From positions 1 through 41,323 of the forward strand of contig DASPIL010000044.1 in the NCBI GenBank assembly GCA_035629175.1: DNA of 41,323 nt, written 5' to 3'. Made by a program: the position numbers and the translations under genes. The notes below the pieces were generated by a model. That model was not told the origin of the DNA and searched no databases. It was given only the letters and a program-made list of their open reading frames with translations. Positions 1-41,323 of this stretch are shown here, in pieces; the stretch's first letter is position 1, and every line of letters begins with the position of its first letter. Origin of the DNA: Verrucomicrobiia bacterium (lineage in GTDB: Bacteria; Verrucomicrobiota; Verrucomicrobiia; Limisphaerales; DASXHY01).

Positions 1-760
1 CCCTCTCTTCCGCTCGGAGCGGAGGAGAGGGCTGGGGAGAGGAGGAGTGTTTAAACCTGAAAATGACATCACGCTGCAGAATGAATCAGAGCACCCTCTC
101 CCCCGGCCCCTCTCCCGCTCCTGCGTCGCAGGCGAGGGGAGGAAGATGCAGCCTAAGACGTGCGGCCAGATGCTTACCTGTGCAGGGTCATTCGTAGCTC
201 CCTCTCTTCCGCTCGGAGCGGAGGAGAGGGCTGGAGAGAGGAGGAATGTTTAAACCTGAAAACGACGGCACGCTGTAGAATGAATCAGAGCACCCTCTTC
301 CCGGGCCCCTCTCCCGCTCCTGCGTCGCAGGCGAGGGGAGGAAGATGCAGTTCAAGACGTGCGGCCAGATGCGTACCTGTGCAGGGTCATTCGTAAGCTC
401 CCTCTCTTCCGCTCGGAGCGGAGGAGAGGGCTGGGGAGAGGAGGAATGTTTAAACCTGAAAACGACGGCACGCTGCAGAATGAATCAGAGCACCCTCTCC
501 CCCGGCCCCTCTCCCGCTCCTGCGTCGCAGGCGAGGGGAGGAAGATGCAGTCCAAGACGTGCGGCCAGATGCTTACCTGTGCAGGTCATTCCTAGCTCCC
601 TCTCTTCCGCTCGGAGCGGAGGAGAGGGCTGGGGAGAGGAGGAGCGTTTAACCCTGAAAATGACATCACGCTGTAGAATGAATCAGAGCACCCTCTCCCC
701 CGGCCCCTCTCCCGCTCCTGCGTCGCAGGCGAGGGGAGGAAGATGCGGTCCAAGACGTGC
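1..760. repeat. Tandem array of composite palindromic repeat (about 3.8 copies)
   Basis: Units begin at 1, 200, 400 and 598, so the period is about 199 bp; the last copy breaks off near 760. Each unit has two palindromic modules. Module A is a near-perfect inverted repeat with arms CCCTCTCTTCCGCTC and GAGCGGAGGAGAGGG around one base, followed by a GGGGAGAGGAGG tail. Module B is centred on CCTGCG-T-CGCAGG and flanked by CCCCTCTCCCG and GAGGGGAG. A linker containing GAATCAGAGCACCCTCTCCC joins them. Copies differ by only a few substitutions. The same modules recur in opposite orientation at 13949-14384 and 19200-19401, and a lone A lies at 20233-20272. Reading frames inside the array are by-products of the repeat. 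It resembles REP/BIME-type intergenic palindromes; no RAYT transposase gene is present in the window. Confidence 0.93.
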
Positions 761-892
761 GTAGGTTAAGACCCACTGCGAGGAGGCATGGTGTCCGATG
801 CATGATCTACACGGGATTCTGTTTTATGCTTTCCGTTCTCTCGCTTGTGGCAGCCGGCGGGCGGTGAAATACACCAACTGATCCCTGCGACC

Positions 893-3622
893 ATGAGCGA
901 AGTAAAATTGACACGCCCGGCGGCGAACCTCGGAAAATCATCAGCGGAAACAAATGGTTTCCTGGCGAACAGTGAAATAGAAAGCAGCCATGACCATTGC
1001 GATGCGGGTGGGCGCGATCACTTCGTTCAATTCTACGAGGACCAAGAAGGCCTCGCGGATTCCGTAGCCAAATTCATCGGCGCGGGTTTGGGGGCAGGGG
1101 AAGCCGCAGTCGTCATAGCCACGCCCGCACATCGAAAAGCTATCGCGGGCCGGCTGACTTCGAATGGGCTCGATCTGGCGGCACTGGAAGCGCGCGGAAA
1201 CTACGTTGCACTCGACGCCGCCGGGGTGATGGCAAAGTTCCTGGTGAATGGAGCGCCAGATCAAGCGCGTTTCAAGAAGGTGGTCGGCCGCCTGGTGCAG
1301 AAGGCCGGAAAAGGGCGTCCCGGGCTTAGGGCGTTTGGAGAAATGGTAGCGCTCCTGTGGGCCGATGGAAACAGCCCCGCAGCGATCAGGCTCGAGGAAC
1401 TTTGGAATGATCTCGGCAAGGAACATGTATTCTCGCTGTTCTGCGCCTATCCACTGGACGACTTCACGAAGACCGTGGATGGCGACGGCCTCCGCAAGAT
1501 CTGCGAAAAACACTCCCACGTGCTGCCCTCCGAGCGCTACTTCTCACGTGACGAGCAGGGCCGCCTTCGAGAAATCGCAATGCTGCAGCAGAAGGCTCGC
1601 GCGCTTGAGACGGAGGTCGACGAACGAAAACGCGCCGAAGAAACGCTGCGCGAAAGCGAGCAGCGGTTGCGCGCGACGTTCAACCAGGCTGCTGTAGGAA
1701 TTGCGCTGGCGAGCCTTGACGGGTGCTTCGTCGAAATGAACCAGAAGTTCGCCGAACTGTTCGGGTACTCGAAGGATGAATTGTGCCGCATCACGGTGTC
1801 AGACATCACGCATCCTGATGATCGTCCGAGAACGCGCGAGAAAATGGCGCGGTTGATCAATGGCGAGATATCGAATTACTCGTACGAGACGCGCTTCGTT
1901 CGCAAGGACGGCGCGGTCATTTGGACTCTTGCGACGATCACCGCGATCAAGGATGGGCTTGGGACGCCGCTCCGTTTGATCGGCGTGGTTCAAGACATCA
2001 CCGGCCGCAAGCACGCTGAGGAGAGCCTCGCCGTGCGTGCCCGCCAGCAGAGGGCCGTCGCTGAACTGGGGATCGCAGCACTCAAGCAATCGGAATTGCA
2101 GAAGCTGTTTGATTACGCGGTGGGAGTGGTGGCGCGCACACTTGATGTGCCGTATTGCAAGGTCCTTGAGCTATTGCCGGAGCAGCAAGCCGTGCTGTTG
2201 CGATCAGGTGTGGGTTGGAAAGACGGACTTGTCGGGCAGGCCACGGTCAGCATTGGCCGGGATTCGCAGGCCGGCTTTACATTGCTCTCGAACGAGCCCG
2301 TTGTTGTTGAAGATTTGCGCACCGAAACTCGTTTCAATGGTCCGTCATTGCTGCACGAGCATGGTGTGATCAGCGGCATGAGTTGCATCATCATGGGCGA
2401 ACCCGGCCGGTCGTGGGGCGTGATTGGGACCCACACGACGGAGCGGCGGGTTTTCACCGAGGATGACGTTGCGTTCCTGCAGGCGATTGCAAACGTTCTC
2501 GCAAGCTCCATCCAGAACAAGAAGTCCCAGCAAGGCGCCGCACGGCTGGCGGCAATCGTGGAGCATTCCGACGATGCAATCTTCAGCGTGGATCTCGATG
2601 GCATCATCCGCAGCTGGAATCGCGGCGCTGAACGGCTTTTTAGGTATTTTGAAAAGGAGGCCGTCGGGCAGCCGATCAACATCCTCATTCCGAACGGCCG
2701 CGATGACGAGGAACCCGGGATTTTAAATCGCATTCGCGCGGGTGAGGCGATTGAGAATTTTGAGACTGTCCGTTGCCGCAAGGATGGGACGCCTTTGAAT
2801 ATTTCGCTGACGGTTTCGCCGATCAAGGATGCGCGCGGGAATATTACAGGTGCATCAAAGGTGGCGCGTGACATTACTGACAAGGTGCGCGCGCGGGAGA
2901 TCCTGGAGCGCACAGTGAGCGAGCGGACGGCGTCGTTGCGCGAGGCAGTCGAGCAAATGGAAGAGTTCTCCTACAGTGTTTCGCACGATTTGCGGGCGCC
3001 TCTCCGCGCAATGCACGCTTACGCCGGGGTGTTGCTGGAGGATTATGGCAATCACCTGGACGACATCGCGCGTGGTTATCTCCAAAAGATCCAGCGAAGC
3101 ACGGATCGGATGAATCGGCTGACGCAGGATGTGCTGGCATATAGCCGCATTGCGCGTTCGCATGTGCAGCCGGAACGGGTTGAACTCGAGCGCCTGGTGC
3201 GCGATGTGATCTACCAGCACACAAGCCTGCAGCCGCCTGCGGCCGACATAGAGATCGTCGACCCGCTGCCGGCGGTCTTGGGGCACGAAATCACTTTGGG
3301 CCAGTGCGTTTCAAACCTCTTGAACAATGGCGTGAAATTTGTCGCGTCCGGCGTGAAGCCGCGCGTTCGTATCCGCTCCGAACGTGCAGGCAAGAATGTG
3401 CGCGTTTGGTTTGAAGACAATGGCATTGGCGTGAACCCCGAGCATCAGCAGCGGATCTTCAACATGTTTGAGCAGGTCCATCCGCCGGGAAAATTCGAGG
3501 GAACAGGTATTGGGCTTACGATCGTCCGCAAAGCCATGGAGAAGATGGGCGGCAAGGTCGGGGTGGAATCGGATGGCGTGAATGGAAGCCGGTTTTGGAT
3601 TGAACTGCGATATTGTGATTAG
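893..3622 (+). CDS. MEDS-PAS-GAF-PAS sensor histidine kinase
   Basis: This is a soluble sensor kinase with no membrane segment. Residues about 42-200 form a MEDS (DcmR-type sensory) domain, opening with HFVQFYEDQ and ending near FSLFCAYPLDDF. A short coiled coil and a PAS domain (about 259-385) follow, then GAF (about 385-540) and a second PAS (about 552-670). The HisKA box SVSHDLRAPLR carries the phospho-acceptor His near 698. The HATPase has an N-box (SNLLNNGVKF) and G-boxes DNGIGV and GTGIGLTIV, so all catalytic elements are present. An in-frame TTG at 845 would add 16 residues; ATG 893 was chosen because it is the first ATG before conserved sequence, though neither has a clear Shine-Dalgarno. 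There is no receiver domain and no adjacent response regulator, so its partner is unknown. It is convergent with the GH2 gene. Confidence 0.92.
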   Translation: MSEVKLTRPAANLGKSSAETNGFLANSEIESSHDHCDAGGRDHFVQFYEDQEGLADSVAKFIGAGLGAGEAAVVIATPAHRKAIAGRLTSNGLDLAALEARGNYVALDAAGVMAKFLVNGAPDQARFKKVVGRLVQKAGKGRPGLRAFGEMVALLWADGNSPAAIRLEELWNDLGKEHVFSLFCAYPLDDFTKTVDGDGLRKICEKHSHVLPSERYFSRDEQGRLREIAMLQQKARALETEVDERKRAEETLRESEQRLRATFNQAAVGIALASLDGCFVEMNQKFAELFGYSKDELCRITVSDITHPDDRPRTREKMARLINGEISNYSYETRFVRKDGAVIWTLATITAIKDGLGTPLRLIGVVQDITGRKHAEESLAVRARQQRAVAELGIAALKQSELQKLFDYAVGVVARTLDVPYCKVLELLPEQQAVLLRSGVGWKDGLVGQATVSIGRDSQAGFTLLSNEPVVVEDLRTETRFNGPSLLHEHGVISGMSCIIMGEPGRSWGVIGTHTTERRVFTEDDVAFLQAIANVLASSIQNKKSQQGAARLAAIVEHSDDAIFSVDLDGIIRSWNRGAERLFRYFEKEAVGQPINILIPNGRDDEEPGILNRIRAGEAIENFETVRCRKDGTPLNISLTVSPIKDARGNITGASKVARDITDKVRAREILERTVSERTASLREAVEQMEEFSYSVSHDLRAPLRAMHAYAGVLLEDYGNHLDDIARGYLQKIQRSTDRMNRLTQDVLAYSRIARSHVQPERVELERLVRDVIYQHTSLQPPAADIEIVDPLPAVLGHEITLGQCVSNLLNNGVKFVASGVKPRVRIRSERAGKNVRVWFEDNGIGVNPEHQQRIFNMFEQVHPPGKFEGTGIGLTIVRKAMEKMGGKVGVESDGVNGSRFWIELRYCD

Positions 3623-3739
3623 AAGGAGCGCGTGCCTTCAGGCCGTTTGGTGGCGAACGGTTGCGGATGCGTGGGCGATTGCCGACGCGTGATGTTTGCG
3701 AACGTTGAAGTGGCGTGAACGCCGCGCGCCTTGCGACTG

Positions 3740-6508
3740 TCAGGGTGCTCGGCTCGTGATGCGAGTCGTGGCGGGCTTTAGGCCTTCACTCCTGGCGGTC
3801 AGAGTGATCCTGCCGGACTGCCCCGGTTTGCCGCGAATGATCGCCAGACAAACGCCGCTGAACGCATTGCGGGCTGGCGATTGAAATGGTTCAAAACTCG
3901 TGGGGTCCCCATTGTCCGTCGCTACAATTTCACCCGGACCCGCGACTTCAAAACGAATGCGGTTGCCTGCACTCGGCGCCATTGATCCGTCTTCGTCGGT
4001 GATCGTTAGTGTGACGAACGATAGATCGCTCCCGTCCGACAGGATTCGGGTGCGGTCCGGTTTTAATGTCAGCTTCGCAGGTGCTCCAACGGTTTTCGTC
4101 TCTGCTGTTGCCCATTTCCTTCCGCCTTTGTAAGTGACCACGCGAAGTTTGCCGGGCTGATACACGACGTCGTCCCAGCGGAATCGATACTCATATTGCC
4201 CCTTCTTTTTGCGGCCTTTTGATTCACCGTTCAGGAAGAGCTCGGCTTCATCGGCAGAAGCAAATACGTGAACGGGCGTCACCTGCCCAAGGCGCTCAGG
4301 CCAGGTCCAATGCGGCAGGATGTGCGCGAAGCGAAGGTCGGGCCGCCAGCGGGATTGATACAGATAAAATCGATCCTTCTTGAATCCCGCGAGGTCAATG
4401 ATGCCGAAATAGGAACTGCGGGCGCCGTAGTAAGGCGTCGGCTCGCCCAGATAATCCCATCCGCTCCAGACAAATTCTCCCGCTACGAACGGATGTTTGT
4501 CCTGCGCGGCAAAGACCTTGTCCGCGGATGAGCCGAAATCGGTGGCGTGCAGTTCGTAGGCGCTCACGTGTTGCTTGCGGGAATCGCCGCCGAGCCCGTT
4601 TTTCACGGGCGCGCTGATCGCATCGGTGACGGGAAACAAATATGTCCCGCGCGAGCTCAGCGCAGCCGCGGTCTCGCTGCTGATGATGACTTTGTCCGGA
4701 AACGCTTCGTGAAAGGCGGTGTATTGCGGCGGTGTGCGGATGCCCCTGAGTTCCGCGTGGGCGGGCGTGTCGCGAATTCCTTCGCCCTGGTAATTCAAGT
4801 TGATGACATCGACCACGCGAGGCAGAGGCATGCTGGGCTTCGCATAATTCATCGCCGTCGTGGTGGGACGCGTGGGATCTTCATCCTTTGCGATGTCGTG
4901 AAGACGCTTTGCAACCGCGGCGCCTTCATCGCCGGTGTACTGCTCGCCGACTTCGTTGCCGATGCTCCACAGTATGACGGATGGATGATTGCGATCACGG
5001 CGGATGAATGCCCGCAAGTCCTGCTCATGCCATTCGGGAAAGATCAGGTGAAAATCCAGCGGGGTTTTCTTGCGCTCCCAACAATCAAAGATTTCGTCAA
5101 CGACCAGGAATCCCATCGCGTCCGTCAACTCGAGCAATTCCGGCGTGGGCGGGTTGTGGCTCATGCGAACCGCATTGCAGCCCAGTTCGCGAAGCATCTC
5201 CAGCTGGCGTTGCGCCGCGCGGTGGTTGTAAGCTGCGCCCAGCGCTCCAAGGTCGTGATGCTGGTTCACACCGCGAATCGGAATGCGCTCGCCGTTCACG
5301 AAGATTCCCTGCTTGGAATCGAAGCGAATCTCACGAATGCCGAAGCGTGTTTCGTAGCTATCGACGAGCCGTCCGTCCACAGCAATCGCAGTTAACGCAG
5401 CGTACCGATTCGGCTGCTGCGACGGTGGCGGGCCCCAGAGTCTGGGATTCCTGAAAACGGCTTTCTGCTCGACGAGAGCACTTTCCCCGGCGGCAATCGG
5501 AACCTGCGCCGGGGCGGCCGTTGCGACGGCTTTTCCCGTGATTTTTCCGTTTTCATCCAGCGCGAAGAATTCCGTTGTTACTTCAACCTTCGACGGTTGC
5601 TTGCCGTTGTTGTCAACCGTGACTTGCAAGTTCACAGTCGCGCGCTCTCGTGATACTTCAGGCGTCGTTACATACGTTCCCCATTGGCCGACGTGGATCG
5701 GATGAGTCGTGGTGAGCCAGACATTCCGATAGAGGCCGCCGCCGGGATACCATCGGGACGAGTCCGATGGATTATCGAGGCGTATCGCGAGTTGGTTTTC
5801 ACCGCCGGGTTTGACGCAGGGCGTGAGGTCGACCCGCCATGACGCGTAGCCATACGGCCAGCCGCCGACGAGGTTCCCGTTCAACCAAACGGTTGCGTAT
5901 GACATGGCGCCGTCGACATCGAGGAAAACAGATTTGCCCGCACTGCTGACGGGAATGTCGAGCTTCTTGCGATACCAAGCGACGCCGGGGCTTGGCAATC
6001 GGCCCATCCCGCCGCCGACGCCGTTGGCGCGATTGGAATTGAACGGGCCCTGGATTGCCCAGTCATGCGGCAGGTTGAGTTTTTGCCATGAGCTATCGTC
6101 GAAGGTCGAACTCGTGTAAGCCACTTGTCGCGGTGGTTCGCCTTGCGGGCGCGCGTGGCGTTTCGATTGATCCTTCAGAAACGCATTTCCCGTTGGGAGA
6201 ATCCAAGGCTTGAGCACGACTTTGTTGGTCGCGGCAATTCTCTCCGCCTCGGTCGGTTGACTGTCAGCCGCCTTGTCATCCTGGCGGTCCGCTACCTCGG
6301 GACGCACGTCATAAATCAAACCTGTAGAATCGCCATCCGGATCACCCATCGTGAACCGCCAGTCTTCGTTGATGGAAATGCGCTGGTGTGGTGCGGCTAC
6401 TTGTCCAGGTGCCGATTCCGCGATTTCTTCCGCAAAGAGGCACACTGCAAGGATGAAGCCGATTTTGAAGGAGCACATGCCGAGCGGAAGGGAGCGGAGG
6501 CTTTTCAT
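3740..6508 (-). CDS. Exported glycoside hydrolase family 2 (beta-galactosidase-like)
   Basis: A 922-residue protein with an N-terminal signal (Lys/Arg start, hydrophobic GFILAVCLF, then SAPGQ). The GH2 order is visible: sugar-binding jelly roll (about 130-270, with LPHDWAI and WYPGGGLYRNVWL), Ig-like domain (about 275-390), then a TIM barrel from about 395 (RGVNQHHDLG, VRMSHNPP). The acid/base is Glu519 in WSIGNEVG and the likely nucleophile is Glu612 in IISSETAAA. After the barrel come a DUF4982-type domain and a C-terminal Ig-like domain, typical of exported Bacteroidetes/Verrucomicrobia GH2 enzymes. An insert at about 60-125 separates the first strand from the jelly roll. Last gene of the five-gene run; 62 bp from the SGNH gene. 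Beta-galactosidase is most likely; galacturonidase or glucuronidase activity cannot be excluded from sequence. Confidence 0.93.
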   Translation of the reverse strand: MKSLRSLPLGMCSFKIGFILAVCLFAEEIAESAPGQVAAPHQRISINEDWRFTMGDPDGDSTGLIYDVRPEVADRQDDKAADSQPTEAERIAATNKVVLKPWILPTGNAFLKDQSKRHARPQGEPPRQVAYTSSTFDDSSWQKLNLPHDWAIQGPFNSNRANGVGGGMGRLPSPGVAWYRKKLDIPVSSAGKSVFLDVDGAMSYATVWLNGNLVGGWPYGYASWRVDLTPCVKPGGENQLAIRLDNPSDSSRWYPGGGLYRNVWLTTTHPIHVGQWGTYVTTPEVSRERATVNLQVTVDNNGKQPSKVEVTTEFFALDENGKITGKAVATAAPAQVPIAAGESALVEQKAVFRNPRLWGPPPSQQPNRYAALTAIAVDGRLVDSYETRFGIREIRFDSKQGIFVNGERIPIRGVNQHHDLGALGAAYNHRAAQRQLEMLRELGCNAVRMSHNPPTPELLELTDAMGFLVVDEIFDCWERKKTPLDFHLIFPEWHEQDLRAFIRRDRNHPSVILWSIGNEVGEQYTGDEGAAVAKRLHDIAKDEDPTRPTTTAMNYAKPSMPLPRVVDVINLNYQGEGIRDTPAHAELRGIRTPPQYTAFHEAFPDKVIISSETAAALSSRGTYLFPVTDAISAPVKNGLGGDSRKQHVSAYELHATDFGSSADKVFAAQDKHPFVAGEFVWSGWDYLGEPTPYYGARSSYFGIIDLAGFKKDRFYLYQSRWRPDLRFAHILPHWTWPERLGQVTPVHVFASADEAELFLNGESKGRKKKGQYEYRFRWDDVVYQPGKLRVVTYKGGRKWATAETKTVGAPAKLTLKPDRTRILSDGSDLSFVTLTITDEDGSMAPSAGNRIRFEVAGPGEIVATDNGDPTSFEPFQSPARNAFSGVCLAIIRGKPGQSGRITLTARSEGLKPATTRITSRAP

Positions 6509-6570
6509 GGTTCAGGTACGCTATTCATGGGCACGATGAGTGAATGCTCCCGTCCGGGCGGTGCTCGCTG

Positions 6571-7815
6571 CTATTCCGTGAACAAATTCAGGTCGATCGC
6601 GTCGGCCAGAGCCTTATAACCCGCCGTATTCAAATGCAGCCAGTCGTTTGCGTTCACACCCGGATAAAACTCTGCCTTGAACTTCGAAGGGTCCGCTGGA
6701 TCGCGGACTGCGGCATCAAGATCAATGACACCATCGAAAACCGTATTGGTCCGGAACCACGCGTTGACGAACTGCCGTTCCTGCTCATGCAGGGTGCTGT
6801 AATAACCGCTTCCCCCAAAGGGTGTGATGGTCGCGCCGTATGCGCGGATATTTCGCGAACGGGCCTTGTTGGCAAACTCAGTGTAGGCGTTGATGAGGTT
6901 TGTCGCGGTCGTCATGCTGCTCGCGCCGCTGCCGATGTCATTCACGCCTTCAAACACAATCAGGTAGCGGACGCCTTTCTGGTCCAGGACGTCGCGGTCG
7001 AAGCGGTTTACCGCGGACGGTCCAAGCCCGCCGAAGATCGCATTGCCGCCAATTCCCATGTTAACAACGCCCACGCCGGAAGTCGGTTCATGGGCCAGCA
7101 AACGTTCGGCGAGCTTGTCGGGCCAGCGATTGTTTCCGTCGTCAGTGGAACCGCGTCCGTCGGTGAGCGAATCTCCCAGCACGACGACTGCCCGATTCGA
7201 GCTGCTCCCCAGGATTTCAAGGCCAGTGATGATGTACCAATGCCTCGTCTTGCTTGCACCGGGCATGCTGGGTGCGGACAGAGAATCGCCGGCCTGGATG
7301 AATGACGTGGTGCGAGAACCAGGGTGGCCGTTGATCGTGGTGGCGGAAATGTCACCAAAGAACGTGCTGATCGCAACGTTGGTGAGAGCTGGCAGAACGA
7401 AATCAACGGGATCCGAATACACGACCTGTCCGCGGGGGACGACTGCGCCGGGAGCGCCGCGGAATGTGAGCGGCGTCTGGGAGTTTGTAATGATGTCGCC
7501 ATTTCCGCCGCTGGCGGTGCTGGGCGCGAGCGCAATGCGCGCGGCATTGATGACCACGGGATCGGTGCCGTATGCATTGGAGAAGCGGACGCGAACCTGC
7601 GTGCCGCCGATGCTCACACGAACAAACTGTCGAAGCGTGCTGTGGGCCAGCGGCACTGGCGGGAGATTTCCAGGTTCAGTGAGTTGCGGGGCGGTTGCCC
7701 ACGTCGTTACCCATCGGCCATCCGCCGCGCCTGATTGATTTAGGGCGGCCACCAACGCGACAAGCGTGGCCGCTGATTTCAAAACGTTGAACTTGGACGA
7801 TGCAGGGGAGCGCAT
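6571..7815 (-). CDS. Exported SGNH/GDSL hydrolase (probable carbohydrate esterase)
   Basis: A 414-residue protein with a signal peptide (AATLVALVAAL). The N-terminal half (about 33-200) starts WVTTWATAP and is a beta-rich domain usual for this subgroup. The SGNH hydrolase domain has block I GDSLTDG with nucleophile Ser216, block II Gly in NMGIGGN, block III Asn292 in EGVNDIG, and block V with Asp391 and His394 (DWLHLNTAGY). The full catalytic set is therefore present. Such enzymes commonly remove acetyl groups from plant polysaccharides. Here it sits between GH127 and GH2 genes (gaps 77 and 62 bp), which suggests deacetylation of the same substrate before or during cleavage. A lipase or other esterase role is less likely from context. 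The substrate is inferred. Confidence 0.9.
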   Translation of the reverse strand: MRSPASSKFNVLKSAATLVALVAALNQSGAADGRWVTTWATAPQLTEPGNLPPVPLAHSTLRQFVRVSIGGTQVRVRFSNAYGTDPVVINAARIALAPSTASGGNGDIITNSQTPLTFRGAPGAVVPRGQVVYSDPVDFVLPALTNVAISTFFGDISATTINGHPGSRTTSFIQAGDSLSAPSMPGASKTRHWYIITGLEILGSSSNRAVVVLGDSLTDGRGSTDDGNNRWPDKLAERLLAHEPTSGVGVVNMGIGGNAIFGGLGPSAVNRFDRDVLDQKGVRYLIVFEGVNDIGSGASSMTTATNLINAYTEFANKARSRNIRAYGATITPFGGSGYYSTLHEQERQFVNAWFRTNTVFDGVIDLDAAVRDPADPSKFKAEFYPGVNANDWLHLNTAGYKALADAIDLNLFTE

Positions 7816-7892
7816 GGTTTGATGGTGATTTAGGCAGGCCGTTGTTTCTTAGAACGAACACGAAGAACCCGCAGTACGTTGGAAAGGCCGGT

Positions 7893-10316
7893 TCACTCGG
7901 AATCTCCCTTCATCAGTCGCACGTCGTACACAGGCGGCACGCGTGTGCCGGGTCGCGCTGCGAATTTGATGGTGACGCGGCCATCGGCGGCGCGGGAAAG
8001 GAGCGCGGGCGGAATGGAATAACGTTGCTCAACGGATTGAGCGGACCGCTGAGAGGGCGTTTGGATGGCCGTCAGCGGTTCGCCGTTGGCCAGCACTTCG
8101 AACGCGCGGTTCGTATCGCCGCTCCCGTAAGTGACCTCCAATTGCACATTCTTTTCGCCGCGCGGGTTGAGCGTGTATTGAAACCATTCGCCGCGCCGCC
8201 AGCGGCGATTGTTGCGCAATCCCGTGTCGGTCCTTTCGCCTGCAAAATCGTGTTCCACTTCGGGCTGCTGTTCGCCGACCGCGACACGATCCAGAGTGTT
8301 TGCCTCGCGCGCGGCTCGGGCCCGTTCCTCGGCAGCGAGCTGTTCGCGCCGCGCAGCCAGTTGCTGCTTCGTGGTTAATTGCCAGTACATCTGGTAGCGC
8401 GCGTCGTGCAGCCGGAAGAACGGGATGAGCGGAAGGCCGCCGGGCGCCGGCGGCTCAACGATATCGACGAGTTTGAATCGAAGCTCCTTTGCGGCGGGAA
8501 CGGGTTTCACATGCTGTGGAACCTCACGCGCGCTTGCCAGCAGAACGGGTGCGCGATCGAGCGGAATGAGCGGTCCCGATGCCACGTGACCCATGCGGCT
8601 GTCGTTCGCAACAAGGCCTGCGAGATCGTTGGTGCCCGAAGGAGAGGCCAGCACGATTGGCCCGTGGAGAATCGCAGCCCAATCGGATCCGTCGGGGAGA
8701 CGTTCCACTGTGGTGCGCATGGGGAGCTCGATCTCGACACGATCCCCATCGCTCCAGACGCGCCGCAGTTCGAAATAGGAGGATGGCGTTGAACGAACCG
8801 TGACGGGCTTGCCGTTCACGCGCACCGCGAATTCGCCTTCCGCGACCCAACCAGGGTGTCGCAGGTGAAGCGAGAACTCGGACGATTCGCGAAGCTTCAG
8901 CGCGAGTGTGGTGCGTGGTTGATCCGGAAAGCCCGTTTCCTGGCGCAGCGTCAGCCCGAGGTTCGTGGCCGTGATCTCGGACGGGATGAACAGATTCACG
9001 TAAAGGCCGTTGGTGGAATCCGCGTAGATGAACGCGCCATATTTCCCGGGATTCTCAATGCCACTGCCGACGCAGCACCAAAACCCTTTGTCCGGATGCG
9101 AATAGACGCGGTAGTGCTGTGGGCGAATCGGGGTGAAGTAAACGAAGCCGGGCCGATCGGGATGGATCGAGGCAAGAATATGGTTGTAAAGCGCGCGCTC
9201 GTAAAAGTCCGTGTAGCGCGCGGCGGGTTCGGTCGCGAAGAGCTGCTCGGTGAGGCGGAGCATGTTGTAAGTGTTGCAGGTCTCGGGCCCTTCGCGATGT
9301 TCCAGCATGCCGCTGAAATCTTTGGTGTCATTGAAGTGTTCCGAAACGCTGTTGCCGCCAAATGCGAGACTTCGCTTGGTCGCCACGTTGTCCCAGAAAA
9401 AGCGCGCGCCGGCATTCGCCTTGCGATCGTCCATCAACGTGGCGATCCGTGCCAATCCTATGACCTTTGGAATTTGCGTGTTGGCGTGCAGGCCCGTGAG
9501 CCGGTCCTCCTGGCGTTGCAACGGTTCAAGCACAGCCTGATGCGAGAAGCGCCGGGCAGCGCGAAGGAATTTTTCATCTCCCGTGATTGCATGGATGTCG
9601 GCCAGCACCTCGTTCATTCCGCCGTGCTCAGCGCGCAGCATGTCCTGCATTTGTTCGTCGCTCAACTTGGAGATCAGTTGCTCGCACCATTCGCCATAAC
9701 GCACGAGAACTTTGCGCGCGGTCTCGTTGCCTGCAACGACGTAAGCGTCGCGGAGCCCGGCGAAGGTCTTGTGCAGGTTATACCACGGAACCCACTTGCC
9801 GTTCAGGCCGAAGCCATTGGCCTGCAGGCGGCCGTTCGCGATGTCGTTCCAAATCGCGCGGCCGCCAGGGACTCCGCCGATGTAACCATCAGCACTGTGT
9901 TGCTGGCAGCGGTCGAGCTCAGCGACCATGTATTCCAGGCGGCGTTGCAGTTCGCGGCCGGGAGCATCCGCGCCTGATGCGATCATTGTGGAAAGAGCGG
10001 AAAGGTAGTGGCCAGCTGTGTGGCCGCCGAGGCCGCTGCTTTCCCAGTTTCCGTAGGGAGGCGACTTCGGTTCAAGACCCGCCTCGCGGAAGAACGGCGC
10101 AAGGAGCCGGTCGGGATCCATCGCAAGCAGGTAAGCGCGATTGGCGTTCACCGCTGCTGCAAACGGTCCCTCGTCGAGAAGGCGCACTGACGAAAGCGGC
10201 GTCAGCCGTGCAGGAGTCTTCGGCTCAACGGCAAGCGGGGCGCCAATGGCGGTTTGGGCCAGGAATGCCAGCGTCGAAGCGGACCAGAGCAGATCTTTCA
10301 ATGGGTGCAGTCGCAT
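7893..10316 (-). CDS. Exported GH127-type beta-L-arabinofuranosidase
   Basis: An 807-residue protein with a signal peptide (LLWSASTLAFLAQTAIGA). It is a member of the former DUF1680 group. Family marks are LGGHTAGHYLSAL (about 96-108), WYNLHKTFAGLRDAY, HGGMNEVLAD, and the zinc/catalytic set: Glu326 (SEHFND), Glu345 and Cys347 (GPETCNTYNM), and Cys414-Cys415 (FWCCVGSG). In characterised GH127 enzymes the equivalent cysteines and glutamate bind zinc, one cysteine is the nucleophile and a Glu is the acid/base; all have counterparts here. A C-terminal all-beta region follows (about 620-807), as in longer GH127/GH146 relatives. The gene lies 21 bp after the GH43 gene. The expected reaction is release of terminal beta-L-arabinofuranose from plant glycans or hydroxyproline-rich glycoproteins. 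Confidence 0.92.
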   Translation of the reverse strand: MRLHPLKDLLWSASTLAFLAQTAIGAPLAVEPKTPARLTPLSSVRLLDEGPFAAAVNANRAYLLAMDPDRLLAPFFREAGLEPKSPPYGNWESSGLGGHTAGHYLSALSTMIASGADAPGRELQRRLEYMVAELDRCQQHSADGYIGGVPGGRAIWNDIANGRLQANGFGLNGKWVPWYNLHKTFAGLRDAYVVAGNETARKVLVRYGEWCEQLISKLSDEQMQDMLRAEHGGMNEVLADIHAITGDEKFLRAARRFSHQAVLEPLQRQEDRLTGLHANTQIPKVIGLARIATLMDDRKANAGARFFWDNVATKRSLAFGGNSVSEHFNDTKDFSGMLEHREGPETCNTYNMLRLTEQLFATEPAARYTDFYERALYNHILASIHPDRPGFVYFTPIRPQHYRVYSHPDKGFWCCVGSGIENPGKYGAFIYADSTNGLYVNLFIPSEITATNLGLTLRQETGFPDQPRTTLALKLRESSEFSLHLRHPGWVAEGEFAVRVNGKPVTVRSTPSSYFELRRVWSDGDRVEIELPMRTTVERLPDGSDWAAILHGPIVLASPSGTNDLAGLVANDSRMGHVASGPLIPLDRAPVLLASAREVPQHVKPVPAAKELRFKLVDIVEPPAPGGLPLIPFFRLHDARYQMYWQLTTKQQLAARREQLAAEERARAAREANTLDRVAVGEQQPEVEHDFAGERTDTGLRNNRRWRRGEWFQYTLNPRGEKNVQLEVTYGSGDTNRAFEVLANGEPLTAIQTPSQRSAQSVEQRYSIPPALLSRAADGRVTIKFAARPGTRVPPVYDVRLMKGDSE

Positions 10317-10337
10317 AACGGGTCCACGAATAACGCA

Positions 10338-11729
10338 TTATTCGAACTTCCAATAGTCCATATTCAACAGCGGTTTTTCGCCGCCGACGAACCTGAGGCA
10401 GAGATCGTGGACACCGCTTGCCTCGGAGACTTCGCACGAAACGGTTTTCCAAGCCTGCGCACCGCCCGTGTTCCCGACCTTGCAGGTGCCGACGAGTTTT
10501 CCGTCTGGGCTTCCCAGGCGCAACTCGATGGTTGCGGCCTCATCTGCGCTCGCTACTTGCGCGCTGAACTTGCGGGCGCCTTGTGCAAAATCGACACCGG
10601 CCACCTTCACCCAATCGCCGTTGTGAAGATCGGCCAGTTGCATGCCTCCCGCCGGGCAGGGTTCGGTTTCAACGCCGTGCTGCGCGAAAAACGTTTCCGC
10701 TTCGAAGCGCGAAAAAGGATTCACGCGGCCCACCTGGTTCACGCCATTGGTTGTATACTTCACCTTCTGGATCGTGTTGTCGGGATTATGGAACAACTCC
10801 TCGATGGCGAGATTGCGGCGAAATCCCGCGGGGATTCCTGCCTGACGCGCGACGATACGGTTGTGGTAAACGTGGTACCATTGGCCCTTGAATTCAAAGT
10901 TCGCGGCGTGGTGATTGTTGTTGTTGAGCGGCGGCTGATCTGAAACCACCCCGCCGTAAACAAATCCTGTCGTCGGATTATCGCTGGTCAGGTAATCGAA
11001 ACGCATCTGCGCCCTGGGTGTTGTGGAGTAGGAGAAGTAGTAAATGCCGTTTCGCTTGTGCACCCACGCGGCTTCGAAAAAGTTCGTGGCGCTCATCTTC
11101 ATGACCTCGCCATCGAGGCTGATCATGTCCCGCTTCAATTTTGCTATGCGGACGTTGTGGTCGCCGTTGCCGCCGAAATACAGATACGCCTGTCCGTCGT
11201 CGTCGATGAATACGCCTGGATCGAACAGCCACATGTTGGTTGCGGGTTGAACGCCGGGCGTGCGGGAATTGATGAGATGCGTGCCCAGGGGATCGGTGAA
11301 CGGTCCGATCGGGGTGGGCGCAGTGGCAACGCCGATGTTGGCGCCGCCGTTCCCGAAGTAGAGAAAGAATTTTCCGTCGCGTTCAATCGCCGCGGGCGCC
11401 CACGTCTTCTTCGCCCACTTCGTGCTGTCCGCCGCGCGAAATACCGACCCGTGATCGGTCCAGTTCTTCATGTCGCTGCTCGATACGCAGATCACATTCG
11501 GAATGTTATAGCTGCCTTCGACAGGGCTTTCGTCGTCGTTGGAGCAGTAGATGTAGACGCGATTGCTTGTGACGAGCGAGGTTGGATCCGCCAGATATCG
11601 ATGCGAAACGATCGGGTAATCGGCGACAACGCTGGGTACAAGCCCGAGCAATGCGATGGACGAAACGATTCGGGTGAAATGGAAATTCTTCATGCGTGAG
11701 GTTGAAATTGAGGAGGGCAGGGACATCAT
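10338..11729 (-). CDS. Exported GH43 enzyme with C-terminal CBM6-like module
   Basis: A 463-residue protein; the signal peptide is MKNFHF followed by IVSSIALLGLVPSVVA. A five-bladed GH43 propeller spans about 38-330. The catalytic triad is visible: Asp48 (LADPTS), Asp170 (WLFDPGVF) and Glu219 (FFEAAWV). Residues about 340-463 form a CBM6-like carbohydrate-binding module opening with SRFEAETF and ending NMDYWKFE. The ATG at 11729 overlaps the stop of the upstream GloVer gene in an ATGA arrangement, which favours translational coupling; an internal ATG at 11693 would give a shorter, equally good signal peptide. Alpha-L-arabinofuranosidase or beta-xylosidase activity is usual for this family. 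The GH127 neighbour favours an arabinose-containing substrate. Confidence 0.91.
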   Translation of the reverse strand: MMSLPSSISTSRMKNFHFTRIVSSIALLGLVPSVVADYPIVSHRYLADPTSLVTSNRVYIYCSNDDESPVEGSYNIPNVICVSSSDMKNWTDHGSVFRAADSTKWAKKTWAPAAIERDGKFFLYFGNGGANIGVATAPTPIGPFTDPLGTHLINSRTPGVQPATNMWLFDPGVFIDDDGQAYLYFGGNGDHNVRIAKLKRDMISLDGEVMKMSATNFFEAAWVHKRNGIYYFSYSTTPRAQMRFDYLTSDNPTTGFVYGGVVSDQPPLNNNNHHAANFEFKGQWYHVYHNRIVARQAGIPAGFRRNLAIEELFHNPDNTIQKVKYTTNGVNQVGRVNPFSRFEAETFFAQHGVETEPCPAGGMQLADLHNGDWVKVAGVDFAQGARKFSAQVASADEAATIELRLGSPDGKLVGTCKVGNTGGAQAWKTVSCEVSEASGVHDLCLRFVGGEKPLLNMDYWKFE

Positions 11730-13828
11730 TGTGTAAAGGAACGATAAAAACGAACGGCGCCGTCGTTTGTCTCCGCAAAGTCCCAGGCACCGTCCGCATT
11801 GGCCACGTTCGTCGAAACGTTTTGCCAGGTGACAGGAGGATTCAAACTGGTGGTGGATTGAATCACATTTGTGGAATCGGCATCGCCGGTGAAGTGTACG
11901 GTGAACGTTCCGTTTGTCTGCAGCATCACGTTCGTTATGACAGCAGGATTTGCCGCCAACGGAATCCTGAACACAGTGCCGCTGCCGCCCGGGCCGCCGC
12001 TGAAAGCCGTGCCAAACAACGCACTGCCTGCACGCACCACTGGCGCTACTGGAAAGGCTCCGTGTGCATTCGTGCCATTGGACGACACCGCTGCAAAGGC
12101 GTGGAGTTTCGTAAACTGCGTCGAGTTCAAGTGAAAGCTGAAAATCGTGCCGGCTCCGCCTGGGCCACCGAGCGGCGCCGTTCCATATAGAACGTTGCCG
12201 GAGAGCGTCAATCCCGCGCCCGGAGACGCGCCCCCGGAGTTCGTTCGGCTTTCAGGATCCAGTGCAGAAAAATGATGCAACACGGTGAAGTCGTTTCCAT
12301 TCGTCTGCATCGAGAAGAGAGTGCCGCGCCCGCCGTGTCCTCCACTGAACGTGGTGCCGTAGAGTGTTCCGTCGGAGAGAACCAGCCGTCCGCAGGGCAT
12401 GGCGCCGTCGATGTTGGTCAGTGTCGCCGGGTCAGGCGCTGAAAAGCCATGGAGTGTTGTAAAATCGGCGCCGTTCGTGCGGATGGAAAAAACAGTTCCA
12501 CTTCCGCCCGGCCCTCCGGCGGCAGTCGTGCCGTATAGAACCCCGCCATCCGCGATCAATCCGCCCGCCGGGATTGCTCCGTCCGTGTTCGTGCCTGACT
12601 GCGCATCCAGGCCGCTGAAGTTGCGCAGCACTGAAAATCCGGTTCCATTTGTCGCAACCGAAAAGATCGTTCCATTTGCCGCTGCGCCGCCAGCGGTTGC
12701 CGTTCCATAGAACCTCCCGCCGGCCTCGACCAACGCACTGGACGGGCTTGCGCCGCCAAAGTTCGTCGCGGTGTGCGGATCGATGGTTGCAAAGTGGCGC
12801 AGGACGGAAACGCTGCCGTTGGTTTCCATTCGGAATACTGTGCCTGCGCCGTTGTTGCCGCCTGCGAGACTTGTTCCGAAGAGTGCGTTTCCTGAAATCC
12901 CGAGAGCGGCCTGCGAATGGCTGGCGTCAGGCGCCGCTGCGAACGACCGAACAGCAACCATGTTCGAGCCATCGGTGCGCATCTGAAAGACTGTGCCAGC
13001 ACCGTTGACGCCGCCGTTCAAGGTGGTGCCATACACACGATCATCCACCACGATGACTGCCGCCGCTGGGTTGGCTCCTTCGGCATTGCTGCCGTTCGCG
13101 GCCGGGCTGAATCGATGCAGTGCGATTCCATCCGGGCCGTTGAAGGTGTTTGTCATTGGCGGCGGGTTGGATGCGGTTCCGCTATCCAGGTCGGCAACGG
13201 TGAAGGAGGCACTTGCATTTCCGAACGCGAATTTGTCGAGGTCCAGGCCGTTTTCGCGCGCGCCAATCTGGAACGTTTGGGTGAGGCTTCCCGCGCCAAC
13301 AGTAAAACCGGCGTGGCTGGTGAACTGGGACAGGTTGATCCACTTCCACACGCCATTTCCCACCGATCCGCCGCCCGTGACGACTTGCGCGTCGTTGTTG
13401 AACCCTGCACCTGCGAGGCCGTTTACGAGGATCCAGTCAAAGTTCGATGTGGGCGATTTGCTGCCGAAGCTGGAAGCCAAAAACATGCTGTCGTCGTTGA
13501 ACGCGCCGAATCCGGTTCTGAGCCGTGCGTAGAGGTGGTAGAGGCCTGGCTCGGGGAATGTGACGGTGTAACTTGCCACGCGGGCGGCGGTGCCGGGTTG
13601 GTTGCCGGCTCCATCTGTTGCGACGGTAATATAGGTGGGCGTGCCGGAATTGTTCAGGGTCCAATCCGCGCCGAGCGTCCCCGATTCAGACTCAAAAGAT
13701 GCAAGCGCGGCGCGAGTTGTCGTTGGGAAACAGCAAAGGAGAAGCGCGGTTATGATGGGTAGCGAATGAGCACTCGGCAGAGACCTCGTAGTCACGGCGG
13801 TACAGAGTGTCGGTGCGCTGAGCTTCAT
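11726..13828 (-). CDS. Secreted GloVer-repeat protein with N-terminal carbohydrate-binding-like domain
   Basis: From ATG 13828 the protein has 700 residues and a signal peptide (LPIITALLLCCFPTTTRA). The frame stays open to 13942, but that extension is charged and lies upstream of the signal, so the shorter start is preferred. After the signal comes a jelly-roll-like domain beginning FESESGTLG and containing LYHLYARLRTGFG, resembling CBM35/CBM6 modules. About seven copies of a 50-60-residue GloVer repeat (TIGR03803 type) follow, each of the form LHxFS...DGA.P...L...LYGTT..GG.GG.GTVF. These are predicted to build a beta-propeller. The C-terminal segment (TSLNPPVTW to RFYRSF) matches a module common at the ends of verrucomicrobial secreted proteins. 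First gene of the run; it overlaps the GH43 gene by 4 bp. No catalytic residues were recognised; a glycan-binding or scaffold role is inferred. Confidence 0.88.
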   Translation of the reverse strand: MKLSAPTLCTAVTTRSLPSAHSLPIITALLLCCFPTTTRAALASFESESGTLGADWTLNNSGTPTYITVATDGAGNQPGTAARVASYTVTFPEPGLYHLYARLRTGFGAFNDDSMFLASSFGSKSPTSNFDWILVNGLAGAGFNNDAQVVTGGGSVGNGVWKWINLSQFTSHAGFTVGAGSLTQTFQIGARENGLDLDKFAFGNASASFTVADLDSGTASNPPPMTNTFNGPDGIALHRFSPAANGSNAEGANPAAAVIVVDDRVYGTTLNGGVNGAGTVFQMRTDGSNMVAVRSFAAAPDASHSQAALGISGNALFGTSLAGGNNGAGTVFRMETNGSVSVLRHFATIDPHTATNFGGASPSSALVEAGGRFYGTATAGGAAANGTIFSVATNGTGFSVLRNFSGLDAQSGTNTDGAIPAGGLIADGGVLYGTTAAGGPGGSGTVFSIRTNGADFTTLHGFSAPDPATLTNIDGAMPCGRLVLSDGTLYGTTFSGGHGGRGTLFSMQTNGNDFTVLHHFSALDPESRTNSGGASPGAGLTLSGNVLYGTAPLGGPGGAGTIFSFHLNSTQFTKLHAFAAVSSNGTNAHGAFPVAPVVRAGSALFGTAFSGGPGGSGTVFRIPLAANPAVITNVMLQTNGTFTVHFTGDADSTNVIQSTTSLNPPVTWQNVSTNVANADGAWDFAETNDGAVRFYRSFTQ

Positions 13829-13948
13829 GCGAAGGGGGAAACTAGCGGAATCGCGTCGCTGCCAGCCATCCGACATACGTCGTATGCGAGGAGGGGCGGG
13901 GGTAATCTGATTTCGTCCCTGCTCATCGTGTATCAAAGTCAAACGCGC

Positions 13949-14384
13949 CTCCTCTCCCCAGCCCTCTCCTCCGCTCGGAGCGGAAGAGAGGGAGTCGGGA
14001 TGGGAATGGACAGGCGCATATTAAGGCGCTGGTCTCAGGCTGCATTCTTCTCCCCTCACCTGCGACGCAGGAGCGGGAGACGGGTGGGGGAGAGGGTGCT
14101 CTGATTTTTTCCCCTACTGTCGTGCTATCCCAAGTCAAACGCGCCTCCTCTCCCCGGCCCTCTCCTCCGCTCGGAGCGGAAGAGAGGGAGTTGAATGGGG
14201 CTTTACACGCAAATCAGGGCGCTCGTTTTCAGACTGATTTTCTCCCCTCGCCTGCGACGCAGGAGCGGGAGAGGGGCCGGGGGAGAGGGTGCGCTGATTC
14301 CTTCTACAGCGTGACGTCGGTCCCAAGCTCAAACGCGCCTCCTCTCCCCAGCCCTCTCCTCGGCTCGAAGCCGAAAAGAGGGAG
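13949..14384. repeat. A-B-A-B-A array of the palindromic repeat in a divergent promoter region
   Basis: Module A occurs at about 13949-13995, 14143-14190 and 14337-14384; module B at about 14049-14103 and 14240-14297. Orientation is opposite to the array at the window start. The third A has CGGCT-CGA-AGCCG at its tip where the others have CCGCTC-G-GAGCGG, so the stem is kept although its sequence differs. The linker AAACGCGCCTCCTCTCC before each A is shared with the block at 19290. The array fills most of the 13829-14449 gap between the divergent GloVer gene and the PA14 sensor kinase, so promoters for both must lie within or beside it. Confidence 0.92.
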
Positions 14385-14449
14385 ACGAACGCATGGGCAC
14401 GCGAGGCACGATGGTTGCAGCTTCGAATTCCTTTCGGGTAAGCTGAGAC

Positions 14450-17400
14450 ATGATCGATCCCCGACATCGGGTCCGGTTGGCGGGAGTTTTTCCGTTTGCG
14501 TCCATGGTGCTGGCGCTGCTCGGTTTCACGTTCGCCCAGTCTGTTGAAGCCCAAATCATTACCAACCTGCAACAGCTCACGACCGCCCTCAGTTCGGAAG
14601 AACGCATTTTCCGAAACGTGCGGCTCGAAGTTGTGGTCTGCGCGGCGAGCCGCCCTGAGATCGGTGTTCTGATCGTGGAGGACAGTTCAGGTGTGGAGCT
14701 TCTCGAGGTGGGCCGGTTTCGGGACGCACTTCGACCCGGAGAACGCTTGCTCATCGAAGGTTATCATTCCCTCCTGCGCCGAAGGCCGATGGGCATCGAA
14801 CTCGCCGCCGGCCCGCTCGTGGACAATGACGGCATTCACATCCATCGCACATGGCTTGGGCGTGTGCCATTGAAGGAAGGGCTGCATCCGATCCGCCTGG
14901 AATGGTTCAACAACCTCCGCGAATCCAACCTCGAGGTGTCGTTCGGAATTTCCAACCGCCCGCCGCAGGCAGTCGATCCAGCGGATTTGTGGCATGCCAT
15001 CGTCGACGAATCCGGCCGCACAAATTATGCACCCGGGCTGCGCGTTGAACACTTCGAGGGCTATTGGGAGTCGATGCCGAACTTTGATTTGCTGGTTCCT
15101 GTGAAGACGGAGATTGTGCCGGACTTCAGCCTGGATTTCACCACGCGTGATGAGATGACCGGAATGCGTTTCAGCGGTTTCTTCAAAGCGCTGGAGGACG
15201 GCCAATATTCATTCACCGTTCGATCCGATGATGGAAGCCTGTTGTACATCGGCGACCCACGGCTGCCGATTGTTCGGCTTGGAACTGCCGAGGTGCCGAA
15301 AGCGAAACGCGCATTTCCGGAAGAGCCGATGGAGTCATTGACGCACCGAAAATGGGCGACCATTGAAGGGCGCGTCGGCTTTGTTTCGCAGCAGGCGAGA
15401 GGACTTGTGTTTGAGCTGCGTTCTGATCGCGATGTCATTCTGGCTCAGGTGGCGGATGCAGAGGGTTTGGACGTGTCGAAATTGAGGAATGCCGAGGTGC
15501 GGGTGACAGGCGTCGCTCGCGGGGTGATGACGCGCGACCAACGCACACTGCTTGGGCGTGTTTTCGTCGTCGATTCCGGGCATATTGAGATCGGCCGAAC
15601 TCCGAATCGCCGGCATCCGCCGAGTGTCATCACATCGGTCGGCGCAGTGCAAAGTCTCCCGCTCGACGTGGCGCGGCGAGCGATTCCGGTGCGGGTTCGC
15701 GGTGTTGTGACGGAAATCAGGACGTCCTTTTTCGAGCGGAGAATATCCCTGCAGGACGACACTCGCGGGATCTTCGTTCAAATCCCGGCGCTCACGAACG
15801 TCCCGCCTTCGTTTGGTGACCTGATTGAGGTGGAGGGTCACAGCGAGGCGGGTGATTTTGCGCCGATCATCGTTGCCAGCAAGGTGGTGGTGCTGGGCGG
15901 CGGCTGCTTGCCGGAGCCTGTGCGGCCGACCTGGAATGAGTTGCTTACGGGGAGGATGGACGTGCAGTGGGCGGAATTGCACGGATTGGTCACTGCGGTT
16001 CAAAGCAACACGGTTACGCTGCTTCTGCCCGAGGGACGGCTCGATGTCCAGATGGATGACTACTACGAATCCCAGCTCGCGCCGTTTCAAAGCTCGGTTG
16101 CGCGGATTCGCGGCGTTCTCTACGCGGTCTGGAATCCGGACTCGCGGGAAGTGACTGTGGGAACCGTTCTGATGCGAAACGCAGCGATCGCTGTGGATGC
16201 CTCCGCGCCCGATGACCTTTTTGACGCGGCTTCCAAAACGCCCCGTGATCTCCTGTTGTTCGATGCGCAGGCGACCCCCTTTCGCCGCGTGAAGGTGCGC
16301 GGCGTGGTTGTTCATGCCGCTGGTTCGCAGGCATGGCTGCAGGAGGATGGCGTGGGAATTCGGCTGCTCCTCGCGGAGCGAACCTACCTGCGCCCCGGCG
16401 ATATTGTGGAGGCGGTCGGATATCCAGACATTGGCCGCACGGCATTGCTGCTGCGTGAAGCGGTGCTGCGCAAAACGGGCGAAGGGCCATTGCCCAAGCC
16501 GCGACTGCTGGCAGAAACGGAGCTGCCTGCTGAAGGCCTGGATTCCATCCGCGTTCGAATTGAAGGCAAGTTGCTGGGCTGGCACACGGAGCAGGGCTCG
16601 CCGGTTCTGGAAATGCAGTCTGGCTCCAGTTTGTATCATGCGCGCTTCGCTCCCCGCGCTGGAACGGAATTATCGCTGCGGCCAGGCAGCAGGCTTTCAT
16701 TGGATGGCGTGTATGCGGGGCGCGGCCGCAACCTGGGCGCGGGCCACGAATCCGACTCGTTCGCGCTGATGCTCAATTCCGCGCGGGACGTGGTGGTGTT
16801 GTCGCAACCGCCCTGGTGGACCTTGCCCCGATTGCTGGCTGTCGTGGGAGTGCTGCTCGTGACCCTGGCATTCACCGCCATCTGGATCAAACAATTGCGA
16901 CGCCTGGTCGAACAGCGCACGACCCAGCTGCAGCACCAGATCCGCGAACGCGAACGCATTGAACATCGGCACGCGCTCGAAGCGGAGCGTTCGCGGATCG
17001 CCCGCGACCTGCACGACGACCTGGGTTCGAGCCTCACGGAGATCAGCGCCCTCGCGAGCACCGGCCTTAGGCGCGAGGAAAAAGCGCTGGAGGCCCTTGG
17101 TGGCGAGGCTCGGCGCGGGGAGGAGGCGAATCCTGCTTCGCTGTTCCAAACCATCAGCGGCAAGGCCCGCAATCTGGTTGCGGCGCTCGACGTCATCGTC
17201 TGGGCGGTTGATCCCGAGGACAATTCACTTCAATCGCTGGCGGATTATCTCAGCGGATATGCGGCCGAATTCTTCAGCCACACCAACATTTCCTGCCGCT
17301 TCAGGGTGCCGGTTCAATTCCCAGACGTGCGCATCGAGGGGCGGGTTCGGCACGATCTGCTGATGGCTGTCAAAGAGTCGCTGAACAACATCGTTCGCCA

Positions 17401-17650
17401 CGCCGAAGCAACAGAGGTTGAATTTTGTCTTTCCATTGCAGAGGGGAATCTTGAAGTGGATATCCGCGACAATGGCAGGGGCATTAACGGGTTCGCAGGG
17501 CGCGACGGCCATGGGTTGAAAAATCTCTGCTCGCGTTTGAAGGAACTGGGCGGCCTTTGCGACGTGAAATCCCGGGAAGGTGGAGGGACTGCGGTGACAC
17601 TGCGCCTGCCCCTGGGTGCATCCACAGGGTCGATTCCCCCGGCTGGGTGA
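14450..17650 (+). CDS. Membrane sensor histidine kinase with periplasmic PA14/OB-like domains (NarL-type output)
   Basis: A 1066-residue protein: signal/anchor (about 10-34), large periplasmic region, one membrane helix (about 793-816, AVVGVLLVTLAFTAIW), coiled coil, HisKA_3 box with His855 (RDLHDDLGSSL), and HATPase with N-box NNIVRHAE (about 980) and G-box DNGRGI (about 1007). The periplasmic part starts with an OB-like domain (about 36-120). A segment like the C-terminal half of PA14 follows (122-165; VDNDG...GLHPIRLEWF), then one like the PA14 N-terminal half (196-268; LRVEHFEGYW...GQYSFTVRSDDGSLLYIG), then several OB-like beta repeats (about 290-770). PA14 domains often bind carbohydrates, so a glycan signal is plausible. 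It is divergent from the GH cluster and followed by its response regulator. Start ATG 14450 lacks a strong Shine-Dalgarno. Confidence 0.92.
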   Translation: MIDPRHRVRLAGVFPFASMVLALLGFTFAQSVEAQIITNLQQLTTALSSEERIFRNVRLEVVVCAASRPEIGVLIVEDSSGVELLEVGRFRDALRPGERLLIEGYHSLLRRRPMGIELAAGPLVDNDGIHIHRTWLGRVPLKEGLHPIRLEWFNNLRESNLEVSFGISNRPPQAVDPADLWHAIVDESGRTNYAPGLRVEHFEGYWESMPNFDLLVPVKTEIVPDFSLDFTTRDEMTGMRFSGFFKALEDGQYSFTVRSDDGSLLYIGDPRLPIVRLGTAEVPKAKRAFPEEPMESLTHRKWATIEGRVGFVSQQARGLVFELRSDRDVILAQVADAEGLDVSKLRNAEVRVTGVARGVMTRDQRTLLGRVFVVDSGHIEIGRTPNRRHPPSVITSVGAVQSLPLDVARRAIPVRVRGVVTEIRTSFFERRISLQDDTRGIFVQIPALTNVPPSFGDLIEVEGHSEAGDFAPIIVASKVVVLGGGCLPEPVRPTWNELLTGRMDVQWAELHGLVTAVQSNTVTLLLPEGRLDVQMDDYYESQLAPFQSSVARIRGVLYAVWNPDSREVTVGTVLMRNAAIAVDASAPDDLFDAASKTPRDLLLFDAQATPFRRVKVRGVVVHAAGSQAWLQEDGVGIRLLLAERTYLRPGDIVEAVGYPDIGRTALLLREAVLRKTGEGPLPKPRLLAETELPAEGLDSIRVRIEGKLLGWHTEQGSPVLEMQSGSSLYHARFAPRAGTELSLRPGSRLSLDGVYAGRGRNLGAGHESDSFALMLNSARDVVVLSQPPWWTLPRLLAVVGVLLVTLAFTAIWIKQLRRLVEQRTTQLQHQIRERERIEHRHALEAERSRIARDLHDDLGSSLTEISALASTGLRREEKALEALGGEARRGEEANPASLFQTISGKARNLVAALDVIVWAVDPEDNSLQSLADYLSGYAAEFFSHTNISCRFRVPVQFPDVRIEGRVRHDLLMAVKESLNNIVRHAEATEVEFCLSIAEGNLEVDIRDNGRGINGFAGRDGHGLKNLCSRLKELGGLCDVKSREGGGTAVTLRLPLGASTGSIPPAG

Positions 17651-17770
17651 CGCCGAATACGACGTTCGTCGGATTCCTGCGGGCGAACGTTAGGCTAGCC
17701 TGTCGAAACGGCCGCAAGGTTGTCAGATGACATGCCAGCAGTATTAAGACAGGATATAGGTCAGGATTTA

Positions 17771-18427
17771 ATGACAAAGGTCGCTATTGTCGAAGACAAC
17801 GCCACGTTGCGCGAGTACCTGCAGACGTTGATTGACAGCACTGCGGGACTGCAATGGGTGGCTTCATGTTCATCCGCGGAAGAAGCCCTGCTGCGCATTC
17901 CAGCGGTGAAACCGGATGTTGTCCTCATGGATATTCATCTGCCCGGGGAATCAGGCATTGCCTGCACAGCGCGGCTGCGGCAGATGGTGCCCAGTGTCCA
18001 GGTGATCATGCTGACGGTGTACAAGGACATCAAAATGATCTTTCAGGCGCTGAAGGCGGGGGCGTGCGGCTACGTGTTGAAGCGGTCGGACGAGAAGGAC
18101 ATCCTGGCTGCTATCGCAGAGGTGCGCGCTGGCGGGGCGCCCATGACGAGTGAGATTGCACGCATGGTGGTGCGTTCATTCATCGATGATCCAGAGGAAG
18201 CTTCTCCGACGGCGCAACTTTCAGCGCGGGAAACAGAAATTCTTGCGTTGCTTGCCGAAGGACTTTCCAACAAGGAGATCGGCTCCCGGTTGAACATCAG
18301 CTTTGGAACGGTGCGCACTCATCTCATGCACATTTACGAAAAGCTGCACGTGCGCTGCCGCACGGAAGCGGCCGCCAAGTTCTTCCGTTCGAATCCTGGC
18401 GACCGCCGAAACATCGCGGCTTCCTGA
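17771..18427 (+). CDS. NarL/FixJ-family response regulator
   Basis: A 218-residue regulator. The receiver domain (about 1-120) has the acidic pair in VAIVEDN, phospho-acceptor Asp54 (VLMDIHLPG), a Thr in IMLTVY and the conserved Lys near 103 (YVLKRS). The LuxR-type helix-turn-helix (about 150-195) reads LSARETEILALLAEG then LSNKEIGSRL. The start at 17771 is chosen because AGGA sits 5 bases upstream and the protein then begins MTKVAIVEDN; an upstream ATG at 17720 would add 17 residues before the receiver fold. It lies 120 bp behind the HisKA_3 sensor kinase on the same strand, forming a classic NarL-type pair. Targets are unknown; the divergent glycoside hydrolase run is the obvious candidate. 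Confidence 0.94.
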   Translation: MTKVAIVEDNATLREYLQTLIDSTAGLQWVASCSSAEEALLRIPAVKPDVVLMDIHLPGESGIACTARLRQMVPSVQVIMLTVYKDIKMIFQALKAGACGYVLKRSDEKDILAAIAEVRAGGAPMTSEIARMVVRSFIDDPEEASPTAQLSARETEILALLAEGLSNKEIGSRLNISFGTVRTHLMHIYEKLHVRCRTEAAAKFFRSNPGDRRNIAAS

Positions 18428-18438
18428 CGGAGTTCGCG

Positions 18439-19071
18439 TTATTGCGCGGGGAGGATTTCGATCGCGTTGATCTGCGGGTTTTCAGATTGCGCGGTGAACT
18501 TGATGTTCAATTCGCCATCGGCAATTTCCACGGGAACCGTTTCGATGTAGGCGCGGGCGCCGCCGCCGGATTTAGCCCAGACATCAAAATCCTTGAAGGG
18601 TTTTCCTTCGACATCGAATGAGAAGACACGCTCGCCCGCGCCTGAAATCCCTTCGAAGGTTTCACAGAAATGGAGCTTCACCTGGTATTTGCCGTTCGGG
18701 AGTTTTTGGGTGAAGCCTGCCATTGCATACCGTTCCGAACGATAAATTTCCGGCTGTTTCGTGTTCGCGATCGGTATTTCGGGACGTTCAATGACGTCGC
18801 CGCCATCGAAGCCTGTATCCGAAAGCCATTCAACGCCAGTCGCGTCTTTGAGCGCGCCAGCGCCTGCATTGATTCGAATGGCGGGCAAGGCGGGTTTGTT
18901 TTCGGGCGGCCGGGCTGCGGCTGCTGGAGCAGGCGCGGCCGCGGTGGCGCTCGTTGTGACTCCTGCCGCATCGTGGCGGGTGGCGGAGTCGGCGTTTGAA
19001 CTGTGTGAACCGGATTGGCACCCGGTTGTAAGCGCGGCAGCGCTCAAAACAATGAGGAGATTGCGTTTCAT
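18439..19071 (-). CDS. Malectin-like domain lipoprotein
   Basis: A 210-residue lipoprotein: signal peptide with lipobox LTTGC (Cys18), then an Ala/Pro-rich linker (about 20-62). One malectin-like beta-sandwich (about 65-210) begins AIRINAGAGALKDATG and contains WLSDTGFDGG, YRSERYAMAGF and KLHFCETFEGI. Malectin domains bind di- and oligosaccharides, so this is probably a periplasmic or outer-membrane sugar-binding lipoprotein. It lies tail-to-tail with the response regulator (11 bp apart), close to the PA14 sensor kinase and the GH run. A role in substrate capture or sensing is inferred. It has no catalytic domain. Confidence 0.86.
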   Translation of the reverse strand: MKRNLLIVLSAAALTTGCQSGSHSSNADSATRHDAAGVTTSATAAAPAPAAAARPPENKPALPAIRINAGAGALKDATGVEWLSDTGFDGGDVIERPEIPIANTKQPEIYRSERYAMAGFTQKLPNGKYQVKLHFCETFEGISGAGERVFSFDVEGKPFKDFDVWAKSGGGARAYIETVPVEIADGELNIKFTAQSENPQINAIEILPAQ

Positions 19072-19199
19072 GGATGTTTGAGATTCGTTATGACGCGGAT
19101 TTAAGCGATTGGTTACCGGGTCGGCAATATGCCATTCGTCGGATTCATTGTCTCGGGCGCGCCTTTACACTGTTCCTGTTTTCTCGCCCCGATTGGCAC

Positions 19200-19401
19200 T
19201 TTCTCCCCTCGCCTGCGACGCAGGAGCGGGAGAGGGGCCGGGGGAGAGGGTGCTCTGATTTTCGCTGCCTGTCGTGTGATCCGAAGTGAAACGCGCCTCC
19301 TCTCCCGAGCCCTCTCCTCCGCTCGGAGCGGAAGAGAGGGAGTCGAATGGGGTGCGCAGTAAACCTCGAACGGCTGCGATCTCCCCTCGACTGCGACGCA
19401 C
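19200..19401. repeat. B-A block of the palindromic repeat plus a truncated B module
   Basis: Module B lies at about 19200-19256 and module A at about 19298-19342, in the same orientation as the array at 13949. The CTCTGATT...AAACGCGCCTCCTCTCC linker is nearly identical. A second B at 19380-19401 stops after CTGCGACGCA and runs into unrelated sequence. The block lies between the malectin lipoprotein gene and the decayed hsdR, at the left edge of the degraded island. Apart from the repeats no gene is seen in 19072-19481. Confidence 0.9.
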
Positions 19402-19481
19402 TGAGCTTTCAGATCCTGCTCTTGCGCTCTTTCGGCTTTTCATACGGTTGAACTTACCCTAGCTTCCGCCTCCAAGGATCT

Positions 19482-20843
19482 ATGGCACAGGGCATTGGTT
19501 CATATCTTTTTTCGGCAGACACATTCGCCTTTATCGGCCAGCTGCATTCATTCGACCACCACGAGGACTTCGTGCCTCGATCCACTCGTCCATGCCAACC
19601 GAACGCCGATACGTGTCGAACGTTGATTCTGCCGAAGCTTTATGCGGTCGGCTGGTCGGACGACCAGATCAGTGAGCAACGCAGTTTCACGGATGGTCGC
19701 ATCGTGGTTCACGGCAATCGGGCTGTGCGGAAAAAAGGAAAGCGAGCTGATTACATCCTTCGCAAATCTCAGGATCTCTGGCTGGCTGTCGTTGAAGTGA
19801 AGCCTGAAAACGAGTCCGCTGCCACCGGATTGCAGCAGGCCAAGGACTACGCCGAAATTCTCAAACTGAAATTTGCCTACGCCAGCAACGGCCGGGAGAT
19901 CATCGAATTCGATTTCACCACTGGCTTGGAGCGAACGCGTCCGGAGTTCCCAGCGCCCGAAGAACTTTGGGATCGCCTCAGTGCCTGTGAAGGTCTAGCC
20001 GACGAAACGGCAGCGTTGCCTCTTCTCACTCCACCGAACCTCACGACAGGCAAGGAGCCGCGGTATTATCAGCAGATTGCAATCAATCGCGCGGTGCAGG
20101 CCATCATCCAAGGAGAGAAGCGCGTTTTTCTCACCATGGCCACCGGCACGGGCAAAACGGTTGTAGCGTTCCAAATCTGCTGGAAGCTCTGGTCTTCACG
20201 TTGGAATCGAAGCTTGTCGCCCCATACAGATTCCCTCTCCTCCTCGTCCGAGGAGAGGGCCAGGGAGAGGAGTCGAAAGTTCTACTTTGACGGCGGCCAG
20301 GTCGAGATCGCGGCGGACTTGGTTTATGAGCTGGACGCGGACGGAAAACAGCTACGTGTGGTAAAGCTAACGGAATACACCGGTGACAAGGTGCGTTCCA
20401 TCTGTCCCAGCACGGTTCAACTGCGCGCCGGCTGGTGTGATCCAAAACAACGCGCAGAAATCATCGCTCAACTGGCTGAACTTGGGATTGATTTCAAGAC
20501 TCTGGCCCTGCAAGCCGGGAAACCTGATGCCGACCCGTTCCACCTGCTCCCTCATCTGGCTTACAACGCTCCGATCTTGACCCGCCGTCCGCGCGCTGAC
20601 CGGGTGAAGAAGCAACAGGCGGCCATGTTCAACTACCTGCAACCCGAGGCGGGGGAGATTTTGAATGAGCTCCTTGAGAAGTATGCGGCAGATGGAGAAT
20701 TGCAGTTCGTGCTGCCGGATGTTTTGAAAGTGCCGCCGATCTCGCGGCATGGTTCAGTCGGTGAAATCGTGGAGGTGTTCGGTGGCCCGAATGAACTGCG
20801 GATGGCGGTGAATCAACTTCAAACCCTGCTTTACGCTGAATGA
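19482..20843 (+). pseudogene. Decayed type I restriction enzyme R subunit (hsdR), helicase core deleted
   Basis: The 453-residue open frame keeps both ends of an EcoEI-type HsdR. The N-terminal nuclease region (ADTCRTLILPKLY, DDQISEQRSFTDGRIV, VVEVKPE) leads into the Walker A ATGTGKT and FQICWKLWSSRWNR. The frame then passes through a palindromic repeat (20233-20272) and resumes at KFYFDGGQVEIAADL in the C-terminal domain, ending LQTLLYAE. All helicase motifs after Walker A are missing, probably a few hundred residues. The 5' end is also damaged: ATG 19592 followed by CCAACCGAA would continue into ADTCRT if one base at about 19604 were absent, giving the usual MxxEADTCR start. The apparent upstream start at 19482 is therefore probably artificial. 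No hsdM or hsdS is present. It cannot translocate DNA or restrict. Confidence 0.85.
20233..20272 (+). repeat. Single A-type palindrome at the hsdR deletion scar
   Basis: A 10-bp perfect stem CCCTCTCCTC / GAGGAGAGGG with loop CTCGTCC, followed by the CCAGGGAGAGGAG tail that also follows other A modules. The loop-proximal sequence differs from the common CCGCTC/GAGCGG form, but the outer stem is conserved. It is the only copy found inside a reading frame, and it lies exactly where the HsdR helicase core is missing. Short similar sequences GAATCGAAG (about 20203) and GAGTCGAAAG (about 20270) flank the scar. Confidence 0.82.
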
Positions 20844-20865
20844 ACGAAGCAAACTCCCCTTTATC

Positions 20866-20888
20866 CTTCAGCCTTCAGCTTTCAGCCT
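20866..20888 (+). repeat. Short CTTCAGC-type tandem repeat before the Fic gene
   Basis: CTTCAGC, CTTCAGCT and TTCAGCC follow each other between the hsdR remnant and the Fic start. A similar TTCAGCCTTCAGCTT lies at about 22030-22045 downstream of Fic. The two copies bracket the Fic pseudogene. They may be a simple intergenic repeat; no function can be assigned. Confidence 0.5.
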
Positions 20889-20895
20889 TTGGATC

Positions 20896-21941
20896 ATGAT
20901 GACCCTCCGGCAACTTGCCGCCGAGCCGAAGACGATCCCGACGCGCGCCGGTTGGTATCTCGCCGATCTCGGCGAGGCCAAGGGCAAGTCCGAGCTCTTC
21001 ACCCGCCAATCGCCTCAAAAGCTCAAGGTCCTGCGCGAGCACGCGCTCATCGAAAGCGCCATTTCATCCAATCGCATTGAAGGTGTCGAGGTAGACCAAT
21101 CCCGAGTCGCCACGCTTATGTTCGGCAAGCCGGCATTGCGCGACCGCGACGAGGAAGAAGTGCGCGGCTACCGCGACGCGCTGAAACTCATCCATGAATC
21201 CGGCGCGAAGCTCCCCGTTTCCGAGGCGACGATACAGCGGCTCCACAAACTGTGCCGGGGCGAAATCTGGGACGCCGGCCGATACAAGCAGAAAGACGGG
21301 ACATCATCCAGACCTACGCTGATGGGCGGAGCCGGGTCCGTTTCAAATCTGTTCCTGCCAAACAAACGCCGGCAGCGATGGCGGAAATGGTTGAGCTTTG
21401 GCAGCGCGGCCTCGTGGAGAAATGGATTCATCCGCTTGCGCTCGTCGCGGCGCTGAACCTGGATTTTCTCTGCATCCACCCGTTTCGCGACGGCAATGGC
21501 CGCGTCTCGCGTTTGCTGTTCCTGCTCGGCTGCTACCATTGTGGACTCGAAGTCGGCCGATATATCAGCCTGGAACGAATCATCGAAGAGAACAAAGAGC
21601 GCTACTACGAAGTCCTCGAACAAAGCTCGCAACGCTGGCACGACGGCAAACACGATCCCTGGCCTACCATGAATTTCCTGCTCTTCATCCTCACGCAGGC
21701 ATGCAAGGAATTTGAGCAACGTGTCGGCCACCTCAAGTCCCCGCGGGGCGAAAAGACGGAGGCTGTGCTCGCGGCGATTGACCGGCAGATTGGCACCTTC
21801 CGCGTGGCGGACCTGCAGGCCGAAAGTCCTGGCGTCGGTCTGGATTTGATCCGCCGGATTCTCGCCCGGCTGCAAAAAGCCAAAAAAGTCAAAGCCCTTG
21901 GCACTGGCCGGAGCGCGAGATGGGAGAAAACTGGAAACTAG
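20896..21941 (+). pseudogene. Fic-family AMPylase-type gene, frameshifted
   Basis: Two overlapping frames together make a Fic protein of about 348 residues. The first (from ATG 20896) carries the N-terminal inhibitory helix SSNRIEG, matching (S/T)xxxE(G/N) and so a class II Fic, and runs to YKQKDG. The second continues DIIQTYADGRSRVRF and holds the Fic core HPFRDGNGRVSRLLF with catalytic His and the nucleotide-binding DGNGR. A C-terminal winged-helix-like region (AVLAAIDRQIGTFRV) follows. The frames join if one G is added to the GGG at 21298-21300. The cause may be a real deletion in a G run, phase variation, or a sequencing error. Without correction the first frame loses the catalytic motif. 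Fic genes are often embedded in type I restriction loci, consistent with the adjacent hsdR remnant. Confidence 0.85.
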
Positions 21942-21966
21942 GTATTATCCAATCAACTAGGTATTA
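21936..21966 (+). repeat. 12-bp direct repeat across the Fic stop codon
   Basis: AACTAGGTATTA occurs at 21936-21947 and again at 21955-21966, with starts 19 bp apart. The first copy contains the TAG stop of the Fic frame. It could be a small duplication left by an insertion or recombination event. No mobile element remains between the copies. Confidence 0.6.
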
Positions 21967-22309
21967 AACTACGCATTGAAGGAATTTAGCTGACGATGAA
22001 ATCAAAAAACTCCACTTCAGCCCTCATCGTTCAGCCTTCAGCTTCCCCCGCGTCCTGCCCTCCCAACGCGGCAACGTGAACGAAATCATCGGCACAGACC
22101 AAATGGGGATGTGGTGATTCAGCTTCATTCTTTACTGAACTCAACTAAACCAACAACCCCTTGGCAAACTGAATCGCAGGGAAGACTGCTCAACCAACAT
22201 GAATCCCTGCTGTATTCAGTTTAGCCCGACTTCCGCTATTCGGGCATATGTGAAGGCGTAAGTGGTTCATAATCAAGGAAGGATTCCAAAAGGTCTGCAC
22301 TACAAGGGC
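21967..22309. other. Intergenic debris between Fic and transposase remnants
   Basis: No convincing gene. A GTG frame at about 22076 reads only 13 codons (MNEIIGTDQMGMW) before a TGA and may be the first codons of a lost island gene. The TTCAGCCTTCAGCTT repeat lies at about 22030. A minus-strand frame extending to 22236 is the out-of-frame tail of the transposase pseudogene. Confidence 0.5.
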
Positions 22310-23090
22310 TCACTGGGCGATCTTGCCAGCTGACGTGATCCGAGGTGGCGGCTGCTCGGGCAAAGCGAGCTTCAATTGGTCCAGCAACACTTGAAGCTCT
22401 TTCTCCGGCTGCGTATAGCGCGGCAGAATAACGTGGCGACCATCCGTCGTGGGTAGATGAACATCGATCATTTGAACGGCAGCAAATTTTTCCATCACCG
22501 ATCGAGGTGTCAGTCCCGGCGCAAGTTCGCCGCAGCCATCGCCGTAGCGTTGCATGCAAGCAGTAAGCAAGGAACGCGACGAAAATGTGCGCCTCGATCC
22601 GATCGGCTTTCTGATGGTAAACCGGACGCAATGCCAAATCGCCCTTTAGATTCTTGAACGCCTCCTCCACCTGCGTCAGTTGCGTGTAGTATTCCCAGAG
22701 CTTGACCGGATCCTCACCCATGAGGTTAGTTCGCAGCAAATAACGTCCCTCGCGGCGACGCACCTGCCGCAGCTTGGCTTTACGCAGCCGCCAGTTGAAC
22801 GTTTGCTCGTTGATCTCTTCATCCTTGCGCGGAACCCGTATGGCTACCAGGCGCCAGGACCCAGGCCATCGCTGCCGCACAGCACCCAACCGCATCAATA
22901 ACTAGTCGCGCGTTTGGTGCTTCATCTGACGCAGTTCGGGCAGCTTCTTCCACAATGCCTGGAGCTGGCGCCGTCGCATCGCCCGTTCCTTGTCGATTCG
23001 GGAGGCGCTTTGTGCAAACACGTAGCATTCGCCTTCCTGCTGCAATAGCTTGACCGTGATCCCGTCCCGGACCTGATGCCATGGCAACTC
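22310..23090 (-). pseudogene. IS1634-like (IS4-superfamily) transposase remnant
   Basis: The minus strand carries the C-terminal part of a DDE transposase. The first piece (from about 23087) has WHQVRDGITVKLL and CYVFAQSASRIDKERAMRRR. A TAG at 22902-22904 interrupts the same frame, where a GAG codon would restore it. The next piece contains GRYLLRTNLMGEDP and YTQLTQVEEAFKNLKGDL, the YREK-like block with catalytic Glu, then AHIFVAFLAYCLHATLR. A frameshift at about 22530 moves the tail (LAPGLTPRSVMEKFAAVQM to LALPEQPPPRI) to another frame. The N-terminal domain and both IS ends are missing. Nonsense, frameshift and truncation together mark it as dead. Confidence 0.82.
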
Positions 23091-23163
23091 TCATTCGTTC
23101 GGCTAGTGGGAAATTTCGAAATCCGATCCAATGGGCAGGAGATCCTTTTTGGCCGTGAATACG

Positions 23164-23250
23164 AGCTGGAATACTCCTCACAGGGCAAGCGGCCGCCTTG
23201 CCGTCTTTCGTGACGTGAGTGCAGGTGTAGTACAAATACGGCTGGCCGCA
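23164..23250 (-). pseudogene. Zinc-ribbon fragment of a serine recombinase, inverted
   Basis: The minus strand reads CGQPYLYYTCTHVTKDG followed by KAAACPVRSIPA. This matches the end of the recombinase zinc beta-ribbon (YYxC...CPxRSIPA) found before the coiled coil in large serine recombinases. The coiled coil itself is on the opposite strand starting at 23252. The fragment is about 87 bp and has no start or neighbouring recombinase sequence on its own strand. It is best explained as a piece of the same gene flipped during decay. Confidence 0.6.
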
Positions 23251-23251
23251 C

Positions 23252-23863
23252 CCCGAAATCATCGAAGAAGCAGTTCGGGCTTCCAACGAAGAGAAGCTGC
23301 GGGCTTTAAGACCACTCAAGTCAAAACTCGCTGAGCTTGAAAGGCGTCATCGCGAGCTTTCCGAGGCCGTGAAGAACTGTGTAGAGGCCGTCAAAAAGAA
23401 GGGGGCGAACAGCATCACCGACGATTTCATGGCGGAGGCTGATCGTCTGTCAGTAGAAAAGCGATCAATTGAGCTGGAGAAGGGCAAAGTTCAAATCGAG
23501 ATCAACTACCGCGAGAACGTGGTGGCAGACAAGCAGCGGATCGCTGACGCGCTGCTGCGTTTCGAGACCGTCGTGAAGAACCTCCCCGCCGACGATCAGA
23601 AGGACCTTGTTCAGCTGATCGTTCGCGAGATTTCTGTTAAACACTTTGATCCAAGTACCGACGCGGCACCGAAGCAACCGGGCGTTTTCAAGACCCCAAT
23701 CCGAACTAAATGGTTTTTGGTTAACATGTCGCTTTTTGCAAGTGACTTGATTCCAGACGGTTACGGAAGTGGTGAAATAAGTTCGGATTTGAAACGAATT
23801 GGCTCCAGAGGTAGGACTCGAACCTACAACCACACGGTTAACAGCCGCGTGCTCTACCATTGA
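23252..23863 (+). pseudogene. C-terminal fragment of a large serine recombinase
   Basis: From 23252 the frame reads PEIIEEAVRASNEEKLRAL, then a long charged coiled coil, then NLPADDQKDLVQLIVREISV, the typical C-terminal region of large serine recombinases. The resolvase catalytic domain and recombinase domain are absent, and a stop lies at 23228-23230, so no start codon of the real gene remains. The frame continues to 23863, but its last 20 or so residues (GSRGRTRTYN and on) are only the antisense of tRNA-Asn; the true stop was probably lost or lay elsewhere. It is tail-to-tail with the tRNA 3' end, as in an island that used this tRNA as its attachment site. This is inferred. Confidence 0.75.
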
Positions 23864-23874
23864 GCTACTCTGGA
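23800..23874 (-). tRNA. tRNA-Asn (anticodon GUU), CCA encoded
   Basis: Folding the minus strand gives acceptor stem TCCAGAG/CTCTGGA, D-arm GCTC-AATGGTA-GAGC, anticodon arm CGCGG-CTGTTAA-CCGTG with anticodon GTT, a five-base variable loop, and T-arm GTAGG-TTCGAGT-CCTAC. Discriminator G and CCA follow. The length is 75 nt and all arms pair, with one G-T pair in the anticodon stem. The recombinase fragment frame overlaps it on the opposite strand. Confidence 0.97.
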
Positions 23875-24018
23875 ACAATGTCTCTGCTGAAGCGTTTCGT
23901 CCTCAGCAAGGGACGCGCAATTTACAAATCGACCCACCCATCGTCAAACGATTTGTCCTTTTTACGCGGACATTCTCGGCGTCCGACAAAATCCAGCCGA
24001 CAGCATGTCAAAGACTGC

Positions 24019-25110
24019 TTACTGCGCTTGCTGCGGGAGCGCCTCGAAGTCGAACTTCCAGTGGTTCGCGAGCGCGCGTGCCTCGGCGGTCGTGATGTGA
24101 ATCACCGAGCCGTGTTTCGGGGAAGAAAAGTTCGTGGTCTTCATAACGCCTTCATTGAAACGGCCCAGATGCTTGAAGGTTTTGAAATCCGTCGTTTCGC
24201 TGAATCCCATGTTGCTGGGCCGCACGCCGAACACGTCGTACATCAGGACGTAAGTCTCCGTCCCGAGGCGCCGCCACACGTTGGGGGCTTCGCGGCCGAC
24301 ACGCTCGGGATCGTAAACAGCTGGGTCGTAAACATAGTCGCGGTTGATTTTGCCGGACACCGCCTGCTTGATCCCGCCGCCCGCTCCCTGCGCCACGTAG
24401 AACATGTGGTAATTGCTGCCCACCCGCGTGATGTCCGCATCGAGAATCTGGTTGGAGCCCGGATACTTGAAGAGTTCCTGCGGCACGGTTTCGAGCTTTG
24501 TGAACGCGTCGTCCGCGTAAGAGTAGTAAAGCTTCGTGGGACCGCGGCTGAGCCGCATCGTGAAGTAAACCATGAGGCGGCCCTTTTCCGCATCGTAGAT
24601 GGTTTCCGGCGCCCAGAAGCATCCCACGTCGCGGGTTTCTTCAAACGCCTTGTCGATGCGGAAAATCGAATGACTCCACTGAATCAGGTTGGTCGAGCGC
24701 ATCATCACAATCGCGCGGTTGTTGCCCCAATCGTAGAGTTCAGCGGGCCTCTCCCATTCGTTTGTCCTGAACCCCGCGCGCCTGCCGAAAATGTGGAGAT
24801 CTGTCATCGCCAGGTAAAACGAGCCGTCATCGCGGTGCACGATGTGCGGGTCGCGGATTCCCTTCTGCTCGGCCAGTTGGGTTCCGCCCATGATGGGTTT
24901 GCCGCCGTTGACGTCCTCAAAGGTGTAACCGTCGCGGCTCAGCGCGAAGTAAAGACTATGCGTGTCGTCCTTGAAGTAAGCGAACAGGTACGCCGCGTCT
25001 TTGTCCTGGACTGGTTCGGCCTGTGCCGCCTGTTCTCCGACCGCCAAAAGCGCAACCAATGAGGCAGCCAACAGCGGTCGACACCATTGTGGGAAGAGGA
25101 ATGTAGTCAT
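24019..25110 (-). CDS. Exported GH43-like five-bladed propeller glycosidase
   Basis: From ATG 25110 the protein has 363 residues and a signal peptide (LLAASLVALLAVGEQAAQA). Motifs of the GH43/GH117-type fold are seen: YLFAYFKDDTHSLYFALS near the N-terminus, the Asp in GIRDPHIV, MRSTNLIQWS, FWAPETIYD with a likely catalytic Glu, and ILDADITRV. An upstream in-frame GTG at 25119 would add three residues. The gene stands alone next to tRNA-Asn, outside the island debris. Arabinosidase, xylosidase or galactosidase specificity cannot be decided. There is no carbohydrate-binding module, and no regulator is adjacent. Confidence 0.85.
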   Translation of the reverse strand: MTTFLFPQWCRPLLAASLVALLAVGEQAAQAEPVQDKDAAYLFAYFKDDTHSLYFALSRDGYTFEDVNGGKPIMGGTQLAEQKGIRDPHIVHRDDGSFYLAMTDLHIFGRRAGFRTNEWERPAELYDWGNNRAIVMMRSTNLIQWSHSIFRIDKAFEETRDVGCFWAPETIYDAEKGRLMVYFTMRLSRGPTKLYYSYADDAFTKLETVPQELFKYPGSNQILDADITRVGSNYHMFYVAQGAGGGIKQAVSGKINRDYVYDPAVYDPERVGREAPNVWRRLGTETYVLMYDVFGVRPSNMGFSETTDFKTFKHLGRFNEGVMKTTNFSSPKHGSVIHITTAEARALANHWKFDFEALPQQAQ

Positions 25111-25513
25111 GTGTAGCACGTGGTCATGTTAAGTCGGAGCGTCTGGGGCGCTGCTTCCGGAATTTCTCACAGCATGAATCGCCGTCTCGAGCCCGGCACC
25201 GAGCCGCGTGGTGCGGTTCATCGCTTCGTTCATCTTTCAGGGCGTTGAACCACCCTCAATTTTCCATCCGCAGCTGCCGCGGGCGCGGAAATACGATTCA
25301 ATCCCGCAAAGCCATTTGTAATGTCGAGGAGCTTGCCTGACAACTCCTGGCAAAGCCATCGACTTCGTCCAACAAATACAAGCTCCTTTCCCCACACCAT
25401 AGCGGACCGCTCTCATCGAACGGATTTTAGCGAGCCGAGGTGGCGATGGTGCGGCTGATTCCCCCGATGCCCTCAGCATTTGTGCGGCCGTTGCGTGAGG
25501 CACGCCACATCGA
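25111..25513. other. Intergenic stretch without a supported gene
   Basis: No frame here has convincing protein character. The minus-strand reading CGIESYFRARGSCGW (about 25265-25310) looks conserved in style but lies in a Cys/Trp-rich frame more like a non-coding or decayed element. The stretch holds self-complementary GCAGCTGC and CCGCGG in close succession at about 25268-25283. It may be a degraded repeat; this is a guess. Confidence 0.4.
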
Positions 25514-25800
25514 ATGGTCAAAAATGCCATGACAACATCCCAAGTGGCAATGGTATTGGCGCTGGCAATCATCTGCGTTGCCTGGATTGTTTCCTGGTTC
25601 AGGGGACATCGCGCCCGGCACATTCAACACGTCTTCGGATCCCTGTGCGTGCAGACGCTGGCTGCTGTTTTTCTTTCGCGTTCCTCAGATCACCTGCTTC
25701 TGTCGATTGCTTTTGCAGCGGTCATCCTGGGGGCGATTGGCTGGATGATTTGGAATGGTTCCCCTCGTATACAAGCCCGCTGATAAGTCACCATCGCCAC
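25440..25800. repeat. 12-bp inverted repeat flanking a small membrane ORF
   Basis: GTGGCGATGGTG at 25440-25451 is matched by CACCATCGCCAC at 25789-25800. Between them lies the 25514-25783 reading frame. The arms are perfect over 12 bp and GAG-rich sequence outside is partly similar. No target-site duplication was recognised. It could be the ends of a small element or chance. Confidence 0.35.
25514..25783 (+). CDS. Small hydrophobic membrane protein (hypothetical)
   Basis: An 89-residue frame (84 if ATG 25529 is used) with three hydrophobic stretches: VAMVLALAIICVAWIVSWF, then about residues 42-52, and LLLSIAFAAVILGAIGWMIW. Short basic loops lie between them, so a two- or three-helix inner-membrane protein is plausible. 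No family was recognised. There is no Shine-Dalgarno and no operon partner. It might be a chance hydrophobic frame, but the helix-loop pattern argues for a gene. Confidence 0.45.
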   Translation: MVKNAMTTSQVAMVLALAIICVAWIVSWFRGHRARHIQHVFGSLCVQTLAAVFLSRSSDHLLLSIAFAAVILGAIGWMIWNGSPRIQAR

Positions 25801-26142
25801 TGCGAGGCGGCCCCGCGATGGCGCTCGAAGTTTGACCCACCTGCAGGGCGCGTTTCTGCTCTGCGGAGCCGCCATGCCGCAAGGCGTGGGAAACACGCGA
25901 GCACGTTAAGCAACCTGCGATACATCGGATTGTGAGCGGAACTGGTTTCGGTCCCGGCAAAAATTTGCGCATCCGCTGCCGTGTGCTGGGCAAGCGTTGC
26001 GCACCGCAGGCTCGTCCGCAGACCGGGGTCCCCTCGCAAAAGGTTTAATTTTTTGAGTGGTCCCGGTTGTGCTGATGTCAAAGCCTCAGATTCAGCACCG
26101 CGGCAACGATGCGATATTGAGTTATTACGATAGGTGTGGAAC
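25801..26142. other. Intergenic stretch, nothing recognised
   Basis: No supported gene, RNA or clear repeat. Frames here are short and of unusual composition. A T-rich AATTTTTTGAG at about 26047 may belong to the promoter side of the next gene, but no confident promoter could be assigned. Confidence 0.4.
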
Positions 26143-26475
26143 ATGAACACCGTGGATCCAATTTTTAGCGATGCAGCCCGTGGCGACGGGTCGAGCGGCG
26201 TGGAGTCCATTTTGGATTACCTGCACGACGCGGCCGGGTTTGCCATTGGAATCAAGCCCAATGTGCCGTTGGAGCGCGCCCTCGGACGGGGAGCCTTGAT
26301 GCCGCAGAATGAGGAGGACGCTCTCGGTCAATTAAAGGAAGCTGTCGCGGAGATCGGCTGCACGGTTGTGCGGCGCGGGCAGTCGCTGACCATCGTCACA
26401 GATCAGGACGCGAAGAAGCAGTTCCTTCCCTTGCCGCAGGTCCCTAGTGGCGGAAATTTAAGTATTCGAAGCTAG
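26143..26475 (+). CDS. Small protein resembling a secretin N-terminal (STN-like) domain
   Basis: From ATG 26143 the frame encodes 110 residues. The pattern ILDYLHDAAGFAIGIKPNVP, then a long helix (DALGQLKEAVAEIG), then CTVVRRGQSLTIVT resembles the short N-domains of secretins and TonB receptors, where a beta-alpha-beta unit ends in a LTIVs strand. There is no signal peptide and no secretin barrel, so the domain stands alone. GGA lies 6-8 bases upstream of ATG 26143, a weak ribosome site; a GTG at 26134 would add three residues. The 3' end overlaps the convergent M16 gene by 18 bp. It could be a partial gene left after loss of the rest. Confidence 0.55.
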   Translation: MNTVDPIFSDAARGDGSSGVESILDYLHDAAGFAIGIKPNVPLERALGRGALMPQNEEDALGQLKEAVAEIGCTVVRRGQSLTIVTDQDAKKQFLPLPQVPSGGNLSIRS

Positions 26476-29064
26476 CCGATGAGTGCTGGCAATGGCCGGG
26501 CTCTCCGCGGACGGTTCGGATCCAACCCGCGCAATGGCAGCACATGCCTCCTGCAGAAACCGTTCCGCCGTGGCGCGGGCTTGCTCAAGAGTCACCGCGC
26601 TGTAATGCGCGTCTTCGCGATCGGAATGATCAAAGCCCAGCCCGTATAGTTCATCCAAAGCGCTCGTCATCGCGACGTTTCCGAGATCCTGCCGCGAAAT
26701 CTTTTTCTGTCCTATCACCTTCGCCTTTGCACGATTCAGTTCAGCCTCGGTGAGCCCGGATTCGCGCAGCAAAGCGGCTTCACGAAACAGCTCCTTCTCC
26801 ACCAGCTCAACCTTCTCCGGCATCGTCCCGACATAGAACGAAAAATATCCGGGAACGATCCCTGGAAAATGCTGGGCTCCCACGTAATATGCCAGGCCGA
26901 GTTCGTCGCGGATGCGAAGGAACAGCCGGGAACCGAGGTCGCTGCAGGTTTCCTGAATCAGGTCCAGGGCATAGCGCTCAGGGGAATTGAGCGTCGTGCC
27001 GGGAAATCCAATGACGAGGACGGATTGCTTTTTGTCGCGGACTTCAGTGACTCGCGCCATCCCACGCGGAGCAAAGCCGCTGCCGCCTTCGATCTTCTCA
27101 AACGGCATCGCCTCACTGCTGGGCTTCCACGAACCAAACGCTTTTTCGATGGCACTCCGCGCTTCGTCAGGATTGATGTCGCCGAACACGGCGAGCACGC
27201 AATTGTTGGGCACCGTGAAGCGGCGATGACAATCCTGCAGGTGCTTCACCTGAACCGCTCCAACACTCGCCTCCGTCCCCAACGGATCCAATCCATAGCG
27301 CTCATCGCCGAACAGCGTGCGCCTCATGGCGACGCTCGCGCTCTTGAGCAGATGATCCTTTTGCGCCTGAATGTTAGCGAGCTGCACTTCGCGTTCGCGT
27401 TCCAGTGCGTCCCCAGGGAACGTTGGGTTGAGCAGCACATCAGCAACGAGTTCCAGTCCCAGGTTGAAATCAGTGCTCATGACCTCGGCGTTGACTCCAA
27501 AACTGTTGTTCCCGCCGTAGCTGTCGATGTGACCGCCCACGGATTCGATCTCGCTCGAAATTTCATCGGCGCTGCGGCCCCTCGTGCCCTTGAGCAGCAG
27601 TTTGCTCATCAGTTGTGTGACACCGTTGGTATCCCGAGTTTCCGTGAGAACCCCGCCCTGGAAGACCGCGCGGAATTCGACAAATGGCAAACGATGATCC
27701 TCCTTGAACAACACGCGAAGGCCGTTCGAGAGCTCGAATTTTTGGATCGGATGATCCGCCGTCTCGCTCGACGCCGAAGCCGCTGTCGTTGCGCAGCCTT
27801 CGGGCAGGAGCGCGAATAACGTGCGATTCTCGGCTGTAAGGTATTGTTTGGCGACACGCTGAAGGTCAGCAGGGGTGATGCGCTTGACCGCTTCGAGGTA
27901 GCGCGCCGAAAAATTAAGGTCGTTTGCCGCAAGCCAGCTTCCGCCGAGATCCTGCGCCTGGCCCTGCATTGTTTTTCGCGATGCAAGGGTTCCCGATATG
28001 AACTGCTTCACTGCCTTGCTGAGTTCCTCGGAACTCACTGGTGCCGATTTCATCTTTTCGACTTCCGCCAGCATCGCATCGCGTGCTGCTTCGAATTTGT
28101 CGCCATCGGCAACGGCGCTCATGCCAAAAAGTCCGGCGCTGCCGGGGCTGTAAGTCCAGGCATCCACGTGATGCACCACGCCAAGTTGCTCGCGAACGGT
28201 TCGATAAAGGCGCGCGCTGCGGCCGCTGCCGAGCAGGACCGCGAGCACGTCCAGAATGGGCACGTCGGGATGTCTTAACTCGGGGATGTGCCACGCAACA
28301 TGAAAATGTCCGAGCTCGATCGCCGCTTCCTCCACGATCTCGCGCGCGGCGGTCTGGTGGGGTTCCGCTGGAAGCACTGCAGGCGCAAGCGGACGCGCCT
28401 TGGATTGGGCGTAAGCCTGTTCGATTTGCGCCACGACCTCCTGCTTGCGGACGTCGCCCACGACGACGTAGAACACGTTGTTCGCCGCGTATTTTTCGTG
28501 ATAGTAAGCGCGAATGTCTTCGGCCTTCACCTCGTTGAAGATGTCGGGATACCCAATGATCGTAAAACGATACGGACTGCGCGTGAAAGCGGTCTCGAAA
28601 AGGCGGCGGCTTGAGCGGCGGCCGGGATCGTCGTAGCCCATGTCCATCTCGCGACGGATCACGTCCATCTCTTTCGCAAGTTCATCCGGCGGCAGGGCCG
28701 CGTTCTGCATGATATCGCACAGGATGTCGATCGCGACCCGCGCGCCTGTGTTGGGAACATCGATGTGATACACCGTGCGGTCGAAGCTGGTATAGGCGTT
28801 CATGTAACCGCCCGCCTCCTGGACTTCCTGGTCGATGCGGCTGCCGGGACGCGTGGAAGTGCCCTTGAAAAGCATGTGTTCGAGCACGTGCGACAGGCCC
28901 GCGCCGAGCCAGCGGCCTTCATGAATGCTGCCGGCCATGCACCAGGCCTGCGCAGAGACCACGGGCGCGCTGTGATCTTCGCGGACAATGATGGTTAGTC
29001 CGTTCTTGAGCGTTGTGACGGAAACGTCGGGGGGAATTGCGGGAAGCGATGGTGCGTTGTTCAA
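26458..29064 (-). CDS. Tandem M16-family zinc metallopeptidase
   Basis: An 868-residue fusion of two M16 (pitrilysin/processing-peptidase) units. The first (about 10-430) has the inverted zinc motif HVLEH (His59, Glu62, His63) with the third ligand Glu139 at the family spacing, then the substrate-binding region SPYRFTIIGYP. The second (about 435-868) starts with the same strand pattern (FELSNGLRVLF) but has QLMSK in place of HxxEH, so it is the inactive half. This matches single-chain M16 enzymes in which both halves enclose a peptide chamber. No signal peptide is seen, so a cytoplasmic or unconventionally placed enzyme is likely. The next gene (Minf_1886 type) lies 38 bp upstream, suggesting co-transcription. 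Confidence 0.92.
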   Translation of the reverse strand: MNNAPSLPAIPPDVSVTTLKNGLTIIVREDHSAPVVSAQAWCMAGSIHEGRWLGAGLSHVLEHMLFKGTSTRPGSRIDQEVQEAGGYMNAYTSFDRTVYHIDVPNTGARVAIDILCDIMQNAALPPDELAKEMDVIRREMDMGYDDPGRRSSRRLFETAFTRSPYRFTIIGYPDIFNEVKAEDIRAYYHEKYAANNVFYVVVGDVRKQEVVAQIEQAYAQSKARPLAPAVLPAEPHQTAAREIVEEAAIELGHFHVAWHIPELRHPDVPILDVLAVLLGSGRSARLYRTVREQLGVVHHVDAWTYSPGSAGLFGMSAVADGDKFEAARDAMLAEVEKMKSAPVSSEELSKAVKQFISGTLASRKTMQGQAQDLGGSWLAANDLNFSARYLEAVKRITPADLQRVAKQYLTAENRTLFALLPEGCATTAASASSETADHPIQKFELSNGLRVLFKEDHRLPFVEFRAVFQGGVLTETRDTNGVTQLMSKLLLKGTRGRSADEISSEIESVGGHIDSYGGNNSFGVNAEVMSTDFNLGLELVADVLLNPTFPGDALEREREVQLANIQAQKDHLLKSASVAMRRTLFGDERYGLDPLGTEASVGAVQVKHLQDCHRRFTVPNNCVLAVFGDINPDEARSAIEKAFGSWKPSSEAMPFEKIEGGSGFAPRGMARVTEVRDKKQSVLVIGFPGTTLNSPERYALDLIQETCSDLGSRLFLRIRDELGLAYYVGAQHFPGIVPGYFSFYVGTMPEKVELVEKELFREAALLRESGLTEAELNRAKAKVIGQKKISRQDLGNVAMTSALDELYGLGFDHSDREDAHYSAVTLEQARATAERFLQEACAAIARVGSEPSAESPAIASTHRLASNT

Positions 29065-29102
29065 AGTCTTGCCTGAGGGGTGAAGGGAGGCGGGAGGCGG
29101 GC

Positions 29103-29543
29103 CTAGCGGTTCGGCTGCGTGTCCGCGGGGCTGGCGGCTGCGCCGCGGTTGTTCAGCTTGTGCGATGGAAGAAATGGTTTCTCAAAGGCTTCAAAGAAAT
29201 CGTAGCCGTTCTGGAAGTCATCGCGGCTGTCTTTCTCGGTCTTCGCGAGGAGGCCCGCTTCGACCATGTTGAAGACGATCTCGCCGAAATCCTGGCAATT
29301 GCGAATGCCCCATTCGGCCAGGACCGTCGATGTCATCGGGCCGAACTGCGAGAGCGCGTATTCGCGGATGCCGCCGAGGAGTTCCTGTCCGCTGACGTGG
29401 CGCAGGTTGCCGCGGTTTTCCTTCACGATCGCTTTTTGTGTATGATCGAGGGCCTCGCGAACGAACAGATATCCATCCCGTTGATAGCGGGAGTCCTTGG
29501 TGAGGATCAGGTCCAATCCGTCTTCGAATGTCGGTTCGTGCAT
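29103..29543 (-). CDS. Minf_1886 family protein
   Basis: A 146-residue soluble protein starting MHEPTFEDGLDLIL. It contains RDGYLFVREALDHTQ, RHVSGQELLGGIREYAL, GPMTSTVLAEWGI and FGEIVFNMVEAGLL, the conserved blocks of the Minf_1886 family (TIGR04138 type), which is largely confined to the Verrucomicrobia/Planctomycetes group and has no known function. The last 20 or so residues are Ala/Pro-rich and poorly conserved in character. Its ATG shares one base with the TGA of the small membrane gene before it (TGATG), so the two are probably translationally coupled. The open frame extends upstream, but that part has no family similarity. Confidence 0.88.
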   Translation of the reverse strand: MHEPTFEDGLDLILTKDSRYQRDGYLFVREALDHTQKAIVKENRGNLRHVSGQELLGGIREYALSQFGPMTSTVLAEWGIRNCQDFGEIVFNMVEAGLLAKTEKDSRDDFQNGYDFFEAFEKPFLPSHKLNNRGAAASPADTQPNR

Positions 29544-29695
29544 CAATTCTTGGGGTGAATGCCGCTCGGCGGCGTCAGGGTCTGCGCTGTGTCTGCGGGA
29601 TGCGAAGTGCGATAGGTTTTGACCGCCCAGCCAACCAGCAGGAACGCGCAGACCAGGCAGAGCACCAGTTGTTCCTGCCGGGTCAAGCGATTCAC
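29543..29695 (-). CDS. 50-residue single-pass membrane protein coupled to the Minf_1886 gene
   Basis: From GTG 29695 the product reads NRLTRQEQLVLCLVCAFLLVGW and on: a short basic head, one membrane helix (about residues 9-24) and a polar tail ending PPSGIHPKN. The open frame extends upstream to 29881, but the added part is proline-rich and unlike a folded protein, so the short form is preferred. The stop overlaps the next gene's start by one base. No family can be named with certainty; a membrane anchor or partner of the Minf_1886 protein is inferred from the coupling alone. Confidence 0.6.
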   Translation of the reverse strand: MNRLTRQEQLVLCLVCAFLLVGWAVKTYRTSHPADTAQTLTPPSGIHPKN

Positions 29696-30093
29696 GCCCG
29701 GGAATATAGTGCAATGGAGGGATTGCACAATCAGAGAAGCAGGCGCACGGCGAGGTGGCGAGGTCTTGCATGCCGGGAGCCTTGAGGCCGCCTGGGCGTT
29801 AATCGTCCGCGCGTCGTAAACATTGCCGGCGGGTTCCTCAGCCCAAACGCGGAAAGGGTCCGAAGCTGCGCGCGGGTTCATCGAATTTGCTCTGAAACTT
29901 AAAAACCCGTCAATCTAGGGCAGAAAGAATCGACGAACCTGGACCTGCGCCTCGGCATCCAAAGCTGACACGGCCTTCGAGCCACGCGACTCGCTCAATC
30001 GGCCCGGCAAAGTCGGGCCCCACAGTTCGATTGTATTGGAAAGGTCCTCGGGCCAGCCTATAGAGATCACTGCAAATCTAACTGTCGCTGAAG
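29696..30093. other. Intergenic stretch with a strong hairpin at 30001-30019
   Basis: GGCCCGGC-AAA-GTCGGGCC at 30001-30019 folds into an 8-bp stem with one G-T pair and a 3-base loop. It lies about 75 bp past the stop of the minus-strand gene ending at 30094. It has no T run, so it may be an intergenic palindrome rather than a classical terminator. No other feature is supported here. Confidence 0.55.
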
Positions 30094-30420
30094 CTAGTTC
30101 TCGGAGCGGCTCGACATGCTGACAGGGACTCGGTGGGAAAGCACCAGGCTCATCACGTCCAGTGCGATGGGGGGTGGATCCTCCTGGCCGTCCTCGCGGT
30201 AATACCAAACCTCCCCACCTCGTTCCGCCAGCCTTGCCAAGCGAGCATCCAAATCTGCAAATGAGCTATTCGTACCGTCCACGAACAATGCCCCGGATTT
30301 CGACATTGTGATCTTGAGTAAGGGTCTGGACTGAGGACCCAACACCGCCTCCTCAGGCTCTCTTGCGCAGCCGCAAACGCACAGCATCCAACTGAGAACG
30401 GTGATTAACCTAATGCACAT
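30094..30420 (-). CDS. Small lipoprotein with ExbD-like periplasmic fold
   Basis: From ATG 30420 the product has 108 residues. The N-terminus is a lipoprotein signal with a Cys in the VCGC context (LSWMLCVCGCAREPEE). The rest (LLKITMSKSGALFVDG, then a helix DLDARLARLAE, VWYYREDG, a second helix and VPVSMSS) follows the beta-alpha-beta layout of the periplasmic part of ExbD/TolR. It has no ExbD membrane helix or conserved Asp. A longer start at 30483 would add 21 residues before the signal. Orphan: no exbB or tonB nearby. Assignment of the fold is by pattern only. Confidence 0.62.
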   Translation of the reverse strand: MCIRLITVLSWMLCVCGCAREPEEAVLGPQSRPLLKITMSKSGALFVDGTNSSFADLDARLARLAERGGEVWYYREDGQEDPPPIALDVMSLVLSHRVPVSMSSRSEN

Positions 30421-30597
30421 ATGGTCCACGAGCCAGGGTCGTTGCCAATGTAGTCTTGGCGCTAATCGGTCGGAGTTATCCATAGTCTTTTCCTTTTTGA
30501 ATGAACCTTCCGAGGGCTTTGGTTGCGGGCGATGCTGAATCTCGCGGCGAAAAGTTTCAAGCGCTTTGCTGCAACCTGGGAAGGCGTTGCGCGCCAG

Positions 30598-30945
30598 TCA
30601 TATCAACCGCCGCCTGTGTTCACTTTCATCCGGCCGATTGATCTGCTCCGCGTCGCGGCGCGCCCATCGAAAAGCGAACATCAGCGACACGAGCCAAATG
30701 AGGCAGACGAGGGCTGAGCGCGCGTAAAACTCCGCTCCCCTCCATCGAATGACCAACTCCTGTCCGCTGGCGCGAATCCAATCAGGGCTGATCAGGTGAA
30801 ACGGGAAATGGGAGCGAATCATATCAGCATCGACACCGGGTCCCTGAAGGACCATCGGCCAGCGCATCGTGCTCCATGCAAGCTGAGCGTAAACGGCGCA
30901 GGCGCTAAGCAGCAGCGTTGCAATCATAAACTTGAGCGCCTTCAT
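30598..30945 (-). CDS. Hypothetical protein with two membrane segments
   Basis: From ATG 30945 the product has 115 residues. The first hydrophobic segment (FMIATLLLSACAVYAQLAW) is followed by a polar loop of about 50 residues, then ALVCLIWLVSLMFAFRWARR. A charged tail ends it. No family was recognised. An upstream ATG at 30972 adds nine residues. It sits with other small minus-strand genes that have no recognised shared role. Confidence 0.6.
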   Translation of the reverse strand: MKALKFMIATLLLSACAVYAQLAWSTMRWPMVLQGPGVDADMIRSHFPFHLISPDWIRASGQELVIRWRGAEFYARSALVCLIWLVSLMFAFRWARRDAEQINRPDESEHRRRLI

Positions 30946-31085
30946 ACAGCTAAGGACATAGTTTCCGGCCAACTCTCAAGAAACGTGGGCGATCATCCGC
31001 TGCAAATTCGATGTTGGAAAACCCGCATCTTGGAAACTGCAGGGCGGCGGAGGTCGGTGCAATAGCAGCGTTGTGCGTTTGATGC

Positions 31086-31349
31086 TCAATTGCGCGCGTG
31101 CGTCGCTGAGAGCCAAATGATGATGCTGGTCAAAATCATCAGGCCGCCGACGATGAAACCCGGACCGAGCCTCGCCTCGAAGTGCCCAGCGCCGACGACT
31201 AAGCGGCTGCCGAATGGCAACAGGCCCGCTCCAAGAACGGCCAGCGAGATCGCGCAGACTTTGTAATATTGGTGAACAAAACCAATCCCGACACCAAGGA
31301 TGTATCCCGCAGCTTCCCAAGCCGTCATGTTCTGCTCGTTCGTGTCCAT
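31086..31349 (-). CDS. Small integral membrane protein (hypothetical)
   Basis: An 87-residue protein with three hydrophobic segments: AAGYILGVGIGFVHQY, VCAISLAVLGAGLLPFG and GFIVGGLMILTSIIIWL. Gly-rich helices and short loops are typical of tiny inner-membrane proteins. No family recognised and no clear Shine-Dalgarno. It is the most upstream of the small minus-strand genes in 29.1-31.4 kb. Confidence 0.6.
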   Translation of the reverse strand: MDTNEQNMTAWEAAGYILGVGIGFVHQYYKVCAISLAVLGAGLLPFGSRLVVGAGHFEARLGPGFIVGGLMILTSIIIWLSATHARN

Positions 31350-32228
31350 ATTAAAAATGGTGAAACGCCCAACAATCCAGCTCAGGACCGTTCCGCGGGA
31401 GGGAGGTTTTGCAATGAAACGCGGTGGGGTTCGGGTCCAGTGCAGCGCACGCTCGCACTAAGCCGCTGCGCAGCGGCGGGAGGATAGCGTTTCCGTCCAT
31501 GCGTTTAATGTTCCTTTGGCTGGGCTGGAGCATAATCCTGGTGCATGAATCTTTTCAATCCTTCATTCACCAATGCCACCCACTTCGACTGTCACCGAAG
31601 CATGGTTTTGGAGCTTTGCGTCTCACGCAAGATTCAAGCTCATCAAACGGCCGTAGCCGGGTTTTTTCCCTGTTTCTGGCCCACAAGGTGTCACCGATTC
31701 CAGCAATACCCAGCTGCCTGCTACGGCGTTGTGCCGTTGCGCCGCCATCACCTTGCCACCGCGAAACGCATCCGACCGCCAGATCGCTTACAGCCTAAAA
31801 ACCTGCCTCATAATCGCATGTAAGCCGAAAAAGCAAGCTCCTGGATTCCGTAACCACATGGGAGCGAATTGCTTGTCTAGGCGACAGTCGAGGGAACGAT
31901 GAACGGCCGTCGCGGTCGATCCCGCGCCGGCGCAGCCTCTCCGATTCTATCGTGTCTTCGTGAACTATGAGTAGGAGTTCGCTGATCTGCCCAGGTTCGA
32001 CTGGCGACTCGGCTCGATCACGAATTATGGCAGAGCGCTGAAGAGGCTACGCGATGCCGCGAACTGGCCGAATTCTTCAAATCGGTTTAACCAATCCCTT
32101 GGTCCTTTAGTCTTTTCGTCCTTTGGTCCCCAGATGTTGCCCTTTCCAACTGTCGCCGAAACAAGCTTGCGACCCCACACATCCCGCAGCGCGTCGAATC
32201 GTTGAATTCCTTGGCACTCGGATTGTTA
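31350..32228. other. Long intergenic region with palindrome and possible gene debris
   Basis: No supported gene in nearly 880 bp. GCCGCTGCGCAGCGGC at 31462-31477 is a perfect 16-bp palindrome. Around 31998-32088 a plus-strand frame reads LATRLDHELWQSAEEATRCR then ELAEFFKSV and a stop, which has amphipathic protein character and may be the tail of a decayed gene. The remaining frames look random. Confidence 0.45.
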
Positions 32229-35200
32229 TTACTCCCAAAATGGTTGGATATCGTCCCAGGCGAGTTGCCAGCCATTGCCGTAGGTGCCGGAATACGCGCG
32301 CCAAAGACGAGGTTGGCTCGGATCGGGCAGAGTGTTCGGAGGTGGCGGGGGCGGGGGTGTGCCGCGACCAAAGACATGCACCTGTGCGCCGTCTCCGGTG
32401 CACACAACAGCCGGGCCGGAACTGAATACCCCACTGCCGATCGCCTTCCATTCGGCCGCCGCGTAAGGCCCGCCAAGGCTGACGAGCGCGGTGTGCCAAT
32501 AGCGGTTATCCATTCCGCGGCCGCCCACGTGGACGACGTTGCCATCAGCAGAAGCGGCCGCAGCGGGGGCCGAGCTGAACGTTCCCGAATGCATGGCCGC
32601 CCATCCCGTCCAGTTCGTTCCGGCGTTCGACGAATAATTCCACCAGATTCGATTGTCCGTTCCCCGGCCAAATACGAAAACCTTCTGGCCATCACCGGAA
32701 CATGCGGCTGCCGGTGCCGAGTTGAATGCGCCGAAGGGGATCGTCGAAAAGGGAGTCCAATGACTGGCGCCGCTGACGAGTCGCGTATGCCGGTAGCTTC
32801 CGTCCTGATGCCGGGCCACCACATGCAACAATTGTGCGTTGGCCGAGCCTGCGACGGCGGGAGCGGAAGCGAATTCCAAAGTGACGATGCCGCCTGAATG
32901 CGACAACGGCGACCAACTGCTGAAGTTCGTGCCACCGTTCAAAGAGCGCGCCCGCCAGATTTTCTTGTCCATGCCGCGTGCGAAGAGATCAATCGTGCTG
33001 CCCGCGATGGAAACCGTCGCTGCCGGGCTGGAGCGAAAGATACCGGAGGCGAGCGCCGGGTCATACCCGAAGAACCAGGTGTTGCCCGCGTTCGGTGAAT
33101 GGATGCGCTCCAGGGATCCTGGCAATTTCCGATCGAAGACGGAGAAGATATCCAGACGATTGCCAGAGTCATCCATCACGGCGGCACAGCGAGCAGGGTC
33201 GAGATCGGCATTGAAGATGTACGGGAGCAGTTGAACGGACGGAAAGTTGGACGGAACATCCGGTGTTCGCACCTGGGTCATACTTGCAGTGAGACCGAAC
33301 CAGACGGCTTCGGCATCGTGCCATTCGGGAGGATCGTCATCGCCCCATCCCATGTTGCACTTGAACCAGCGGGTCAGCTCAACCTGCTCGCAATCTTCGT
33401 AGCGTTCGACGCGCTTGTATCCGTATGCAAGCGCGTAGTGCGGGGTAATCCCGCTCCAGATTCCGACGACCCCTGGACGATTATTCTTGATGCCATTTGC
33501 CACCGCCTTGCCGCCCTCCTCCCAATCGGTCCCGCCGACCAAAAAGAAATCGTTCCAGTGTGCCTCTGCATGGCATTCCACAAAGTAAGGTCCAAATTCA
33601 TTCATGGGCGCCGGCCAGGGAAAACCGCCGAGCGAGTTGGCTACGCGAAAGATGTATTCGTAAAATGCAGAGGCCATTTGATCCGGGGCCGTGGCGCCCT
33701 GGCCACTCACGCAAAACGTGTTGCACAATCCGTGCAGATCATCGTACACGGCGCGAACGAGGGATTCATTCTCCCACGATGTTTTCGGAGCATCGCTGTT
33801 CTTAAGCGAATCCGGGTTGAACCGAAAGACGGCGGCATTTCCGCGGCCGGAGTTAAGTTTGTAAAACGCGCTCGGCACGCCGTTGACGTCCCACCAGCCG
33901 AGGAGCATGGCGAGAGCGGTTGGGCCGCATCCGACTGACGGACACCACTTGTTGTTGTCTTTGAGTTGATGAAACAGTCGTTGATCGCCATCCCAGCCTG
34001 TCCCGGCGTACCACGTATCCGTGTCCAAACTGGGACATCCGGCCGCGGCGCCAAACGCAGCGGGCGTCGCTGACGTGACAACGAGTGTGTAATTCTGCGC
34101 GGCGCCGGCGGCGGTGACTACGCGCACGATCGCACTGCCCTCGGCGAGACCGGTTGCGGAAAATCCGCCGCTGCCGGCCAGCAACTGTAATTGCGCGATG
34201 GGTGGCTCGCCGTCTTCAGACAATAGGCTGACCCGTTTTAGAGGTGTGCTTTGAAGGAAGACCGTCGATTCCCCTTCGCCAACACTCAGGCGCGGCAACC
34301 GTCCGCCCCGCAGCAGACTCCAGCGGCCGCTGGCGATCTGACTCCGATTCAACCGATAACTGGCGACCAAGGGATTGGTGAGGAAATTTTGTTTCATGGC
34401 CGGGTACAGATAGAGCGGAGCCGGTTCGAGCGGAGGGAGCGCAGTCAGCACTTTTTGGCCGGTAGTCGAGTCAAAGGAGAAGTGACCGCTCAAATCCGGG
34501 CGCGGCGAATTGTCCGCGAGGGCGCCGGGAGGCGTTCCATATTGCCCCAACAAGTGACCCCCGGCGTCTTCAACCGACCAATACACTGCGTTGAACCGCA
34601 GGATTTTTGCGGGCGCCCCCGAACCGACGCGTTTGAGCACGCGCTCGGTTTTGGTTGAACCGCGGGTGGCAAATTCCACGATCGGTGCGTCGTTGTCTGT
34701 CAGGGAGATCAAAATGTAACCCTTGGACGGGCCGTTTGGCTGTCCGTTCGGCACCACCTTGAGCTCCGCGTAGGCGGGTTGTGTGCCATTCGCATGCAAG
34801 GGATCGAACACCAGCGTGGCGGCAGGGGCGAGATCGACGTCGCTCCAGTCTGCCGCGTCACTTCCGGGCGGTGTCCCGGAATCCGGACCAAAGATCTGCA
34901 AATACTGGCGCGCGGCCGCAACGGTCTGTGTGGGGAGATTCGAAATCGGAATGCCATTTGTTCCGGGTAGGGGAATGAGCACCGGCGAATAGATGCTTCG
35001 CGCAAACCTGTAGAATCGATTGCCATTCGCGCCATCAGCGTCAAAGAACCGCAAGTCGCCAAACTCATCCGCCTGAATCTCACCCAGCCACTCCCAGCCG
35101 AGCGGGTCGGTGAGATCGTCGGTTGCTTCGACATTGTAGCGCTCGGCGGCCCGGGTAGAGGAGAGAAGGTTGAACCCGGTTTGGCCCCCCTCAAATTCAG

Positions 35201-36665
35201 GTTGCAGGGATGTGAGCAGAACCGGAGGCGTGGGCGGCAGTTCCACTCCGACGCGCGTCAAGGTGACGTCATTGCCATCGCCGCCCTGATAACTGATGCG
35301 GTATTTCACGCCGTCCGCCGAAATCGCGGCGCCCTCGGGAAGACCCGCGAAGTAGCCGTAAACCGGGTCGGTGTTGTCATTGGAAATCAGCGGGAACTCG
35401 GTCCCGGCGGCGGGGGTAAAACTCACGCTGATATCCAGAACGGGCTGCTGCAAGGCGACACTGCCAATGACGTTGACGCGGCTGTAGATCGAGTGGGATT
35501 GAAGCCGCGCGTGGAAGCGTGTTGAACCTGAGAGATTCAATCCGGCGCTTGTGAGCGGATCGCTCAACCCCAGGAGGTGTGAGCCGGGCGCAAAGACACC
35601 ATCGATCATGACCACCGGACCCACCGCCGGCACAGGAGCTCCGACGACTCCGGGCGTTCGCGTCCCGCCAACCAGGGCCGAGCCCGGCACACGGATCCAG
35701 GTGAACGGGGCTGAGCGGTTGAAATAGAGCTCGCCTGCTTCCACATACGTCGCTCCGGAATAAGTGCTCACCGCCCCTGCTCCCGGGATCAAGCTGTAGT
35801 TCAGGCTCAACACCCCCTGACCGCGTTTGAGGATCGTTCCACCAGCGCCATGAATTGGGCCAGAGAATGCGCGGCTCGTGCCTGTGGGTTGGTCGAGGAT
35901 CAACAAGCCATTGCCCAGCTGTAGGACGCCGGTGCCCGAGACTGCTCCCAACGATTCATGATTTCCGTTGAGATCGAACGCCGGCAGCGCGGCGAGGCCC
36001 GATGCATGCATGACGACTTCAGCGGTATCGGGAATCTGGTTTGAAGACGTGATTTGCACCGTGGCCGCGGGATGGATTTCGACATTCCCGCCGACCGCGT
36101 TAATTCCAGCGGGCTTGGCGAAAATCGTGACGCCGCCGGTGGCGAAGAATTGGGGGATTGTGTTTGAGTTCAGACCTTCCAACCGGAGGGTGCCGGTTCC
36201 AGACTTGGTGATCGATCCCGGTCCGAGGATTGCGCTTTGAATCCGGAACTCAGCCGTTCCGTTTATCGCCAGGTTGGCGATGCCGTTTTCGACTTTAAGC
36301 ACCAGCGAAGAGAGGACGAGGTTGTTGGAGCCCGAACACGTGAGTGTTGCGCCAGCGGCAAGCGTGAGCTGGGCTTGCTCGGTGAGAGCGCTCAATCGAT
36401 AGCCGTGACCGGACAGCGTGAGGCTCGTCACAACCAGACCGGGAATGTCGTTAATGGCATCCTGAGTTGCCGGCGTATCGGGAGGAAAGATCAGAATGAG
36501 ATCCGTCTCGCCGGACAACGGCGGAGAAGTTGTCCAATTGGCCGGGTTGCTCCAAAAATCGTCACGACCATTTCCGGACCAGGTATGGATTCCCGCCATT
36601 AGTGACAAGGAAAACCATAGTGAGCCTGACAATACGGCAATTTGAAACAGACGCATGGTATTCAT
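32229..36665 (-). CDS. Exported 1478-residue mosaic: strand repeats, papain-like peptidase, PLL-like lectin propeller
   Basis: After a signal peptide (AVLSGSLWFSLSLMAG) come autotransporter-type strand repeats (about 25-470; GSITKSGTGTLRLEG, ILKRGQGVLSLNY). A verrucomicrobial linker module follows (ERYNVEATDDL to NRFYRFAR), then a beta-rich region (about 570-880). Residues about 885-1130 resemble a papain-like C39-type peptidase: Cys913 in GCGPTALAM, His1076 in PHYALAYGY, and an Asn/Asp region FKCNMGWGDD. Residues about 1190-1460 are repeats such as FGRGTDNRIWWNYSSNAGTNW and FSSAPAAAASADGN, resembling PLL/PHL-type lectin propellers. There is no C-terminal barrel or sorting tail, so the secretion route is unclear. 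It may be a lectin-targeted peptidase. Isolated gene. Confidence 0.85.
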   Translation of the reverse strand: MNTMRLFQIAVLSGSLWFSLSLMAGIHTWSGNGRDDFWSNPANWTTSPPLSGETDLILIFPPDTPATQDAINDIPGLVVTSLTLSGHGYRLSALTEQAQLTLAAGATLTCSGSNNLVLSSLVLKVENGIANLAINGTAEFRIQSAILGPGSITKSGTGTLRLEGLNSNTIPQFFATGGVTIFAKPAGINAVGGNVEIHPAATVQITSSNQIPDTAEVVMHASGLAALPAFDLNGNHESLGAVSGTGVLQLGNGLLILDQPTGTSRAFSGPIHGAGGTILKRGQGVLSLNYSLIPGAGAVSTYSGATYVEAGELYFNRSAPFTWIRVPGSALVGGTRTPGVVGAPVPAVGPVVMIDGVFAPGSHLLGLSDPLTSAGLNLSGSTRFHARLQSHSIYSRVNVIGSVALQQPVLDISVSFTPAAGTEFPLISNDNTDPVYGYFAGLPEGAAISADGVKYRISYQGGDGNDVTLTRVGVELPPTPPVLLTSLQPEFEGGQTGFNLLSSTRAAERYNVEATDDLTDPLGWEWLGEIQADEFGDLRFFDADGANGNRFYRFARSIYSPVLIPLPGTNGIPISNLPTQTVAAARQYLQIFGPDSGTPPGSDAADWSDVDLAPAATLVFDPLHANGTQPAYAELKVVPNGQPNGPSKGYILISLTDNDAPIVEFATRGSTKTERVLKRVGSGAPAKILRFNAVYWSVEDAGGHLLGQYGTPPGALADNSPRPDLSGHFSFDSTTGQKVLTALPPLEPAPLYLYPAMKQNFLTNPLVASYRLNRSQIASGRWSLLRGGRLPRLSVGEGESTVFLQSTPLKRVSLLSEDGEPPIAQLQLLAGSGGFSATGLAEGSAIVRVVTAAGAAQNYTLVVTSATPAAFGAAAGCPSLDTDTWYAGTGWDGDQRLFHQLKDNNKWCPSVGCGPTALAMLLGWWDVNGVPSAFYKLNSGRGNAAVFRFNPDSLKNSDAPKTSWENESLVRAVYDDLHGLCNTFCVSGQGATAPDQMASAFYEYIFRVANSLGGFPWPAPMNEFGPYFVECHAEAHWNDFFLVGGTDWEEGGKAVANGIKNNRPGVVGIWSGITPHYALAYGYKRVERYEDCEQVELTRWFKCNMGWGDDDPPEWHDAEAVWFGLTASMTQVRTPDVPSNFPSVQLLPYIFNADLDPARCAAVMDDSGNRLDIFSVFDRKLPGSLERIHSPNAGNTWFFGYDPALASGIFRSSPAATVSIAGSTIDLFARGMDKKIWRARSLNGGTNFSSWSPLSHSGGIVTLEFASAPAVAGSANAQLLHVVARHQDGSYRHTRLVSGASHWTPFSTIPFGAFNSAPAAACSGDGQKVFVFGRGTDNRIWWNYSSNAGTNWTGWAAMHSGTFSSAPAAAASADGNVVHVGGRGMDNRYWHTALVSLGGPYAAAEWKAIGSGVFSSGPAVVCTGDGAQVHVFGRGTPPPPPPPNTLPDPSQPRLWRAYSGTYGNGWQLAWDDIQPFWE

Positions 36666-36890
36666 ACATCTGGAAAAGAGGAAATTGGGTGACGAACATT
36701 ACAGGAAAAATTCGGCCCAGCTTGACCCGAGTTTTACGGTGCGACAGGATCTCCGGGTTGCCGCGATTGAGATTGGTTCGTGCTTCCGATGGCCCGAGGA
36801 GGGGCATCGTGGGAGCGAAAGAAGGCTTCTGGGCTTTGCCTGAAAATTGACGGTGAGTCTCCCTGCTTGCTTGACGCCGTCGATCGCCCG

Positions 36891-36904
36891 GCCTGTCGAC
36901 AGGC
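36891..36904. repeat. 14-bp perfect palindrome
   Basis: GCCTGTCGACAGGC lies between the giant mosaic gene and the small gene at 36946. It is fully self-complementary. No regulator gene is adjacent, so a role as an operator is only possible, not shown. The surrounding stretch 36666-36945 has no supported gene. Confidence 0.5.
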
Positions 36905-36945
36905 TCTCAGCGTTGGCTCTCACGCCTTGCTCATTTTCTCGGCTG

Positions 36946-37302
36946 TCATTGCTTCGACAGCGATAGCATCTCAGTGACGAGCACCAATAATTCGGGCTCA
37001 AGTATCATATCGACGCTGTCTTCCGGGTAATTTTCAAATTGATCGCCGGGATGCAGCATCGCCCCGCTCTCAATCAGCCCATCCCAGATTCCGCGCTTGT
37101 CCTCGAGCGACCAGCGCGTCAATCGCCTCCGAATTACTTCCTCCAGCATGGCGAGGAGTCGCCCATCGCACCATCCGTTGATCGCAAATTCACGCCGGAT
37201 CTGCGCAATGACACGGAACTGAGTTCCCGGCAACATAATATGCGCTGCGTCCTGGAGCACCTGAGCCGCGGCATCTTCGTGGTTCATCGGTAGTGGTGTC
37301 AT
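36946..37302 (-). CDS. Hypothetical helical protein
   Basis: From ATG 37302 the product has 118 residues with no signal or membrane segment. It is mostly helical: HEDAAAQVLQDAAHIML, FRVIAQIRREFAING, LLAMLEEVIRRRLTRWSLED, then an acidic end (DQFENYPEDSVDMILEPELL). ATG 37287 is an alternative start. The frame extends upstream to 37542, but that part is Cys/Arg-rich and unlike a protein. No family recognised. It may be co-transcribed with the gene ending at 37376. Confidence 0.6.
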   Translation of the reverse strand: MTPLPMNHEDAAAQVLQDAAHIMLPGTQFRVIAQIRREFAINGWCDGRLLAMLEEVIRRRLTRWSLEDKRGIWDGLIESGAMLHPGDQFENYPEDSVDMILEPELLVLVTEMLSLSKQ

Positions 37303-37375
37303 TGCCGCACGACACGGGTTGAGCCACCGGGATTCATCGGGTGCACCGCACTCGCGCCTGCAGCCACACTGGGCA

Positions 37376-37777
37376 TCATTTCGGAATCTTTGTCTCATCG
37401 ACTCCGGCGCTGCGCAATGTTGAAATAAAAGCCGAACGTGGAATCGAGAAATACCCGTCATAGACGAACTCGTATTGATCCTCGTGATGGCCGGGCTGCA
37501 GCCAAACCTCGGCCCTGCGCCCGCCGCTATAGTGCAGGACAAATTGGCCTGCAGGTGTGCAGTCGTGGGCCCGCACCGCCTTGCCTGCGGTCAACACAGT
37601 CATTATCCCGCTGACATTTGTGAGAAGCGCAATCCGCTCGCCCCAAACAATATATTCTATGGATTCAGGCAGTCTGGAATCGAACTGAGGTGAACGAACG
37701 GGTCGCGAGGTAAACAAAGTGAATACCGCCACGACCACCACTATTACGAGAATCCTTGTGCGAATTTTCGGAGTCAT
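37376..37777 (-). CDS. Membrane-anchored or exported small protein (hypothetical)
   Basis: A 133-residue protein: basic head (MTPKIRTR), hydrophobic segment ILVIVVVVAVFTLF, then a mixed alpha/beta domain with IEYIVWGERIALLTN, AGQFVLHYSGGRRAEVWL and EFVYDGYFSIPRSAFIS. Uncleaved anchor or signal peptide; the rest would be periplasmic. No family recognised. It lies 73 bp before the gene at 36946-37302 on the same strand. Confidence 0.68.
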   Translation of the reverse strand: MTPKIRTRILVIVVVVAVFTLFTSRPVRSPQFDSRLPESIEYIVWGERIALLTNVSGIMTVLTAGKAVRAHDCTPAGQFVLHYSGGRRAEVWLQPGHHEDQYEFVYDGYFSIPRSAFISTLRSAGVDETKIPK

Positions 37778-38078
37778 GGTCGAACGAAACTGAAACGGAT
37801 CGCCGAGTCAACGGCGAAAGAGTTGCATGACCACGAAAAACACGAATCACACGAAACATCCCGCTCCTCTCTCTGCTACCTCTGCTTGCTCCTGTTCAAT
37901 GCCGGTTTCCGCTGCCGACCTTCGCGGCCTTTCCATGAACCTTGCTCAGGGTTCAGGGGTCACCATAAAAGAACCAAGGCTCCTCCTCGCCGCAGCCTCT
38001 CCTTCACTCCGAGTAAAGTGAGAAGATGGAACACGGACAGGCAAACGGGTTTGCGCGAATTATGCCAAGTGGCGGGAA
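37778..38078. other. Intergenic stretch with three 9-bp CACGAA-type repeats
   Basis: CACGAAAAA, CACGAATCA and CACGAAACA follow each other at 37832-37858. The motif resembles ACCACGAAAAACACGAA sequences often seen between genes of related bacteria; that comparison is from memory. A small hairpin CGCCG-AGTCAA-CGGCG lies at 37801-37816. No gene is supported in this gap between leuS and the preceding small gene. Confidence 0.5.
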
Positions 38079-40958
38079 TTAGACCGCAATATTCACGAGC
38101 TTCTTCGGAACCACGATGACTTTCCGGATCGTTTTGCCCGCGAGGAACGGCTGGACTTTTTCGGACGCCTTGGCCGCAGCTTCGAGAGTGGCGTTGTCGG
38201 CATTTGCAGCGACACGAATTACATCACGCAGCTTGCCATTCACCTGCACGGCAATTTCCAGGATATCTTCGACCAGCAACGCGGGATCGAACTTTGGCCA
38301 CGGCGCATACGGCAGCGACGGCCGAGTTTCGCCGCGATTGGTGTTCAGCAGGGACCACAACTCCTCAGCGAGATGCGGCGCGAACGGATGCAGGAGCACC
38401 AGGAAATCACGCATCACCGATGCAGGACGCGTCTCCCACTTGATTGCCTCATTGCTGAAAATCATCATCGCCGAAATGGCGGTATTGAATCCCAGGTTGT
38501 CGAGGTCCTCAGTGACCTTGCGAACGCACGCGTGGAGCACCTTGGATTGCGCGGCTGTGGGGGTGACGTCCCGGACCGCGGCATGCAATTTGATCCGATC
38601 AAGCAATTGTGTATCGCCCGGTTGCGCGGTGGTTTCGGCCTGCTCGAATTCGACTTCGCTTTGTTCATCGACGAAGAGCCGCCACACGCGTCCGAGGAAG
38701 CGGTAAACGCCTTCGACGCCCTTGGTGTTCCACGGCTTGCTGTCCTGCAGCGGGCCCATGAACATTTCGTAAAGGCGAAAGGCGTCGGCGCCGTATTCCA
38801 CGAGAATGTCGTCGGGATTCACGACGTTGCCGCGCGACTTTGACATTTTCTGCCCATCTTCGCCGAGGATCAGGCCCTGGTTGACCAGCTTGAAGAACGG
38901 TTCAGGCGTGGAGACATGGCCGAGATCGAAGAGCACCTTGTGCCAGAAGCGCGCATAAAGCAGGTGCAACACGGCGTGCTCCGTGCCTCCCACATACAAG
39001 TCGACACCGGGTGTAGAGGTATTCTGAACGGCAGCGGAGGACGCTGGCTTTTCCGGCGTTGAATCCGGGACGTTCGAGTTAGCGCTCGAGTCGCTGCCCA
39101 TCCAATATCGTTCCGCCTCGCGGCTCACGAACGAAGTCGCATTCTGCGCGTCGAGGTATCGCAGATAATACCAGCACGATCCCGCCCATTGCGGCATGGT
39201 ATTGGTTTCGCGGGTGGAGCCGTCGGGCAGGCTCACCCAATCCGCCGCGCGGGCGAGGGGCGGCTGGCCATCCGACGTGGGTTTGTAGTCGTCGAGTTTG
39301 GGAGGCAGGATCGGCAAGGCTGATTCGGGAAGCGCTTCGTGATAGCTTTGGCCGCCGGCATCTTTCTTCCAAACGATCGGAAACGGTTCTCCCCAGTAAC
39401 GCTGGCGGCTGAACAGCCAGTCGCGCAGTTTGTAGTTGATGGTTTTCTTCCCGAGACCCTGGGATCCAAGCCACGACGTGATCCTGCGCTTGGCTTCGGC
39501 TGTGGGCAGTCCATTGAGCGAGATCTGCGCGCCCGCCGAATTTACAGCGGTGCCTTCATCGGTGTAGCCCTGCCATTGCGCGTTTGGATCAGCGGGTTGA
39601 ACGACCTGCACAATCGGCAGGTTGAACTTTGTCGCAAACTCAAAATCCCGCGTGTCGTGCGCGGGCACTGCCATGATCGCGCCCGTGCCGTAGCTGGCGA
39701 GGACGTAATCCGCGATCCAGATCGGGATCTTTTCCCCATTCACCGGGTTGATGGCAAACGCGCCCGTGAAGACTCCGGTTTTTTCCTTGGCGAGCTCCGT
39801 GCGTTCGAGGTCACTCCGCGATGCCGCGAACTCCTGGTATTCTGCCACTGCAGCTCGCTGCTCCGCGGTGGTGATCGCCGCGACAATCTTGTGCTCGGGC
39901 GAAAGGACCATGTAAGTCGCGCCAAACAGGGTGTCGGGGCGCGTGGTGAAGACCTCGATGGAACTCTGCGGCGCATTGGATCCTTGAGGAACCGAAACAG
40001 TGAAGGTGACGGTGGCTCCTTCGCTGCGGCCTATCCAGTTCCGCTGCATTTCCTTCAGGGAATGGCTCCATTCGATCGTGTCGAGATCGGAAAGGAGGCG
40101 TTCGGCGTAGGCGGTGATTCGCAGCATCCATTGGCGCATTGGTTTTCGAACGACGGGGAAACCCCCGACCTCGCTCTTGCCGTCGATGACTTCTTCATTG
40201 GCCAGAACCGTACCGAGTTCAGGGCACCAATTCACAGGCGCTTCGCTGACGAAAGCCAGGCGTTTGGAATCGCGGAACGCGCGCTTCGCCGATTCCGTGG
40301 TGCAATCCTGCGGATACTTCAGAGTATCGATGGATTCGGCGCGATTTGTTTCAGGGTTGAACCATGCGTTGTAAAGCTTCAGGAAGATCCATTGGGTCCA
40401 CTTGAAGTAACCGGGATTAGTCGTATCGACTTCGCGCGACCAATCGTAGCTAAACCCCAGGCTTTTGATCTGGCGTTTGAAGTTGGCGATGTTGGCCTCA
40501 GTGGTGACCCGCGGATGCTGGCCTGTCTTGATGGCATATTGCTCCGCAGGCAGGCCGAATGCATCCCATCCCATCGGGTGCAGAACGTTGAAGCCTTGGG
40601 AGCGGCGATATCGCGCCAGGATGTCCGTTGCCGTGTAGCCTTCGGGATGTCCTACATGGAGGCCTGCGCCGGAGGGGTAGGGGAACATGTCGAGAATGTA
40701 GAACTTTCGCGGAAGCTGGCTGGTTTCCGCGGCGCCGGACTTGATCCCATGCCGCAGGGCGAAGGGATGATCGGCGGGGACGGCGTCGCCGGGGCTGAAT
40801 GCGCGAAACGAGTGGTTTTGATCCCAGGCGTGCTGCCATTTGGGTTCAATCAAGTGAAATGGATATTGTCTGCGGCTGCTGGCCATAGAGCGCGTGATCA
40901 TTGCGGAAAGAGGTTTGGGAAACAACTTTGAATCTGGTGCAGTTGTAGCGTCAGGCAT
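38079..40958 (-). CDS. leuS: Leucyl-tRNA synthetase
   Basis: A 959-residue class I aminoacyl-tRNA synthetase that charges tRNA-Leu in the cytoplasm. Signature motifs: HVGH (101-104) in [32 protein letters not shown], the CP1 editing domain with [18 protein letters not shown], and KMSKS at 704-708 ([17 protein letters not shown]). [17 protein letters not shown] precedes the latter. The anticodon-binding and C-terminal domains are complete (VQVNGKLRD). It is longer than the usual ~860 residues, partly from an N-terminal extension and a Ser/Pro-rich insert at about 630-660. Homologues usually start near [15 protein letters not shown], so internal ATGs at 40901 or 40886 may be the real start. Confidence 0.98.
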
Positions 40959-41323
40959 CGCTGCGTGACGCAGAGGGCGGCATCTTGCCGCCCGAACGAA
41001 AGCGTAAAGTGCGAAACCGCTGAAATCTTTTTGGTGCTCTCGAGGGCGGAGTTGCCCGCTCGTTCGCGGGCTGAGGGCCGGCTCTACGGCAGGCAGGGAT
41101 GTCGGCAGCTAAAGTATTGTTCATCGCAAACATGCCCGTCGGAGGACGGATAAGCGGCTTTGATCCGAATTCGGTCTTTTTGAACGGCTGATTCATCTGG
41201 ATCGAGCGGGTGACAGTCCAGAGGGATGAGGATAGAAAATGACTAGACATTTTTTACCCCCTGCCGCAGGCTTGCTTCATGGTTTTGGTCAATGCTCCGA
41301 CTGAAAGCGATGTTTTGGATCGG
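40959..41323. other. Region upstream of leuS with two hairpins
   Basis: GGGCGGCA-TCT-TGCCGCCC at 40975-40993 is a perfect 8-bp-stem hairpin 16 bp upstream of the annotated leuS start. GCCCGC-TCGTTC-GCGGGC lies at 41054-41071. Both look like GC-rich intergenic palindromes; the first would fall in the leuS leader and might affect translation. The minus-strand frame covering this part consists of these repeats and is not called. Nothing else is recognised to the window end. Confidence 0.6.

What the first reader, a model, noticed from the sequence alone, without database searches (positions are those of the whole stretch)
32229..36665. Strand-repeat / papain-like peptidase / PLL-like lectin mosaic
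One exported chain joins autotransporter-type strand repeats, a Cys913-His1076 papain-like domain and a C-terminal propeller resembling PLL/PHL lectins, without a beta-barrel or known sorting tail. A peptidase delivered to glycans by its own lectin would suit glycoprotein attack, competition or host interaction. I know of no named family with this order.
Basis: partly seen in the sequence, partly recalled or inferred. Interest (0 to 1): 0.65.

Follow-up and report, generated by a model that had tools for sequence, protein, structure and literature searches.

The report
Secreted peptidase with built-in lectin propeller
A Verrucomicrobia-type bacterium encodes a secreted protein that joins a papain-like protein-cutting enzyme, a distant and unnamed relative of the streptopain family, to a sugar-binding propeller like the Photorhabdus PLL lectins, and the same join occurs in two other bacterial families, so it is a real shared design rather than an accident.

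Summary
The ORF at 32229-36665 (-) encodes 1478 aa with an N-terminal signal sequence. The C-terminal propeller is related to Photorhabdus PHL/PLL lectins (5mxe, E=1e-39). Cys913 and His1076 are correctly placed and, with Gln900 and Asn1104, invariant across 11 relatives.

Three corrections. (1) The catalytic domain is closer to C10 (streptopain) than to C39: profile-profile score 78.6 versus at most 19.3 for 60 shuffles; C39_2 gives 38.2, over 31 columns only. No Pfam or NCBIfam model covers it. (2) It belongs to an unmodelled secreted-peptidase family found in 21 of 320 genomes of the order, mostly as stand-alone 590-740 aa precursors. (3) The strand-repeat N-terminus is the exchangeable part: relatives carry LamG pairs, DUF5122/Ig arrays or nothing. 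Peptidase plus propeller is shared by three genomes of three families.

The propeller shows six blade repeats, not PLL's seven; four keep the fucose-site Trp pair. Other PLL-like propellers in this order sit on peptidoglycan hydrolases, which suggests bacterial surfaces as targets.

AlphaFold models were too poor to use, so folds and function rest on sequence. Best reading: a self-targeting secreted cysteine peptidase. New variant of a known kind.

The parts
32229..36665 (-). Whole gene, 1478 aa secreted precursor (P0001)
36594..36665 (-). Sec-type signal sequence, residues 1-24 (MNTMRLFQIAVLSGSLWFSLSLMA|G), no lipobox Cys
   Evidence: sequence reading; hydrophobic stretch at residues 6-22; no signal-peptide predictor was available
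35241..36593 (-). Strand-repeat (PATR-like) region, residues about 25-475; the lineage-specific N-terminal part
   Evidence: weak PATR and TIGR02601; 34% identical to a PATR protein of the same genome
34998..35216 (-). Small domain ending in FYRF, residues about 484-556, shared with the N-termini of the stand-alone relatives
   Evidence: FYRL motif before the pro region in relatives
34431..34943 (-). Putative pro region, residues about 575-745, with the AYxELKV...GYILISLT...PIVEFATRG motif
   Evidence: conserved in relatives; suggestive match to C10 propeptides, score 29.4 versus shuffled maximum 17.8 but HH probability only 12%
34071..34304 (-). Small beta domain, residues about 788-865, resembling T2SS-T3SS_pil_N
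   Evidence: weak Pfam hits in relatives (best 0.069) and a weak profile match to RcpA (E=0.14)
33276..34043 (-). Papain-like (C10-like) catalytic domain, residues about 875-1130
33966..33968 (-). Gln900, presumed oxyanion-hole Gln, invariant
   Evidence: Q21
33927..33929 (-). Cys913, presumed nucleophile in GCGPTA, invariant
   Evidence: (C34)
33438..33440 (-). His1076, presumed general base in HYALAYGY, invariant
   Evidence: (H197)
33354..33356 (-). Asn1104 in KCNMGWG, invariant, aligned with the Asn of the C10 HxNxGWG motif
   Evidence: (N225)
32232..33188 (-). PLL/PHL-type beta-propeller, residues about 1160-1478, six blade repeats starting near 1158, 1212, 1265, 1314, 1363 and 1414; Trp pairs 1237/1251, 1341/1355, 1390/1406, 1455/1470

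Best explanation
A secreted, self-targeting cysteine peptidase of a previously unmodelled, C10 (streptopain)-like family. It leaves the cell by its signal peptide as a zymogen. The pro region in front of the catalytic domain holds it inactive until cleaved. The mature Cys913/His1076 peptidase is then held on fucosylated or O-methylated surface glycans by its C-terminal PLL-type propeller, where it cuts nearby protein or peptide, most likely on other microbes or on microbial surface polymers. Shown at sequence level: the domain order, catalytic residues, lectin homology and recurrence of the peptidase-propeller join. Inferred: papain-like fold, zymogen activation, glycan binding and the target.
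For: Lectin homology E=1e-39 to PHL. Gln-Cys-His-Asn invariant in 11 diverse relatives. Profile homology to C10 over 198 columns including all catalytic motifs; local score 78.6 versus shuffled maximum 19.3 and reversed 11.1. The family recurs in 21 of 320 genomes of the order with signal and pro regions kept. The same peptidase-propeller join occurs in G068 and G539, which are other families; with the window and L005 they form a 100/100 clade. Four of six blades keep the Trp pair that stacks fucose in PLL3 (residues from PMC12203525). Other PLL-like propellers in this order sit on GH25, Amidase_2 and M23-type enzymes.
Against: AlphaFold gave pLDDT 42 (with the catalytic part near 28) and 33, so neither fold is confirmed structurally. 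No Pfam, NCBIfam or PDB family matches the catalytic domain directly. Pro-region similarity to C10 is only suggestive. Two blades have lost the Trp pair and only six repeats are seen. No activity, binding or substrate data exist, and one relative in the same clade (L005) does without the propeller.
Confidence: 0.6

Rival explanations
1. The catalytic domain is a peptidase, but the propeller does not bind glycans: it is a structural or dimerising cap, or binds protein, as propellers often do.
For: Six repeats instead of seven, two blades without the Trp pair, a polyproline loop inside the last blade, and only 37% identity between the window's propeller and the other two fused ones.
Against: Four Trp pairs kept in the window, and pairs in blades 2 and 4 kept in all three fusions; strong similarity to true lectins.
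Confidence: 0.18
2. The papain-like domain cuts or cross-links something other than ordinary protein: a cell-wall peptide (as CHAP and NlpC do), an acyl bond, or a transpeptidation.
For: PLL-like propellers of this order sit on peptidoglycan hydrolases; papain-like folds often serve as cell-wall amidases (general knowledge).
Against: Profile similarity is to C10 endopeptidases with a suggestive C10-like pro region; no CHAP or NlpC match in Pfam.
Confidence: 0.14
3. It is a C39-like (bacteriocin-leader or C39_2) peptidase, as first proposed.
For: Five of 11 relatives touch Peptidase_C39_2 at E<=1, best 0.017; local match over the Cys motif, score 38.2 versus shuffled maximum 22.8.
Against: The match covers 31 columns only and global alignment fails; C10 scores twice as high and covers the His-Asn part.
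Confidence: 0.08

Closest known systems
PLL/PHL seven-bladed propeller lectins of Photorhabdus (PDB 5mxe, 6rfz, 6t96, 5c9o)
   Same: Blade sequence (SAPxxxxxDGxxxVFGRGTDNxxW...W), E=1e-39, Trp pair of the hydrophobic sugar site in four blades
   Different: Photorhabdus PLLs are stand-alone seven-bladed proteins; here the propeller is a C-terminal module of a peptidase and shows six repeats
Peptidase family C10 (streptopain; PF01640)
   Same: YxQ...CP...GCxxTAxA Cys motif, His motif and NxGWG motif align over the whole domain; suggestive pro-region motif
   Different: Not recognised by PF01640 in the window's genome; inserted region between Cys and His, extra pil_N-like domain before the catalytic part, lectin behind it
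Peptidase_C39_2 (PF13529)
   Same: Cys-helix motif
   Different: Below cut-off, no support over the His part
PATR / TIGR02601 autotransporter-type strand repeats
   Same: N-terminal region resembles a PATR protein of the same genome
   Different: Below cut-offs, no beta-barrel, and not conserved among relatives
PLL-like propellers on GH25, Amidase_2 and M23-type enzymes in the same order (L070, L071, L073, L075, L076, L078)
   Same: Secreted hydrolase plus PLL-like repeats
   Different: Different enzymes; propellers only distantly similar (at most 45 bits with the fused-propeller profile, against 437-640 within the peptidase fusions)

Membership tests
PLL/PHL lectins | Sequence homology to solved members | tested here: met
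   E=1e-39 to 3e-23
PLL/PHL lectins | Seven blades (W motifs) | tested here: not met
   six repeats in the window, G068 and G539; a cryptic seventh is not excluded because the model failed
PLL/PHL lectins | Trp pair of the hydrophobic sugar site | tested here: met
   4 of 6 blades in the window
PLL/PHL lectins | Binding of fucose or O-methylated sugars | not testable with these tools
   needs a binding assay
Peptidase C10 (streptopain) | Score above the PF01640 cut-off | tested here: not met
   no match in the window protein or its genome
Peptidase C10 (streptopain) | Profile homology over the catalytic domain with Cys and His aligned | tested here: met
   98.2% probability in global mode, local score 78.6 versus shuffled maximum 19.3
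Peptidase C10 (streptopain) | N-terminal C10-type pro-domain | tested here: inconclusive
   score 29.4 versus maximum 17.8 of shuffles, probability 12%
Peptidase C10 (streptopain) | Thiol protease activity | not testable with these tools
   needs an assay
Peptidase C39 / C39_2 | Score above the PF13529 cut-off | tested here: not met
   13.6 bits versus 24; none in the window's genome
Autotransporter (type V) | C-terminal beta-barrel | tested here: not met
   none; the C-terminus is the propeller
PATR repeat proteins | Score above the PF12951 cut-off | tested here: not met
   19 versus 27 bits; related protein of the same genome passes

The most novel reading that the evidence does not exclude
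A distinct peptidase family of clan CA, largely confined to Verrucomicrobiota and allies, in which one branch captured a six-bladed PLL-type lectin, giving a natural glycan-addressed protease with exchangeable N-termini; together with the PLL-bearing cell-wall hydrolases it would be a general glycan-addressing scheme of this order.
Probability: 0.4. Interest if true: 0.65.

Novelty: new variant of a known kind. Interest (0 to 1): 0.5.

Why it matters
PLL lectins are known as free lectins of insect pathogens. Finding the same propeller as a conserved aiming module on a secreted protease, and PLL-like ones on cell-wall hydrolases in the same bacterial order, suggests that PLL-type propellers also serve as glycan-addressing domains of enzymes. 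The catalytic family has no model in Pfam or NCBIfam, so these proteins are at present unnamed by those libraries; a profile built from the alignments here would name them.

Tried and rejected
C39-like affinity: tested and found weaker than C10. Direct PDB match of the catalytic domain: none; the antibody and endonuclease G hits are chance. Structure prediction: only three sequences could be used for the peptidase module (pLDDT 42) and one for the propeller (pLDDT 33), so no fold search was run on them. Viral contigs: no relative of peptidase or propeller. Plasmids: one weak propeller match on an Embleya record. A further copy of the peptidase in the window's genome: the weak hit at C51 lies in a protein that looks unrelated and was set aside as chance. 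A propeller remnant behind the gene in L005: none in the 0.9 kb held. Other propellers of the fused kind in the phylum: none in 287 further genomes. Literature: no paper found that describes this fusion among the open-access papers held.

Full report
WHAT IS THERE. The ORF at 32229-36665 on the minus strand encodes 1478 aa. The chain begins with a Sec-type signal sequence without a lipobox (sequence reading) and ends in propeller sequence with no recognised sorting tail. The gene's base composition resembles the window's (60.0 versus 58.5% G+C; third-position G+C 66-69% in all four parts), so no part looks recently imported.

LECTIN PART. Residues 1160-1478 match Photorhabdus PHL and PLL lectins: 5mxe E=1e-39, 6rfz 6e-27, 6t96 3e-25, 5c9o 3e-23. 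A blade profile finds six repeats in the window and in the two other fused propellers; the last repeat is split by a loop which in the window is polyproline. Photorhabdus PLLs are seven-bladed with sugar sites between blades, and two Trp 14 residues apart (W251/W265 in PLL3) stack the fucose (PMC12203525; PMC6943638). That Trp pair is kept in four of six window blades (1237/1251, 1341/1355, 1390/1406, 1455/1470) and lost in the first and third. Whether the fold has six blades or hides a seventh could not be settled, because the model had pLDDT 33.

PEPTIDASE PART. No Pfam or NCBIfam family passes its cut-off. Relatives were found by sequence: two in named genome records, then 10 of 146 relatives including the window's own genome, 21 of 320 genomes of the same order, and 4 genomes besides the window's own among 387 drawn from the phylum, two of them strong. 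In an alignment of 11 rows (relatives 28-59% identical to the window) Gln900, Cys908, Cys913, Cys985, His1076 and Asn1104 are invariant. Compared as profiles, the family aligns with C10 peptidases of the same phylum over 198 columns, with the YxQ..CP..GCxxTAxA, His and NxGWG motifs in register; the local score is 78.6 against a mean of 12.6 and maximum of 19.3 for 60 column shuffles and 11.1 for the reversed profile. C39_2 members from the same order give 38.2 over 31 columns (shuffled maximum 22.8) and no global alignment. The E-values of such single comparisons are not calibrated; the shuffles are the control. The region before the catalytic domain carries a GYxLxSLTxxDxPVxEFxTxG motif resembling C10 propeptides (29.4 against a maximum of 17.8; probability 12%): suggestive, not proven. 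The AlphaFold model of this module had pLDDT 42, near 28 in the catalytic domain, and was not used.

STRAND-REPEAT PART. PATR and TIGR02601 match below their cut-offs, but the region is 34% identical to a 1287-aa protein of the same genome that passes PATR clearly. This part is not conserved in the family: L005 has two LamG domains and an Ig-like stretch, G068 has about 2,500 residues that include DUF5122 and Ig domains, and most relatives have only the small FYRL domain and pro region.

IS THE JOIN REAL? Yes. G068 (3434 aa) carries peptidase then propeller in one open frame. G539 carries the same order, though its frame is broken in several places, which may be assembly error. The three genomes belong to three families (f1, f14, f16). 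Their propellers score 437-640 bits with the fused-propeller profile (two of the three built that profile) and the next best in the order 45. In a tree of the peptidase the three plus L005, which lacks a propeller, form a 100/100 clade. The tree needs two changes for the propeller; one gain followed by one loss is a simple account, and a single origin is not ruled out. L005 comes from a contig of the same length as that of genome G138 (9,424 bases), so L005 and L009 are counted once.

HOW IT PROBABLY WORKS. Export by the signal peptide, latency through the pro region, activation by cleavage, then thiol proteolysis near the glycans held by the propeller. Only domain order, residues and homology are shown; the rest is inference from C10 and PLL biology (streptopain is released as a zymogen and uses Cys47/His195; PMC9455582; the same paper says that streptopain lacks the Asn of papain's triad, so the role of Asn1104 is left open). 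A hint on targets: other PLL-like propellers in this order sit on GH25 lysozymes (L071, L076; L078 a partial match just below the cut-off), an Amidase_2 (L075) and M23-type domains (L070, L073; just below the Pfam cut-off), so surfaces of other bacteria are at least as likely as host glycoproteins. The gene lies between leucyl-tRNA synthetase and an M16 peptidase in a window with GH2, GH43 and GH127 enzymes; among the neighbours scanned nothing looks like an immunity or delivery gene.

VERDICT. Observation confirmed, interpretation partly supported. It is a new variant of a known kind: a C10-like secreted cysteine peptidase, in a family without a model in the libraries searched, fused to a PLL-type propeller.

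Noticed in passing
L070:169-1983, L071:253-2121, L073:1405-3150, L075:694-2520, L076:1225-3138, L078:1-1167: In the same order PLL-like propeller repeats sit on peptidoglycan-hydrolase domains (GH25, Amidase_2, M23-type), and in L078 DUF346 repeats follow a partial GH25; L077 and L082 look similar with NlpC- or CHAP-like N-termini by eye.
   Followed up: partly
window 19482-20843 (+): A 453-aa protein joins the N-terminal part of a type I restriction R subunit to the EcoEI R C-terminal domain, with only 52 of 164 positions of the ResIII motor domain matched: probably an internally deleted or remodelled HsdR.
   Followed up: no
window 3740-13942 (-): A row of minus-strand genes with GH2, GH127 (beta-L-arabinofuranosidase) and GH43-CBM6 enzymes plus a 738-aa ORF without Pfam match: likely an arabinan or hemicellulose locus.
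   Followed up: no
L084:3827-10571: The G539 relative of the 3434-aa protein is broken into several frames; pseudogene or assembly error could not be told apart.
   Followed up: no
L027:3582-13883: A 3434-aa ORF with DUF5122 propeller repeats, Ig domains and many ELWxTDGTxxGT repeats in front of the peptidase and PLL propeller.
   Followed up: partly
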